From an uncultured Chloroflexota bacterium (GTDB lineage: Bacteria > Chloroflexota > Anaerolineae > Promineifilales > Promineifilaceae), in the NCBI GenBank assembly GCA_900696625.1, contig CAADGU010000519.1, forward strand, positions 1 through 55,315: a DNA stretch of 55,315 bases. The letters are read 5' to 3'. Numbering within the stretch: position 1 is the stretch's first letter; each line of letters opens with the position of its first letter. The notes below the pieces were generated by a model. That model did no database searches. It was not told the DNA's origin and saw only the letters and a list, made by a program, of their open reading frames with translations. Position numbers and translations under genes: made by a program. This document shows positions 1 to 55,315 of the stretch, in pieces.

Positions 1-441
1 GCGGCGGTGCTGACGGAGCAAATGGGTTACACCTTTGTGGGGCAGGAAGGCAGCCGGTACCGGTATCGCGGCGCTTCGGCCGATGGTGGACTGTATGTGG
101 ACATTTTGCACCGCCCAGGGCAGCGGCGCGGCAGCTTTGGCGCCGGCTCCATTCACCACATCGCCTTCCGCACGGTGGATGACAGCGAGCAGTTGGAATA
201 TCTGCAAACGCTGCGGCAGGCCGGTTTGCAGGTGACGCCGGTGCAAGATCGGCAGTATTTCCACTCCATCTATTTCCGCGAACCGGGCGGCGTGTTGTTT
301 GAAGTTGCCACCGATGCACCCGGCTTTTTGATTGACGAAACGGTAGAAGAGTTAGGTTCACACCTGAAACTGCCCCCCTGGTTTGAACAACACCGGGCGG
401 AGATTGAGCGTGCGCTGCCGCCGGTGACGGTGAATGGGTAA
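1..441 (+). CDS. Ring-cleaving dioxygenase of the VOC/glyoxalase family, C-terminal part
   Basis: The gene is cut by the window edge; only about 146 codons of its 3' end are present, in frame from base 1. The fragment holds one vicinal-oxygen-chelate module: a metal-type HHIAF segment and a downstream EPGGVLFEVATD strand whose Glu is a usual metal ligand. It is followed by the FLIDE...LPPW tail typical of the MhqO/YkcA-like ring-cleaving dioxygenases that attack hydroquinone-type aromatics. A MhqD-like hydrolase follows, as in the Bacillus mhqNOD group, which supports a role in quinone or electrophile detoxification (inference). The stop codon TAA (439-441) lies inside a TAATTGAG tandem repeat. 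Confidence 0.85.
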   Translation, partial: AAVLTEQMGYTFVGQEGSRYRYRGASADGGLYVDILHRPGQRRGSFGAGSIHHIAFRTVDDSEQLEYLQTLRQAGLQVTPVQDRQYFHSIYFREPGGVLFEVATDAPGFLIDETVEELGSHLKLPPWFEQHRAEIERALPPVTVNG

Positions 442-497
442 TTGAGTAATTGAGTAATTGAGTAATTGGAGCCTCGATTACCTAATTACCCAATTAC
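436..497. repeat. TAATTGAG-type inverted tandem array
   Basis: Four consecutive copies of an 8-bp TAATTGAG-like unit are followed, after a short spacer, by the reverse-complement units TAATTACC/CAATTAC. The array can fold into a long hairpin. It starts inside the stop codon of the upstream dioxygenase gene and ends just before the next gene's leader. Related arrays occur at 9.71, 33.76, 35.62, 39.83 and 48.40 kb. Confidence 0.85.
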
Positions 498-515
498 ATC
501 TTCAATGAGGTCAAA

Positions 516-1157
516 ATGCACAAGAATTCTAACCCCCATCAGGGGCAGCCGGTGTTGGCGGCGGGTAAACCGTTGGCGGCGGCGCGGGCGGCGATGATTT
601 TGGTACACGGCCGTGGCGGTGACGCTGAAAGTATCCTGGATTTAGCCAATTTATTGGCTCATCCCGATTTTGCTTATCTGGCGCCGCAGGCGGCGGGCAA
701 TACCTGGTATCCCTACAGCTTTCTCATGCCTATTCCGCAAAACGAGCCGGGGCTTACTTCCGGGCTGCGGGTGATTGCCGATTTGATCAGCGAGATTGAG
801 GCGGCGGACATTCCGGCGGAGCGGATTGTGTTGGCCGGTTTTTCGCAGGGGGCCTGCCTGGCCTCGGAGTTTGTGGCGCGGCACGCCCGGCGGTATGGCG
901 GGCTGCTGGTGTTCAGCGGCGGTGTGATTGGCCCGCCGGGAACGCCGCGCCATTACGAAGGTTCATTGGCCGATACGCCCGTTTTCCTGGGATGTAGCGA
1001 TGTTGACCCGCATATTCCGTTGGAACGGGTGCAGGAAACGGCCGTGACCTTTACCACTCTCGGCGCGCACGTGACCACCAAAATTTACCCCCGCATGGGG
1101 CATACCATTATTCAAGATGAGATTGAGCAGGCCAGGAACATTGTGAATGGCCTATAG
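516..1157 (+). CDS. Alpha/beta hydrolase, MhqD-like carboxylesterase
   Basis: A 213-residue alpha/beta hydrolase of the phospholipase/carboxylesterase family. Visible marks are the oxyanion-side HGRGG near residue 31, the nucleophile elbow GFSQGA (Ser near residue 109), an acidic SDVDPHIP segment near residue 163 and the final MGHTI with the catalytic His. The length is typical for YodD/MhqD proteins. It lies 74 bp downstream of a ring-cleaving dioxygenase and ends 49 bp before a second VOC protein, an arrangement resembling mhq operons. Likely a cytoplasmic hydrolase acting on ring-cleavage products or conjugates; the substrate is not deducible. Confidence 0.85.
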   Translation: MHKNSNPHQGQPVLAAGKPLAAARAAMILVHGRGGDAESILDLANLLAHPDFAYLAPQAAGNTWYPYSFLMPIPQNEPGLTSGLRVIADLISEIEAADIPAERIVLAGFSQGACLASEFVARHARRYGGLLVFSGGVIGPPGTPRHYEGSLADTPVFLGCSDVDPHIPLERVQETAVTFTTLGAHVTTKIYPRMGHTIIQDEIEQARNIVNGL

Positions 1158-1206
1158 GCAGAAGCCGGGTTTCTCAGAAAAGCCCCGGCTTCTTAAAGAG
1201 GTAAAC

Positions 1207-1818
1207 ATGCAAAAGATACAAACACAAGGCGTCCACCACATTACCCTGATTGGGGCGGATCGCCAGACTTCGATTGATTTTTGGGAAGGGGTATTGGGGA
1301 TGCCCTTTGTTTTTGAGCAGCCGAACCTGGATGTGGCATCTGAGAGCCATTTGTACTTTGATCCGGGCGACGGCCGTCTCATTACCGTATTTACTCGTGA
1401 AGACCGGGCCGTTGACCCCACGCCCAACCCGGAAGGCATTGGCAATTTGCACCACATTGCTTTCAGCGTCTCCCGCGCTACTTATACCCAGGTGAAAACG
1501 CGCTTTGATGAGCGTGGCATCCGCCATTCCGGTGAGGTGGATCGGGGTTTTATGTATTCCATTTATTTCCGTGACCCGTTGGGGCAATTATATGAACTGG
1601 CCTCTTACAAGTTTGAGCCGCCGGTGGGGGTGACACATGCGGAAGTGCTGTTTGAAGCGCACAAGCTGCGCACTGAACGTGGTGATTACGCCATTGGTGA
1701 CGTACACCTGGCCGACGCCATTGAGATTCTGACGCAGCGCACTACCCGTTCCCTATCTGCTGATCGGTCGCCTAAAAATCCGTACAAAGTCCCGGTTCGG
1801 CTATGGGATAATGATTGA
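1207..1818 (+). CDS. VOC family (glyoxalase/dioxygenase-like) protein
   Basis: The ATG at 1207 is chosen because AAAGAGGT lies just upstream; an in-frame codon at 1147 would overlap the previous gene. The 203-residue product contains two half-modules with HHITL near residue 9 and HHIAF near residue 85, then SIYFRDPLGQLYELA with the Glu expected to bind metal. The C-terminal 60 residues are charged and helical. It is a member of the vicinal-oxygen-chelate superfamily, probably another ring-cleaving dioxygenase relative given the neighbours. The exact reaction is unknown. Confidence 0.8.
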   Translation: MQKIQTQGVHHITLIGADRQTSIDFWEGVLGMPFVFEQPNLDVASESHLYFDPGDGRLITVFTREDRAVDPTPNPEGIGNLHHIAFSVSRATYTQVKTRFDERGIRHSGEVDRGFMYSIYFRDPLGQLYELASYKFEPPVGVTHAEVLFEAHKLRTERGDYAIGDVHLADAIEILTQRTTRSLSADRSPKNPYKVPVRLWDND

Positions 1819-1830
1819 GCGAAGTACGCC

Positions 1831-1863
1831 AGATTGGTTCAATCTTCAAGATTGAACCAATCT
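1831..1863. repeat. Perfect palindrome between convergent genes
   Basis: A 16-bp perfect inverted repeat (AGATTGGTTCAATCTT and its complement, one-base loop). It lies between the VOC gene and pcp, which converge here. Its arm encodes the last residues (RLVQS) and stop codon of pcp, so the palindrome has become part of the coding sequence. It could act as a bidirectional terminator, but neither side has a clear T-tract. Confidence 0.7.
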
Positions 1864-2484
1864 ATTGGCCGTGAACCATTGGGTGATGGTGTGGATCACG
1901 GCCGTGACCCCCGCCACCATCACATCCAAACTCATGGAAGGCAAGGGGGGCCTTTTCCCGGCGGTTTGTTGGGGTAATTGTGGCAGGTGGACAAACCCGG
2001 CGGGGGTCTTCATCTGGTGTTTGTGGACGTAATGCAGCATCTCGTACATGACCTGGTTGCACAGGAATGTGCCGGCGGAGTAAGAAAGTTGAGCGGGGAT
2101 GCCAACTTCGGTGAGGGTGTTGACCATTTGCCGGGTAGGCAGCGTGGCAAAATAAGCAGACGGCCCATCGGCCACGATGGGTTTGTCTGTGACCAGATGG
2201 CCGCCATTGTCGGAGATGGAGAAGTCGAGCAGGTTAATGGCCACGCGCTCAATGGTCACGGCCGTGACGCCACCCGCTTCTCCCAATGACAAGACCACAT
2301 CCGGCTGTGCCGAAATGTAGGTGCGAATGAGTGTATCCGGCCCGGCAAACCGTTCTACGGGCAGGATAAGGGTAAGCAATTCCACCCCTTCTATTTCTTT
2401 TTCGGCCAGCGCGTGTACCACTTCTTCAGAAGGATTGATCTGGCTGTTAGCAAATGGTTCAAAGCCGGTGATTAGTAGTTTCAT
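1846..2484 (-). CDS. pcp: Pyroglutamyl-peptidase I
   Basis: Cysteine peptidase of family C15, which removes N-terminal pyroglutamate from peptides in the cytoplasm. The 212-residue product starts MKLLITGFEPF, the family's signature start. It shows the three catalytic elements in order: the Glu in VTIERVAIN, the Cys in SAGTFLCNQVMY and the His in GFVHLPQLP. The start at 2484 is preferred to an upstream in-frame codon because AGGTAA precedes it at good spacing and the homologous start is conserved. The last few residues are encoded by the arm of a perfect palindrome, so the natural C-terminus may have been altered. Confidence 0.93.
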   Translation of the reverse strand: MKLLITGFEPFANSQINPSEEVVHALAEKEIEGVELLTLILPVERFAGPDTLIRTYISAQPDVVLSLGEAGGVTAVTIERVAINLLDFSISDNGGHLVTDKPIVADGPSAYFATLPTRQMVNTLTEVGIPAQLSYSAGTFLCNQVMYEMLHYVHKHQMKTPAGFVHLPQLPQQTAGKRPPLPSMSLDVMVAGVTAVIHTITQWFTANRLVQS

Positions 2485-2552
2485 TTTGTTACCTATCATT
2501 CGTGAGGCGTGCCGGGTGACGAGTGACCCGGCGCCCGGCAACTGATTGCTGT

Positions 2553-3011
2553 TTAGCGATTACGGTTCCACCGCCAGAGTATCATAAATGCGCCCAGGAA
2601 CAAGAGGGTGAGACTAATTTGCCATAGCAAGGTAGGGTGTAGGGCAAAACGGGCCAGGCGAAAGGTGTAGCTGCCACTGGTGGGGTGTCCGTCGGTGGAC
2701 ACGGCCGTCCACTGCACGGTGTAGTCGCCAGGTGTTAACGGCGGCATGGTTGCCACCAACATTTGCGGGTTCGTTTCTGCCACTTGGGCCACGATGCCGG
2801 TTACCGGCTGGAAATTTTCGGCAAAGAGGAGGATGGTGCTGTCTTCGCTAATCGGTTCGCTGAAGGTCAGGCGAATTTCGGCCGGGGAATGTGTCACGAT
2901 GCTGCCGGGGGCGGGCACGGCCGTCACCAGTTCGGCGTGGGCGTGGGTGACGGCCGTGCAGATGAACAGGCAAAAAATAGAAACCACCCAGACACCAATG
3001 ACTGCTTTCAT
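2553..3011 (-). CDS. CopC-domain envelope protein
   Basis: A 152-residue protein: signal peptide (residues 1-26, ending ...THAHA), a CopC/YcnJ-like beta-sandwich, then a C-terminal membrane helix (about 128-147) and a basic WRWNRNR tail. CopC domains bind copper at the N-terminal His of the mature protein. Here the mature start would be His-Ala-Glu or Ala-Glu, and the TDGHPTSGSYTF strand is the family hallmark. Anchoring by a C-terminal helix on the outside of the membrane is likely. GGAG lies upstream of the start. It is probably co-transcribed with the lipoprotein gene upstream (29 bp gap). Confidence 0.85.
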   Translation of the reverse strand: MKAVIGVWVVSIFCLFICTAVTHAHAELVTAVPAPGSIVTHSPAEIRLTFSEPISEDSTILLFAENFQPVTGIVAQVAETNPQMLVATMPPLTPGDYTVQWTAVSTDGHPTSGSYTFRLARFALHPTLLWQISLTLLFLGAFMILWRWNRNR

Positions 3012-3040
3012 GGCGTATCACTCCAGGCTATCATGGGTCT

Positions 3041-3976
3041 TCAGGAATTCAGGGAGTTGACAACTTGTGAAGCGGCTCGACGTGAGCTCGCCGAAACGTG
3101 AAACGTGAAACGTGACCAGGGAGACATCACGTTGTTTAACAGCGGTTCCAGCGCCAGGCGCAGTTCGCGGGGAGAGAGGGGGCCTTCAAAACGGGCGGCG
3201 ACACGGCCGTTGCCATCCAACACATAGACCCAGGGTTCCGTCTGCAAGCCCCACTCCGCCATCTCCGGTACGAAAGTTAAATTTTGGAAATCATCATGCA
3301 CTTCTACATGGATGAAGTTGGCCTGATCGCCCACTTCCTCATAGACCGTCTCCACGCTGTCCAGCACCGGTGTACACCATTTGGTCTGGCACAGCCCCGG
3401 CGTGGCAAAGGCGACTACCGTTGGTTTACCCGTCTGCACGGCGTCGGCAATCGTCATCTGGTAAAAAGCCGGGTTGGGGTCATTGCCGGAACTCAGTTTG
3501 TGCAGGTCGGGTTCGGTTGCCAGGGTGCGATTTTGGCTGCGTGGGGCGGCTGCGCCAAGGGCAATGGCCTGGCTTTGGGCGACCACTTCCACCAGAAAGG
3601 GGGCGGTGATGGTCTGCCCATTTGCCAGAGTGATGGTGGCCGTCAGTCCCCAGATTCCCGGCGTGGGCAGGGGAGGGGTAATGACCCAGTAGGGAATTTC
3701 GTAGTCGGTGTAGGGCACGGCCGTGCCCGCCGCCACCGCCTGCCCATTTTCATCGCCAACCAACTGGGCCGCGACCGTTACGTTAGCCACGTTTGCCAGC
3801 GGGTCGGGACCATCAAAAATGGCAAAAGAGATGCGGGGTGTGCCCACCACATAATCAAAATTCAGCCGTTGAATCTGGGCAGGTGACACGCTGCTCACCA
3901 CACCCGTTGGTGTGGCGGGGCGGCCACAAGCTGCCAGCCCCCACAAGGCTAGAACCAAAAACAGGATTTTTTTCAT
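3041..3976 (-). CDS. Thioredoxin-fold lipoprotein
   Basis: A 311-residue exported protein. It begins with a lipoprotein signal (lipobox LAAC, Cys at residue 17). Residues about 25-130 form a beta-rich domain of unknown type. Residues about 175-280 look like a thioredoxin fold: VVAFATPGLCQTKWCTP, with two cysteines separated by four residues rather than CXXC, followed by VEVHDD and PWVYVLDGNGRVAARFEG. A redox or metallochaperone role next to CopC is plausible but unproven. The C-terminal 25 residues are read through a CGTGAAA tandem repeat (3095-3118), so the stop was probably displaced by the repeat. Confidence 0.7.
   Translation of the reverse strand: MKKILFLVLALWGLAACGRPATPTGVVSSVSPAQIQRLNFDYVVGTPRISFAIFDGPDPLANVANVTVAAQLVGDENGQAVAAGTAVPYTDYEIPYWVITPPLPTPGIWGLTATITLANGQTITAPFLVEVVAQSQAIALGAAAPRSQNRTLATEPDLHKLSSGNDPNPAFYQMTIADAVQTGKPTVVAFATPGLCQTKWCTPVLDSVETVYEEVGDQANFIHVEVHDDFQNLTFVPEMAEWGLQTEPWVYVLDGNGRVAARFEGPLSPRELRLALEPLLNNVMSPWSRFTFHVSASSRRAASQVVNSLNS
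3095..3118. repeat. CGTGAAA heptad repeat inside the 3' end of the lipoprotein gene
   Basis: Three tandem copies of a 7-bp CGTGAAA-like unit. They are translated on the minus strand within the C-terminal tail of the thioredoxin-fold lipoprotein. This is the same style of short tandem unit as the intergenic arrays elsewhere in the window. Confidence 0.6.
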
Positions 3977-4028
3977 GGGGCAACTGTAGCCAGAGAGGGG
4001 AAGGTGTGCAAGGGATGTTTACGGCCGT

Positions 4029-5090
4029 TTAAGATGACGCCGTGTCCATAACCCGGTTGAGTGTGTCGGCGCCAATTTGCTGGATGAGAAAGTGGGCGAT
4101 GGTGGCTTTTTGTTCGGCCTGGCTGATGGCCGGGTTGGGTTTGGCCGCTTCACGGACATAGTTTTGGGTGGCTTCGTCGTCTGTTAGCTGGTTGGTGAGG
4201 GCGACCAGCCCGTCCAGATCATACTCTTCAACCAAACGGCGGATGAGGGTGTCCTGGCGGGCGGGAGGCGCGGCAGCGGTGGCCAGCACGGCCGTGTCCG
4301 GCTGATTCATCGCCTGATCCAACAACAAATTCACGTAGGATTGGCCGCCATTTTCCAGGATCATCAGGGCGATGCTGGTTTTGGCAAAGTGTTCTGGCGC
4401 TTTAGGATCAATCAGTTTTTCTAGTGCGTCCAGTTTTTCTTGTTCTTCTTCGGAGGTAAGCGTTTCGCGGGCGGTGATGGTGTAGAGGGCAATGTCATAC
4501 AGTTCGGCCAGGGTGGGGTAGTATTGCAGCAGCCGGGTCACGGCCGTGCGCCGGTTGTTCATCAATTCCAGGTCAATTTGCCGCCGCGCCAGGTTGGAGA
4601 ACTGGTCATAGAGCCAGCCCAGGTTGACGGCTACCTCGCCATCTTTGTCTGACCCCACCTGTTTGGCCAGCACAAATCGGGTGCGGATGATGCCCTGAAA
4701 GCCAAAGGCCACAATCAGAAACTCCATCAGGAAGCTCATGGGGGAAGTGGTGGCGCGTAGGATAAGCAGGGCGGCAATGGCGGCAAAAACATTAGCAAAA
4801 ATAAGCACCCAGGCCCAGCGCGTGAGCAGGGCTTCACGAGGATATGTTTTGAAGGTGGAAACTAACTCGGCTACCCCAATTAGCCCACCGACAAAGCCGA
4901 TGACGAGAAAGGGGGCGAGTACGGCCGTGAAGTGGCGCAAATCCCCCTGAAAAGGCCCCATCCACGTTGGCGCTGCCGGGCCAACCGGCCACACCAGTAG
5001 AACGACGACGACAAAGGATAAGAGGATGACCAGCAGCAGCAGAATTTTGGCGCCGATGCTGGCGGATGTGGGGGCGATGTTTTCGGTCAT
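4029..5090 (-). CDS. Four-helix membrane protein with soluble C-terminal domain, unknown function
   Basis: The 353-residue product has four predicted membrane helices in the first half (about residues 14-34, 52-75, 88-112 and 118-135). A long, mostly helical, Gln/Glu/Leu-rich cytosolic half follows. No catalytic motif is recognised. It starts 12 bp after the stop of the small winged-helix gene, so the two are probably co-transcribed and perhaps functionally paired. The gene contains several ACGGCCGT motifs, typical of resident genes in this window. Real by length, codon pattern and operon context; function unknown. Confidence 0.75.
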   Translation of the reverse strand: MTENIAPTSASIGAKILLLLVILLSFVVVVLLVWPVGPAAPTWMGPFQGDLRHFTAVLAPFLVIGFVGGLIGVAELVSTFKTYPREALLTRWAWVLIFANVFAAIAALLILRATTSPMSFLMEFLIVAFGFQGIIRTRFVLAKQVGSDKDGEVAVNLGWLYDQFSNLARRQIDLELMNNRRTAVTRLLQYYPTLAELYDIALYTITARETLTSEEEQEKLDALEKLIDPKAPEHFAKTSIALMILENGGQSYVNLLLDQAMNQPDTAVLATAAAPPARQDTLIRRLVEEYDLDGLVALTNQLTDDEATQNYVREAAKPNPAISQAEQKATIAHFLIQQIGADTLNRVMDTASS

Positions 5091-5102
5091 AGGGTCGGGA
5101 CG

Positions 5103-5360
5103 TTAGCGTTTGCCGTTGCTGCCGTTGACAAACCCTCTGGCGTTGTTGGTGATGGCTACCAGCCAGCCGTCGGGGCTGTTGCTGTCCTCACGCAGCACCA
5201 CAAACCCGGCGCTGGACATTTCTTGCAGCATCGTCCGCATATCACCGGGTAATATCCATGTTTCGGCTGCTACCTGGCTGGGACTCATCGCCCCCCGGCT
5301 GGCCAACGTGTTTAACACCTTTGTTTCAGTGTCGGTTAGTTCAAATTGAAAACGTTTCAT
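5103..5360 (-). CDS. Small winged-helix protein (MarR-like fold)
   Basis: An 85-residue protein (start at 5360 with AAGG upstream; a longer in-frame version lacks a ribosome site). The sequence LTDTETKVLNTLASRGAMSPSQVAAETW...MLQEMSSAGFVVL fits a winged helix-turn-helix: recognition helix near residues 25-40, wing near 55-65. It lies directly upstream of the four-helix membrane protein in the same orientation. A perfect 14-bp palindrome about 20 bp upstream of its start could be its own operator. Regulated genes are not known. Confidence 0.7.
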   Translation of the reverse strand: MKRFQFELTDTETKVLNTLASRGAMSPSQVAAETWILPGDMRTMLQEMSSAGFVVLREDSNSPDGWLVAITNNARGFVNGSNGKR

Positions 5361-5380
5361 GCCTGAACCTTTTTGGGAGT

Positions 5381-5409
5381 GTGGTCTAGCTGCCTGGCAG
5401 CTAGACCAC
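5381..5409. promoter_or_regulatory. Perfect 14-bp inverted repeat upstream of the winged-helix gene
   Basis: GTGGTCTAGCTGCC and its exact complement are separated by one base. The site is between the start of the winged-helix gene (minus) and the start of the Usp-DUF389 gene (plus). Position and symmetry suit an operator controlling one or both genes, but the window has many other perfect palindromes, so it may be another member of those families. Confidence 0.4.
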
Positions 5410-5476
5410 CATAACAATTGTGTAGATTATAACACAGGGGCACGGCCGTCAGACAACGAGTTATGTCTCGCCTGAA

Positions 5477-5506
5477 TTACACGCTGGCAAAAAACTGCTC
5501 TATACT
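5477..5506 (+). promoter_or_regulatory. Candidate promoter of the Usp-DUF389 gene
   Basis: TTACAC (5477-5482) and TATACT (5501-5506) are separated by 18 bp. The start codons follow almost at once (GTG 5510, ATG 5516) and no Shine-Dalgarno sequence is visible. If used, the transcript would begin at or next to the ATG, i.e. be leaderless. Confidence 0.4.
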
Positions 5507-5515
5507 TGGGTGTGT

Positions 5516-7501
5516 ATGGAAATCATCGAAGGCCAGATTCCGGCAGACCCGACATGGCGCGGATTGTTCTTATTAACCAGCGCCGATCAGTTAGGCAAAA
5601 CATTTGATCTAGGCCTGGCGTTGGCGCGGGCGCATAATGGGTATTTGCTCACGGCCGTGTTCCTGCACAGCGCCATACCACCAGAGATGGCCCAGGCCCG
5701 GCAGCTTTTAGCCAGCGCCCGGCAGTCAGCCGGTAGTGAACTGGCCGATTATATTTGCCCACTCATCATCATTAGCACCAATTTTGAAGCCGATTTGAAC
5801 ATATTGGTCAGCGCGGCCCAAGTGGAACTGGTGTTGGCCCATCTAGATGGGACTGTCTGGCATAATCTAAACCAGGTCCCGTGTGCGGTAGCCGCCGTGC
5901 GCGGAGATAGAACCAACCTGGAGAACACCGCCAGCAACGATAGACTGCAACACATCTTGATGCCCACCTCTGGTGGGCCGAATACAGCCCACGCCCTGCA
6001 ATTTCTGCTGCGCATTGCGCCACGCATCAAGATTACTGCTTTGTATATCGCCCGCAGTTACCTGGGGCCGAACGAGGAAGCATTGGGGCGGTCGCGTTTG
6101 CGCCAGCTCTTACAATTTGTGGATGCCGGTGATCGCATCGAAAGACAGGTGGTCACGGCCGACACGGTAACAGACGGCATTCTGGCGGCAAGCAGTGATT
6201 GTGACCTGGTGATTATTGGTGCTACCAAAGAAAGTTCCATAGACAAGGTGTTATTTGGTGATATACCGGCGGCTGTGGTGCGGCAAAGCAAACGACCGGT
6301 AATGATTGTGCGCCAGCCGCAGGCGCGTTTCAGCCATTGGTGGGCGTATCTGTTCTGGTACATGAAGACGCTACTGCCCCATATGGACCTGGTGAAACGC
6401 ACGGAAGCCTATACCCGGATTCGCCGTGGCGCGCGCCCCGATATTGACTTTTATATGCTCATTTCCCTCTCGGCCATTATTGCGGCCTTTGGTCTGATGA
6501 GTAACAGTGCCGCGGTGGTGATTGGGGCTATGTTGGTAGCGCCGTTGATGTCGCCCATTGTGGGAATGGGCATGGCGGTGGTGTTGGGTGACGCTCGTTT
6601 CTTGCGCCTGACGACGGCGGCCGTAGCCAAAGGGGCATTGCTGGCGATAGGGGTGGGGATGTTGGCCGGTTTGTTGTTGGTACTTATGCGCCTGCCGTTG
6701 ACGCCGGAGTTGTTGGCTCGGACACGGCCGTCACTGCTCGATCTGGGTATTGCCCTCTTTTCTGGCCTGGCTGCTGCTTACGCGCTCAGCCGGTCGGATG
6801 CGGCCGGGGCGCTGCCGGGTGTAGCCATTGCTGCTGCCCTGGTGCCACCGTTGGCGACGGTCGGTATTACCTTTGCCGCCGGTTATTTTTGGGAATCGTT
6901 GGGCGCGCTGCTGCTGTTTGTCACCAATCTGGTCTCTATCAGTTCGGCGACAGCGTTGATGTTCCTGGTGTTAGGCTTTCGGCCGGCGCGTAATCAGAAA
7001 GCACGGCGCGCCGTGCAGATGCGCAGCGTTCGGGTGGAACTGCTCTCGTTGGCCACTGTCATTATTCTTTTGAGTGTGTTGACCGTTGAACTGGCCAAGG
7101 TGCAAACACGGGAAGCACGTATTATCGAAGTGACGACCGCAGCTGTTGAAGACGAGACCATCATTGGCGGGTCAGTAGCAGAACTGGAATATGATTTTGT
7201 TTTGGATGATAGTGGGCATGAACTATTGCGGATGGATGTGGTGGTGCGCTCAACGCACGAGGTGTCGCATAGACAGGTGGAACGTTTACAACAAGAGATT
7301 GGCACGGCGCTGCAAAATGAGGGAATTGCCCGGCAGATCGCACTGACGCTGTCGGTGATACGGGTAACAGAGCTTGACCCCTTGATTCCGCCAACCGCCA
7401 CTCCCACCCCTGAACCGACCCCCATTCTGACGCCTGATGGCACACCGACGCCGGTCACGGCCGTTGCCTGCAAACTTGCCGGGAGTGGGTGCTTATGGTA
7501 G
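5516..7501 (+). CDS. Universal-stress-domain plus DUF389 membrane protein
   Basis: A 661-residue fusion. Residues about 10-125 and 140-265 are two Usp-type domains; the second has the ATP-binding-like GATKESSIDKVLFGDIPAAVV. Residues about 300-490 are a DUF389 membrane domain (DFYMLISLSAIIAAFGLMSN, then VVIGAMLVAPLMSPIVGMG) with six or so helices. After that come a soluble beta region and a Thr/Pro-rich tail. DUF389 proteins are widespread membrane proteins of unknown function; fused Usp domains suggest nucleotide or stress sensing (inference). The ATG at 5516 is preferred; GTG 5510 is the alternative. No ribosome site is seen. Confidence 0.85.
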   Translation: MEIIEGQIPADPTWRGLFLLTSADQLGKTFDLGLALARAHNGYLLTAVFLHSAIPPEMAQARQLLASARQSAGSELADYICPLIIISTNFEADLNILVSAAQVELVLAHLDGTVWHNLNQVPCAVAAVRGDRTNLENTASNDRLQHILMPTSGGPNTAHALQFLLRIAPRIKITALYIARSYLGPNEEALGRSRLRQLLQFVDAGDRIERQVVTADTVTDGILAASSDCDLVIIGATKESSIDKVLFGDIPAAVVRQSKRPVMIVRQPQARFSHWWAYLFWYMKTLLPHMDLVKRTEAYTRIRRGARPDIDFYMLISLSAIIAAFGLMSNSAAVVIGAMLVAPLMSPIVGMGMAVVLGDARFLRLTTAAVAKGALLAIGVGMLAGLLLVLMRLPLTPELLARTRPSLLDLGIALFSGLAAAYALSRSDAAGALPGVAIAAALVPPLATVGITFAAGYFWESLGALLLFVTNLVSISSATALMFLVLGFRPARNQKARRAVQMRSVRVELLSLATVIILLSVLTVELAKVQTREARIIEVTTAAVEDETIIGGSVAELEYDFVLDDSGHELLRMDVVVRSTHEVSHRQVERLQQEIGTALQNEGIARQIALTLSVIRVTELDPLIPPTATPTPEPTPILTPDGTPTPVTAVACKLAGSGCLW

Positions 7502-7531
7502 CATTCTGTGGTCGTAGCACTTTATGCTCAT

Positions 7532-7605
7532 GGCGGGTGTAGCGTAGCGGTTAACGCGTCTGGTTGTGGCCCAGAAGACCGTGGGTTCAAATCCCACCAC
7601 TCGCC
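7532..7605 (+). tRNA. tRNA-His (GTG)
   Basis: A cloverleaf can be drawn: acceptor GCGGGTG/CACTCGC with one G-U pair, anticodon stem TCTGG/CCAGA with loop TTGTGGC (anticodon GTG), and T-arm GTGGG-TTCAAAT-CCCAC. A G at 7532 faces a C at 7605, giving the extra G-1:C73 pair specific to tRNA-His. CCA is not fully encoded. Confidence 0.95.
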
Positions 7606-7623
7606 CAGACCTGATTGGGAAAC

Positions 7624-7690
7624 AGTAATCGGTAATCGGTTATCGGTGGTTCGGTTCACTGATAACCGATTGCTGTTTACTGATTATCGG
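7624..7690. repeat. ATCGGTA/ATTACCG-type inverted array between the two tRNAs
   Basis: Tandem TAATCGG/TTATCGG units are followed by the complementary GATAACCG/GATTATCGG units, forming an inverted array that nearly fills the space between tRNA-His and tRNA-Arg. Related arrays are at 16.77, 29.83 and 47.24 kb. Confidence 0.75.
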
Positions 7691-7695
7691 CATCA

Positions 7696-7768
7696 GCGCC
7701 CGTAGCTCAATGGACAGAGTAACTGACTTCGAATCAGGCGGTTGGGGGTTCGAGTCCCTCCGGGCGCA
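7696..7768 (+). tRNA. tRNA-Arg (TCG)
   Basis: Acceptor GCGCCCG/CGGGCGC is fully paired, with discriminator A at 7768. The anticodon loop CTTCGAA carries TCG and the T-loop is TTCGAGT. The D-arm GCTC...GAGT is normal. It is in tandem with tRNA-His 90 bp upstream. Confidence 0.95.
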
Positions 7769-8085
7769 CTGAGAAATTGCCTTCGGGACTGCTTTGGCGG
7801 TTTGCGCTTTTTTTCACTTTCGTTATAATCCCCACGTTTTGCTGCCGGGTTTCTCTGACGACCAGATGTAAAAGGTGAGACTCGGCTGTTCACTAAGTTT
7901 TTTATCAATCAAACACATACCCGGATTGTGACAGGTGTGCTTATGCCATACCGATAACTGGCCCGTTTGCTGGTTGGTGAAAGTGTGGAGGCCACATAAG
8001 TCTTGTAACAGTGTGAGGGGTATGGATGGAGCGGCGGTTTTGGTCGGCTGGCGCTCAAAAAAACAACGATAAGGAGAATTACCCC
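7769..8085 (+). other. Intergenic region and rpsB leader
   Basis: No gene is seen in these 317 bases. The first part holds a good promoter (7802-7829). The remainder would be a 5' untranslated leader of about 250 nt before rpsB, consistent with the known habit of rpsB leaders to bind S2 for autoregulation. No specific S2-binding structure could be verified by eye. Confidence 0.5.
7802..7829 (+). promoter_or_regulatory. Candidate promoter of the rpsB-tsf operon
   Basis: TTGCGC at 7802-7807 and a consensus TATAAT at 7824-7829 are separated by 16 bp. It reads towards rpsB and lies just downstream of tRNA-Arg. Confidence 0.6.
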
Positions 8086-8961
8086 ATGGCCATTGTTTCA
8101 ATGAAGGCCCTCCTGGAAACAGGCGTGCATTTCGGTCACCGTACCCGTCGTTGGAATCCGAAGATGAAACCCTACATCTTCACCGAACGCAACGGCATTC
8201 ACATCCTCGATCTGCAACAAACGATTGTGATGATTGAAGATGCCTATAACCTGATCCGTGACACGGTTGCACAGGGTGGCGCGGTCTTGTTTGTGGGCAC
8301 CAAGCGGCAGGCGCAGGATACCATTTCCAGCGAGGCTTCGCGCGGAATGCAGCCATACGTGAACCAACGCTGGTTGGGGGGCACGCTGACAAATTGGCAG
8401 ACCATTCGTCGCCGGATTGATTACTTGAAAAAGCTGGAAGCCCGGCGGGATGCCGGCGAGTTTGCCGCTTTGAAAAAGCGCGAACGGCTGCACGTGGAAC
8501 ACGAAATTGAGAAGTTGAATTTGCGTCTGGGTGGTGTGCGGAATATGCGCGATCTGCCCGATTTGCTCTTTATTATTGATGTGAACCATGAGGAAACGGC
8601 CGTGCGCGAGGCCAACAAACTCGGTATTCCCATTGTGGCGTTAGTGGATACCAATTGCGATCCCGACCCCATTGATTACCTCATCCCTTCCAATGATGAC
8701 GCCATTCGGGCTATTAAGCTGATTGCCGGCAAAATGGCGGACGCGGCATTAGAAGGTCTGGCGATGCGCAAAGAAACAATGGGTGAAGATTACGACGAAC
8801 GTGCCTACGAAACTTCCTTTGATGGTATGGAAGATGTGGATGATGAAGTCTTGTTAGGTGAGTCTACTTTAGCCAAAATGCGCCAGGCAGCTGAAGCGTT
8901 TGATGACGAGGATGAAGACGACATTGCCTTAGACAATTCCGATGATGGCATTGAAGAGTAA
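8086..8961 (+). CDS. rpsB: 30S ribosomal protein S2
   Basis: The 291-residue product has the S2 hallmarks: [22 protein letters not shown] at the N-terminus, IHILDLQQT, and [13 protein letters not shown], and it ends its conserved part with [19 protein letters not shown]. The start at 8086 follows AAGGAG; an in-frame upstream codon is ignored. Compared with ordinary S2 (about 230-260 residues) it has a strongly acidic C-terminal extension of about 50 residues rich in Asp/Glu, as seen in some other lineages. It is the first gene of the rpsB-tsf unit. Confidence 0.97.
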
Positions 8962-9017
8962 GATGGTCGGGGGAACGGCCGTGTTACCCTACTAAATTTG
9001 GAGACTAAACAGAAGGT

Positions 9018-9620
9018 ATGGCCATAACAACTGCACAAATAAAAGAACTGCGCGAGGCAACAGGCGCAGGTGTACTGGAAGCGAAAAAAGCGCTGGAATC
9101 TACTAACGGTGATTTTGACAAAGCCGTAGACTTGCTGCGGGAAAAAGGCGCCGCCCGCGCCGCCAAACGAGCCGAACGCGCTGCCAGCGAAGGTATCATT
9201 GAATTGTATGCCCATCCCGGCAACCGTGTTGGCGTCATGTTGGAACTTAACTGCGAGACCGATTTTGTCGGCCGTAACGAAGAGTTCCGCAACCTGGCGC
9301 ATGACCTGGCGCTGCATATTGCGGCCATGGGGCCACGCTACCTGACCCGCGAAGAAGTGCCCCAGACCGAACTGGATCGGGAACTCGATGTGCTGCGCGC
9401 CCAGGCTAAAGCCGAGGGCAAACCGGACAATATCGTGGAGAAAATAGTTCAGGGACGCCTGACCAAGTTCTATGAAGAGTTTTGTCTACTGGAACAGCCG
9501 TTTGTGAAAGACGACAGCATCAAGATCAGCGACATGATCACGGATGTGATTCGCAAAACGGGTGAAAACATAATCATCCGTCGTTTTGCCCGCTATGAGT
9601 TGGGCGAATCGCTCGATTAG
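9018..9620 (+). CDS. tsf: Translation elongation factor Ts
   Basis: A 200-residue EF-Ts, the short form like that of Thermus and cyanobacteria. The UBA-like N-terminal domain reads LREATGAGVLEAKKAL; the core has LNCETDFVGRNEEF with the TDFV motif that displaces Mg from EF-Tu; the C-terminus ends RRFARYELGE. It recharges EF-Tu by exchanging GDP for GTP. It lies 56 bp after rpsB and is followed by a rho-independent terminator, so rpsB-tsf forms one unit. Confidence 0.97.
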   Translation: MAITTAQIKELREATGAGVLEAKKALESTNGDFDKAVDLLREKGAARAAKRAERAASEGIIELYAHPGNRVGVMLELNCETDFVGRNEEFRNLAHDLALHIAAMGPRYLTREEVPQTELDRELDVLRAQAKAEGKPDNIVEKIVQGRLTKFYEEFCLLEQPFVKDDSIKISDMITDVIRKTGENIIIRRFARYELGESLD

Positions 9621-9635
9621 CCGGTGGAAAAGTTG

Positions 9636-9665
9636 GGGGCGTTCGCAAGAGCGCCCCTAATTTTT
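9636..9665 (+). terminator. Rho-independent terminator of rpsB-tsf
   Basis: A 9-bp stem (GGGGCGTTC/GAGCGCCCC with one G-U pair, GCAA loop) is followed by TAATTTTT, 15 bases after the tsf stop. Confidence 0.8.
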
Positions 9666-9712
9666 ACCAATATCCTCAATGTGCCCTTGGGGGACTTCGT
9701 ATGAACCTGTTA

Positions 9713-9772
9713 TTGGGTAATTGAGTAATTGAGAGGACGCTTTTCCAAGTTACCCAATTACTTAATTACTCA
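9713..9772. repeat. TAATTGAG-type inverted tandem array
   Basis: Two TAATTGAG-like units, a short GC-containing spacer and three complementary units (ACCCAATT/ACTTAATT/ACTCA). It lies between the tsf terminator and pyrH. It ends about ten bases before the pyrH ribosome site. Confidence 0.8.
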
Positions 9773-9793
9773 CTTTAGCGGAGTCAAATTCAC

Positions 9794-10513
9794 ATGACAT
9801 CAATTCAGTATAGGCGAGTGTTGTTAAAGATGGGTGGGGAAGCGTTGTCTGGCCCTTCTGGGTTTGGTATTGATCCTGTGCGCGCCACGCAGGTTGCCCA
9901 GATTGTGAAGGATGTTTATGATTTGGGGGTGCAGGTAGCACTGGTGATTGGGGGTGGTAATTTGTGGCGTGGTTCCGTAGGTAGTGCTATGGGCATGGAA
10001 CGGGCGTCGGCTGACCACATTGGCATGATTGCAACGGTGATGAATGCGTTGGCCTTGCAGGATGCGCTGGAGAGGAAAGGTATTGCCACCCGTGTACAAA
10101 CAGCTATTGAAATGCGCACCATTGCCGAACCATATATTCGTTTACGCGCCATACGCCATTTGGAAAAGGGCCGCGTGGTTATTTTTGGGGCCGGCACAGG
10201 AAATCCTTATTTTACAACGGATTCAGCCGGCGCGCTGCGGGCCATGGAGATCAATGCGGATGTGTTGATCAAGGCAACGAAGGTGGGCGCAATTTATGAT
10301 GATGACCCGGAGAAGAACCCACAGGCGCGCCGTTTTGATAAAATTTCGTACATTGACTTTTTGAATCTGCGGTTGAAGGTGATGGACAGCACGGCCGTTT
10401 CGCTGTGTATGGACAATGACCTGCCGATTGTTGTGTTGAATTTTTGGCAGCAGGACAGCGTGAAACGATTCCTGCGGGGCGAGGATATTGGCACGACCAT
10501 CACCAACTTGTAA
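9794..10513 (+). CDS. pyrH: UMP kinase (uridylate kinase)
   Basis: Converts UMP to UDP with ATP in pyrimidine nucleotide synthesis. It is a 239-residue amino-acid-kinase-fold protein. Motifs in order: [11 protein letters not shown] near the N-terminus, IGGGNLWRG, the regulatory-site [37 protein letters not shown], and [17 protein letters not shown] lies about ten bases before the ATG. It heads the pyrH-frr-uppS-cdsA run, an order conserved in many bacteria. Confidence 0.97.
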
Positions 10514-10592
10514 GGCGTTGCTCCCGGCGCAGGAAGGATGCCCTTCATCATTCATCCTTCATCATTCATAATTCTTTTAGGAGGAGGACGAG

Positions 10593-11150
10593 ATGATACG
10601 CGAAGTATTAGCGGAAACGGAATCAAGAATGCAAGGCGCTATTACCTCATTGGAAGCCGATTTAAGCGGGTTTCGTACCGGGCGCGCTTCCCCTCATTTG
10701 GTGGACAAAATTGTCGTGGAGATGTATGGGACAGAACTGCCGCTGAACCAGATGGCAGTTATTTCGGTGCCAGAACCACAGCAGTTGGCGATACGGCCGT
10801 ATGACGCCACTTCCATCTCCGCCATTGAAAAAGCTATTATGCGCTCTGACCTGGGCATTATGCCCAATAATGACGGCAAAATCATCCGCCTCAATTTGCC
10901 GCGCCTGACGGAAGAACGGCGGCGGGATTTAAGCAAATTAGCCCATAAACGAGTGGAAGAAGCTAAAGTTGCGGTGCGTAATGTGCGCCGCGATGCCCTG
11001 AACGATTTCCGGGATATGAAAAACGAATCTATGATTACTGAAGATGAGTTTCACCGCAGCCAGGATGACTTACAAGCCTTAACCGACCGGTATGTGAAAA
11101 ACATTGATGAAATCGGCGAGAACAAAATCGCCGAGATCATGGAAGTATAA
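10593..11150 (+). CDS. frr: Ribosome recycling factor
   Basis: The 185-residue product has the full-length RRF architecture: an N-terminal helix with L.TGRASPHLVDKI.V.MYG, domain II with PLNQMAVISVPEPQQLAIRPYD, and the C-terminal long helices with LTEERRRDLSKLAHKRVEEAKVAVRNVRRD. Acts with EF-G to split post-termination ribosomes. An AGGAGGA ribosome site lies directly upstream of the ATG. The spacer from pyrH contains a short CATCATTCAT tandem repeat (about 10546-10570). Confidence 0.97.
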   Translation: MIREVLAETESRMQGAITSLEADLSGFRTGRASPHLVDKIVVEMYGTELPLNQMAVISVPEPQQLAIRPYDATSISAIEKAIMRSDLGIMPNNDGKIIRLNLPRLTEERRRDLSKLAHKRVEEAKVAVRNVRRDALNDFRDMKNESMITEDEFHRSQDDLQALTDRYVKNIDEIGENKIAEIMEV

Positions 11151-11156
11151 AATCAC

Positions 11157-11894
11157 ATGGCCGAGCGCAATGCCCCTCTGGATTTATCCGGCCTGGCGAT
11201 TCCCACGCATGTGGCCATTATCATGGATGGCAACGGCCGTTGGGCTAAAAAGCGTGGCCTGCCGCGCCAGGCCGGCCACCGGGCCGGTGCGGAAAACCTG
11301 CGCCGCATCATCAACGCCTGTGTCGAATTCAAGATTAAAATCCTCACCATTTACGCCTTTTCCACCGAAAATTGGGGTCGCCCAGAAATGGAAGTACGCG
11401 GCCTGATGAAAATCATCTCCCGCGTCATTGACCAGGAACTCAAAGATTTACACGCCCAGGGCGTCTGTCTGCACCATCTTGGCTCGATGAGCGGTGTGGC
11501 GCCCAGCCTGCAAGAAAAAGTGCATCGCGCCCTGGAACTCACCAAAAATAATGACCGGCTTATCCTGAATGTGGCCTTTAACTATGGCGGCCGGGCGGAA
11601 ATTTTGCAGGCGGTGAAACAAATTCTAGCGGACAACGTGGCCCCCGATGACCTGAGCGAAGATTTATTTAGCTCTTACCTCTTTACACGGGGTCTGCCGG
11701 ACCCTGACCTGGTCATTCGCACCAGCGGCGAACTGCGCATCAGCAACTTTCTCATCTGGCAGGCGGCCTATTCAGAGTTTTACCCCACGCCAACTTATTG
11801 GCCGGATTTCGGCCGTGAGAATTTGTATGAGGCGATCCTGGCTTTTAACCAGCGGGAACGTCGCTTTGGCCTGGTCACAGAATCGCCAGTGTAA
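11157..11894 (+). CDS. uppS: Isoprenyl transferase (undecaprenyl diphosphate synthase)
   Basis: Builds the C55 lipid carrier for cell-wall and polysaccharide synthesis from IPP and FPP. The 245-residue cis-prenyltransferase shows IIMDGNGRWAKKRG (catalytic Asp), GHRAGAENLRRI, and the C-terminal RTSGELRISNFLIWQAAYSE with the conserved Arg residues that bind IPP diphosphate. The start is six bases after the frr stop with no obvious Shine-Dalgarno, so translational coupling is likely. cdsA follows after five bases. Confidence 0.95.
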   Translation: MAERNAPLDLSGLAIPTHVAIIMDGNGRWAKKRGLPRQAGHRAGAENLRRIINACVEFKIKILTIYAFSTENWGRPEMEVRGLMKIISRVIDQELKDLHAQGVCLHHLGSMSGVAPSLQEKVHRALELTKNNDRLILNVAFNYGGRAEILQAVKQILADNVAPDDLSEDLFSSYLFTRGLPDPDLVIRTSGELRISNFLIWQAAYSEFYPTPTYWPDFGRENLYEAILAFNQRERRFGLVTESPV

Positions 11895-11899
11895 GCCCT

Positions 11900-12736
11900 A
11901 TGTTCCTGCAACGTGCTGCTGTCGCTCTTATTTTTGGCCCGCTGGCTCTGGCGCTGATTTATTTCGGCGACCGGATGGGTGGGCTGGTGTACTTTGTGCC
12001 GTTTGCCATTTTGTTGGCGTTGGCGACGGCGGAGTATGTGCAGTTGACGCGCCATTTGGGCTGGCATGTGTCCATCTGGCTGCTGCTGCCGTTGGTGATT
12101 GCCCAGTGGGTTGTGGCGCAATGGGGTGAACCGGCCTGGGTGGGGCCGTCATTCCTCGTCAGCATGTTGTTTATGCTGACGGCCGTACTCTACTCCTACG
12201 AAAAACAAAGCAGCCAGACCGTTGCCGTAGATTGGATGGCTTACATGGGCGGCTTTTTGCTGCTGGGCTGGTTGGGCAGCCACTTTTTCTCCTTGCGTGG
12301 TATCCCGTATTATGCCTGGCAGTGGACGATGCTGGCGATGCTTACCACCTGGATAGCTGATTCCGGCGCTTACCTGGTGGGCAAGTTTGTGGCCGGTAAA
12401 TATGTCTTAGGCAAACATCAACTGTCGCCCCGCCTCAGCCCAAACAAAACAGTCGAAGGTTTTTTTGGTGGGTTGGTGTTGGGCACATTTTTTACCGTGT
12501 TGATTGGTTATTTCCTGCAACTACCTTTGTGGCCCCTGGTGATTTTGGGACTGCTGATCACCATTTTAGGGCCGTTGGGCGACTTAAGCATTTCCCTGCT
12601 AAAACGCGAAGCCGGGGTAAAAGATTCCGGCAATTTGCTGCCTGGGCATGGCGGTGCTTTAGATCGGGTGGATACCCTGTTATGGGCAGTCACCATCGCC
12701 TACTACCTGGCGCTCTACCTGCCACCGCTTTCCTGA
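11900..12736 (+). CDS. cdsA: Phosphatidate cytidylyltransferase
   Basis: Integral membrane enzyme that makes CDP-diacylglycerol from CTP and phosphatidate. The 278-residue product has about eight hydrophobic helices. The signature is in the last third: DSGAYLVGKFVAGKYVLGKHQLSP, then GDLSISLLKREAGVKDSGNLLPGHGGALDRVD, carrying the conserved metal and CTP ligands. It is tightly spaced after uppS. The stop overlaps the promoter of the next gene. Confidence 0.95.
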   Translation: MFLQRAAVALIFGPLALALIYFGDRMGGLVYFVPFAILLALATAEYVQLTRHLGWHVSIWLLLPLVIAQWVVAQWGEPAWVGPSFLVSMLFMLTAVLYSYEKQSSQTVAVDWMAYMGGFLLLGWLGSHFFSLRGIPYYAWQWTMLAMLTTWIADSGAYLVGKFVAGKYVLGKHQLSPRLSPNKTVEGFFGGLVLGTFFTVLIGYFLQLPLWPLVILGLLITILGPLGDLSISLLKREAGVKDSGNLLPGHGGALDRVDTLLWAVTIAYYLALYLPPLS

Positions 12737-12765
12737 TTGAGATGGTCTGGTGTATGGCGTATAAT
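12737..12765 (+). promoter_or_regulatory. Candidate promoter of fbp
   Basis: TTGAGA (12737-12742) and TATAAT (12760-12765) with the optimal 17-bp spacing. It lies just after the cdsA stop and about 70 bp before the fbp start. An ACGGCCGT motif lies directly downstream of the -10 element. Confidence 0.7.
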
Positions 12766-12832
12766 ACGGCCGTACACGCTTATTCCCACAACCAATTTAC
12801 CCACATTCCCATCTGAACCGGAGATGCAATTC

Positions 12833-13846
12833 ATGTCCAAAATCATCACAATTGAACGCTTCATCCTCGATCATCAGCCTGATTATGCCCGGGGTGAATT
12901 TACAAATCTGTTGTATGACATTGCGCTGGCAGCTAAAGTGATTGCGCATAAAACGAATCGTGCCGGCCTGGTAGATATTTTGGGGCGGGCTGGCGCTGTG
13001 AACATCCAGGGCGAAATTCAGCAAAAACTGGATGTGTTCGCCGACGATATTATTTTCCGCATCTGTGATCATACCGGGCGCCTTTGTGTGATGGCCTCAG
13101 AAGAGCGTGAGGAGATTATCCCGATCCCTGAACCGTACAAAAAAGGTTCCTACGTACTGGTGTATGATCCCCTGGACGGCTCTTCAAACATTGACGTCAA
13201 CGTGAGCATTGGCACCATCTTTGGCGTTTATCGCTGCAAAAATTGGGAAAATCGGGGCCGCCTGGAAGATGTGTTGCAGCCCGCCCGCAATCTGGTCGCC
13301 GCCGGTTATGTACTCTATGGTTCCAGCACGATGCTGGTATATACCACCGGGCAGGGTGTTCATGGCTTTACGCTTGATCCTGAATTGGGCGAGTTTTTGC
13401 TTTCGCACGAAAATATGCGCCTGCCTGAACCGCCTGGGTATTACAGCGTGAACAGCTCGTATTATGAATCATGGTCGCCGCAAATTCAGCAGTATGCGCG
13501 ATGGTTGCAAGGGCTGGATGGCTCTAACGCGCCCAAAATGTCGGCGCGGTATATTGGCTCACTGGTAGCTGACATTCATCGCAACCTGATGCGCGGTGGT
13601 ATCTTTTGTTATCCGGCAGAGAGAGGCAAACCACATGGCAAAATACGGCTGCTGTATGAAGCCGGCCCACTGGCGTTTATGATTGAACAGGCAGGTGGGT
13701 ATGCGTCAGACGGCCGTCGTAACGTTTTGGATATTGAACCCACCGATTTGCACCAACGTACCCCCTTTTATATTGGTAATCGGTCGCTGGTGCATAAGGC
13801 AGAATATTACGTTGAACAGGAAATTGACTTGACCAGGGATGCATGA
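12833..13846 (+). CDS. fbp: Fructose-1,6-bisphosphatase, class I
   Basis: Gluconeogenic phosphatase of 337 residues. It has the class I signatures: [24 protein letters not shown], the metal-binding [19 protein letters not shown], and [23 protein letters not shown], plus [21 protein letters not shown] near the C-terminus. The ATG at 12833 is chosen because GGAG sits 8-10 bases upstream; a start at 12824 would be too close to it. It has its own promoter. The 3' end overlaps the -35 region of the next promoter. Confidence 0.95.
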
Positions 13847-13852
13847 TATACT
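13824..13852 (+). promoter_or_regulatory. Candidate promoter of rho
   Basis: TTGACT (13824-13829) and TATACT (13847-13852) are 17 bp apart. The element overlaps the 3' end of fbp and would give rho a leader of about 350 nt. Confidence 0.7.
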
Positions 13853-14209
13853 CCGCCTGCCCATAAAGTGGATACCAAAAGCTCCCTGTAATGATTTGAC
13901 TACCAACTACTCAGGAGAGAAACGCACGGTTGAGCCTGCGTGTAATTTCCCCCAAATGACAAGCAATTTTACACTGATATTGATGTACTCATAACCCACA
14001 CAGGTATCAGGTATACCTGGGTCATATTTTTGAATATGCCATTGGAGCAACAGCCCCAACCGTTTACCAAATAAGGTTACAACAAGTGGATGCCTGTTTC
14101 TGGCTGTTGTCTGTTTCCTGTAATGGACGGCCGTTTAGAACCTCGCAGCAGTCGCGTTTAGCATAATCTGTCAGGATAGACCTCAACTTGAAGGAGAATT
14201 ACAGAGAAT
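13853..14209 (+). other. Long untranslated leader of rho
   Basis: There is no credible open reading frame in these roughly 357 bases between fbp and rho. The region is less GC-rich than its surroundings and contains one ACGGCCGT-type site near 14127. A long leader would fit the known autogenous regulation of rho by termination in its own leader in other bacteria (family knowledge). No specific structure is identified here. Confidence 0.5.
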
Positions 14210-15508
14210 ATGTCTCTCGGAGAAAGCCAAATGGATATTGGAGAACTTGAAACAAAAAAAATAGGTGAATTGCGCGATATTGCCAGAGAAATGGAGATTT
14301 CCGGTTTCAGCACTATGAAGAAGCATGGCCTCATCTTTGAAATTTTGAAGGCCAATTCAGCCAATCAAGGTTTTGATTTTCGTGGTGGTGTACTGGAAAT
14401 AATCGAAGACGACAAACAGGCGATGGGTTTTTTGCGTGGCAAAAATTACCTGCCGGGGCCAGATGATATTTACGTATCTAATTCCCAGATTCGTCGTCTG
14501 GCGCTGCGCAATGGCGATATGGTTTTAGGTCAGGTACGTGTACCCAAAGAAAATGAAAAATACTATAGTTTGCTGCGGGTAGAAGCTGTCAATGGTGGCA
14601 GCCCGGAATTGGCAAAGAAAAGAATCCGTTACGAAGACCTGACTCCTATTTTCCCTGATCAGAAGTTAAAGCTGGAAACAAAACCCAATATCCTCTCTAC
14701 GCGCCTGATGGACCTGGTAGCGCCTATTGGACGGGGACAACGTGGTTTGATTGTTTCGCCGCCAAAGGCCGGTAAAACGACCGTCTTGAAAGAAATCGCC
14801 AACGGTATATCTGAAAATTATCCAGATGTTCATTTGATGGTGGTGCTGATTGGTGAACGGCCAGAAGAAGTGACCGATATGGATCGTTCCATTGATGGCG
14901 AAGTCATCAGCTCTACTTTTGATGAACCGGTGAAGCAGCATTGCAAAGTGGCCGAAATGGCCTTAGAGCGGGCTAAACGCCTGGTAGAAAGTGACCGGGA
15001 TGTAGTACTGCTGTTAGACTCCATTACTCGTCTGGCGCGGGCTTATAACCTGACGGTACAGCCCAGCGGGCGTACCCTCTCCGGTGGTCTTGATCCCACG
15101 GCGCTCTACCCACCCAAACGGTTCTTTGGTACGGCTCGTAACCTGGAAGAAGGCGCCAGCCTGACCATTATTGCCACCTGTCTGGTGGACACCGGCAGCC
15201 GGATGGATGACGTGATTTACGAGGAGTTTAAGGGGACGGGTAATATGGAACTGCTCCTCAGCCGTCGTTTGCAAGAACGCCGCATCTTCCCGGCCTTTGA
15301 CATTGAACGTTCTAGCACCCGGCGCGAAGATTTGCTGTTGTCCGGTGATGAATTGCAGCGGGTGTATACCATGCGCCGTATGTTGGGGCATTTGATGGAT
15401 ACACCGGGTTACGACATCAGCAGCGCCACCGCCGCCGTTTTGCAGCAAATGCGCAACACACGCACCAATTATGAATTCTTAGAGACACTGACGCGGGATA
15501 TGATGTAA
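14210..15508 (+). CDS. rho: Transcription termination factor Rho
   Basis: The 432-residue hexameric RNA helicase. Rho_N helical domain at residues 8-50; cold-shock-like RNA-binding domain about 55-125 ([19 protein letters not shown], then [19 protein letters not shown]); ATPase with P-loop SPPKAGKTT near residue 190 and Walker [19 protein letters not shown]-terminal [18 protein letters not shown] is 13 bases before the ATG at 14210. The ATG at 14231 has a better-spaced GGAG and is a good alternative start. The gene has few ACGGCCGT sites, unlike most neighbours. Two terminators follow. Confidence 0.96.
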
Positions 15509-15511
15509 AAC

Positions 15512-15546
15512 AAAAAACCGGGCTTTTGCAAAAAGCCCGGTTTTTG
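15512..15546 (+). terminator. Rho-independent terminator after rho
   Basis: A perfect 10-bp stem (CCGGGCTTTT/AAAAGCCCGG, 3-base loop) flanked by A-tract and T-tract, four bases after the rho stop; it should work in both directions. Confidence 0.9.
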
Positions 15547-15566
15547 TCTGAGCAGAGGTTTAGAAT

Positions 15567-15594
15567 ACGGGCCGTTTTAACGGCCCGTTTTTGT
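15567..15594 (+). terminator. Second terminator after rho
   Basis: The stem ACGGGCCGTT/AACGGCCCGT is followed by TTTTTGTTGTTT. It lies 20 bp after the first terminator, making a tandem pair that insulates rho from the peptidase genes. Confidence 0.8.
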
Positions 15595-15640
15595 TGTTTA
15601 GGGGCGGTGTGGTAGCATTTTGTCCGTTGGAGATGGATTG

Positions 15641-16723
15641 GTGGAAAAGAAACGCGATTTGTGGCAGCGGTTTAGCGGATATCTGGTGGTAGCAGCGGGC
15701 ATTTTGTTGTTGATCGCTGTGGTGCAGGTGTTGGGACTAAATGAATTGGTAGCTGCCGGGCAGGGGAGTGGGGTCACGGCCGTTACCCTCACCATTGAAC
15801 CGGTAAGTGACATTGCGGTGGCTACGGCCGTTACGCTTACCAATAACCTCGCCATCGCACCCTTACCCGTCCTGCACGACAACAGCCTGGCCCCCGTGCC
15901 CAACCCGCACACCTATCAGGCCAAAATGCCCACCCATAACTTCAAAATCCATGTCGTCACCGACTTTGATACGCCCAACTCCATTGCCCTGCAATATGGC
16001 ATCTCCGCGGACACTATCATTGGTGGTAACGCCAACATCAGCCGCGAATCCAACCTGCTGCAAACCGGCGCGGAGTTGATTATTTTGCCTGTAGATGGCG
16101 TGCTGCATACCGTCAAACCGGGCGAAACGCTGGATGCCATTGCTGCCTTATATGGCGTGTCGGTGGCTGATATTATTGGATTTCCTTCCAATAATCTGGA
16201 AGCCCCTTTTCTACGACTCATACCAGATTCACAGTTGGTGATCCCCGGCGCGTCTCTGGGGCAGTTCACGTTCAGAGCGCCTAAATCGGTGGGTAATAGT
16301 GGCGGCGCGCAGCAGTGGGCAGTCGTGGGCACCGGCGCCTATATCTGGCCGGTGAGCGGCCGTTGCCTTACCAGTTACTATTCTGGCTTCCACCCCGGCA
16401 TTGATGTTTCGATGGCCGAAGGTTCACCCGTTTACGCCGCGGATACCGGCACCGTCACCTATGCTGCCTATGCCGCCGGCATTTATTACGACTACGGCAA
16501 CCTGATTGTGATCAATCATGGCAATGGCTATGAAACCTTTTACGCCCACCTCAGCGGTATCAACGTTTACCCCGGCCAGATTGTGTACCAGGGGGATTAC
16601 ATTGGCGCTACCGGCAATACCGGTCGTTCCTCTGGGCCACACCTCCACTTTGAAATCCGCAGCAACGATTACGGCCAAAATCCGTTGAACCGGCTGGCGG
16701 GGCCGGTGCGGTCGTGTTCGTGA
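15641..16723 (+). CDS. LysM and M23 metallopeptidase domain protein (copy 1)
   Basis: A membrane-anchored cell-wall protein of about 360 residues. Domain order: short cytosolic start, one membrane helix (about residues 12-32), two LysM-like modules (about 105-160 and 160-205), then an M23/LytM domain with the zinc motifs HPGIDVS, HAHLS-type YAHLSG and HLHFE. This suggests a D,D- or glycyl-endopeptidase or an activator of wall hydrolases. GTG at 15641 has GGAG eight bases upstream; TTG at 15620 is an alternative start. A close paralogue follows directly, so this is a tandem duplication. Confidence 0.88.
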   Translation: MEKKRDLWQRFSGYLVVAAGILLLIAVVQVLGLNELVAAGQGSGVTAVTLTIEPVSDIAVATAVTLTNNLAIAPLPVLHDNSLAPVPNPHTYQAKMPTHNFKIHVVTDFDTPNSIALQYGISADTIIGGNANISRESNLLQTGAELIILPVDGVLHTVKPGETLDAIAALYGVSVADIIGFPSNNLEAPFLRLIPDSQLVIPGASLGQFTFRAPKSVGNSGGAQQWAVVGTGAYIWPVSGRCLTSYYSGFHPGIDVSMAEGSPVYAADTGTVTYAAYAAGIYYDYGNLIVINHGNGYETFYAHLSGINVYPGQIVYQGDYIGATGNTGRSSGPHLHFEIRSNDYGQNPLNRLAGPVRSCS

Positions 16724-16765
16724 TGCGTGACCGATAATCTGTACTCCGTAACTTGTGACCCGAAG

Positions 16766-16799
16766 TCCGATTACCGATTACCGATTACCGATTACCGAA
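16766..16799. repeat. CCGATTA heptad tandem repeat
   Basis: Four and a half copies of a 7-bp CCGATTA unit lie between the two M23 peptidase genes. The array is direct rather than inverted. Related to the arrays at 7.62, 29.83 and 47.24 kb. Confidence 0.85.
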
Positions 16800-16814
16800 T
16801 TCGGGAGCACCTCT

Positions 16815-17846
16815 ATGGATTATTCTTCAAATTTTTGGAAACGCGCCGGTGGGTACACGTTATTGCTCTGCGTTGGGCTGGCGCTGTTTGCCGGGTGGCG
16901 GACGGTGAGTGGGGCGGAAGGTACGGCCGTACCTGCCATCACCACCCCCACACCGGTTGTAATGGGCACGGCCGTAGCCGATACCCCCCTTACCCCATCG
17001 GCCGACAACGTACCCGTGCTGACCGATAACAGCCTGGCCCCCGCTCCCTATCCCCACACCTACCAGGGCAAACTGCCCGAACACAACTACGAAACTTACG
17101 TTGTCGAACGCGGCGACACACCGGTGGGCATTGCCGAACGCTTTGGCATCAAAACCGAAACCATCCTCGGCGGCAATCCCAAACTGAGCCAGGAATCCAG
17201 TTTGCTGCAAACGGGTGTGGAACTGATTATCCTGCCCATTGACGGCGTACTGCACGATGTTCAGCCAGGCGACACATTGGAAAGCCTGGTCAACCTGTAC
17301 GGCATCCCTGCCGAACAAATTATTGCTTACGCTTCGAACAACCTGGAATTCCCCTACCGGCTCTACCCGGACACCAAAATCATGATACCCGGTGCGGTAC
17401 GTGAGGTGTTTGTGTGGACGCCGCCCACGCTGGAGTCGGTGCGGGGTACGGGCAGCGGCGTACAACCGCTCGTTGTTGGCACCGGCAGTTTCATTTTTCC
17501 CGTCAACTCGCGCAACTTCACCCAGCAGTTCTGGTATGGGCATCCTGGTGTAGACATTGGCCTGGCGGAGGGTTCGGCCGTGTATGCCGCCGACACCGGC
17601 ACCGTCACTTATGCCGGCTGGAACATTTACGGCTACGGCAACCTCATTGTGGTCAATCATGGCAATGGCTATGAAACTTTCTATGGCCATCTGAGCGGCT
17701 TCAACGTCGTTCCCGGCCAGATTGTGACCAAAGGCCAGGTCATTGGCGCGTCTGGCAATACCGGCAACTCCTCCGGCCCCCATCTCCATTTTGAAATCCG
17801 CATCAACGGCAATCGGGACAACCCCTGTTGGTATGTGGGCTGCTAG
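16815..17846 (+). CDS. LysM and M23 metallopeptidase domain protein (copy 2)
   Basis: A 343-residue paralogue of the preceding gene with the same order: membrane helix (about residues 12-31), two LysM-like modules (about 90-145 and 145-190), and an LytM domain with HPGVDIG, YGHLSG and HLHFEIR. The zinc ligands His, Asp and His are all present. GGGAG lies about eight bases before the ATG at 16815; reading further upstream would translate the CCGATTA repeat. The low-complexity Ala/Pro/Thr linker before the first LysM differs most between the copies. Probably an envelope peptidoglycan hydrolase. Confidence 0.9.
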   Translation: MDYSSNFWKRAGGYTLLLCVGLALFAGWRTVSGAEGTAVPAITTPTPVVMGTAVADTPLTPSADNVPVLTDNSLAPAPYPHTYQGKLPEHNYETYVVERGDTPVGIAERFGIKTETILGGNPKLSQESSLLQTGVELIILPIDGVLHDVQPGDTLESLVNLYGIPAEQIIAYASNNLEFPYRLYPDTKIMIPGAVREVFVWTPPTLESVRGTGSGVQPLVVGTGSFIFPVNSRNFTQQFWYGHPGVDIGLAEGSAVYAADTGTVTYAGWNIYGYGNLIVVNHGNGYETFYGHLSGFNVVPGQIVTKGQVIGASGNTGNSSGPHLHFEIRINGNRDNPCWYVGC

Positions 17847-17856
17847 ATGTCATAGA

Positions 17857-17913
17857 CGTTCGTAGTAGGCGATTCATCGCCTTCTGACGCCACTGAAGTG
17901 CCTACTACGAACG
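17857..17913. repeat. GTAGTAGGC palindrome, family member 1
   Basis: CGTTCGTAGTAGGC and its exact complement flank a 29-bp interior that contains CGATTCATCG. It lies downstream of the second M23 gene. Other members are at 36.62, 40.17 and 52.77 kb; all share the GTAGTAGGCGATT arm. Confidence 0.85.
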
Positions 17914-18123
17914 GTTTTCATTTAGAGTCAGGTTTAGCAATTCGCCAGCAGTACCTTTTCGTGTGATCATGTACTGGTGACATCTCCCCCAAGTAGCGGA
18001 GATAAATATCCCCCGACCAGCCGATGTAGTCGGAGCCAGTTCGTTGTAGCTTTAACAGATGGTCCCCTTATTCTTAGCCGATTAAAGAGGTCAGCTTAAA
18101 ACTTGACCCAGGGGCGTCAATCT

Positions 18124-19026
18124 ATGCTTTCAGCCTTTATGCGGTTCACACGGCCTCATACGATTATTGCCACCACGATTCAGGTAGTGTCCCTGTTCTT
18201 GATTGCCGGTGGCAGCCAGGTATTGGCGCCAACCAGCCTGGGTCCCGTGTTGCTTACGCTTTTCACTTGTCTTGCCCTCAATATCTACATTGTTGGGCTG
18301 AACCAAATCACCGATGCGGAGATTGACCGCATCAACAAGCCGCATCTGCCTCTGGCGTCTTTAGAGATGTCCATGCGTCAGGGCTGGATTGTGGTGGCGT
18401 TGATGGGTTTGGTGGCGTTGGCAGGGAGCCTGATGGCTGGTCCCTATCTGCTGGCGACGGTCTCTACTATCATGTTCATCGGCACGATTTACTCCATACC
18501 GCCGCTGCGGCTCAAGCGTTTCTCGTTCTGGGCGGCCATGTGCATTGCTTTGGCGCGGGGCGTCATTGCCAACGTAGGGGTCGCTTTGCACTACAACCAT
18601 GTTTTTGGCGGACTTGGGAATTTTTCCCCGGCGACCCTGGTGGTGATGGCCGCGTTTTTCTTTGGCTTCGGTCTGGTAATTGCGATCTATAAAGATATTC
18701 CCGACCTGGTGGGCGACGAGATCCATGGCATCCAAACCTTCACGGTGAAATTAGGGGCCAGGCGCGCGTTTGCTCTGGGGCGTCTCATTTTGACGATTGG
18801 CTATGTTGGCGTCATGCTCGTGGCAGTTTCCCACCTGCCACAGCCAGATGGTGTCCTGCTGCTGGTGGCCCAGGTGGTGGCGTTGGCTCTGTTCTTGTTT
18901 ATCAGCGGTCGTGTTGATCCGCGCCGGAAAAGTTCCATTGCCCATTTTTACATGTTTCTGTGGGGCTTGTTTTACGCGCAATACATCGTCCTTAGTGTGT
19001 ATCAGATTACGAAAGGGTTCGCTTAA
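18124..19026 (+). CDS. UbiA-family prenyltransferase, homogentisate phytyltransferase-like
   Basis: An integral membrane protein of 300 residues with about eight helices. The first Asp-rich motif NQITDAEIDRINKPHLPLAS is close to the form seen in homogentisate phytyl/prenyl transferases. The second is YKDIPDLVGDEIHGIQTF. It attaches a prenyl chain to an aromatic acceptor at the membrane; the natural acceptor here is not known. ATG at 18124 follows AGGGG at good spacing; a TTG at 18103 is an in-frame alternative. The next gene, four bases later, encodes a second UbiA member, so the two likely act on one quinone pathway. Confidence 0.85.
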   Translation: MLSAFMRFTRPHTIIATTIQVVSLFLIAGGSQVLAPTSLGPVLLTLFTCLALNIYIVGLNQITDAEIDRINKPHLPLASLEMSMRQGWIVVALMGLVALAGSLMAGPYLLATVSTIMFIGTIYSIPPLRLKRFSFWAAMCIALARGVIANVGVALHYNHVFGGLGNFSPATLVVMAAFFFGFGLVIAIYKDIPDLVGDEIHGIQTFTVKLGARRAFALGRLILTIGYVGVMLVAVSHLPQPDGVLLLVAQVVALALFLFISGRVDPRRKSSIAHFYMFLWGLFYAQYIVLSVYQITKGFA

Positions 19027-19029
19027 AGG

Positions 19030-19983
19030 ATGAGTCGGTCAATACAGACTATTGGCGTGTCGCGGTTTTTTAGGCGCATTGGCTATTTTGTACGCCTGGG
19101 ACGGCCGTTGCACCTGGCCGGCGGGTTCGTATTCAGTGGGTTGGGTATCGCGGTGGCCCTGTTTTTGGGGGTGTCCATCAATTGGACGGCAGCTATCTGG
19201 TGCCAGCTTGTCATCACAGCCACCCAGTTAATGACCCACTACAGCAATGACTATTTCGACCAGGACGCCGATGCCGTCGCCCTCACACCTACTCGTTGGG
19301 CCAGTGGCAGCCGCATCTTGCCCGAAGGGCTGCTGCCACCACACGTCGCGCTCATAGCGGCCCTGGTTTGTGGCGGACTGGCTTTGGCGGCAACGGCCGT
19401 TCTGGTCACCATGGTGCAATCCCCATTCTGGACACTTTGTCTGCTGCTGTTGTCCATCTTTCTGGCCTGGGCTTACAGTTCGCCGCCGCTCTGGCTGAAC
19501 CGGCGTGGACTGGGCGAGATCTCCGCCGCCCTGCTGGTACCGGGATTGACAACGCTGCTTAATTTTCAGGTGCAAACGGGGCAGATGGCGCTGCTGCCGC
19601 TACTGGCTGTTGTGCCTCTCTGTTTTTTCCAGTTTGCCATGCTGCTCAGCGTCAACTTCCCGGATGCGGCCGGTGATGTGCTGGTGAACAAACGCACCCT
19701 GGTGGTGATTTACGGCCCGAAACGAACGGCGACCTGGTTTGGGGCGGCGTTGGTGTGTCCTTACTTGCTGCTGCCGCTGCTTATCTGGCTGGGCTTGCCG
19801 GTGGCCGTGGCTTTCGCCATTCTGTTGACCCTGCCCATTTCTGCCGCACAAGTCTGGCGCATTCGTCGTGGTGATGCCACAGATCCGGCTCGTTGGGAAG
19901 CATTGGCTTTTTGGAGTATGGGATTATTGATGGCTACGGCCGTGTTGGAAACGGCCGTATTTCTGCTTTTGCGCGGGGCCTAA
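19030..19983 (+). CDS. UbiA-family prenyltransferase, MenA-like
   Basis: The 317-residue membrane protein has the motif NDYFDQDADA (first Asp-rich site) after about 80 residues and a second site in VNFPDAAGDVLVNKRTLVV. This resembles 1,4-dihydroxy-2-naphthoate prenyltransferases used in menaquinone synthesis. Eight or nine hydrophobic helices are visible. It begins four bases after the preceding prenyltransferase, with AAAGG next to the ATG. A role in quinone biosynthesis is likely; whether it is the cell's main MenA cannot be told from this window. Confidence 0.8.
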   Translation: MSRSIQTIGVSRFFRRIGYFVRLGRPLHLAGGFVFSGLGIAVALFLGVSINWTAAIWCQLVITATQLMTHYSNDYFDQDADAVALTPTRWASGSRILPEGLLPPHVALIAALVCGGLALAATAVLVTMVQSPFWTLCLLLLSIFLAWAYSSPPLWLNRRGLGEISAALLVPGLTTLLNFQVQTGQMALLPLLAVVPLCFFQFAMLLSVNFPDAAGDVLVNKRTLVVIYGPKRTATWFGAALVCPYLLLPLLIWLGLPVAVAFAILLTLPISAAQVWRIRRGDATDPARWEALAFWSMGLLMATAVLETAVFLLLRGA

Positions 19984-19993
19984 GGTAGTTTCA

Positions 19994-20431
19994 TTACGCG
20001 ACGGGTTCGGCTATGAGTAGGGGGATGATGCGATCCGTTTTGTTCTGATACTCTTGATAAGGGGGAAATGCTTCTACCGCGATAGCCCAGAGTCGTTCTC
20101 TCTCGGCTGAATCTACTACTTCACGAACGCGCATCGTAAATACTTCAGTCTTGTCGCGGATTTCAACGTTCGGATCCGCCTTCAAATTGTGATACCAATG
20201 CGGATGCGTGGGTGCGCCACCCTGGGATGCCACCAAGATATAGTTATTTCCGTCCGCCACTCGCATTAAGGGGGTCTTGCGTATCGCCCCTGTTTTCCAC
20301 CCTCTATTTGTGACAATGATGACGGGCAGCCCCGTGTCCCTTAAGGTCAAACCCGCCGTGCCGCCGCTGCCTTCATAGAGTTCAACTTGCTCTGCCACCC
20401 ACTGCCGGGGGCTAGGTACATATTCGCTCAC
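19994..20431 (-). CDS. Deazaflavin (F420)-dependent nitroreductase family protein
   Basis: A 145-residue split-barrel protein of the Ddn/DUF385 family. Marks: LPVIIVTNRGWKTGAIRKTPLMRV, ILVASQGGAPTHPHWYHNLKADPNVEI, and a C-terminal PPYQEYQNKTDR. Family members use F420 or related deazaflavins to reduce quinones or nitro compounds; F420 dependence here is inferred. The start is GTG at 20431, because GGAGG lies five bases before it; an upstream TTG would overlap that site. It stands at the edge of a stretch poor in ACGGCCGT sites that also holds attC-like palindromes. Confidence 0.85.
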   Translation of the reverse strand: MSEYVPSPRQWVAEQVELYEGSGGTAGLTLRDTGLPVIIVTNRGWKTGAIRKTPLMRVADGNNYILVASQGGAPTHPHWYHNLKADPNVEIRDKTEVFTMRVREVVDSAERERLWAIAVEAFPPYQEYQNKTDRIIPLLIAEPVA

Positions 20432-20443
20432 AATGACCTCCAA

Positions 20444-20835
20444 TGTTCTGCTTCAGGTATGCCAACTCATGGGCACAAACCTGTGAAAGATTCCAACGAA
20501 TACCATCGTGAGTATGCCATATCCCCCTTTCCTGTCAACAACATGATCAAATTCTATTGCGGGCGCTTGAGGAATGGAGGGGAAACAAGGGGGTATTCTG
20601 TTTCAGGGAGGGGGTACGGCCGTTGCCCCAAACCCCTTTTCTCTATCACAACTACTTCCCTAACCCCAACTTCAGCGGGCGGCGGGCCGGTCAAAGACCT
20701 TAATCAAATGGAACAAATCAAACGAGCCTGCTCTCGCCGTTCCGCTGAAAGCCTTGTTGGGCGATGTCCATCTCTTGGCACGCTGGTGGCTCATTGATTC
20801 TTGTCTGCTGTCCATAGCCTTCACCGGCAAGGCCA
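20444..20835. other. Gene-free stretch with an attC-like palindrome
   Basis: No convincing gene lies in these 392 bases. The part at 20658-20762 folds as an attC-like site (separate entry). The rest, about 20450-20650, contains one ACGGCCGT and pyrimidine-rich sequence and shows no recognisable feature. Confidence 0.5.
20658..20762 (-). repeat. attC-like recombination site downstream of the methyltransferase gene
   Basis: Read on the minus strand it begins GCCCAAC and ends GTTGGGGTTAGGG, matching the outer RYYYAAC/GTTRRRY pattern except for the last base. Inner segments TCAGCGG-ACGGCG and CGCCG-CCGCTGA pair across a central spacer with small bulges, as in integron attC sites. It lies about 75 bp after the methyltransferase stop. 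Identification is by pattern only. Confidence 0.4.
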
Positions 20836-21642
20836 TTAGGCAACTCGACTTCTCACAGCCCACGCCCGCGCCTTGAGCGTTATCGAACCATCTTCCGCGC
20901 CAGCAAGTTCGTGTCGCAGCTTTTCTCGTAAGCGTTCCCTGGAGATCGGATCGAGACTAGAGCAGTAACCTGGCGCAGGGCCTGCGCCGAGGGTAAAGGG
21001 TTGCCAAAAGTCATCGAAGTCGCGGAAGATTGTGTCCACCTCGATCTGTGTGACTTCAATACTCTGTAGCCTGGCGTTCTGGGCCATTTCAGTCAGACCT
21101 TCGCGCGTACAAAATGGAAACCGTTTGTTCTCTGCCAGATCCGCAGCGCTGGGATCGAGGGAAATCGCAGCCTGCCAAAACTTCCGCATGAACTCGACGC
21201 CACCCCCTGGATAGTCCCACACGTAGAAGGCGATGATTCCACCCGGACGACAGACCCGGCGCATCTCCAATATGGCTTTGTGACGGTCAGGGATAAAATT
21301 CAAAACCAACGCCGATACCACAACGTCGTAACTCGAAGCTTCAAATGGAAGACCTTGCGCATCTCCAACACGAAAATCAATACGAGGGCCTTCTACCTTC
21401 TGCATGGCGAGATGGATAAACCCTTCGGACGGGTCAACGCCAACTTGACGCCCAGGTTTGCAACGAGCGAGTATCTCCGCCGACAAGGCGCCTGTGCCAC
21501 AGCCCACTTCTAGCCAGTCGCACCCAGCCTTAACCCCAAGCCATTCGAGGAATCGGGGTGCAAGTTGACGACTCCAGCGGCCCATATACCTGTCGTAGCT
21601 TTCCCCGGTATTCCATGCATCATGGCGGGAATTTGCGCTCAT
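20836..21642 (-). CDS. Class I SAM-dependent methyltransferase
   Basis: A 269-residue methyltransferase of the UbiE/Methyltransf_11 type. SAM-binding motif I is LEVGCGTGALSAEIL, motif II is VGVDPS, post-II is GDAQGLPFEASSYDVVVSALVLNF, and MRRVCRPGGIIAFYVWD follows. The substrate is unknown. ATG at 21642 with AGGGA upstream is preferred to ATG 21666. The gene has no ACGGCCGT site, and its flanks look like integron attC sites, with GTTAGGC only about 40 bp before the start. Both suggest acquisition as a mobile gene cassette. Confidence 0.85.
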   Translation of the reverse strand: MSANSRHDAWNTGESYDRYMGRWSRQLAPRFLEWLGVKAGCDWLEVGCGTGALSAEILARCKPGRQVGVDPSEGFIHLAMQKVEGPRIDFRVGDAQGLPFEASSYDVVVSALVLNFIPDRHKAILEMRRVCRPGGIIAFYVWDYPGGGVEFMRKFWQAAISLDPSAADLAENKRFPFCTREGLTEMAQNARLQSIEVTQIEVDTIFRDFDDFWQPFTLGAGPAPGYCSSLDPISRERLREKLRHELAGAEDGSITLKARAWAVRSRVA

Positions 21643-21678
21643 TGTCCCTAGTCTCCGTTGATCCATCAAGTACGCACC

Positions 21679-21760
21679 GCCTAACTATACTGCATGAATG
21701 CGGTATAAACCCCCGGCAATGGTCAACTACCACACAGATGCAGTACAGAGCCCGGCCAGT
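21679..21760 (-). repeat. attC-like site upstream of the methyltransferase gene
   Basis: The minus strand ends with GTTAGGC (21685-21679), an exact GTTRRRY core. Ahead of it ATGCAGTA and, further on, TACTGCAT form an imperfect stem with GGTA/TACC inner pairing. The other outer core is degenerate. It lies between the epimerase stop and the methyltransferase start. Confidence 0.4.
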
Positions 21761-22767
21761 CATTCAGTAAACCATCTTGAGGCGGGCAGGGCCAATTCGT
21801 AGGTGGTGATGATGCGGTCCATGAGTTGGTCAAGTTCGGTGTTGACGATTTGTCGCGCGGGGTCGGCGTCGTACCAGGCCATGATTTCGCGCGCGCCCTG
21901 GGCGAAGGGGATGGTGGCGGCAAAGTCGGGCACGAGGCGCTTGATCTTGCTGTTGTCGAAGATCATGCTGTGTGTTTTGTCGCCGAGCAGGCTGTCGCCC
22001 CAATTGCTGTTGAAGCGGGCGATAAAGTCGGAGGGGATGTGGACAAGTTGGGCTTCAACCCCGGCGGCCTGGGCTACCAGTTCCACAATCTGGTTCCAGG
22101 TGAGCAGTTCGTCCGAGGTGATGTGAAAGGTTTCGCCGATGGCGTGGTTGTTGCCCAGCAGACCGACAAAAGCTTTAGCAAAGTCGCGGTGGTGGGTCAT
22201 TGTCCACAGCGAGGTGCCATCGCCATGCACGATCACTTTTTTGCCCTGACGCATCCGGTGGACGTTGGTGTAGCCGCCGTGCATGGGTAGTAAGGTCTGG
22301 TCATAGGTGTGTGACGGCCGTACCACCGTCATCGGAAAACCATCCTCCCGGTACGCCCGCAGCAGCCGCTCTTCACAGGCGATCTTGTTGCGGGAGTAGG
22401 CCCAGTAGGGGTTGTGCAGCGGTGTGCTTTCGGTGACGGGCAGGTTAGCCGGCGGCGTCTGGTAAGCGGAGGCGGAACTGATGAAGATGTATTGGCGGGT
22501 ACGGCCGTGAAACAGACTCAGGTCAGTCTCAATATGCTCCGGCGTAAAAGCAATCCAGTCCACCACCGCGTCAAACTGGTGGTCGCCCAATGCCTGTAAA
22601 GCGGAGGCCCGGTCCCGTATGTCACCCTGTAAAACCGTTGCGCCGGGGGGTGACGGCCGTTGGCTCTGCCCCCGGTTCAACAAATACAACGCCATGCCCT
22701 GCTCCACTGCCAATGGCGCACACGCCGAACTGATAATCCCTGTGCCACCGATAAATAAAACTTTCAT
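21760..22767 (-). CDS. NAD-dependent epimerase/dehydratase family protein (extended SDR)
   Basis: The 335-residue product begins MKVLFIGGTGIISSACAPLA, a Rossmann nucleotide site. Further marks are GDIRD, ISSASAY with the catalytic Ser, and YWAYSRNKIACEE with the YxxxK catalytic pair. The C-terminal part (MTHHRDFAKAFVGLL, TSDELLTWNQIV) is typical of atypical SDRs related to sugar-nucleotide epimerases. The substrate is unknown. The start has an excellent AAAGGAG site. It is monocistronic or linked loosely to neighbours. Confidence 0.88.
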   Translation of the reverse strand: MKVLFIGGTGIISSACAPLAVEQGMALYLLNRGQSQRPSPPGATVLQGDIRDRASALQALGDHQFDAVVDWIAFTPEHIETDLSLFHGRTRQYIFISSASAYQTPPANLPVTESTPLHNPYWAYSRNKIACEERLLRAYREDGFPMTVVRPSHTYDQTLLPMHGGYTNVHRMRQGKKVIVHGDGTSLWTMTHHRDFAKAFVGLLGNNHAIGETFHITSDELLTWNQIVELVAQAAGVEAQLVHIPSDFIARFNSNWGDSLLGDKTHSMIFDNSKIKRLVPDFAATIPFAQGAREIMAWYDADPARQIVNTELDQLMDRIITTYELALPASRWFTE

Positions 22768-22779
22768 GGTCTACTCCTT

Positions 22780-22853
22780 TAAGAACAATCCACAGATTTC
22801 ACGAATTACGCAGATTTTATCTGTGAAATCGGCGTAATCTGTGGCTAAATGCC
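22780..22853. repeat. CACAGATT/TCTGTG inverted repeat
   Basis: CACAGATTTCACG...ACGCAGATTTTATCTGTGAAATC...GTAATCTGTGG: imperfect inverted units between the P-loop gene and the epimerase gene. A similar GCAGATTCACGCGGAT segment lies just upstream of proS near 50220. Confidence 0.6.
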
Positions 22854-22857
22854 TTCA

Positions 22858-23541
22858 TTATAAAATTCCCAATGTCTGGGCAACCTTCGTGGCAAATTCG
22901 TCTACGGAATCAGTGTCGCTTCTCCAGCACACGGGAATGTTGTTTTCCTGACATTCGCGCCGGATGGTGTGGGTGATACGGCCGTCAAATTCCAAAAATT
23001 TACGCCAGGCTTCATCTGGATTGGGCAACTGATAGATGAAATCCTTCATTGCCCGGCGCTCTTCGGTCGCTTGCCAGATGTCGGCGCTTGTTTGTTCTGG
23101 TAAGGCCAGGCCAACCATCTGCTGTGGTGCGATGACCTGAGCAATGAGAGCGGGGTTACAGATACCACCATCAATTAAGAGGCTGGTATTGGGGTCGGCG
23201 GCGAGCAAATCTTCGGCTAACAAGTCCAGATATTCAGGCAGCGCCGCTTGATTGAACGCATCGAACTCTTCCCAGGACAGCGCCAGCAGCCAGGCCAGAC
23301 CATTGGGCGATGTGGCCCAGGCGGTGTTGACGGGGTGGCGTTCGGGTGTGAAACGGCCGTGATAAACACCGTAGATATGGGCGTCCATGTCATAAACGGG
23401 CATGGCAAATCGGGCGGAAAGTGCCTGGCAGATGGTCGTCTTGCCCGAACCGGCGCCGCCAACCAGCCAAAACAGCCGCTTAAACCGGGATAAAACGGCG
23501 CGAGATTGTGTTAACAAATTATGGTTGACAGTGAATTGCAT
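22858..23541 (-). CDS. P-loop kinase-like ATP-binding protein
   Basis: A 227-residue protein with a clear Walker A, WLVGGAGSGKTTICQALS, near residue 30, followed by a short MPVYDMDAHIYG segment in the place where nucleoside or shikimate-type kinases bind substrate. LLIDGGICNPALIAQVI is the likely Walker B strand. No exact family is assigned; a small-molecule kinase is the best guess. The start at 23541 (AGGG upstream) is preferred to the longer in-frame version, whose N-terminal 51 codons look non-coding. Confidence 0.65.
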   Translation of the reverse strand: MQFTVNHNLLTQSRAVLSRFKRLFWLVGGAGSGKTTICQALSARFAMPVYDMDAHIYGVYHGRFTPERHPVNTAWATSPNGLAWLLALSWEEFDAFNQAALPEYLDLLAEDLLAADPNTSLLIDGGICNPALIAQVIAPQQMVGLALPEQTSADIWQATEERRAMKDFIYQLPNPDEAWRKFLEFDGRITHTIRRECQENNIPVCWRSDTDSVDEFATKVAQTLGIL

Positions 23542-23724
23542 TTGAAAATGCCCTTTTACAACGCTCCGGCGATGCTGGCCATGAAAATAACGCCGCTGGC
23601 AAAAGTATAAAGAGAGAAGGGTTGCCGGGCAACCAGGCCGGGTATGAGGAACTTTTGTTGACAAGTAGTACCGGGGCAAGGGGCTGTACGGCATTGGTCA
23701 ATCAAAATGGTTCTGGCACTACCT

Positions 23725-24567
23725 TCACAATGTGATCAACACCAGAGCGGCCAGAGCCAGCAAGACGCCCAACCATTGCAATCGCGTGAGCCTCTCCTGC
23801 AATATCACCCGTGCCAGCAAGACGGTTGACCCCGGATAAAGCGAGGCCAACACTGCGGCAATATCCAACCGCCCCAGGCGCGCTGCCAGCGCAAAAAAGG
23901 CGTTGCCCAGGGCATCCAGCACCCCAGCCAGGGCAATCAGCGGCAGTTGGTGGGGCAACGGCCGTACCCATTCCTCCCGGCTCAGCACCCACAGGCTCAA
24001 CAGCGTCACCGATACGGTGCGCGCCGCCGCCAGCGGCCAAAAGAGCGAACCCGGCTCCACACGGTCAATGAAGATAAAAAAGAGAGCAAAACCCGTCCCG
24101 GCGACCAGAGCATACCCCAATTCCTGGCGGGGCACGGCCGTGCGCCAACCCATGCCTGACAACAACCAGACAGCCAACAGCGCCAATCCAAAACCCATTA
24201 ATTGGGTAATCTGTGGTAGCCCCTCGATAAACAGGCTAACGAGAACGGGGATCGCTGCCGAAATGACGGCGGCTAGAGGCGCGACCACACCCATACGGCC
24301 GTTGGCCAACCCACTGTACAGCGCCAACAGACCGACCACTCCGGCCATGCCTGCCAGCATCCCCATCAACAAAGAGGCCGGCGTGGGCAGCGCCTCCCGA
24401 AACAACAGCGCCAACAAAACCAGAAAAATGCCACCCACAATTTGTGAAACGACAACAACGCCGGTCACGGCCGTGCGTTTGGTCGCCACCCCACCGCTAA
24501 AATCACCTGCCCCCCAGGTCACCGCCGAAGCCAGCCCCCAAAACACCACCATCACTTCAGGATTCAC
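23725..24567 (-). CDS. EamA/DMT-family transporter
   Basis: A membrane protein of about 280 residues with ten predicted helices in two EamA repeats (about residues 1-135 and 140-280). The second ends SLYPGSTVLLARVILQERLTRLQWLGVLLALAALVLI, the family's C-terminal signature. Such proteins export or import metabolites; the substrate is unknown. The start is taken as GTG at 24567, because AGGAG lies eight bases before it; the TTG at 24594 has no such site. Confidence 0.88.
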   Translation of the reverse strand: MNPEVMVVFWGLASAVTWGAGDFSGGVATKRTAVTGVVVVSQIVGGIFLVLLALLFREALPTPASLLMGMLAGMAGVVGLLALYSGLANGRMGVVAPLAAVISAAIPVLVSLFIEGLPQITQLMGFGLALLAVWLLSGMGWRTAVPRQELGYALVAGTGFALFFIFIDRVEPGSLFWPLAAARTVSVTLLSLWVLSREEWVRPLPHQLPLIALAGVLDALGNAFFALAARLGRLDIAAVLASLYPGSTVLLARVILQERLTRLQWLGVLLALAALVLITL

Positions 24568-24609
24568 TATGTCCACTCCTATGAGAATAATCAAAGATTT
24601 CGCAGTTGA

Positions 24610-24665
24610 CGCCGATTATTCATTTGCGCAATCAGTGTCGTTTGCGCAATCGGTGTCGTATGCGT
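24610..24665. repeat. Direct repeat of a TTGCGCAATCGGTGTCG unit
   Basis: Two to three copies of a roughly 18-bp unit (TTGCGCAATC-GTGTCG) in the spacer between the divergently transcribed EamA and NudC genes. Not obviously a promoter element. Confidence 0.5.
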
Positions 24666-24776
24666 TTAAGCAGGGAGATGGATGATACGCAGAAATGGTG
24701 AGGGGGCAACTGGCTGAAGGGGTACGGCCGTTTTCGTTTATGTTACAATTCGCCACCTTTATTTCGTGGAGGATGC

Positions 24777-25616
24777 ATGGAACTATTCGTCTCGCTCGTT
24801 ACCCCCCCGGAAGAACCGCCGGCGACAGCCTGTTGGTTTATTTTGTCTGGCTTTCAACTATTGGTGGTGGTGGACGGCCGTCAGGCCACCTGGCCCCTGC
24901 TCGCTTCACCGGCTGACCTGAGCCTTACGCCGCTGCGCCAGCATTACCTGGGCTATATGCCCGGCGATGCGCCGCTGCATTGTTATGCCGTCGAGGTAGC
25001 CGCCGAGACGTTGCCACCGCCGGATATGGCGTTTGAGGGGTTGCGGGCTTTGTACGGCTGTATGCCCGACGAGCAACTTTGGCTGGGTGGGCGGGCGCTG
25101 CAAATCCTGGATTGGGACCGCACCAGTCTTTATTGTGGCCGCTGTGGTGTGTTTAATGAGGTGCAGCCGCACGAACGGGCCAAAAAGTGCCCGGCTTGCG
25201 GCCTGGTCACGTACCCGCGCATCTCCCCGGCGGTGATTATGCGGGTGACACGCCAGGGACTAAACGGCCGCGAGATTTTGCTGGCGCGGGGGGCGCGCCA
25301 TCCCGCCGGTTTTTACAGCGTGTTGGCCGGTTTTGTGGAGCCAGGGGAGACGTTGGAAACGGCCGTACACCGCGAAATCCGCGAGGAAGTGGGGCTGGAA
25401 GTGCAAAACGTCACTTACTTTGGCAGCCAGCCCTGGCCTTTCCCCAACTCGTTGATGATTGCCTACACCGCCGAATATGCCAGCGGCGACATTACGCCGG
25501 AAGCGGGCGAGATTGAAGACGCCCGCTGGTTTACGGCCGATAATCTACCCGGCATTCCCCCAGCCATGAGCATTTCGCGGCGGTTGATTGATGATTTTGT
25601 CCAAACAACAGGGTAG
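24777..25616 (+). CDS. nudC: NAD+ diphosphatase (NudC-type Nudix hydrolase)
   Basis: Hydrolyses NAD(H) to NMN(H) and AMP, and in some bacteria removes NAD caps from RNA. The 279-residue product has a zinc ribbon (CGRCG...CPACG, near residues 120-140), the Nudix box GFVEPGETLETAVHREIREEVG, and the NudC array SQPWPFPNS. GGAGG precedes the ATG. A strong terminator follows the stop. Confidence 0.93.
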   Translation: MELFVSLVTPPEEPPATACWFILSGFQLLVVVDGRQATWPLLASPADLSLTPLRQHYLGYMPGDAPLHCYAVEVAAETLPPPDMAFEGLRALYGCMPDEQLWLGGRALQILDWDRTSLYCGRCGVFNEVQPHERAKKCPACGLVTYPRISPAVIMRVTRQGLNGREILLARGARHPAGFYSVLAGFVEPGETLETAVHREIREEVGLEVQNVTYFGSQPWPFPNSLMIAYTAEYASGDITPEAGEIEDARWFTADNLPGIPPAMSISRRLIDDFVQTTG

Positions 25617-25637
25617 GCGCCGTGTCACGGCGCCTAC
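25613..25637. terminator. Bidirectional terminator between nudC and the metalloprotease gene
   Basis: GTAGGCGCCGTG and its exact complement, with CAACA/TTGTTG pairing beyond, separate two convergent genes. T-rich sequence follows on the plus side. Confidence 0.75.
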
Positions 25638-25645
25638 CTTGTTGT

Positions 25646-27403
25646 TTATGGCATCACGGCCGTCAACACCACCTTGCTCCCTGTATTCCCCAATATAATT
25701 TCAAACAGGCCGTTATCCCCGGCGGGTAGGGCGGCGGCGTCTACCAGGAACGTGCCGTCGGTGATACCGAGGCCCAGACCGAGCCAGCTTTGGCCGCCGT
25801 CTGATGAATAACGCACGATGGCGGGGGTGTTCACCAGCCCCCAGTTGAGGGTGATGGTGTTGCCTTCACGCACGGCCGTTGCCGTTTGTGGCCCGAAGGC
25901 GGCGGCGTTGTTCAAGCTGCGGCTGGCGACGATTTCATCACCCCGCACAATGCGGAGGGTGGCGGCGGCTGTGGTGGGCAGGGGTAGCACGGCCGTCAGT
26001 TCTCGCGCTGACACGTCTTCTTCCTCTGCTTCTCGCAGTTGCATGGGCTGGCTGACCAACACGTCACCATTTTCATCTAGCAGTTCCCCCCGGTAATCGC
26101 TGTCGCCGCCCACCGAGGGGTAGCTGGCGAAGGCGTAGCTGGGCGCCAATGTTACCGTGCCGTCGGCGCCGAGACCGGCAGAAACTACCAGGCTGTCTAC
26201 GGCCGTGTCGTTCATCGCTGCAAAGCCGTTAGCCCGTTGATCGTTATAAATGCCAATGTAGGTATAGTCAGATATCCAGGCTGGATTGCAGTAGCTCATA
26301 AAGTCTACGGCCGTAGCCGGCGACCAGAAATCCCCATTGGGAATATCCAGCCCATACTCGCCAATAGAAGCGCCGGCATAGGGATAAAAAGGGTCAGTCT
26401 GCCCAGGAACGCCACAGGGAGCGTGGCGGCGACCCATGTTATGCCCGATCTCATGCGCCGCCAGCTTGCCCGTTTCATTTTCAGGCCAAAACCCCATCAA
26501 ATTCAGTCCCACCGATTCCCGGCCACCAATCCATCCAATCCCGGCAGTACCATTGAAGAACCACCGGGTTGACCCGCTGCTGATGGGCACAAAGGCATAA
26601 TAGACGACCGGTGTATTCAGGGAATGGCCATCAAACAGCTTCAGTTCACGCATTCTATTCAACAACCCGGTTTGTGAATCATTAGCCCAGGAATTGATGT
26701 CTTGCAGATTGCCGGTGAAGTTGTAGGGGCTGCGTATGGTGATCTCGACGTTGCCTATAGGGTAGGCGCGCATCAGCCAATCGCTGATGTAATCCACGCT
26801 TTGCGCCGGGTAAAAACCGGGGGCGGTGGGGCCGGTGTGGGTGTAGTTGATGGGCACAATGCGTACTTGCAGGTCAGGTACCGTGTTGAAGTTCATGGCC
26901 TGGCTGATGGTGTTATTGTTTTCATTGGCTTCGGGAACGGTGTTGTCCGGGTCTATAGTAGCTGTCAGGCTGACGTTGCCGGTAAGCCAACCGGCAGGCA
27001 GGATAAAATTGACGGTACTGTTGAAACTATCACGGGTGGCGTCTATGGGGATGGTGGTGGGCGCCGAGTTCATCTGGCCGATGGTGCTGCCGTTGCGCAC
27101 GGCCGTAAGCCGCACCACCACGTTATTGATTGGCCCCCCCACGGGCGCTTCGGCAAAAACGCGCACAACGGTATTACGATTGGCTACCAGGGGCACACTG
27201 TTATCTGCCCGCTGGATGGCCTGGGTAATTTCCACACCGGTGACGGTCAGGTCTTTGCTAACCGGTTTGGTAACAAGGGGCAGATAGATAGCGTAGTCAC
27301 TGCCAGCAAATAGACGGTGGTTGCGCCCCGTCTGGCTGATAAACAGTGAGACCAGTAGAAGCACGGCCGTTAATCCCATAAATAATTTCATTCTGACATT
27401 CAT
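25646..27403 (-). CDS. Secreted zinc metalloprotease with CARDB-type domain
   Basis: A 585-residue exported protein. A signal peptide or anchor occupies residues 5-25. Residues about 48-170 form a CARDB-like adhesion fold (ITQAIQRADNSVPLVANRNTVVRVFAEA...NENNNTIS). The catalytic HEIGHNMGRRH at 317-327 is the metzincin-type zinc site. The C-terminal part is beta-rich. It probably acts outside the cell; the substrate is unknown. GAGGAAG lies before the ATG. Several TAV peptides reflect inserted ACGGCCGT motifs. Confidence 0.85.
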   Translation of the reverse strand: MNVRMKLFMGLTAVLLLVSLFISQTGRNHRLFAGSDYAIYLPLVTKPVSKDLTVTGVEITQAIQRADNSVPLVANRNTVVRVFAEAPVGGPINNVVVRLTAVRNGSTIGQMNSAPTTIPIDATRDSFNSTVNFILPAGWLTGNVSLTATIDPDNTVPEANENNNTISQAMNFNTVPDLQVRIVPINYTHTGPTAPGFYPAQSVDYISDWLMRAYPIGNVEITIRSPYNFTGNLQDINSWANDSQTGLLNRMRELKLFDGHSLNTPVVYYAFVPISSGSTRWFFNGTAGIGWIGGRESVGLNLMGFWPENETGKLAAHEIGHNMGRRHAPCGVPGQTDPFYPYAGASIGEYGLDIPNGDFWSPATAVDFMSYCNPAWISDYTYIGIYNDQRANGFAAMNDTAVDSLVVSAGLGADGTVTLAPSYAFASYPSVGGDSDYRGELLDENGDVLVSQPMQLREAEEEDVSARELTAVLPLPTTAAATLRIVRGDEIVASRSLNNAAAFGPQTATAVREGNTITLNWGLVNTPAIVRYSSDGGQSWLGLGLGITDGTFLVDAAALPAGDNGLFEIILGNTGSKVVLTAVMP

Positions 27404-27468
27404 GTAATTCTTCCTCTGAAAATAGTGGCTGGTGACTGGTTGTTAGTGGCTTGTACCAGCCACCAGCA

Positions 27469-28356
27469 TCACTTCACCACCCCTTTCTCCCGCAGCGTTT
27501 GCACCACCAGTTTTTCCCAGGGCAGGCTGGTGGTGACGGGAATGTAGTGCAGGTGACGATGGGCGCAGTGGGCGGCAATTTCCGTTTGCCAGGCGTGCAG
27601 CCGCTCCTGGTAGAGCGCCAGGGTCGGCGCGTCCAGCGTGATTTCGGCATCTTGCCCGGTTTCCACGTCCACCAGCTTCAAATCGCCGCTGAGCGGTGGC
27701 GCCACTTCGTCGGGGCTGAGCAGGTGGATGAGGCCAATTTCGTAGCCCCGTGACTGAATGGCGTTCAGCCCTTCTTTGTAGCCGTTGGGAGAGAGCATGT
27801 CACTGAGCAGGAAGAGGAGACCGGGACGACGGCCGTACAACGCATAATTCCTTAATGACAGATTCACATCTGTTACCCCACCCGCTTCACAACTCTCTAG
27901 AAACTGGAACAGCCGCAGCGAATTACCCTGCCCCCGAAATGGCCCCCACGCGCGGTCGCCCTGGCTGCTCAGCAGCGTCACAGTGAGCAAATCGCCGGTT
28001 GCCAGGGCGATGTGTCCCAACGCCCCCGCCAGTTTGAGGGCGTACCGCAGTTTGTTTTCGTCATCATCCGTATTCGGCCAATTCATGCTGGCGCTGGCAT
28101 CTACTAACAAGTGGACGGCCAGGTCTTCTTCTTCTTCGAGCAGTTTGATAAACGGCCGTTCCAGCCGCGCATACACATTCCAATCCAGCCGCCGCAAATC
28201 ATCCCCCTTGGTGTAGTTGCGGTAATCGGCAAACTCAATAGACGTGCCCCGCTTTTTGCTGCGCCGGTCGCCCTTCATTACCCCCACGCGCACATGGTCG
28301 GCAATGAGGGTTAGCTGTTCCAGTTTGCGCAGGGTGGTTTCGTCAAAGAGAGGCAT
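27469..28356 (-). CDS. DUF58 protein (vWA-like partner of MoxR)
   Basis: The 295-residue product has the DUF58 signature GTSIEFADYRNYTKGDDLRRLDWNVYAR near residues 38-65, then LLVDASASMNW, a MIDAS-like DxSxS site. DUF58 proteins are usual partners of MoxR AAA+ ATPases, and a MoxR gene lies 1.5 kb upstream on the same strand. Between them sit a DUF4058 and a Uma2 gene that look like insertions into the operon. The role is probably assembly or maturation of an envelope complex (inference from family). Confidence 0.88.
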   Translation of the reverse strand: MPLFDETTLRKLEQLTLIADHVRVGVMKGDRRSKKRGTSIEFADYRNYTKGDDLRRLDWNVYARLERPFIKLLEEEEDLAVHLLVDASASMNWPNTDDDENKLRYALKLAGALGHIALATGDLLTVTLLSSQGDRAWGPFRGQGNSLRLFQFLESCEAGGVTDVNLSLRNYALYGRRPGLLFLLSDMLSPNGYKEGLNAIQSRGYEIGLIHLLSPDEVAPPLSGDLKLVDVETGQDAEITLDAPTLALYQERLHAWQTEIAAHCAHRHLHYIPVTTSLPWEKLVVQTLREKGVVK

Positions 28357-28432
28357 GGGGAGATTAGAGATTAGAGATTGGAGATTGGGAGATTGGTCAG
28401 TCTCTCAATCTCCTAATCTCCCAATCTCCTTT
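28356..28432. repeat. GAGATTGG-type inverted array
   Basis: Tandem units of about 7 bp (GAGATTA/GAGATTGG) are followed by the complementary CTCAATCTC/CCCAATCTCC. The stop codon of the DUF4058 gene (28405-28407) lies inside the array, and its last residues KEIGRLGD are encoded by it. Related arrays are at 39.08 and 44.05 kb. Confidence 0.85.
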
Positions 28433-29181
28433 TGCAACAACTCGGCAGCCCACACGGCCGTTTCGCCTTCCAGTGGAATCTCCGGCGGCTGGCGGTAATC
28501 TACCGACAGGTCAAAGCCCAACTCATCGTACATTGTGGTCAACGCCAGTTGTAAGTCAAGTGAGACATCCGCGTCGTCAGGCAATAAGGGGACGGGTACA
28601 GTAGGTAATGGTTCTTCCAGTTGAATAGGCCAGACATCGAGATACGGCCGTTTCTCCACCCGGCTCAGAAAGACAAAATAAGGTGCGTCTGGCAGCGGGT
28701 CACGCATGGGCACACGTCGCCCCATGCGCAGTAAATCTATCTCCAATAAATGGGTCTCACTGGTTAATATCAACTCCCGTTTTGCCAGATATTGCCGGTA
28801 GCCCTCACCGCGTTTGTTTGTGGGTGAGATGACTTCGATGGCTGTCACCAATGTGCCATCTACTACATGTTTAATTTCAATGGTCACGTGAGGTACTTTA
28901 GTAGGCATGAATGTGGCCAGGCGTAACGGCCGTTCACCCGCACCTTCTACGCGATACACTGTTTTTGTCTCGGCAATACCCACATCCGGGTAGACGTTAG
29001 TACGCCCAAGTTCGAAATCGGCAAAAACCTCGATAACAAACCGCTCCTCCGGGCGCACAATGTACTTTGGACGGACTTTTGGCGCAAGCTGCCGGGCAAT
29101 TTGCCCACTCAGGCTATGATGGATACTTGTCCATTCATAACTTTCCAGATACGGATCCATTCCCGGAAACGGCGATGGCAT
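28405..29181 (-). CDS. DUF4058 family protein
   Basis: A 258-residue member of DUF4058, recognised by its start MPSPFPGMDPYLE and the internal DVGIAE, HVTIEIKH..D.TLVTAIEVISPTNKRGEGYRQYLAKRE. The EVISPTNK-like core resembles nuclease-type Uma2 folds, but function is unknown. ATG 29181 is chosen because homologues begin at MPSPFPG and a purine-rich site precedes it. It is directly downstream of a Uma2 gene. The C-terminus is encoded by a GAGATTGG repeat, so the natural end may have been changed. Confidence 0.85.
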   Translation of the reverse strand: MPSPFPGMDPYLESYEWTSIHHSLSGQIARQLAPKVRPKYIVRPEERFVIEVFADFELGRTNVYPDVGIAETKTVYRVEGAGERPLRLATFMPTKVPHVTIEIKHVVDGTLVTAIEVISPTNKRGEGYRQYLAKRELILTSETHLLEIDLLRMGRRVPMRDPLPDAPYFVFLSRVEKRPYLDVWPIQLEEPLPTVPVPLLPDDADVSLDLQLALTTMYDELGFDLSVDYRQPPEIPLEGETAVWAAELLQKEIGRLGD

Positions 29182-29199
29182 CTTCTTCAATCCCCCAGG

Positions 29200-29811
29200 C
29201 TACGAACAGACTTCACTCACCTGCACCTTGAAACCGGGAAGCACTTCTGAAAATGCCTGTTCATCATCAGAAAAGTGACCCAATGGGGCATAGGCTCGGC
29301 CGCGTAGAACATTGACTTGAATCGTGCAATTTTCGGCATCTACGATCCAGTATTCTTTGACGCCAGCCTCAGCATAAGCCTTGAATTTAGTTTCTGTATC
29401 GTGAGCGATATTCCCCGGCGACAATATTTCAACGACCAGGTCAGGCGTTCCTTCAATTCTGGTTTCAGTGATGATATTCAGATTTTGTTGGCTGATGAAA
29501 AGTATGTCTGGTTGGACTGGTGTGGCGAACGGGGCCATGACGACATCAATTGGCGATATGTAAATTCGACCAAGTTGATTTTTTTTGACATGTTCCTGAA
29601 AGGCGACAAATAGTTCCCCAAGTACAAATTGGTGATTCGGACGTGGCGCTGGTGACATGTATAAATTCCCTCCTATGACTTCATAGCGCATGTGGTTATC
29701 TGGCAGATGCAGGTAATCAGCATACGTCCATTTACCCTGTGGAGGTGGATACCAGCGGTCTATTTGTTTTTTTGTTCGCACCCTGATTGGGGTCAATTCT
29801 TGCACAGCCAT
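29200..29811 (-). CDS. Uma2 family (DUF820) putative endonuclease
   Basis: A 203-residue PD-(D/E)XK-like protein of the Uma2/DUF820 family, abundant in cyanobacteria and Chloroflexota. Hallmarks: YEVIGGNLYMSPAP, QPDILFIS, DLVVEILSPGN, and KEYWIVDAENCTI with the Asp/Glu residues of the nuclease core. The biological role is unsettled; some members travel with mobile DNA. AAGGGA precedes the ATG. Together with the DUF4058 gene it separates MoxR from DUF58. Confidence 0.85.
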   Translation of the reverse strand: MAVQELTPIRVRTKKQIDRWYPPPQGKWTYADYLHLPDNHMRYEVIGGNLYMSPAPRPNHQFVLGELFVAFQEHVKKNQLGRIYISPIDVVMAPFATPVQPDILFISQQNLNIITETRIEGTPDLVVEILSPGNIAHDTETKFKAYAEAGVKEYWIVDAENCTIQVNVLRGRAYAPLGHFSDDEQAFSEVLPGFKVQVSEVCS

Positions 29812-29830
29812 CTTAATTCCCTTACCTTCT

Positions 29831-29868
29831 TAGTCCGATTACCGATTACCGATTACCGATTACCGATG
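29831..29868. repeat. CCGATTA heptad tandem repeat
   Basis: Four or more direct copies of CCGATTA lie between the Uma2 and MoxR genes. Same family as the array at 16.77 kb. Confidence 0.85.
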
Positions 29869-29875
29869 ACGAATC

Positions 29876-30874
29876 CTATTCTCTGGGCACACTTTCCATC
29901 AGATTCGCAATAATGTCATCAGGTTTCACGCCTTCGGCCTGGCCTTCAAAGTTGAGCAGCAGGCGGTGGCGCAGGGCGGCGGGGGCTACGGCCGTCACGT
30001 CATCAAAGCTCACATTGTACCGCCCCGCCAACAGCGCCGTGATCTTCGCCCCCAATACCAACGCCTGCGCCCCGCGCGGGCTGGCGCCGTAGCGCACATA
30101 CTGGTTTACCAACGGCGCGGGACTGCTCCCCGGATGGGAAGCCACGATAAGGCGGCTGATGGTCTGGCTGACGTGGCTGGGAATGGGCACTTGCCGCGCC
30201 AACTGCTGCATGGCGATCAGGCGGGGGCCGTCGGCGGTGGTTTGGGCGACGGCCGTTTCCTTCCCCGTCGTCCGCGCAATAATTTCTGTCAGTTCGTCGG
30301 CCGAGGGGAAAGGGACATTGATTTTGAAGAGAAAACGATCTAACTGTGCTTCCGGCAGCGGGTACGTGCCTTCCTGTTCAATCGGGTTTTGGGTCGCCAG
30401 CACGAAGAACGGTTCGGGCAGGGTATAGGTGTGGTTAGCCACCGTCACCGTATGCTCCTGCATGGATTCCAGTAGGGCGGACTGGGTTTTGGGCGTGGCC
30501 CGGTTAATTTCATCGGCCAGCACCAGATTGGCAAACACCGGACCATGTTGGAAGCGGAATTCCCGACGGCCGTCGTCCATCTCCTCCATAATTTCCGTGC
30601 CCGTAATATCGGCCGGCATCAGGTCTGGCGTGAACTGGATACGGCTAAATTGCAGGTGCAGGGCCTGCCCCAACGTGCGAATGAGCATCGTTTTGCCCAG
30701 CCCCGGCACCCCTTCCAGCAGCACATGGCCGCCGCTGAGAATCCCAATCAGCACATGCCGCACCACATCCGCCTGCCCGACAATCACTTTGCCGACTTCG
30801 GCTTCAATGTTTGCGGCCGTTTCCCTAAATTCGGCTACCGAAAGTTCGTTTGACTGAATAGCATTATTTTGCAT
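29876..30874 (-). CDS. MoxR-family AAA+ ATPase
   Basis: The 332-residue product shows Walker A GVPGLGKTML near residue 55, Walker B LADEINRATPKTQSALLESMQE and sensor 1 VLATQNPIEQEGTYPLPEAQLDRFLF, the classic MoxR array, and a C-terminal lid. MoxR proteins act as chaperone-like remodelers together with vWA/DUF58 proteins. Here the partners are DUF58 downstream and the DUF4175-like and ABC genes upstream on the same strand. The N-terminal ELSVAEFRETAANIE is duplicated as a fragment 0.5 kb upstream. Confidence 0.92.
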   Translation of the reverse strand: MQNNAIQSNELSVAEFRETAANIEAEVGKVIVGQADVVRHVLIGILSGGHVLLEGVPGLGKTMLIRTLGQALHLQFSRIQFTPDLMPADITGTEIMEEMDDGRREFRFQHGPVFANLVLADEINRATPKTQSALLESMQEHTVTVANHTYTLPEPFFVLATQNPIEQEGTYPLPEAQLDRFLFKINVPFPSADELTEIIARTTGKETAVAQTTADGPRLIAMQQLARQVPIPSHVSQTISRLIVASHPGSSPAPLVNQYVRYGASPRGAQALVLGAKITALLAGRYNVSFDDVTAVAPAALRHRLLLNFEGQAEGVKPDDIIANLMESVPRE

Positions 30875-30883
30875 ATCAATTCT

Positions 30884-31021
30884 TTAAATGGTTACAGGTG
30901 TATAAAGGCGTATATGAGGGATAAAACGAAAATCTGGCTGCCCAATTTGCCGCAATTCTTGCGTAACGCGTGCGTTGTTTTTGTAGAACTCAATGAGGAT
31001 GTTTGTATCAAGTAATATCAT
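30884..31021 (-). pseudogene. Remnant of a PIN-domain (VapC-like) toxin gene
   Basis: The ATG overlaps the antitoxin stop (ATGA), the usual TA layout. The product begins MILLDTNILIEFYKN, the start of a PIN nuclease with its first catalytic Asp. It loses similarity after about 32 residues and ends at codon 46, where VapC proteins have about 130. The missing part is replaced by unrelated sequence leading into moxR. The toxin is therefore dead, while the antitoxin upstream remains open. Confidence 0.7.
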
Positions 31022-31248
31022 TGTTGTCTGGGCCATGCTTGCCGCCGAATATCTTCTAGTTCAATTTGACGACCCTGCCAGATTCCAGCGAGTGCAAAAA
31101 AATCAGCCTTTTCCCCATTTTCTTCACTGGCTTGCGGTTGGCCTGTCCGGTTTAATTTGACTTCTGTGACAAAATCCAAAGCCTGCAACAACTCTGACAA
31201 CATTCTGGCCTTTTCCTCATTTTTAACCGTGATAGTTATTGATTCCAT
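31018..31248 (-). CDS. Small antitoxin-like protein of a broken VapBC-type module
   Basis: A 76-residue protein (ATG 31248, GGAGAG upstream). It starts MESITITVKNEEKARML and ends FFALAGIWQGRQIELEDIRRQAWPRQ, a C-terminal pattern common in antitoxins paired with PIN toxins in Chloroflexota and cyanobacteria (recognised by resemblance, not by a named family). Its stop overlaps the start of the truncated toxin by four bases. Without a toxin it may be a relic or still act as an orphan antitoxin. Confidence 0.6.
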   Translation of the reverse strand: MESITITVKNEEKARMLSELLQALDFVTEVKLNRTGQPQASEENGEKADFFALAGIWQGRQIELEDIRRQAWPRQQ

Positions 31249-31336
31249 TTTTTCTCTCCGCATCCATCAATTTCTTCGATTTTAGCATATAAGATCATTT
31301 TCTGAACTCCGCACCACGTTCGGCCGCCCATCGCCT

Positions 31337-31401
31337 GCTTCCGTATCAATATTTGCGGCCGTTTCCCTAAATTCTGTTACAGATAGTTCTTTCTGTTTCT
31401 A
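31337..31401 (-). pseudogene. Duplicated fragment of the moxR 5' end
   Basis: The minus strand encodes KELSVTEFRETAANID, nearly identical to residues 8-23 of the MoxR protein encoded from 30874; the DNA shares the GCGGCCGTTTCCCTAAATTC core. It has no start or continuation. With the intact moxR start it forms a direct repeat flanking the toxin-antitoxin remnant, pointing to an insertion or duplication event. Confidence 0.65.
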
Positions 31402-31435
31402 ACGTTGATACCATGACGTTAAGCTAATCCTCTTA

Positions 31436-32107
31436 TCAGTCAATAAAAAAATTAGGGTACTCTTCAAAATACCATTGATCACCCACCTTGACTAAGTTCC
31501 AACCAACTCCAGCACTTGGGTGAAAATCCTTCGAAATGCTTCGTTCTGGAACAAGCCATGCTTTTGTACCCGAAGGGTGGATAGCATGAATGTTAATTTC
31601 CTGTATCCGATCTGGTTCTGAGAGATAGGTTATGTCAATTAGAAGGAGCATATCCTCTTCAAATTCTTCTACTGTGTGTTCTTCACGATGTTCAGGAGAC
31701 ACCAAAAGATAAGCCGCTTCCCAGTTTCCCGAATTTAAATCATCTCTAAAAGATTGATAGTACACTAAGATAGCCAGCCTTTCCTGCCGTTGGACGTTTA
31801 GAAGCGAAGAAAATATGGCAAAAGTCACTACTCCTATAAGGATGAAAAGAGGAATCAAGAACTTAATCCTGACACCAATCCACAAAAAGAAAAAGAAAAC
31901 GAAAACGAACGTAATGCTAAAACTTACAACATAAACGAAATAACTATCATACCAGTAAATTCCGTTGCCACTATCTGCCATTAACCAGGCATATGAGCCA
32001 GCACAAAACCAAGATATAAAGGCGACCAATCCAATCAATACCAAGCTAATGATCAACTTCCAATACGATGACTGCCAAAGATCGTCAGAGTGCGCAGATG
32101 CTTCCAT
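31436..32107 (-). CDS. Low-GC membrane protein of unknown function
   Basis: A 223-residue protein with three predicted helices (about residues 16-42, 55-77 and 82-103) and a soluble C-terminal domain rich in Glu and aromatic residues (DDLNSGNWEAAYLLVSPEHREEH, AGVGWNLVKVGDQWYFEEYP), which recalls small DUF4878/lumazine-like stress-response domains only loosely. The DNA is clearly more AT-rich than its neighbours and has no ACGGCCGT site. This suggests recent acquisition. It lies three bases after the DUF4175-like gene on the same strand. Confidence 0.7.
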   Translation of the reverse strand: MEASAHSDDLWQSSYWKLIISLVLIGLVAFISWFCAGSYAWLMADSGNGIYWYDSYFVYVVSFSITFVFVFFFFLWIGVRIKFLIPLFILIGVVTFAIFSSLLNVQRQERLAILVYYQSFRDDLNSGNWEAAYLLVSPEHREEHTVEEFEEDMLLLIDITYLSEPDRIQEINIHAIHPSGTKAWLVPERSISKDFHPSAGVGWNLVKVGDQWYFEEYPNFFID

Positions 32108-32110
32108 GAT

Positions 32111-33757
32111 TTATGGTTCTAAAGAAGAAAAATAGTCGCGGATGTAGCCTTTGAGGCCAAGCGGGATGTAATCGTCTTGCAAGGCTTCGTTGGCGGCATT
32201 GCGGTAGTCGCCGAAGACCTGGGTGTAGGGGACGATGCTGGTTTCGCTGCCAAATTCGGTGGCTCTTTCGTTGAGCAGCGCGCCGCAGTCGGCCGGGTTT
32301 ACGCGGCATTGCGCGGGCAGTTCTATGTCTACGCCGGCAAAACCGCTCAGGTCACGCATTTCCGGCACGTAGACGTTTTCCATGTGGCCGCCACCCGGGC
32401 CTGGCCCACCGAATTGTCCTCCTGACTGACCGCCATCTTGCCCTGGCTGACCTTGCCCTTCACCCTGGCCTTGACCTTGCCCCTGCCCGTTGCCCTGTCC
32501 GGGGCCGGGCTGCGGGGATTGGCCGAGGCTGTCGTTAGGCCCGGCACGGCCGTCATTCGGGGGCAGCAGATTGTCCGGGTTTGGCGGTTGCCCGCCGGCC
32601 TGGGCTACCGACTGCCGCCCTTCGCCTAACGCATTGGCCGCCTGGTTGGCCTGCTGCGCAGCGGCCGCTTCCTGGGCGCGCTGCTGCAAGGTCGCTCCGG
32701 CTTCGCGCAATGCCTGCTGCGCCGCGGCCATATCGCCATTTTGTAAGGCTTGCGCCGCCGTCGCTAACTGCTGCGCCAGTTGGTCATCGGTGCCCGCCAA
32801 CGCCTGGGCGGAGGCCATTAAATCTTCGGCCAGGGCGAGTTGCTCCTCGCGGCTCAGTGCGGGTAACTGGTCGGCTAATTGTGTGGCGGCAGCGCCGGCC
32901 TGGGCCAAATTGCCGTTTTGCAGCGACTGGCCGAGTGACTGGCTGTTGGGGTTGTTGGCTAACGGCTCACCGGCCTGCTGTAGCTGTTGGCGCAACTGTT
33001 CGGCGCTGTTGTTGGCCGCCAGACTACGCAGTTCGGCTTCGGCTTCAGAAAGAGTGGCCACGGCCTGTTCCTGGCTGAGGCCGCCTTCGCCCAGCCCTTC
33101 TAGCGCCTGCTGGATCGGTTCCAGCAGTTCTTCTTTTTGCTCATCGGTCAGCAGCGGGTTCTGGCGGATTTCTTCGCTGAGGGCTTCTAATTGGTTGATC
33201 TGCTCGGCAATGGCTTTGTCAATGCCGCGTTGGCGCAGCAGTTCGGCTTCTTGCAGGTTGGGCAGCAGCACGGCCGTCACCAACAACACCACCGCCAGCA
33301 AAATGACCAGCCAATCCTGCCGGTTCAGCCGGAAGGGGAGCAGGGTGTGGGTATCTACTTGCTGCACGGCCGTCAACGTATCGTTTAGTTGCTGTGCGGC
33401 GATGATCGGGCTGGTGGTGATGAGGCCATCGTGGATTTCTACGGCCGTACTCGCCCGCTCTTTCAACAAAAACTGCCGGTCGGCAAAACGGGCCTGTTCC
33501 GGCAGCGGATGGCGCTGCCACAACAGCCAGACCCCCGCTGCCAGCAAGCCCACGCCTGCCAGCGCCAGCGCCACATAAGCCACTTCCTGGTTTGTCAGCA
33601 GCGGTTGGAAACGGGCCAGCGCGGCCACCACCACCGCCGCCAATAAACCGACCAACAGCCCGCGCGGCAGCCATAACAACGCATCCCGGAAACGGCGACG
33701 GCCGTGCCAGGCGTGTAGTTGGTGAAGGAGTTGGTCAAAGGGAGAGTCTGCGTTCAT
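32111..33757 (-). CDS. DUF4175-like membrane/coiled-coil protein
   Basis: A 548-residue protein. Two membrane helices near the N-terminus (about residues 28-50 and 56-78) and one near 147-166; then a long Gln/Ala/Leu/Glu-rich coiled-coil region (about 180-390); a Gly/Pro/Gln/Asn low-complexity stretch (about 390-465); and a short C-terminal domain. Architecture resembles DUF4175 proteins, which accompany MoxR and vWA proteins in envelope operons. It is placed between the ABC permeases and moxR, so it is likely a component of the same system. Confidence 0.75.
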   Translation of the reverse strand: MNADSPFDQLLHQLHAWHGRRRFRDALLWLPRGLLVGLLAAVVVAALARFQPLLTNQEVAYVALALAGVGLLAAGVWLLWQRHPLPEQARFADRQFLLKERASTAVEIHDGLITTSPIIAAQQLNDTLTAVQQVDTHTLLPFRLNRQDWLVILLAVVLLVTAVLLPNLQEAELLRQRGIDKAIAEQINQLEALSEEIRQNPLLTDEQKEELLEPIQQALEGLGEGGLSQEQAVATLSEAEAELRSLAANNSAEQLRQQLQQAGEPLANNPNSQSLGQSLQNGNLAQAGAAATQLADQLPALSREEQLALAEDLMASAQALAGTDDQLAQQLATAAQALQNGDMAAAQQALREAGATLQQRAQEAAAAQQANQAANALGEGRQSVAQAGGQPPNPDNLLPPNDGRAGPNDSLGQSPQPGPGQGNGQGQGQGQGEGQGQPGQDGGQSGGQFGGPGPGGGHMENVYVPEMRDLSGFAGVDIELPAQCRVNPADCGALLNERATEFGSETSIVPYTQVFGDYRNAANEALQDDYIPLGLKGYIRDYFSSLEP

Positions 33758-33812
33758 GGGTAATTGGGTGATTGGGTAATTGGGTAATTACAGAGTTACC
33801 CAACTGCCCAAT
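33758..33812. repeat. TAATTGGG-type inverted array
   Basis: Three or four TAATTGGG/TGATTGGG units followed by the complementary TTACCCAA/CTGCCCAAT. It lies between the first ABC permease gene and the DUF4175-like gene. Confidence 0.85.
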
Positions 33813-33820
33813 GACTTCTT

Positions 33821-34768
33821 TCATCTATTCGCTATCTTACGCACATTGCGCACACTCAGCCAGTATAAAACCCAGGCCAGCAGCAAGTAAAGCAGGATAA
33901 AAATGGGCCAGGGCGTTGGCAGCCAGAACCTGGATGTGCCGGCCGAACCCGTGAAGTAAAAGATCGCATCTTCCTGCAACAAAAAGACCTCACTGACAAT
34001 TAGCGTCGCCGGTAAATTGGTGGCGGCCAGGAAGATGAGGATGTATTGCAGCGCGATCTCCATCGTCCGTGTAAATGATGTGCCCAATGTAGCGATAAAG
34101 GGGGCCAGGATGGCCGCAAACAACCCCACCAACATCGGCGTGCCAATGGTGACAAACAGCGCCCCGGCAAAGGTCATCACGCTGGCCCCCAGCGTGGAAC
34201 GCATGGCGCTGGAACAAAACAATCCCCACAAGGCAAAGGTCAGCGCGGCCGTAAAGATGACCAGTTGGGAGATAATCAGCTCTTCCAACACCACGCCGCC
34301 GAGCAGAAAGGCAATACTTTGCAGGGGAATGGCCGCCAATACCAGCAGCAACACGTAGCTCAACGCCGACAGCAGCTTGCCGGTGACAAAGGATTCGGCC
34401 GAAAGCAGGGTGGTGCGCAGCAGATCATACGTTTGCCGCTCTTTTTCACCCGTAATTGTGCCTGAGGTGAAGGCCGGCCCCACAAAGATGACCAGGAACA
34501 CCTGCACGCCGACCACACAGCCAAAGACTACTTTGCCCACTTCACGCGGGTCTGGCCCAAAAGGGCCGCTGCTGGCGCTGGCATAAGCGGCATAGACCAG
34601 GGTGATAAAAGCGCCCATCACCAACAGGTAAATGGTCAGCACCACAAAGGCGCGCCGCCCCCGCATCCGGCTGCGCAGTTCTTTCACCGTCACCGGGTTC
34701 TCGCGCAGATTGCGGAAGCGTTTTTTCTTGAGTGGTTGCTCGGTTGTTAGTTCAGTCATATTCTGCAT
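33821..34768 (-). CDS. ABC-2 type transporter permease (1)
   Basis: About 315 residues with six membrane helices. The start MTELTTEQPLKKKRFRNLRENPVTVKELRSRMRGRR is followed by a first helix near residue 45, a cytoplasmic GEKERQTYDLLRTTLLSAESFVTGKL loop typical of ABC-2 permeases, and further helices. It is one of two adjacent permeases with an ATPase next to them, so a heteromeric exporter. No ribosome site separates the choices 34768 and 34759. Upstream there is a GTAGGGCAATTT palindrome. Confidence 0.85.
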   Translation of the reverse strand: MQNMTELTTEQPLKKKRFRNLRENPVTVKELRSRMRGRRAFVVLTIYLLVMGAFITLVYAAYASASSGPFGPDPREVGKVVFGCVVGVQVFLVIFVGPAFTSGTITGEKERQTYDLLRTTLLSAESFVTGKLLSALSYVLLLVLAAIPLQSIAFLLGGVVLEELIISQLVIFTAALTFALWGLFCSSAMRSTLGASVMTFAGALFVTIGTPMLVGLFAAILAPFIATLGTSFTRTMEIALQYILIFLAATNLPATLIVSEVFLLQEDAIFYFTGSAGTSRFWLPTPWPIFILLYLLLAWVLYWLSVRNVRKIANR

Positions 34769-34769
34769 G

Positions 34770-34797
34770 TGTAGGGCAATTTGGAAAATTGCCCTAC
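34770..34797. repeat. GTAGGGCAATTT palindrome, member 1
   Basis: TGTAGGGCAATTT and its complement AAATTGCCCTACG form a hairpin with a 2-4 base loop between the two permease genes. A second copy is upstream of gap at 53.87 kb. Confidence 0.85.
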
Positions 34798-35600
34798 GAT
34801 TGCCCAATCATTTTCCTTGCCTGATAAAAAATACCCACCCACAGTCCCACAATCGCCAGGGTGTACACGGCCGTAGGCCCCACCGCCCCCATGGCCAATA
34901 CCGCCAACCCACCCTCGAACTGGCGGCTGAACAGGCTCATCCACACCAGGCTGCTGTTGAACAGTTTGACGATGACCACCAGGGCATACGTCCCGGCTAC
35001 AGCCATCGTCGCGGAGCGCACGGCCGTAGACAAAAACAGCCCCATAAACGCCGCAAACAATATCTCTACCCAGGGCCGGGTCACGGTGGCCATGCTCAAC
35101 AGCCAGTCCCAGCCCGCCATTTGCCCATCCATTAAACTCAACGAACAGAACATGATCAATCCCTGAAACAGACTCAGCACAAACAGCAGCGGCCAGATGC
35201 GCAGCCGGGACAATGCCCCCAACAGCTTGGCCATCAAAATGGACATCATCGGCTGCGGCGTTACCAACAAAATATCCCACGTCCCTTTGTCCCGTTCCAG
35301 ACTGATCATCGGCGCCGTTAACGCCGGCGCCAGCAGTGAGCCAAAAATCGTCACCATCGAAAGCAGCATACTGGGCAAACATAACAAACACCAGACCGCA
35401 AACAGGTCGTCATTATTTCCAAAAAAAGCCGGGTTGCTAAAGCCGGTGCAAAACCCCAGACTGATACCACCCAAAACCACAAAAGGCGAAAAACGGATCA
35501 GGTTATCATAAAAGGGGTTGGGTTTGCCCCACTGCCCCTTCTCCCGCAAATAAACGGGATTGTCTGACAGATTCCGGTACCAACGCCACCAACTCTTCAC
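34794..35600 (-). CDS. ABC-2 type transporter permease (2)
   Basis: A 268-residue protein with six membrane helices. The motif ISLERDKGTWDILLVTPQPMMSILMAKLL is the coupling loop of ABC-2 permeases. The start codon is GTG at 35600. It lies just downstream of the ATPase gene on the minus strand and upstream of permease 1. Substrate unknown; the MoxR/DUF58/DUF4175 neighbours suggest envelope biogenesis or surface motility-type export. Confidence 0.85.
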   Translation of the reverse strand: MKSWWRWYRNLSDNPVYLREKGQWGKPNPFYDNLIRFSPFVVLGGISLGFCTGFSNPAFFGNNDDLFAVWCLLCLPSMLLSMVTIFGSLLAPALTAPMISLERDKGTWDILLVTPQPMMSILMAKLLGALSRLRIWPLLFVLSLFQGLIMFCSLSLMDGQMAGWDWLLSMATVTRPWVEILFAAFMGLFLSTAVRSATMAVAGTYALVVIVKLFNSSLVWMSLFSRQFEGGLAVLAMGAVGPTAVYTLAIVGLWVGIFYQARKMIGQS

Positions 35601-35616
35601 GTGGAAAAAAGAGGCA

Positions 35617-35667
35617 ACTGGGTAATTGGGTAATTACTCAATTACCCAATTACCCAATTACTCAATT
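35617..35667. repeat. TAATTGGG-type inverted array
   Basis: Two TAATTGGG units then four complementary ATTACCCA/ATTACTCA units. The stop codon of the ABC ATPase (35662-35664) lies within the array. Confidence 0.85.
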
Positions 35668-36615
35668 CACTATCCCCTGCGTCACCTGCAAAAACACATC
35701 TTCCAGATCACCCGTTTCTTCGTGGAAAGAGACCACGCGAATGCCCTGGGCAATAAGCTGCGCCAACAGGTTGCTCAGGGTTTCGTCGTTGCCGCCAAAG
35801 TCAAACTGCACCACATCATGGGGCAAATCCGCTTCGCCGGGGGGGGTGATGCCTTGCACGGCTTCATGTTGCAGCAGGAGTTCTTGCAGCGGCCCCAGGT
35901 CGCCCAATAACTTCACTTGAATCAGGCGGTGGGCGCGCAGCTGCTTTTTCATCTCCTCCATGTCGCCATGGGCGATCAGGTTGCCCGCTTCTAGAATGGC
36001 AATTTCGGTGCAGATGTCGGCCACTTCGGAGAGGATGTGCGAGGAGAAGAAGATGGTTTTGCCCATATTTTTCAGTTCTCGCAGCAGTTCGCGGATTTCA
36101 ATGCGGGCGCGGGGGTCCAGGCCGCTGGCGGGTTCGTCCAGAATCAGCACTTGCGGGTCGTGGGCCAGGGTGCGCGCCAGGCAGAGGCGTTGTTTCATGC
36201 CCCGGCTGAGGGTTTCCACATAGGCCTCTTTTTTGTGGTTCAGGTCTACCAGGGTGAGCAGGTCATCAATCATGCCGATGCGGGCGCTTTTGGGCACATC
36301 GTAACAGGCGGCGAAAAAGTCGAGATATTCCCACACCTTCATATCGTCATACACGCCGAAAAAATCGGGCATGTAGCCAATGGCGCGGCGCACGCCACGC
36401 GGATCATCGGCCACCGAATGGCCGGCTACCCACGCTTTGCCGCCGGTGGGTTTGAGCAGGGTGGTCAGGATGCGCATGGTGGTGGTTTTGCCGGCGCCGT
36501 TAGGGCCGATAAAGCCAAACACCGAACCTTCCTCAATGGTCAATGTCAGGTCATTGAGGGCGGTCAGGCCGCCGTATTTTTTGGTGAGTCCTTGTATTTC
36601 GATGATAGTAGACAT
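35662..36615 (-). CDS. ABC transporter ATP-binding protein
   Basis: The 317-residue ATPase has Walker A GPNGAGKTTTMRIL near residue 40, Q-loop GYMPDFFGVYDDM, signature LSRGMKQRLCLARTL, Walker B VLILDEPASGLDPRARIE and H-loop FFSSHILSEV. This is the drug/polysaccharide exporter-like class that pairs with ABC-2 permeases. The C-terminal 90 residues form the usual extra domain. It drives the two permeases encoded next to it. Its stop codon is inside a TAATTGGG array. Confidence 0.93.
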   Translation of the reverse strand: MSTIIEIQGLTKKYGGLTALNDLTLTIEEGSVFGFIGPNGAGKTTTMRILTTLLKPTGGKAWVAGHSVADDPRGVRRAIGYMPDFFGVYDDMKVWEYLDFFAACYDVPKSARIGMIDDLLTLVDLNHKKEAYVETLSRGMKQRLCLARTLAHDPQVLILDEPASGLDPRARIEIRELLRELKNMGKTIFFSSHILSEVADICTEIAILEAGNLIAHGDMEEMKKQLRAHRLIQVKLLGDLGPLQELLLQHEAVQGITPPGEADLPHDVVQFDFGGNDETLSNLLAQLIAQGIRVVSFHEETGDLEDVFLQVTQGIVN

Positions 36616-36616
36616 A

Positions 36617-36683
36617 CTGTTTGTAGTAGGCGATTTATCGCCGTCAGCAAGCAGAAAGGCGATAAATCGCCTACTACGAGCAG
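36617..36683. repeat. GTAGTAGGC palindrome, family member 2
   Basis: CTG-TTTGTAGTAGGCGATTTATCGCC at the left and the near-perfect complement at the right, with a 15-base centre. It fills the gap between the ABC ATPase start and the stop of the large membrane protein gene. Confidence 0.88.
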
Positions 36684-36684
36684 G

Positions 36685-39201
36685 TTAGTTTTCTGATTTA
36701 ACAGTGAGCAAAGGATATACGGCCGTCAAACGCTGATACCCTGAATCGTTACTGACTAGCTGTAACCGGATGGCGTTGGCCGGGCCAATGTAGGCGGTGG
36801 GGTTGGCGACGGCCGTGCGCCCCCAATTCACGCCTTCCTGCAATTCCCATGTTTCCGTTTGCCAATTCCACAAGCTCACATCCGGTAGGGTAGCACTAGA
36901 ATAGTTTTCTTTTTCCAACAAAAGGGTCAGGCCGGTGACGGACATTTGCTGAAATTCCAGAGGAGGCGTGTATTCAAAACCGGCCTGGGCGCCCATCATG
37001 CCCAGGTCCAGAGAGGCCGGGGTGACCATGCTGCCAGTCGTGGTGTTGTCCGGCAGCAGTTTCCAATCGAGCAGAAATGCCGGTAGCGTCAGTTCTTCGT
37101 TCGTGCCGCTGCCGGTCAGGTTTTGGCTGAGGGGGATTTCGATAAAGTGCAGGGTTACGGCCGTTTGTTTGGGCGTTTCCTGGCTCAAACCAATTTCAAT
37201 GGCCGCCGTTTCCGTCCAGCCGACCAACACGGCGCTGTTCCGGGGCAGGCTCAAAGACGCGCCGCTGCTAAAACTGTCCCCCTCTAAGGATTGCATAAAA
37301 TCGTAGCGCGGATACAGTTTGGCGCTGCTGTAATAATCATAGCCCAATAACGTATTGGCGTGTCTGGTCAGCGGGCCGCCATAACCCAGGCTGGAAGAAG
37401 CGCCGCTGCTGACAATTTCATTGACGTTTTCCGTTTCGCCCGGCGTCAGGTCGCCCAGGGGCACGGCCGTGTCATTAAAGAGCAACACCGCATTTTCTAA
37501 TGTTTGTGTGCTGTTGTTTTGCACGGCTGCCTGCAAAAGAAGAGTCACAGCGCCCTGGCGGGTGAGTGCGCCTTCGCCGGCGATTGCCAGCGCCGGCCGG
37601 TTGGTTTGGGCGTGTAACGTTTGCACCTCGCTCACGTCCACCCGCACGCCGTCCACCGAATTGTCATTGCTAAAGGTAATCGCTTCCGCATTGGTGTTGG
37701 GGTTAAAGCTAAATCCCGAAAACGGCCGTGCCAGCGTGTCCGCCGGGAAAATGACGTCATACGTGCTGCGGCGGGGTGAATAAAGCCCTACCAGGCTGTA
37801 AACCTGCGCCTGCGGGCTGCCGGCCCGGCTGTAGGCCACCGCCATCTGGTTGATGATGGCTTCGCGGCCGCGCAGTTGAAAACCGGTGAAATAGGTAACG
37901 GCCGTGAAAACCAGAATGAGCGTAGGCAGCGTCACCCAGGCCAGCTCCAACCGGTTGTACCGCTTCAAAACCAGATAATTCACCGGGCCAACGGCGGCAA
38001 CGTAGATCAATAAAAACAAGGCTAACTGCCAGACGGAGGGCAGGTTCAAATCGGGTAAACGCGTGATGGCGTTTTGCGCCGCGTACCCTTCAAAAGGGGC
38101 CACGCCCCACAGAGAAAGCGGCGGTACACGCCCGGCGACGGCGGCAAACATGGTTTGCGCGCCGGTCCAATCGAGCAAGGGGGCAAAACGGGGGTCTAAA
38201 GCCAGAAAATAAACGGCGCCACGGCCGTAAGGGGTCATGGCTAAGAGCGGCAGCCCAGCCTCGTGGAACAGCAGTTCGCCGCGTACCAGGCTGCTGGTGG
38301 TGACCACATACGGGCCGGGGTCGCGGAAAGGGACGCCCGTTTGTTCGGCCAGACCGGGCAAGTCGCTTACCGTCTCGCTGCCGGTGAAGGAAACGGGCAG
38401 CCAATCGGCCAGGGGCACGGCCGTTTTTTGCCAGCTTGCCCCGCCCGTCACCACCAACTGTCCCCCCGTACTCACCCACGATTCCAATGCCTGGCGCTGT
38501 TCTGCCGTGAACTGGGTGGTATCCGTATCATTCAACACCAAGACATCCAGCGCGTTCCAGGCTACCGGCGCGTCAGGCAAGTCGGCCAGGGATAGATAGG
38601 CGACGGCCGTGTCGCTGCGGCTGCCGGCTACCCGGCTTAGAAAATCAAATGTACCGGCGTCCGGGCTGACCACGCCATAGAGCAGCCCATCGGCGCGCAC
38701 CCGCGCCAGTTGGCTGGTGCGGGTTTGGGCAATGACCTGCCCATCGTCATCCGCCAACTGCACCAGCGCCACAGACGCCGCGCCGGTCATGCGGATGTAG
38801 AGTGTGACCCGCTTGTCTGATTGTGTGGGCAGGCTGATGGGGGCGCGATACATCAACTCATTGTTGGTATTGGCGCCCGTGTAGACGCGCACTTCGCCTT
38901 CAATGGCCGGGCCGCTGTTGGCGACGCTGACCACTACCGGCAGCCAATACTCTCCCTTATACAGGCCATCAAAACCGGCTCTGGCAGCCAGCGTCAAACC
39001 AGCCGGCGGCGCCGGTTCATCCTGAGCCTGGGCAGGCAGTACAAATAAAAGGGGAAGCAAGAATAAGAGCCAAAGAGATTTAAGAGATTGGAGATTGGAG
39101 ATTGCCCAATCTCCAATCTCCAATCTCCAATCTCCAATTTGCCCAATCCACCATGCCTTGATCATGGCTGGTATACGCATCCCCAGGCTGGTTTGTTCCA
39201 T
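36685..39201 (-). CDS. Large exported membrane protein of the MoxR/ABC cluster
   Basis: About 838 residues. An N-terminal signal-type helix (LWLLFLLPLLFVLPAQAQ) is preceded by about 35 residues, part of them encoded by a GAGATTGG repeat. Residues about 65-330 hold beta-rich and glutamine-amidotransferase-like parts (ALDVLVLNDTDTTQFTAEQRQALESWVSTGGQLVVTGG). Two helices near residues 390-450 are followed by a beta-rich exterior domain. It is probably the periplasm-side or surface part of the ABC/MoxR system. The start is uncertain: ATG 39201 abuts the DUF503 stop, and ATGs at 39180 and 39165 also lie before the repeat. Confidence 0.75.
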   Translation of the reverse strand: MEQTSLGMRIPAMIKAWWIGQIGDWRLEIGDWAISNLQSLKSLWLLFLLPLLFVLPAQAQDEPAPPAGLTLAARAGFDGLYKGEYWLPVVVSVANSGPAIEGEVRVYTGANTNNELMYRAPISLPTQSDKRVTLYIRMTGAASVALVQLADDDGQVIAQTRTSQLARVRADGLLYGVVSPDAGTFDFLSRVAGSRSDTAVAYLSLADLPDAPVAWNALDVLVLNDTDTTQFTAEQRQALESWVSTGGQLVVTGGASWQKTAVPLADWLPVSFTGSETVSDLPGLAEQTGVPFRDPGPYVVTTSSLVRGELLFHEAGLPLLAMTPYGRGAVYFLALDPRFAPLLDWTGAQTMFAAVAGRVPPLSLWGVAPFEGYAAQNAITRLPDLNLPSVWQLALFLLIYVAAVGPVNYLVLKRYNRLELAWVTLPTLILVFTAVTYFTGFQLRGREAIINQMAVAYSRAGSPQAQVYSLVGLYSPRRSTYDVIFPADTLARPFSGFSFNPNTNAEAITFSNDNSVDGVRVDVSEVQTLHAQTNRPALAIAGEGALTRQGAVTLLLQAAVQNNSTQTLENAVLLFNDTAVPLGDLTPGETENVNEIVSSGASSSLGYGGPLTRHANTLLGYDYYSSAKLYPRYDFMQSLEGDSFSSGASLSLPRNSAVLVGWTETAAIEIGLSQETPKQTAVTLHFIEIPLSQNLTGSGTNEELTLPAFLLDWKLLPDNTTTGSMVTPASLDLGMMGAQAGFEYTPPLEFQQMSVTGLTLLLEKENYSSATLPDVSLWNWQTETWELQEGVNWGRTAVANPTAYIGPANAIRLQLVSNDSGYQRLTAVYPLLTVKSEN
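39078..39146. repeat. GAGATTGG inverted array inside an N-terminal coding region
   Basis: Three AGATTGG units followed by four or more complementary CCAATCT units. On the minus strand it is read in frame as IGQIGDWRLEIGDW, ahead of the signal helix of the large membrane protein. This repeat type is otherwise found between genes. Confidence 0.8.
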
Positions 39202-39202
39202 T

Positions 39203-39487
39203 TTAGAGCATCTCAATTTCATAATCACGAATGGGGATGTCGGGGCGGGCCTGTTCAATCCAGGCGATTGCCTTTTCCAACAACCCATGCAAATAAGCGG
39301 CATCGGTGCCAATGGTAGCCAGGCCGATCACGGCCGTTTGCCACACATCCTGCGCCTCCACCTCGGCCACTGCTACATTAAAATGATGTGGCAGCCGCGC
39401 CAGGATAGACTTGACGATCTGGCGCTTTTCCTTCAACGATAAAACACCGTCCAACTCCAATTTGATAACACAAGTGGCAACTAACAT
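39203..39487 (-). CDS. DUF503 (YlxP-like) protein
   Basis: A 94-residue protein of the DUF503 family: starts MLVATCVIKLELDGVLSLKEKRQIVKSIL and has the NVAVAEVEAQDVWQTAVIGLATIG core. Members are small ferredoxin-like-fold proteins, often near ribosome-maturation genes; function is poorly known. It lies between the BMC genes and the large membrane protein gene, on the same strand, and its stop is one base from the next start. Confidence 0.88.
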   Translation of the reverse strand: MLVATCVIKLELDGVLSLKEKRQIVKSILARLPHHFNVAVAEVEAQDVWQTAVIGLATIGTDAAYLHGLLEKAIAWIEQARPDIPIRDYEIEML

Positions 39488-39497
39488 GGGGAGTATT

Positions 39498-39555
39498 ATA
39501 GGTGTCAGGTGTTTACGTGTTCAAGTGTTTACATGAACACGTAAACACTTGAACA
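39498..39555. repeat. GTGTTTACGTGTTCAA inverted array
   Basis: GTGTTTACGTGTTCAAGTGTTTACATG is followed by its complement CATG-AACACGTAAACACTTGAACAC, a long hairpin. It directly abuts the stop codon (39556-39558) of the first pentamer gene. A looser relative is at 40814-40858. Confidence 0.85.
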
Positions 39556-39822
39556 CTAAAATTCCACATCGTCTATGATGCCGACGATGACGGCGCGGAC
39601 GGGGGCGACGGCGCGCTGCAAAATCTGGCGAGCGCCGTTGCCTTCATCCATCACCAGCACCCGGTCGCCTATGCCAGCCTGTACTACGTCCACGCAAATG
39701 TCATACGCGCCGGTTGGCTCCCCGTCGGGGTCTAGCTGATCCACAATGAGCAGTTTACGGCCGTGAAACGCCTCATGTTTGATGGTGGCAACGACCGTGC
39801 CGGTGACTAAACCTATGTACAT
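39556..39822 (-). CDS. BMC pentameric vertex protein, EutN/CcmL family (1)
   Basis: An 88-residue shell vertex protein. It begins MYIGLVTGTVVATIKHEAFHGRKLLIVDQLD, the N-terminal strand and loop of the family, then CVDVVQAGIGDRVLVMDEGNGARQIL and VRAVIVGIIDDVEF. Five copies cap the vertices of a bacterial microcompartment. It is one of three paralogues in the locus; different vertex proteins often coexist in one shell. It is the last shell gene at this end of the locus. Confidence 0.93.
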   Translation of the reverse strand: MYIGLVTGTVVATIKHEAFHGRKLLIVDQLDPDGEPTGAYDICVDVVQAGIGDRVLVMDEGNGARQILQRAVAPVRAVIVGIIDDVEF

Positions 39823-39829
39823 AGTTGGT

Positions 39830-39889
39830 AATTGGGTAATTGGGTAATTGAGTGAACGTTGAAATTACTCAATTACTCAATTGCTTCCT
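39830..39889. repeat. TAATTGGG-type inverted array
   Basis: Three TAATTGGG/TAATTGAG units, a short spacer, then ATTACTCA units and AATTG. The stop codon of the second pentamer gene (39877-39879) lies inside it. Confidence 0.85.
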
Positions 39890-40149
39890 TGCACGTCATC
39901 CACAATGCCCACAATCGCGTGGTCAACCGGGACAAAGGTGTTGGGCAGCGCCTGGGCGGCTTCGCGGCTGCCGACGATAAAAACCAGCGTGTCTGGGCCG
40001 GCCTGGGCAGTGGCGTCGGCGGCAACGACCGGCTCCCCTTTGGGCTGCTGCTGTTTGCTTAGTGGCTGCACAATCAGGAACTTGATCCCTTCCAGCCCTT
40101 CATATTTTTGGGTGGCAACCACCGTGCCAATCACTTTTGCCAGTTGCAT
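39877..40149 (-). CDS. BMC pentameric vertex protein, EutN/CcmL family (2)
   Basis: The 90-residue product has the family layout: MQLAKVIGTVVATQKYEGLEGIKFLIVQPL, then AADATAQAGPDTLVFIVGSREAAQAL and VDHAIVGIVDDV. A Gln/Lys-rich insert (SKQQQPKGEP) enlarges the loop after the third strand. It is located between pentamer 1 and the tandem-domain shell gene. The gene's final codon pair and stop overlap a TAATTGAG array. Confidence 0.93.
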   Translation of the reverse strand: MQLAKVIGTVVATQKYEGLEGIKFLIVQPLSKQQQPKGEPVVAADATAQAGPDTLVFIVGSREAAQALPNTFVPVDHAIVGIVDDVQGSN

Positions 40150-40165
40150 GAAAGATTCACTGTTC

Positions 40166-40212
40166 GTAGTAGGCGATTTATCGCCGTCTGGGGGCGATAA
40201 ATCGCCTACTAC
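40166..40212. repeat. GTAGTAGGC palindrome, family member 3
   Basis: GTAGTAGGCGATTTATCGCC and its exact complement are separated by seven bases. It lies between the second pentamer gene and the BMC-T gene, six bases beyond the BMC-T stop codon. Confidence 0.9.
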
Positions 40213-40218
40213 AAACTA

Positions 40219-40806
40219 CTAAGCAGGTTCCCAACTGAAATGGCCGCCAAAACGGCCGTGCCGGTTCACATTATCCCACATTTCCGGGTGCAGTTGGGGG
40301 ATGACGGCCTGGCGTAAAAGATGTGGTGAGGCGACGGCCGTGCCCAGGGCTACGGCCGTTTCCACATCGGCCACCAATCCGGTAAACAAGACCAACCCTT
40401 TGCCGCCCAATCCATCCGCCAGCCGCAGTTGCAACAGCGATACCTCGGCCCCTTTTACGCCGGCATCGGCGGCGTGAATGGCGGCGGCTACCGTTTGGGT
40501 TTCCACCACCCCCAGCGCATCGGCCTCTTGCACTTGCCGTTCGCCGCCAAGCGCCCGCACGACCTCATGGTGTACATTGGGTAGAAATATCATGTCGCGC
40601 AGAGCGGCCTGCCCGGTTTCTTTGCCTGCCTGTACCGCTTCTTGCACCGCGGCCACGTCCCCCACCACCAACACCAGGTAATATCCCGGCTGCACCGTGC
40701 CCGTTTGAATCAGGCTAACCGGCGCGCGCTTCACCATCGCATCCCCGGCCATAATGCCGGTAGCAATGCTGTTAAATTCGAGTAAGGCCAGCGCCGGAAA
40801 ATCCAT
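40219..40806 (-). CDS. Tandem BMC-domain shell protein (BMC-T)
   Basis: A 195-residue protein with two BMC domains. The first (residues 1-90) reads ALALLEFNSIATGIMAGDAMVKRAPVSLI...YYLVLVVGDVAAVQEAVQAG. The second (about 95-180) reads ALGVVETQTVAAAIHAADAGVKGAEVSLLQLRLADGLGGKGLVLFTGLVADVETAVALG. BMC-T proteins form pseudohexameric trimers that tile the shell; some open and close a large pore. The C-terminal tail (HPEMWDNVNRHGRFGG) is unusual. It is flanked by pentamer genes on one side and the ATPase gene on the other. Confidence 0.92.
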   Translation of the reverse strand: MDFPALALLEFNSIATGIMAGDAMVKRAPVSLIQTGTVQPGYYLVLVVGDVAAVQEAVQAGKETGQAALRDMIFLPNVHHEVVRALGGERQVQEADALGVVETQTVAAAIHAADAGVKGAEVSLLQLRLADGLGGKGLVLFTGLVADVETAVALGTAVASPHLLRQAVIPQLHPEMWDNVNRHGRFGGHFSWEPA

Positions 40807-40813
40807 GGAATGT

Positions 40814-40858
40814 GTCTACAAATTCACGTACTCACGTGACCACCTAAACACGTGAATA
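40814..40858. repeat. CACGT-containing inverted repeat
   Basis: AAATTCACGTACTCACGTGACC...TAAACACGTGAATAC: imperfect inverted units with period near seven between the BMC-T gene and the ATPase gene; similar to the array at 39.50 kb. Confidence 0.6.
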
Positions 40859-40863
40859 CTTTA

Positions 40864-41982
40864 TCACCCCTGCGTTGCAACCCGCTGCCAGATGGCTTCG
40901 GCCATGCGTTTGATGACAGTGGGTAAGGGGCTTTTGGCGGATGTCAGGGTCAGGGGGACGCCTTGTGACATGGCGCGAGATTGGTTGGTGTCGTAGCCGA
41001 TCAGAAATGAGACCTTCGTGTTCAGCCCGCGTTCGACAGCTGCCTGGGGCAGTTGGGATTCAGGAGTTGGCTGGTTCAATATGTGCGATTTGCGTTTGAC
41101 TGTGATACCCGCTTTGGTAATGAGGCGGTTGAGCTGCACGGCCGTTTGCACCGACACCACTTCCGGCGTTACTACATGCAGCGTCATATCGGCGGCGGAC
41201 ACGGCCGTGATGAAAGCCGGTGAAAATACATTCGGCGCGTCAATCACCGTAAACGCCACCTGATGTCGTAAGATGTCCAATATCGCGCGGGTGTTTTCTT
41301 CCGAGGGCATCATCGGGGAAACTGGTTTGGCCGGCGCCGCCAGTACCCGTAGGCCAGAGGGATGAATGACCAGGCGCTCTTTTAACGCCGTCCAGTCTAG
41401 ATTGTCCGGTAATTCGGTCCACGAAGACCGGGCTTGTAGCCGCATATGCATAACCGTCTGGCTGCCGGTGGGCGATAAATCTACCAGGCACACCTCTTGT
41501 TGGCTTACCCGGCGCAGCGCCGCTGCCAGATTCACTGCCAGCGTGGTACGGCCTGTGCCGCCACGAAAGCCAAATAACGTTACCACCACCCCTTCTTCCT
41601 GCTTTTTCTGGCCTCCTTTTTTTGCCAACAGACCATCCACCCGTTCAATCAATTCCTGTGAAGTAACGGGTTTGCTCAGATAATCATCCGCACCGCTTTT
41701 CAGGGCGGTGGTACGGTCAATTTCTTGCGAGCGGGCGGTAAGAACCAAAATGGGCAAATCTTCCAGGTGTTTATTGCCCCGAATTTCGCGGGAAATATCA
41801 TGCCCACTTAAATTGGGCATCATCACATCCAGCACCAATAAATCGGGTTTGTCTGTACGCACCTGCTCCAAACCATCAACCGGATTGCTAATTAGCGTGA
41901 CGGTATGCCCGCCTCGTTCCAGCATAAGGCCAACCATGCGTAGCAATTGTTCATCGTCGTCAATCACGTAGATTCGGGCCAC
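40864..41982 (-). CDS. Response-regulator receiver fused to a MinD/CpaE-like ATPase
   Basis: A 372-residue fusion. Residues 1-120 are a complete receiver domain: acidic pocket DDD at 8-10, phospho-acceptor Asp52 in LLVLDVMMPNLSG, and Lys104 in YLSKP. Residues 130-372 are a ParA/MinD fold of the CpaE/TadZ type. Its deviant Walker A is GFRGGTGRTT, with Arg140 and Arg145 where active members have Lys, and VCLVDLSPTGSQT and FTVIDAPNVFSPA follow. The start is GTG with GAGGAGAGG upstream. It sits inside the BMC locus, 17 bp after the unknown gene. It may localise or regulate the compartments, by analogy with McdA (inference). Confidence 0.85.
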   Translation of the reverse strand: MARIYVIDDDEQLLRMVGLMLERGGHTVTLISNPVDGLEQVRTDKPDLLVLDVMMPNLSGHDISREIRGNKHLEDLPILVLTARSQEIDRTTALKSGADDYLSKPVTSQELIERVDGLLAKKGGQKKQEEGVVVTLFGFRGGTGRTTLAVNLAAALRRVSQQEVCLVDLSPTGSQTVMHMRLQARSSWTELPDNLDWTALKERLVIHPSGLRVLAAPAKPVSPMMPSEENTRAILDILRHQVAFTVIDAPNVFSPAFITAVSAADMTLHVVTPEVVSVQTAVQLNRLITKAGITVKRKSHILNQPTPESQLPQAAVERGLNTKVSFLIGYDTNQSRAMSQGVPLTLTSAKSPLPTVIKRMAEAIWQRVATQG

Positions 41983-41999
41983 TCAATCCTCTCCTCGGC

Positions 42000-42533
42000 T
42001 CATGGAGTTTGACTCAAGTCCAAACAGAAGATACCAATGCGCTCTTTTTGCACCAAAATAAGATCGCCGCTGTAGGAAATCTCTGGCGCACTTGAGGCGG
42101 ATGCTTTGGCATCGAATATCAATTGAAACCGTCCCATGGATTGTACCAGAATTTCACGAGCAGATGGTTTTCCTTCGTGGATGACTTCGCCCTGAATTTC
42201 AAAGGAGGGCACGGTGAGAAAGGCGGGGATGTGCCGGCCACGTGTGAAAACGCTACGGCCGTGCTGTGTACCCACCGGTATACCATCGCGCCGGTCATTC
42301 AAAACGATGAAGTTGATATTGTCCTTACGGAAAGAGGCCAGTTTGTAGTTGGCAATGATAATACCCGGTTCATGGATGCGCGAAATGTAGGCATCTTGCA
42401 ATTCCAGGAATTTGGAATTGGGATTGCCCAATTCGGCATGAATGCCACCGGTGCCCACCAACGCCCGGCCCGTTACCCGGTAAGCATCTGTAAACAGGTC
42501 AAGATTGATCAGATTGCGTGCGCCAATACTCAT
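42000..42533 (-). CDS. Conserved-looking protein of unknown function within the BMC locus
   Basis: A 177-residue, beta-rich, soluble protein without signal peptide or membrane helices. Visible features are a basic central part (SFRKDNINFIVLNDRRDGIPVGTQHGRS) and a hydrophobic C-terminal pair of strands (GDLILVQKERIGIFCLDL). I recognise no family. AAGGAG is well placed before the ATG. It is transcribed together with the receiver-ATPase fusion (17 bp apart), so the two may work as a pair, with this protein as adaptor to the compartment; this is inference only. Confidence 0.7.
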   Translation of the reverse strand: MSIGARNLINLDLFTDAYRVTGRALVGTGGIHAELGNPNSKFLELQDAYISRIHEPGIIIANYKLASFRKDNINFIVLNDRRDGIPVGTQHGRSVFTRGRHIPAFLTVPSFEIQGEVIHEGKPSAREILVQSMGRFQLIFDAKASASSAPEISYSGDLILVQKERIGIFCLDLSQTP

Positions 42534-42587
42534 CTGTATTTATTTCTCCTTGATCTGATGCAATCTCCCGTTACTGCGCAGGAGAAA

Positions 42588-44045
42588 TTATACAATCCGA
42601 AACGAGTCTACCAGGGTGCAGCGCCGCAGGCGGCTAAAACTGCGTGGGCCGGTCACCCCTTCGCCGGTGGGGCTGGCAATGGTAAACGAGCAAAAGCCTT
42701 CGCCGCCGTAGCCCAACCCGGCCAGACACGGTCCATTTTTCACAAAAATACTACAATCCATCTCACGGGCCATGCGGCTGAGGTTATCCAGGTTTTTAGA
42801 GTGCATCACGGCCGTGTGCCGGAAACCATGTTCCGCTGCCACTGCCAGGTCTATGCCTTCGTCGGCATTGGCTACCCGCACCACCGGCATTATGGGCATC
42901 ATTTGCTCTGACCAGACGGCTGGATGATTTTGATCCACTTCCACCACAATTTGCCTTACTTCTGGCCCGGCAGTGATACCAATTTCGGCCAGCAGGACGC
43001 TGGCGTTTTTGCCGATGAAATTTTTGTTCATGTCCGCCGGTTGGCGTGGGCCACGATCTTTCACCGTTACCGCCTGCCACAGCCGGTTGAACTGCCAGCT
43101 ATTGATTTTTACTGCGCCGTAGCGGGTCATGGCACTGATGAGATCGTCGCAAATGGCAGCGACGGCAAATGTCTCTTTTTCGGTAGTACAAACGATATTA
43201 TTGTCAAACGAACCGCCAATGACAATATCCCGCCCCGCCTGTTCAATATCGGCCGTTTCGTCTACCACCACTGGCGGGTTACCCGGCCCGGCGCAGACTG
43301 CCCGTTTGCCGCTTTGCATGGCGGCGCGGACGACGGGTGTACCGCCCGTCACGGTGAGTAATCGGATATTTTTGTGGTGCATGAGGGCGGTGGCGGTTTC
43401 CAGGGTGGGGTGGGCTACGGCCGTGAGCAAATTCCCCGGTCCTCCGGCCTTCCGTATTGCCTGGTTCAATATCTGTACCGTCCGGTTGGAGCAATTTTGG
43501 GTACTGGGGTGGGCGTTGAACACCACCCCGTTGCCGGCGGCGACCATGGCGATGGCATTACAAATAACGGTGCTGGTGGGATTGGTGCTGGGCGTCAGCG
43601 CCCCAATCAGTCCATAAGGCGCCCATTCCGTCAGGGTCAGGCCACCATCGCCGCTCCAGGCCACCGGTTCCAGCGCTTCTGTTCCCTGCGTTTTGTTGGC
43701 ATTGAGGCTGTTTTTGAGGACTTTGTCTTCCACGCGCCCCATGCCCGATTCGCTGTGGGCCATTTCGGCCAACACCTGGGCGTGTTCGCGCCCGGCCTGG
43801 CGCATGTGCGCCACCATATGTTTGCGGATTTCCAGGGGAAGTTGGTTGAGTTGTTGGAAGGCGATTTTGGCGGCGGCCACGGCTTCATCCAGGGTGGGGA
43901 AGATGCCATCCTGCCCGGTGGCTGGCGGTTGGTGGTTGGCAGCTGGTGGTGGGGGAGACGGCCGTGCCGCCACTGCTACAGGCGGCGCTGTGCCCACTTC
44001 GCCCATCACCCGATCAATGATTGCCTGGATTTCTTCGTCTTTCAT
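42588..44045 (-). CDS. CoA-acylating aldehyde dehydrogenase of the BMC core
   Basis: A 485-residue enzyme of the EutE/PduP class: oxidises an aldehyde, with CoA and NAD+, to an acyl-CoA inside the compartment. The catalytic Cys is at about residue 286 (DNNIVCTTEKE); ALTPSTNPTSTVICNAIAMVAAGN and TVTGGTPVVRAAMQSGKRAV are the cofactor-binding parts. The first 18 residues, KDEEIQAIIDRVMGEVG, form an amphipathic helix joined by a Pro/Ala linker (residues 19-45), as expected of an encapsulation peptide. With DeoC in the same locus the likely substrate is acetaldehyde (inference). Confidence 0.93.
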   Translation of the reverse strand: MKDEEIQAIIDRVMGEVGTAPPVAVAARPSPPPPAANHQPPATGQDGIFPTLDEAVAAAKIAFQQLNQLPLEIRKHMVAHMRQAGREHAQVLAEMAHSESGMGRVEDKVLKNSLNANKTQGTEALEPVAWSGDGGLTLTEWAPYGLIGALTPSTNPTSTVICNAIAMVAAGNGVVFNAHPSTQNCSNRTVQILNQAIRKAGGPGNLLTAVAHPTLETATALMHHKNIRLLTVTGGTPVVRAAMQSGKRAVCAGPGNPPVVVDETADIEQAGRDIVIGGSFDNNIVCTTEKETFAVAAICDDLISAMTRYGAVKINSWQFNRLWQAVTVKDRGPRQPADMNKNFIGKNASVLLAEIGITAGPEVRQIVVEVDQNHPAVWSEQMMPIMPVVRVANADEGIDLAVAAEHGFRHTAVMHSKNLDNLSRMAREMDCSIFVKNGPCLAGLGYGGEGFCSFTIASPTGEGVTGPRSFSRLRRCTLVDSFRIV

Positions 44046-44051
44046 GGGGTG

Positions 44052-44120
44052 CAGAAGTGGAGATTGAGAGACTAAGAGATTAAGAGATTGAAGTCAACCA
44101 ATCTCCTAGTCTCCCAATCT
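44052..44120. repeat. GAGATTGG-type inverted array
   Basis: AGATTGAGAGACTAAGAGATTAAGAGATTG followed by CCAATCTCCTAGTCTCCCAATCTC. It abuts the stop codon (44121-44123) of the third pentamer gene and precedes the aldehyde dehydrogenase start. Confidence 0.85.
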
Positions 44121-44411
44121 CTACTCTTTGTGGTATTTCTCCATACCATCCACTTCCCAGGTGTCCACAATCGCCATAATAACGGCATCACACGGCCGTT
44201 TGTCGGTCATCACCGTTTGCCGGGCGGAACTGCCGGTGGCCACCATGACCACTTCGCCGATGCCTGCGCCCACGGCATCGGCGGCGACCACATAGCCGCT
44301 TTCTTCTTCATTTTCCACGCTCAGGCGGCGCACCACCAGAAACTTCAGCCCATCCAGCGAACTTTCCTTGCGCGTGGCCACCAGTGTGCCTACGACTTTG
44401 CCGAGATACAT
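44121..44411 (-). CDS. BMC pentameric vertex protein, EutN/CcmL family (3)
   Basis: A 96-residue vertex protein: MYLGKVVGTLVATRKESSLDGLKFLVVRRL, then YVVAADAVGAGIGEVVMVATGSSARQTV, and CDAVIMAIVDTWEVDG. It is longer than the other two at the C-terminus (EVDGMEKYHKE). Located between the aldehyde dehydrogenase and the BMC-H genes. Three distinct vertex proteins in one locus suggest either mixed vertices or different affinity for cargo. Confidence 0.93.
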   Translation of the reverse strand: MYLGKVVGTLVATRKESSLDGLKFLVVRRLSVENEEESGYVVAADAVGAGIGEVVMVATGSSARQTVMTDKRPCDAVIMAIVDTWEVDGMEKYHKE

Positions 44412-44418
44412 GGTTCTG

Positions 44419-44500
44419 TGAAGTAAGCAGTTAGCAATTAGCAGTGAGCAGTAAACTATTCACCGCTCACCGCTCACCGCTCACTACTTACTGCTCACTG
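44419..44500. repeat. GCAGTRA heptad inverted array
   Basis: AAGCAGTTAGCAATTAGCAGTGAGCAGTAA followed by CACCGCTCACCGCTCACCGCTCACTACTTACTGCTCACTG. The units have period 7. The stop codon of the BMC-H gene (44488-44490) lies inside the array. A second array is at 44.80 kb. Confidence 0.88.
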
Positions 44501-44781
44501 GCATCCTGCCGGCCCAACGGCAAAGTCTGGTCTACATTGGGGTGTGGCCGAGGAATGACATGGATGGCGACCACTTCGCCCACTTTTTCAGCGCCGCGCG
44601 CGCCAGCCTCAACAGCCGCTTTCACGGCGGCCACATCACCACGCACAACGGCCGTGACATACCCGCCGCCGGTCTTTTCGTAGCCTACCAGTTCCACGCG
44701 GGCCGCCTTTACCATCGCGTCGGACGCTTCCACCATGGCCGCAAAACTGCGACACTCGATCATGCCTAATGCTTCTGTCAT
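44488..44781 (-). CDS. BMC-H hexameric shell protein
   Basis: A 97-residue single-domain shell protein: [66 protein letters not shown], the canonical Pfam BMC pattern. The pore loop, in the position before GGGYVT, is KTGGGY. It forms the hexameric tiles that make most of a shell's facets and is the only BMC-H gene visible in the locus. AGGAGG precedes the ATG, the strongest ribosome site in the cluster, in line with a need for high expression. The C-terminal tail ([15 protein letters not shown]) is short and polar; its last codons and stop lie inside a repeat array. Confidence 0.96.
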
Positions 44782-44796
44782 AAATGCCTCCTTAAG

Positions 44797-44866
44797 TCAG
44801 TGCGCAGTAAGCAGTGGGCAGTAAACCTTTCACTGCTCACTGCCCACTGCTTACTGCTTACTATCA
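44797..44866. repeat. GCAGTAA heptad inverted array
   Basis: CAGTGCGCAGTAAGCAGTGGGCAGTAAAC then complementary CACTGCTCACTGCCCACTGCTTACTGCTTACT. It lies between the BMC-H gene and the divergent tandem shell gene and directly abuts the latter's stop codon (44867-44869). Confidence 0.88.
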
Positions 44867-45505
44867 TTACTCCTGTTTACTCCCATCTTGCGCCCGGCCG
44901 GAGACACTTTCTACGGCCGTAATTGCCGCCTGATACCCGGCCATAATATCGCGTTCTTCACCACCCAGGTAAACCCGGCCAAAGCTGCCAAAGGCCTGCA
45001 CCTCCAAAATGTTCAGGTCGGCCCGTTTTTCGGCTTCGTTGGCGGCCAGCGCCGCATAAGCCGCCGGAGCTACTTCCATCACATACAGCGTTTGCCCGGC
45101 CAGAATCATGTGCCCATGCCGCATCCGGTTGATCAGCTGCACCTGGTGGGCATCAATATGGCGGATGATCTGGCTGGAGACCACTTTCGGTTTCAGGCGG
45201 TCTTCTTCTTTCAACCCCAGTGCGTCCAGAATGGCCGCCCCGGCGGCGCGCACATCGGCCTGGCTGGATGAATGCACCTCCAGCAAACCATACAAGCGCT
45301 CCACAATTTGCATGCCCGGCCGTACCCCCACCGCTTTGAGGGCGATGTCGGTAATACGGTTGATTTCAATGCCGGGCGAGATCTCGATCCACAGGGAAGC
45401 ATCACCGGGCAGGGGCAAAAAGCCACGCGCTACCGTACCCAGGAACGCCGCATGTTGTGGCTGCAAACTGTCTAAAAAAACGTAACTGCGTAAATCAACA
45501 GACAT
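44867..45505 (-). CDS. Divergent tandem BMC-domain shell-like protein
   Basis: A 212-residue protein that reads as two degenerate BMC folds. The first is near residues 48-100 ([43 protein letters not shown]). The second is near 135-205 ([61 protein letters not shown]). The classic GxVxTVxRGD pore segments are altered. Assignment as a BMC-T variant rests on this pattern and on its place between BMC-H and the zinc-ribbon gene. It may instead be a shell-associated protein not in the tiling. Confidence 0.7.
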
Positions 45506-45507
45506 GG

Positions 45508-45777
45508 TTAACTCATCCTGTCACCGGGCTGCCAGTGGCCCAACTGCTCATTCAGCGCCAGCCATTCGGCCGTTTCTGGTGGATATTCTGCTTCGGTCAA
45601 TTGGTCAAGCAAGTATTGCAATTGTTCCAGGAAACCTTCGTTAAACAACACATCGCCGCACATATCACAGCGATAAGCAGACACATCAGGCACTACCAAC
45701 ATCTGTTCGTCCAGAAAGGTAATAAACGGCATTTTGGTGCTGTGGAGATGGCCGATGCGGCAGTGGTTACATTTCAT
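45508..45777 (-). CDS. YgiT-type zinc-ribbon protein
   Basis: An 89-residue protein with CNHC near residue 3 and CDMC near residue 37, the four-cysteine zinc ribbon of the YgiT/MqsA N-terminal type, followed by an acidic helical tail. No helix-turn-helix domain is present, so it is not a full MqsA antitoxin. Its start follows AAGGGA, and its stop is two bases before the divergent shell gene start, so the two are translationally coupled. The role is unknown. Confidence 0.8.
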
Positions 45778-45799
45778 GCTTTTTCCCTTATCCTTAAAG

Positions 45800-45827
45800 C
45801 CTGACAGGTCTTTGTAGACCTGTCAGG
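45800..45827. repeat. CCTGACAGGTCT palindrome, member 1
   Basis: CCTGACAGGTCT and its complement with a four-base loop between deoC and the zinc-ribbon gene. A second copy with the same core is at 48275-48307. Confidence 0.85.
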
Positions 45828-45833
45828 TTTGGT

Positions 45834-46736
45834 TCAATAGTTCGTTTTGGCGGTGGTGACAGTTTCACCGGCTGCTTCGCGCACAATGCGCACACCGGCG
45901 CTGGCGCCAATGCGGGTAGCGCCGGCGGCAATCATGGCCTGGGCATCCTGGTAAGAGCCAACACCTCCGGCTGCTTTAATGCCCATCTCTGCGCCGACCA
46001 CCCGGCGCATCAGGGCTACATCCGGCACGGTGGCCCCGCCAGGGCCAAAGCCGGTGGAGGTCTTGACAAAATCGGCCCCGGCCGTTTTGGCAAGCTGGCA
46101 GGCAATCACCTTCTCTTCGTCGGTGAGCAGTGCGGCTTCGATGATCACTTTGACCAGGGCGTTGCCGGCATGGGCGGCGCGAACAACTGCACCGATGTCT
46201 TCCAACACCAGGCGGTAATCTTGTGACTTGAGTGCGCCAATGTTGATCACCATATCAATTTCGGTTGCACCGTCGCGGATGGCTTGTTGGGTTTCATACG
46301 CTTTCACGGCGCTGGGTGTAGCCCCCAGCGGAAAGCCAACAACGGTGCAAACTTTGACGCTGCTGTCCTTAAGCAGTTGGGCAGATAGTTTCACATTTGT
46401 GGGATTCACGCAAACGGAGGCGAATTGGTATTTGCGGGCTTCGTAACAAAGTTGGGCGATTTGCTCCTGAGAGGCGTCCGCTTTGAGCAGGGTGTGGTCA
46501 ATGGTGTGGCTGATGGCCTGGTCGGTGGGGTGGGTGCCCAGGCTGGCGGTGAGGCGGGTGGCGCCGGCCTGCATCACCTGGTGAACTTTATCGGTGCAGT
46601 GTTGGGCGCAGGAGCCATCCTGGCAGTTGCAGCCGGTGGCAGGCACGGCCGTACCACCCTCCATCTGGCTTAAGCGCAGCCACACTTCATGGGTGACCTC
46701 TTCGATGAGTCGTTCTAAAGTTGCCTGGTTTACCAT
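45834..46736 (-). CDS. deoC: Deoxyribose-phosphate aldolase with BMC-targeting extension
   Basis: Cleaves 2-deoxyribose-5-phosphate to acetaldehyde and glyceraldehyde-3-phosphate. The 300-residue product has the aldolase core from about residue 75: [47 protein letters not shown], and the Schiff-base Lys in [10 protein letters not shown]. The extra 75 N-terminal residues consist of an amphipathic helix ([19 protein letters not shown]) and a linker with four cysteines (Cys36, 38, 43, 47; CxCx4Cx3C). The helix is a likely encapsulation peptide. The Cys cluster may bind metal or be redox-active (inference). Confidence 0.94.
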
Positions 46737-46740
46737 TTTG

Positions 46741-46797
46741 TAAACCGTAATCCGTAAAGCGTAATCCGTAATCCGATGTCGGGTTACGGATTACGCA
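46741..46797. repeat. GTAATCC heptad inverted array
   Basis: CCGTAATCCGTAAAGCGTAATCCGTAATCCG then the complement CGGGTTACGGATTACGC. The stop codon of the rpiB-like gene (46784-46786) and its last residues RNP lie in the array; it fills the gap to deoC. Confidence 0.85.
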
Positions 46798-47590
46798 TAA
46801 ATCGTTTGCTTATCGCGTCTATCTTGTCTACGCGGCGGGCGTGACGGCCACCGCCGAAGTCAGTGTTGAGCCAGGTGGTGACAATCTGGTTAGCCAGGGC
46901 GGGGCCAATGAGGCCGGCGCCTAACGTCAGCACGTTGGCGTCGTTGTGTTCACGGCTGTTCACGGCCGTTGCCTGATCATAACACATCGCCGCCCGCACG
47001 CCTGGAACCTTGTTGGCCGCCATGCAGCTGCCAATGCCCGCGCCGTCAATCATAATGCCGCGCCAGGCACGGCCGTTGGCCACCAACTGCGCCACCGCAT
47101 AGGCATAATCCGGGTAATCTACCGCCTCGCTGCTGTGCGCGCCACAGTCAATCACCGGGTAACCGGCCTTTGCCAGCATCCCTTTGAGTTGTTCTTTCAA
47201 CTGGTAGCCGCCGTGATCCGCACCCAAAGCCACAGCACGGTTATCGGTTATCGGTGAACGGTAATCGGTAGTCGGGCTCTGGACCTCGGATTTCGGGCTT
47301 CGGACCTCGATTTGAATCCCTCTCTCCAGGGCGGCTTCGCGGGCCAGGGGGGTGATCAGGCTGCCGGGGGGCGCGGTGTAGGTGGAGTGGGCGGGCAACT
47401 GCCGAATGGCGTCGGCGTCTATGATGGGGCGAGAAGGGGTGGGGGGTGTACGGCCGTCTACCCGCTCACTTGCTGATGTAAACGGCGGCTGCCCCACTGT
47501 GCGGGCGACCACCTGCCGCACCATCTGTTCAATTTCCTCACGCCGGTAGCCCATCATTTTGTTTGCGATGAGTGTTGCCCCAGCACTCAT
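46784..47590 (-). CDS. rpiB: RpiB/LacAB-family sugar-phosphate isomerase with BMC-targeting extension
   Basis: A 268-residue protein. The C-terminal domain (from about residue 115) is Rpi[60 protein letters not shown], and [14 protein letters not shown]. It likely interconverts ribose/ribulose-5-phosphate or a related sugar phosphate. Residues about 14-35 ([19 protein letters not shown]) form an amphipathic helix like an encapsulation peptide, then a proline-rich linker and an [16 protein letters not shown] segment. The linker residues [24 protein letters not shown] are read through an interspersed repeat. ATG 47590 is preferred to GTG 47596. Confidence 0.92.
47235..47312. repeat. CGGTTATCGGT/TTCGGGCT repeat translated as the linker of rpiB
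   Basis: Heptad-like units (GGTTATCGGTTATCGGTGAACGGTAATCGGTAGTCGG, then GGACCTCGGATTTCGGGCTTCGGACCTCG) of the kind seen between genes elsewhere. Here they encode about 24 residues linking the targeting region to the RpiB domain, in frame. Confidence 0.8.
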
Positions 47591-47599
47591 CGCCACTCT

Positions 47600-48196
47600 C
47601 TATTCAATCGGATGTGTAAAATGGGGCACCCGCCCCCCCTCTGCAAATGGGTAGTAGATGAATATCGCTTTGCCGATAATGTTCTCTTTGGGTAGATATT
47701 GCCAGCTATGAGAATCGCTGGAACTGTTCCGGTTATCACCCAGGACAAAATACTCCCCTTCCGGCACCGTCCAGCTGCCGCTGTATGTCGGTTCTGCCTG
47801 TATGTATGGCTCATCCAAAATGACGCCATTTACCTTTACATGTTGGTCAGATATTTCAATCTGATCTCCCGGTAAACCAATCACGCGCTTGATCAGGTTC
47901 AGTTCACTGTTGGGGTGATGAAAGACGATGATGTCCCCGCGCTGTGGTTCGTTCAGATAATAAGACAGGTTATTGATGAGCAGATATTCGCCGTGCTGCA
48001 ACGTGGGATTCATGCTGCTGCCGTCAATCCGATATCGCCCCACCAGGCTGTTCACCAGCCAGAAAATGAAAAAGGTGAGTAACAGCGTCTCGACGATTTC
48101 CCGTACTACCACCCCGGCTGGCTGCCGAATTTCACTGCTTGTGGAGATGTCTGGTATGGTGGGGGATAGTTGGGTATTAGACTCAGAAAGAGCCAT
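47600..48196 (-). CDS. lepB: Signal peptidase I
   Basis: A 198-residue membrane protease that removes signal peptides from exported proteins. One helix near residues 35-52; catalytic Ser in GSSMNPTLQHGEYLLI; catalytic Lys in LIKRVIGLPGDQIEI; box E GEYFVLGDNRNSSSDS. It is next to the BMC genes on the same strand (9 bp from rpiB's start), but has no known link to them. AGGAGA lies upstream of the start. Confidence 0.95.
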   Translation of the reverse strand: MALSESNTQLSPTIPDISTSSEIRQPAGVVVREIVETLLLTFFIFWLVNSLVGRYRIDGSSMNPTLQHGEYLLINNLSYYLNEPQRGDIIVFHHPNSELNLIKRVIGLPGDQIEISDQHVKVNGVILDEPYIQAEPTYSGSWTVPEGEYFVLGDNRNSSSDSHSWQYLPKENIIGKAIFIYYPFAEGGRVPHFTHPIE

Positions 48197-48274
48197 GGGT
48201 CTGTTTCTCCTATATGGTAGTTGAAATTATAGTCAAGCGAAAAATTCAGCGCAAACCGGGTGCGTACTCTCTTA

Positions 48275-48307
48275 AGACCTGACAGGTTTTGAAAAACCTG
48301 TCAGGTC
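48275..48307. repeat. AGACCTGACAGGTTTT palindrome, member 2
   Basis: A perfect 16-bp inverted repeat with a one-base loop in the spacer between lepB and proS. It shares its core with the palindrome at 45800. Confidence 0.88.
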
Positions 48308-48399
48308 TCAGCGACATCTACCCGGCGCTGTCAGGAGTGAATGATACCCAACTAGCTTTCATTGAGACTGGATACAGGCGGCTTCTTTGCCTTTATTAA

Positions 48400-48478
48400 C
48401 GTAATTGGGTAATTGGCCCAATTACCTAATTACCTAATTACCCAATTACCCAATTACTTAGTTACTCAATTACCTCTT
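48400..48478. repeat. TAATTGGG-type inverted array, longest copy
   Basis: Two TAATTGGG units followed by about seven complementary ATTACCTA/ATTACCCA/TTACTTAG/TTACTCA units. The proS stop codon (48462-48464) and the last residues EVIE are encoded by the array. Confidence 0.88.
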
Positions 48479-50192
48479 CCGTCAACCCGGCAATTATCGC
48501 CTGCACCTGGGGGATGGTATCTGCCAGGGGGATGATGGTGCGGTCGGCGGCGCGGCGGAGTTTACATTCCACGCCGCCATTTTGCAGGGAACGGCCGCTT
48601 ACCGTCAGGCGAATGGGCAACCCAATCAGGTCGGCGTCGTTGAATTTGACGCCGGGTGATTCGTCGCGGTCGTCAAACAGCACTTCCACGCCGGCCTGTT
48701 GTAGTTGGTGATAGAGGGTCACGGCCGTTTCCTCTCCCCCGCGCAGCATGACCAGATGTACCTGATAAGGGGCGATGGTGATAGGCCAGATCAGTCCTTG
48801 TTCGTCATGGTGGTGTTCGGCCAGGCAGGCCAGCACGCGCGTCACACCCACGCCATAGCTGCCCATGATGATGGGCCGGGCGACGCCCTGTTCATCCAGA
48901 TAGGTGGCGCCCATCGTCTCGGTGTAGCGCGTGCCCAGTTTGAAAATGTTGCCCACTTCTACACCGCGCACGGCCGTCATCGGTTCACCACAATGCGGGC
49001 AGGCGTCGCCAGCGGTGGCGGCAGCAATATCGGTGATGATGTCGGCGGTATAGTCACGGCCGTGATTCACGTTTTTCAGGTGATACCCGGCTTCATTGGC
49101 GCCGGCTACCAGGTTGGGCGCGCTGGCCGCAGCGTCATCCACCACCACCATGATTCCGCTTATGCCGATGGGGGAGGCATACCCCGGCACGGCGCCAACC
49201 GCGCGGATTTCATCTTCGGTAGACGGCCGTAACGCCTGCGCCCTGACCCCATTTGCCAGCTTGGTCTCGTTCAGTTCCATGTCGCCGCGCACAATGGCAA
49301 AGATCAGCTTTTCGCTCTTGGCCTGCCCTTCTTTGACGGTGGCAGTCATAAACACCGCTTTAGCTGTTTTGGATTTAGGCACACCCAGAAATTGGGCCAA
49401 CGCTTCAATCGTTTTGGCTTCCGGCGTGGCTACTTTTTCTACCGGCAGTATCGGTTCATCGGGCACGGCCGTTTTGCGAAAGGTGGCAATCTGGCGGTTG
49501 GCTTTGTACTCACAGGCCGCACACAGCAGCAGCGTATCTTCGCCAATCGGCGTCAGGTACATATATTCATGGGCCAGCGTACCACCCATCATGCCCACGT
49601 CTGATTCCACGGCGATGACAGGCAGGGCGCAACGGCCGTAAATGCGGAAATACGCTTCGTAATGCGCCCAATACTGTTTGTCCAGCCCGGCGTCGTCTGC
49701 ATCCAGCGTATAGCTGTCCAGCATGGTAAATTCGCGGGCGCGGATGAGACCGGCGCGTGGGCGGGGATCATCGCGCCATTTCAACTGGATGTGGTAGACC
49801 AGGCGCGGCAACTGCCGGTAGCTCTGGATTTCGCGGCGGGCCAGGTCGGTGACAATCTCTTCATGGCTGAGGGCGAGCACCATATCACGGCCGTTTTTGT
49901 CTTGAAAGCGCCCCATCTCGTCATCAATCTCATACCACCGCTTGCTTTCCTGCCAGACGGCAGCAGGATGCACCAGCGGCATGAGCATTTCTTGCCCGCC
50001 CAGTGCGTCAATTTCCTGGCGCATGATGGCTGCCAGCTTTTGCAACGTGCGGTAGCCCAGGTGCAGGTAGCTGAAAATTCCGGCGGCCTGCTGCCGCACA
50101 AAACCGGCGCGCAGCAGCAGCCGGTGGCCTTCCACTTCCGCGCCCGCCGGCGCTTCGCGCAACGTCTGGTTCATCAATTGACTCATTCTCAT
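48462..50192 (-). CDS. proS: Prolyl-tRNA synthetase
   Basis: Charges tRNA-Pro. The 576-residue bacterial-type class II enzyme has motif 1 region HLGYRTLQKLAAIMRQEIDALGGQEMLMP, motif 2 KWRDDPRPRAGLIRAREFTMLDSY, an INS editing domain (about residues 225-405), motif 3 GSYGVGVTRVLACLAEHHHDEQGLIWP, and an anticodon-binding domain (about 470-576). The start has AAGGAG upstream. The 460-bp leader contains strong hairpins and a mini-ORF with two Pro codons that may sense charging. The final codons are read through a TAATTGAG array. Confidence 0.95.
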   Translation of the reverse strand: MRMSQLMNQTLREAPAGAEVEGHRLLLRAGFVRQQAAGIFSYLHLGYRTLQKLAAIMRQEIDALGGQEMLMPLVHPAAVWQESKRWYEIDDEMGRFQDKNGRDMVLALSHEEIVTDLARREIQSYRQLPRLVYHIQLKWRDDPRPRAGLIRAREFTMLDSYTLDADDAGLDKQYWAHYEAYFRIYGRCALPVIAVESDVGMMGGTLAHEYMYLTPIGEDTLLLCAACEYKANRQIATFRKTAVPDEPILPVEKVATPEAKTIEALAQFLGVPKSKTAKAVFMTATVKEGQAKSEKLIFAIVRGDMELNETKLANGVRAQALRPSTEDEIRAVGAVPGYASPIGISGIMVVVDDAAASAPNLVAGANEAGYHLKNVNHGRDYTADIITDIAAATAGDACPHCGEPMTAVRGVEVGNIFKLGTRYTETMGATYLDEQGVARPIIMGSYGVGVTRVLACLAEHHHDEQGLIWPITIAPYQVHLVMLRGGEETAVTLYHQLQQAGVEVLFDDRDESPGVKFNDADLIGLPIRLTVSGRSLQNGGVECKLRRAADRTIIPLADTIPQVQAIIAGLTEEVIE

Positions 50193-50275
50193 CTTGATAA
50201 TCTCCTTCGTAAATGGGACGCAGATTCACGCGGATGACGCGGATAAAATGTTGTGAATAGGCGTCCTGTTTTCAT

Positions 50276-50299
50276 TCATCGTGGTGGGCTGCTGCCCAT
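50276..50299 (-). CDS. Candidate leader peptide MGSSPPR upstream of proS
   Basis: An ORF of seven codons and a stop: ATG GGC AGC AGC CCA CCA CGA TGA. GAGGAG stands five bases before the ATG, a better ribosome site than many true genes here. Two adjacent Pro codons, 83 bp before a prolyl-tRNA synthetase gene, would make ribosomes pause when charged tRNA-Pro is scarce. No terminator is seen between it and proS, so control would act on translation or RNA stability rather than by classical attenuation. Purely a sequence-based suggestion. Confidence 0.35.
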   Translation of the reverse strand: MGSSPPR

Positions 50300-50319
50300 G
50301 AAGTCTCCTCGGTGTAAGG

Positions 50320-50377
50320 GTGAGGCAGGCGGGAAACTATTTGTCTGTTCCCTATCATGTTTTGCCGCCTGCCTCAC
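50320..50377. repeat. GTGAGGCAGGCGG inverted repeat in the proS leader
   Basis: Thirteen-base perfect inverted repeat with a 32-base interior; directly upstream (in the transcription sense) of the ribosome site of the mini-ORF. Confidence 0.7.
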
Positions 50378-50387
50378 CTCTACCAGA

Positions 50388-50425
50388 TACAAAAACGCCC
50401 CGTGTGGAAATCCAACACGGGGCGT
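50388..50425 (-). terminator. Rho-independent terminator in the proS leader
   Basis: On the minus strand the stem ACGCCCCGTGT/ACACGGGGCGT with a nine-base loop is followed by TTTTTG. It either ends transcripts from the SGNH-like gene or acts as an attenuator of proS. Confidence 0.7.
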
Positions 50426-50445
50426 AACTGGTCGTTCGTTCAGAG

Positions 50446-50474
50446 ACATCCGATTTCTTCAAGAAATCGGATGT
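50446..50474. repeat. ACATCCGATTTCTT palindrome
   Basis: Perfect 14-bp inverted repeat with a one-base loop in the proS leader; no T-tract. Confidence 0.8.
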
Positions 50475-50502
50475 ATGGATGACAACTATATCACGCACCA
50501 AC

Positions 50503-50526
50503 GCCCCGTTGTTTTGACAACGGGGC
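50503..50526. repeat. GCCCCGTTGT hairpin in the proS leader
   Basis: Ten-base perfect stem, four-base loop. The arm is nearly the same as in the terminator at 50388-50425. Confidence 0.75.
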
Positions 50527-50619
50527 CACTAGGGACGGGAGCAAAAAGGAGTTGTTTCTTCATCGTGGCGTAAAGATACATAACCTGCTCCGCTTTGTCA
50601 ACAAAAAGCATGAGCCGGC

Positions 50620-50654
50620 AGTGCCAGGCAAGGGGCTGCCCCTTGCCTGGCACT
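50620..50654. repeat. AGTGCCAGGCAAGGGGC palindrome over a stop codon
   Basis: A perfect 17-bp inverted repeat with a one-base loop. Its end overlaps the stop codon (50653-50655) of the SGNH-like gene. No T-tract follows, so it is probably not a simple terminator. Confidence 0.85.
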
Positions 50655-51783
50655 ACTTACCCTCCAGGGCTTCTTTCAGGTGAGCGGCGAAGACGGCCGT
50701 GCCCGCCGGCGTCAGGTGTACCGGACTGTCGGTAAATTCGGTGGCCGGAACGGCATCCCACAAGTCCAGGTACGGCCGTTCTGCTGCCAGCATTGTTTGC
50801 GCTAACAGTGCCCGGTATTGGTCGTAAGCCCAGCGCGGATACCACAGGTTATAACGCAGGTGGCTGTTTTCCCCTTCGCTGATAAAAATTGGCTCATTGA
50901 TAATCAGCACCGGCACACCCCCGGCGCGTTGCAGGCCCGCCGCTAACACATCAAAGGCCAGGGCATCGCTCGTCAGCGTCATTTCCGTGTCAAAGCTTTG
51001 CCAGCTTACATCGGCTGCAAAATCGGACTGGCGCAGCGGGATTTCGGCGGGGATGGCCTGGTCAATGCCGGTGGCGGCCCAGGCCACACCCACCTGCTGC
51101 AAGCGCAGCCAATCGGCCAGCGCGCGCCGCTGCCCGATGAGGCTGCTGTGCCAGAAATCTGGTTCTACAAAACGCGGATCGTGGGCGTTCAGGTGCAAAC
51201 CATAGGCGGCAATAAGCGAGCGCAGCCGCGCCGGGTTGTGCTGCAAAATGGGGTGATCCAGCTGTTTGGGCAGCGCAAACGATTCCAGCGTCACCGGCCA
51301 GAGGATCAGGTCGGGGTCATAACGCATGGCTTCATCCAGCAGCAGCAAATCTTTGCTCAGGGACATGATGGGGTAGCCAAGATTGTAAACGGTGAGGCGA
51401 CGGCCGTCGGCCGCCTCTATCCCCATTGCATTCAACTGCGCTGCCAGCGTCTCATCATTCGGCAAAAACCAGCCCCAAATGCCGGAATCACCCAGCAAAA
51501 TGACGCGGAACTCATCGGCCGCTTTCGGTTGGTGTAATTGGTGGCTGGCAAACAGGGCGGGCAGGCTGTTCAGGCTGAGGTTGTAGCTTTCCGCCGGATT
51601 TTCGCCATAGGGCAGCCGTTCCCGACCGGGGAAGAGGTGGTTATAAAGGGAAAGTGAACCCAGGAAAGGGGGCAGCGAACCGACGGCCGTTTCCCGCCAG
51701 ATCATGGCAAACAACAGATTCACCACAACCAACAAAAGAACTGCTTTCAACACAATACGGCCCATCACGCGCCAGCTTTGCAT
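50653..51783 (-). CDS. Membrane-anchored SGNH hydrolase-like protein
   Basis: A 376-residue protein with one N-terminal membrane helix (about residues 9-28). It carries RVILLGDSGIWGWFLPNDETL near residue 93, the GDS block of SGNH hydrolases, and DSPVHLTPAGTAVFAAHL near the C-terminus, where the catalytic Asp and His (DxxH) belong. Between lie a helical region and Gly/Asn blocks YNLGYP and IINEPIF. It could be an esterase or acyltransferase acting on the cell envelope. The stop overlaps a long palindrome. Confidence 0.8.
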   Translation of the reverse strand: MQSWRVMGRIVLKAVLLLVVVNLLFAMIWRETAVGSLPPFLGSLSLYNHLFPGRERLPYGENPAESYNLSLNSLPALFASHQLHQPKAADEFRVILLGDSGIWGWFLPNDETLAAQLNAMGIEAADGRRLTVYNLGYPIMSLSKDLLLLDEAMRYDPDLILWPVTLESFALPKQLDHPILQHNPARLRSLIAAYGLHLNAHDPRFVEPDFWHSSLIGQRRALADWLRLQQVGVAWAATGIDQAIPAEIPLRQSDFAADVSWQSFDTEMTLTSDALAFDVLAAGLQRAGGVPVLIINEPIFISEGENSHLRYNLWYPRWAYDQYRALLAQTMLAAERPYLDLWDAVPATEFTDSPVHLTPAGTAVFAAHLKEALEGK

Positions 51784-51825
51784 GGTAATTGACTTGAAGA
51801 TGGCGGGCGCTCCCGGTCACCATCT

Positions 51826-52461
51826 TTAACTTGTTGCCTCATTAAGAACAAAGTAGGGATACACATTAATAACGGTTGTGTCCAGATAGCGGGTGATGCG
51901 CGGGGTGTCTTGACGGTAAATGTGGATATGCCCATGCAGTAAGTATTTGGGGCGGAACCACTGCATGAAGCTGAGGAAAATTTTGAAGCCGGTGTGGGGA
52001 ATATCCGTTTTGTCGTGAATGCCAAAAGGGGGGGAGTGGGTGATGAGAATGTCCAGGTAACGGCCGTACTTCACTTTGTTCCGCAGCAGCTTGGGCAGCA
52101 TCCCGGCAACCACCAGGCGCATTTCTGTTTCCGTGTACATGTACGGGGCGTGTGGCCGGTAGCGCATGGAACCTTCCAGCCCGGCAATGAGCAGGCCATC
52201 GCGTTCCACACAGCGGGCGTGAATGTCTGAACCACCTTCAACGTATAGTAGTTGACGGCCGTCTACCGTATACTGCGGCCCCTTGTCATGGTTCCCCCGC
52301 ACATACACCAGCCGCCTGTCCAGCGCCGAAATGAGAAATTCCAGGTAATAAAACGGCAAATCCCCACAACCCACAATCAAATCAATGTCCGGATACTTCT
52401 GGCGTACATCAGCACAGTACAACTGATCCATCACCCGGTCACTGACCGCCAAAATTTTCAT
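51826..52461 (-). CDS. Metallophosphoesterase
   Basis: A 211-residue calcineurin-like phosphoesterase. The dimetal motifs are degenerate at the start (MKILAVSDRVMDQ, Asp but no DxH), then GCGDLPFYYLE, VRGNHDKGP, LITHSPPFGIHD and LLHGHIHIYRQDT. Missing the first His is seen in some family members. Its ATG overlaps the stop of the MazG-like gene by four bases (ATGA), which fixes the start and indicates coupling. The substrate is unknown; a nucleotide is plausible from the neighbour. Confidence 0.85.
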   Translation of the reverse strand: MKILAVSDRVMDQLYCADVRQKYPDIDLIVGCGDLPFYYLEFLISALDRRLVYVRGNHDKGPQYTVDGRQLLYVEGGSDIHARCVERDGLLIAGLEGSMRYRPHAPYMYTETEMRLVVAGMLPKLLRNKVKYGRYLDILITHSPPFGIHDKTDIPHTGFKIFLSFMQWFRPKYLLHGHIHIYRQDTPRITRYLDTTVINVYPYFVLNEATS

Positions 52462-52763
52462 GGAACCGGCCAATCCCGCGTCTGATTATGCGCCAGTTTG
52501 TCCAGGATTGCCTGTTGCAGATCAATGCCCGTGACGCTGGCCAGTTGCAGCAAATAGAGAGCCACATCGGCCAGTTCCCCGGCTAACGCTTCCGGGTGGC
52601 TGGCTTCTTCACGCCATTGGAAATGTTCCAGCACCTCCGCCGCTTCAATGGCCAGCGAAGCGGCTAAATTACGGGCTGTTTGTGGTTTTGGCGAATCCGG
52701 CTGATACCAACCCTTGCTGGCGACGAATTCGTGCATGAGGGTTTCCAGGTCACGTAGTTCCAT
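52458..52763 (-). CDS. MazG-like nucleotide pyrophosphohydrolase (RS21-C6 type)
   Basis: A 101-residue single-domain all-alpha NTP pyrophosphatase. LAASLAIEAAEVLEHFQWR carries the EAAE metal site and LAGELADVALYLLQLA the second ExxD site. Such enzymes clear non-canonical nucleotides such as dCTP analogues. The start is ATG 52763; a longer reading would translate a palindromic repeat. Coupled to the downstream metallophosphoesterase by a four-base overlap. Confidence 0.88.
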   Translation of the reverse strand: MELRDLETLMHEFVASKGWYQPDSPKPQTARNLAASLAIEAAEVLEHFQWREEASHPEALAGELADVALYLLQLASVTGIDLQQAILDKLAHNQTRDWPVP

Positions 52764-52772
52764 GATTGAAAA

Positions 52773-52827
52773 GTTTGTAGTAGGCGATTTATCGCCGTCT
52801 GACGGCACTAAAGTGCCTACTACAAAC
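52773..52827. repeat. GTAGTAGGC palindrome, family member 4
   Basis: GTTTGTAGTAGGC and its exact complement enclose CGATTTATCGCCGTCTGACGGCACTAAAGT-like interior sequence. It lies between gap and the MazG-like gene. Confidence 0.88.
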
Positions 52828-52849
52828 TATTAGCAGAGCAGACGGCCGT

Positions 52850-53866
<1,017 letters not shown>

Positions 53867-53873
53867 TTAACTG

Positions 53874-53902
53874 TGTAGGGCAATTTAGCAAATTGCCCTA
53901 CA
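53874..53902. repeat. GTAGGGCAATTT palindrome, member 2
   Basis: TGTAGGGCAATTT and AAATTGCCCTACA with a three-base loop upstream of gap; same family as 34770-34797. Confidence 0.88.
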
Positions 53903-53965
53903 GCGATATATCTCAACTCATAATTATCACCCACAATTGGCTATTGCCAATGCCGGATGTCATGG

Positions 53966-55285
53966 TCAGGCCAGACAATTCATCACTGCTTGGGCTAATT
54001 TGGCGCTGTCGTGTCGCCATGGTCGCTGCTCGTCAACCAGGTCGGCCAGGATCATGGGGATGTGGGCTGGTGGATCAGGCTGCACGAAGATGGTATGCCC
54101 ACCCCCGGTTTCCGGGGGAATAGTTAGATTGTTGTTGGCTAATACCACATTCAAACAGCCGGTGGGAACGTGTTCTAAAATGGTGGCGACATGATCGGCC
54201 ACACTGTAATTATCCGTCTCTCCGGGCTGAATGGCAAGGTTACACACATACACTTTGCGGGCGCGGCTGTGCTGCATGGCTGATGCCAGGTCTGGCACCA
54301 GCAAATTGGGCAAGATGCTGGTATACAAACTGCCCGGCCCCATCACAATCAGGTCGGCTTGCAGGATGGCTTGCAGGGCGGGGGGATATGCCTGCACGTT
54401 GGCCGGTTCCAGGTAGACGCGCTGGATACGGCCGTGTGCCTCTGGAATGGCCGACTCCCCTGACACACGCTGTACTGTGCCTGCCGCCACCAATACATCG
54501 GCCGTCAGGGTTACGTTCGCCAGCGTGGAGGGCAGCACCCGCCCGCGAATGGCCAGTACCTGCTGCGCTGCCAGCAGCGCCTCGTCAAAGCTGCCGGTGA
54601 TGCCCGTCAGCGCCGCCAGCAGTAGATTGCCAAAAGCATGCCCTTGCAGGTGGCTACGGCCGTTGCCCGTTGCCCCATTCTCTTCTAGCGTTTTGCCAAA
54701 GCGGTATTGCAACACCTGGGTCATCAATGCCTCGTCCCGCGCCAGGGCGGCGATGTTGTTGCGGAAGTCGCCCGGCGGCAGCACCCCCAATTCACGCCGC
54801 AGTCGCCCGCTGCTGCCGCCGTCATCGGCGACGGTGACAATGGCGGTGATGTTGGCCGTGTGTTCTTTCAGGCCGCGCAGCAGGCTGGGCATGCCGGTGC
54901 CGCCGCCGATGGCCACAATGTGCGGCCCGCGCTGGCGGCGGCTGTAGTGGTAAACGGTCTCGGCCACGTCTATGTGCGCCGGGGAAAAGGGGGCCACCAG
55001 ATTGCGCCCAATTTTGAGAACGCTGATGATGATGAGCAGCCCGCCCATGACGAAGGTGAGCAAAATACGCAACGGCCAGGAGAGGAATTGTAAGGTGAGG
55101 GCATTGTGTACGGCCGTTGGCAGCCAATGATGCTCCTGCGCTGTTGCCAGCAGCACGCCTAAGCCCATGCCGATGACGGCCGTGCCCAGCCCCAATACCA
55201 GCAGCCACCGCTTAATGCCAATACCCGGCATGAGCCACCGGCTGCTGGAAACAAAAATAAAACGCCGGAAGGGATTACGAATCAT
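53966..55285 (-). CDS. yvcK: YvcK/CofD-family protein with membrane anchor
   Basis: A 439-residue protein of the gluconeogenesis factor YvcK family. Two membrane helices occupy about residues 22-48 and 67-90. The CofD-like domain starts near residue 115 with HIVAIGGGTGMPSLLRGLKEHTANITAIVTVADDGGSSGRLRRELG, and has DFRNNIAAL and IVMGPGSLYTSILPNLLVPDL. YvcK proteins bind UDP-sugars and affect wall synthesis and carbon use. The N-terminal membrane helices are an addition compared with the soluble Bacillus protein. The gene starts 30 bases from the window end. Confidence 0.9.
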   Translation of the reverse strand: MIRNPFRRFIFVSSSRWLMPGIGIKRWLLVLGLGTAVIGMGLGVLLATAQEHHWLPTAVHNALTLQFLSWPLRILLTFVMGGLLIIISVLKIGRNLVAPFSPAHIDVAETVYHYSRRQRGPHIVAIGGGTGMPSLLRGLKEHTANITAIVTVADDGGSSGRLRRELGVLPPGDFRNNIAALARDEALMTQVLQYRFGKTLEENGATGNGRSHLQGHAFGNLLLAALTGITGSFDEALLAAQQVLAIRGRVLPSTLANVTLTADVLVAAGTVQRVSGESAIPEAHGRIQRVYLEPANVQAYPPALQAILQADLIVMGPGSLYTSILPNLLVPDLASAMQHSRARKVYVCNLAIQPGETDNYSVADHVATILEHVPTGCLNVVLANNNLTIPPETGGGHTIFVQPDPPAHIPMILADLVDEQRPWRHDSAKLAQAVMNCLA

Positions 55286-55315
55286 CGGTAGGATGATAAC
55301 AAATCAAGCCGGTGA

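Follow-up and report, generated by a model that had tools for sequence, protein, structure and literature searches.

A receiver-MinD-fold fusion protein and its partner, encoded within and outside SPU microcompartment loci of Chloroflexota

The window analysed here, a stretch of 55,315 nucleotides from an uncultured Chloroflexota bacterium, contains a microcompartment (BMC) locus whose genes all lie on the minus strand. Signal peptidase I, RpiB, DeoC, a zinc-finger protein, a CcmP-type BMC-T, BMC-H and BMC-P are followed by an aldehyde dehydrogenase, a protein of 177 amino acids (hereafter the partner), a fusion of a receiver (REC) domain with a MinD fold, a further BMC-T and two BMC-P proteins. 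In the order of transcription, the features are as follows.

47600..48196, minus strand: signal peptidase I, the conserved head of the locus
45834..47596, minus strand: DeoC (45834-46736) and RpiB (46784-47596), both N-terminally extended, the SPU signature enzymes
45508..45777, minus strand: YgiT-like zinc-finger protein (match just under the cut-off)
44867..45505, minus strand: CcmP-type BMC-T shell protein (NF053796, 381 bits, cut-off 340)
44121..44781, minus strand: BMC-H (44488-44781) and the third BMC-P (44121-44411)
42588..44045, minus strand: BMC aldehyde dehydrogenase
42000..42533, minus strand: partner, 177 amino acids, putative diverged DUF6812 protein, predicted to form two Sm-like barrels in tandem, separated by 17 nt from the downstream fusion gene
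40864..41982, minus strand: REC-MinD-fold fusion protein, 372 amino acids
41620..41982, minus strand: receiver domain of the fusion, residues 1-121, with D8/D9, D52 (41827-41829), T82 and K104
41542..41565, minus strand: degenerate P-loop of the fusion, RGGTGRTT, residues 140-147
40219..40806, minus strand: BMC-T (PduT-like) shell protein, immediately 3' of the fusion
39556..40149, minus strand: two BMC-P (EutN/CcmL) vertex proteins

SPU loci are defined in the BMC catalogue by DeoC together with RpiB, and SPU6 is assigned there to Anaerolineae (PMC8217296). In the window, DeoC (PF01791) and RpiB (PF02502) occur with shell genes and an aldehyde dehydrogenase, and the fusion gene, together with that of the partner, is flanked by the genes for aldehyde dehydrogenase and BMC-T, which agrees with its earlier placement inside an SPU BMC locus. 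The intergenic gaps around partner and fusion are only 54, 17 and 57 nt, and this close spacing suggests that both are co-transcribed with the shell genes; candidate promoters and terminators at the locus were no more numerous than in shuffled sequences. The shell protein at 44867-45505 exceeds the NCBIfam cut-off for beta-carboxysome CcmP despite its SPU setting, and automatic annotation would therefore label it a carboxysome protein; the Pfam BMC model misses it. The zinc-finger protein (45508-45777) and signal peptidase I (47600-48196) keep their position at the head of the locus whether BMC genes are present or not; the former accompanies both the partner-fusion pair and SPU loci. In distant Anaerolineae (L157-L159), signal peptidase, zinc finger and DUF6812 stand together without BMC genes or fusion. 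The idea that signal peptidase, zinc finger and pair share a role was set aside, gene neighbourhood being the sole evidence found for it.

The open reading frame of the fusion runs from a GTG start at 41982 to 40864. Pfam assigns residues 4-115 to Response_reg (6.9e-27), and the MinD/ParA-class matches BcsQ, AAA_31 and CbiA start at residue 133. In the AlphaFold model (mean pLDDT 89.9) the first half is closest to receivers (3t6k, Z 23.1) and the second to structures of the ParA/MinD class, with Z 28.3 across 237 residues for 3ea0 and about 27 for MinD; the last helix, residues 352-371, aligns with the MinD core. The domain matches and the model thus bear out the fusion of receiver and MinD fold given in the preliminary description. 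The receiver, described there as a complete phospho-acceptor domain, does carry D8/D9/D10, D52, T82 and K104, the full response-regulator set of acid pair, phospho-acceptor Asp, Thr/Ser and Lys; D8, D9, D52 and K104 are invariant across 25 diverse relatives, and T82 is present in the window copy. The reading of the Walker A motif as RGGTGRTT, with Arg at both lysine positions, was likewise correct, and the motif departs from the deviant Walker A of active MinD/ParA ATPases, KGGxGKT, which has both lysines. Among the relatives the signature Lys is Arg in almost all, and the catalytic-Lys position is occupied by R, Q, K, V or T; L054, L057 and L064 carry RGGVGKTT. Because the P-loop lysine is mostly gone, most members of the family probably hydrolyse ATP weakly or not at all. 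Accurate as far as it went, the earlier description missed the strand, the partner at 42000-42533 and this family-wide variability of the P-loop lysine. The possibility that the fusion is lumen cargo was dismissed, as inspection by eye revealed no DeoC-like extension at its N- or C-terminus.

The partner of the window matches no Pfam or NCBIfam model, PF20660 included, and 4 of 21 partner relatives match DUF6812 (PF20660), the best at 4.7e-8; a literature search found no paper naming the DUF6812 family. The partner model (pLDDT 87.4) consists of two alike, beta-rich halves. Its best Foldseek matches are all Sm/LSm proteins; they agree in kind, but their scores are low (best E 0.011, Z 5.3), so that the description as a tandem Sm-like protein is a suggestion from the predicted fold only. 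The association of partner and fusion is close: among 41 GTDB species loci retrieved via the partner, all from Chloroflexota, the fusion lies directly downstream in 40 of the 40 in which the contig continues. Approached from the other side, for about 9 of 63 fusion proteins no DUF6812 gene could be detected nearby, and distant genomes contain DUF6812 without the fusion. One DUF6812 gene (L175, 7624-8160) stands directly upstream of BMC-T with no REC-MinD fusion.

The association of the fusion with BMC loci is not confined to the window. The fusion (called at E < 1e-50) is present in 49 of 118 related genomes, and BMC-domain genes are present in 58. Of the 49 carriers, 18, the window counted and several taxonomic families represented, have the fusion among BMC genes; 9 have BMC genes elsewhere in the genome, and the remaining 22 lack BMC-domain genes altogether, most of the surveyed genomes being draft MAGs. 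One such carrier, G065, is a single contig, 98% complete, with the fusion and without BMC-domain genes. Of the 41 GTDB loci, 20 are BMC-linked. On the scale of the class, with DUF6812 standing in for the fusion, 136 of 396 genomes have DUF6812 and 115 have CcmP, and the two occur together in 37 genomes vs 39.5 expected (Fisher p 0.64, kinship ignored); stricter DUF6812 scores give 22 genomes with CcmP vs 19.5 expected (p 0.46, kinship again ignored). Conversely, SPU loci of similar make-up lack both fusion and partner (L097, L098, L101, L102, L109-L115), among them L098 from a genome of three contigs that is 99% complete (G028), where the slot between aldehyde dehydrogenase and BMC-T holds a TPR protein. 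Since the fusion occurs without BMC genes and SPU loci occur without the fusion, neither needs the other. The TPR protein (L098, 8334-9920) has 528 amino acids and apparently hydrophobic C-terminal segments, and in another locus (L099, 11668-12039) a stand-alone receiver of 123 amino acids occupies the slot held elsewhere by the fusion.

Where both are present, linkage is frequent: counted by hand, it holds for 17 of the 22 genomes in the stricter set, far more than placement by chance would give, and the order aldehyde dehydrogenase, DUF6812, fusion, BMC-T recurs in several families. With this order conserved, co-option of the pair by the compartment is conceivable, though unlikely. In 3 of the 17 linked genomes the pair lies beside a BMC-P triplet and CcmP is encoded elsewhere. 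The loci L160, L161 and L172 contain DeoC with an extended N-terminus, the BMC-P triplet, DUF6812 and REC-MinD; no gene for a hexamer or CcmP lies within range, and CcmP is found elsewhere in the same genomes.

The history of the linkage was followed on a tree built from 63 fusion sequences. Along it the BMC label changes 10 times vs 18.9 times when shuffled, and at least 8 of the 10 changes are forced by well supported branches. BMC linkage is thus clustered on the fusion tree, yet it was repeatedly gained or lost, and the tree cannot separate gain from loss. DeoC has an N-terminal extension of the encapsulation kind in BMC-linked loci and none in the same place in BMC-less loci, a difference that gives a hint on whether linkage was gained or lost. 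No comparable difference is seen in the fusion, which keeps all receiver residues in BMC-less loci; whether linked or unlinked, fusions differ in their P-loop residue (R, Q, K). In a search for residues that set linked fusions apart from unlinked ones, a single variable column stood out, 219, often charged when linked; it was rejected as a marker of BMC linkage because it is confounded with phylogeny and L065 and L071 do not share it.

Kinase genes adjoin the pair in some lineages. Immediately upstream of it lies a receiver-histidine kinase in L076, identified by Pfam, and a kinase-like reading frame in L074, L083 and L085, identified by phmmer. Only 15 kinase reading frames occur in 959 kb of loci, which makes the presence of several directly upstream of the pair suggestive, although two of these loci, L074 and L076, are related. 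In most genomes no kinase adjoins the pair, and this includes the locus of the window. A GAF/PAS histidine kinase is encoded within one SPU BMC locus (L084, 7356-9587), where only the aldehyde dehydrogenase separates it from the pair; L084 and L085 belong to the same family and their upstream kinases are homologous. Such a layout would be expected of a kinase-partner-fusion module interleaved with BMC genes. In a further BMC locus (L086, 965-2011), a fusion of a receiver with a guanylate/adenylate cyclase is encoded between BMC-P and the aldehyde dehydrogenase.

We consider it probable, if well short of certain, that the fusion is the output half of an Anaerolineae two-component module that is evolutionarily independent of the microcompartment. 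The domain architecture, the conserved and variable residues, the usual partner, the independent presence and absence and the interleaving with BMC genes come directly from computation; beyond these we infer a course of events in which a histidine kinase, adjacent in a few lineages and encoded elsewhere in the genome in that of the window, would phosphorylate D52 of the receiver. Phosphorylation would alter the dimerisation or exposure of the MinD-fold scaffold, which may form a complex with the tandem Sm-like partner from the preceding gene and work with it on a common target. Since the P-loop lysines are largely lost, the switch would be the receiver and not ATP hydrolysis. The genes of the module lie amid those of the SPU operon in some lineages and stand free in others. 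Its retention in many BMC-less bacteria, usually fusion and partner together, makes an independent signalling module likelier than a BMC-positioning factor. The module, apparently undescribed so far, would combine a receiver-MinD pseudo-ATPase with a tandem Sm-like protein and, in some lineages, adjacent kinases, and it parts gene neighbourhood from function, as a protein that its context predicts to be a microcompartment positioner persists without microcompartments.

The preliminary description had interpreted the fusion as a positioning or assembly factor for microcompartments. Our data do not lend support to a factor dedicated to this purpose, given the BMC-less carriers (22 of 49), the homologous SPU loci without fusion, the independent presence of DUF6812 and CcmP, and a BMC label that changes at least eight times on the tree; the interpretation is partly supported, positioning being a possible, though unlikely, local co-option. 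In that form, phosphorylated REC-MinD would bind shell or nucleoid and space SPU microcompartments, at least in linked lineages, as a co-opted module. The slot conserved between aldehyde dehydrogenase and BMC-T in several families, the linkage in 17 of 22 genomes with both, the lone receiver that fills this slot in L099 and the ParA-type genes known from other BMC operons (PMC8262871) speak for it. However, the retention of the fusion in genomes with zero BMC genes, the near-complete genomes whose SPU loci lack it, co-occurrence at chance level, P-loop residues that do not track BMC linkage and a partner without the C-terminal aromatic residue of McdB (PMC8262871) make this unlikely. Quite unlikely, too, is the recruitment of the whole kinase, REC-pseudo-MinD and tandem-Sm module for phosphorylation control of SPU assembly or placement where both are kept; if it was recruited, the positioning principle would differ from the ATP-driven McdAB ratchet.

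A low probability also attaches to a regulator of transcription or motility of the FleN/FlhG kind, in which the MinD-fold part would bind a transcription factor and the receiver would set its activity. FleN (Z 26.4) and FlhG (Z 25.2) are among the close folds, an output role is natural for a receiver protein and the degenerate P-loop is compatible with it; however, these folds are tied with MinD and ParA, no conserved transcription-factor gene adjoins the fusion in the loci examined, and the literature consulted yielded no description of such proteins as receiver fusions. That the fusion is a CpaE/TadZ pilus-localisation protein drifted from its Tad genes is very improbable, although domain order and weakened P-loop are the same, 3fkq (TadZ of E. 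rectale) is among the Foldseek matches and the actinobacterial CpaE-type equivalog model TIGR03815 matches residues 78-355. The score of that match, 76.2 bits, is under the cut-off of 154.45, and the genome's Tad locus (C455) has a separate REC-MinD CpaE of its own beside CpaF, TadB and TadC. It had been anticipated that the fusion might occur mostly next to pilus or tad genes; instead, no tadA/cpaF, tadB, tadC or other Tad gene was found by the fusion in 41 loci with flanks of up to 10 kb, and a Tad or pilus origin was rejected on this ground. A C-terminal amphipathic membrane helix is reported for CpaE of C. crescentus; the MinD fold of the fusion closes with its usual last helix, and no helix follows. 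Both families place a receiver-like domain before a MinD fold with a deviant Walker A, which in TadZ reportedly still binds ATP for dimerisation, but the receiver of TadZ is reported as atypical (PMC13170226), whereas that of the fusion has canonical, invariant residues, and the fusion has a DUF6812 partner.

DUF6812 (PF20660) is the closest known family of the partner, some of whose relatives match it; the window copy is too diverged to do so. McdA, a carboxysome-positioning ParA that binds the nucleoid in an ATP-dependent manner, shares with the fusion the ParA/MinD fold (6non, Z 23.7) and a place in a BMC operon, but it is not among the closest folds, and the fusion differs in its receiver, in a different partner on the upstream side and in persisting without BMC genes. 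McdB is small, disordered and usually encoded downstream, with a C-terminal aromatic residue, whereas the partner is encoded upstream, well folded (pLDDT 87) and ends in SQTP; an McdAB-like system was rejected for want of these hallmarks. In contrast to MinD and archaeal MinD, the fusion lacks the P-loop lysines, carries a receiver and has no extra C-terminal helix past the fold, but it is to these proteins that its second half is most similar, in sequence (1hyq, 4e-13) as well as in fold class (Z about 25-28).
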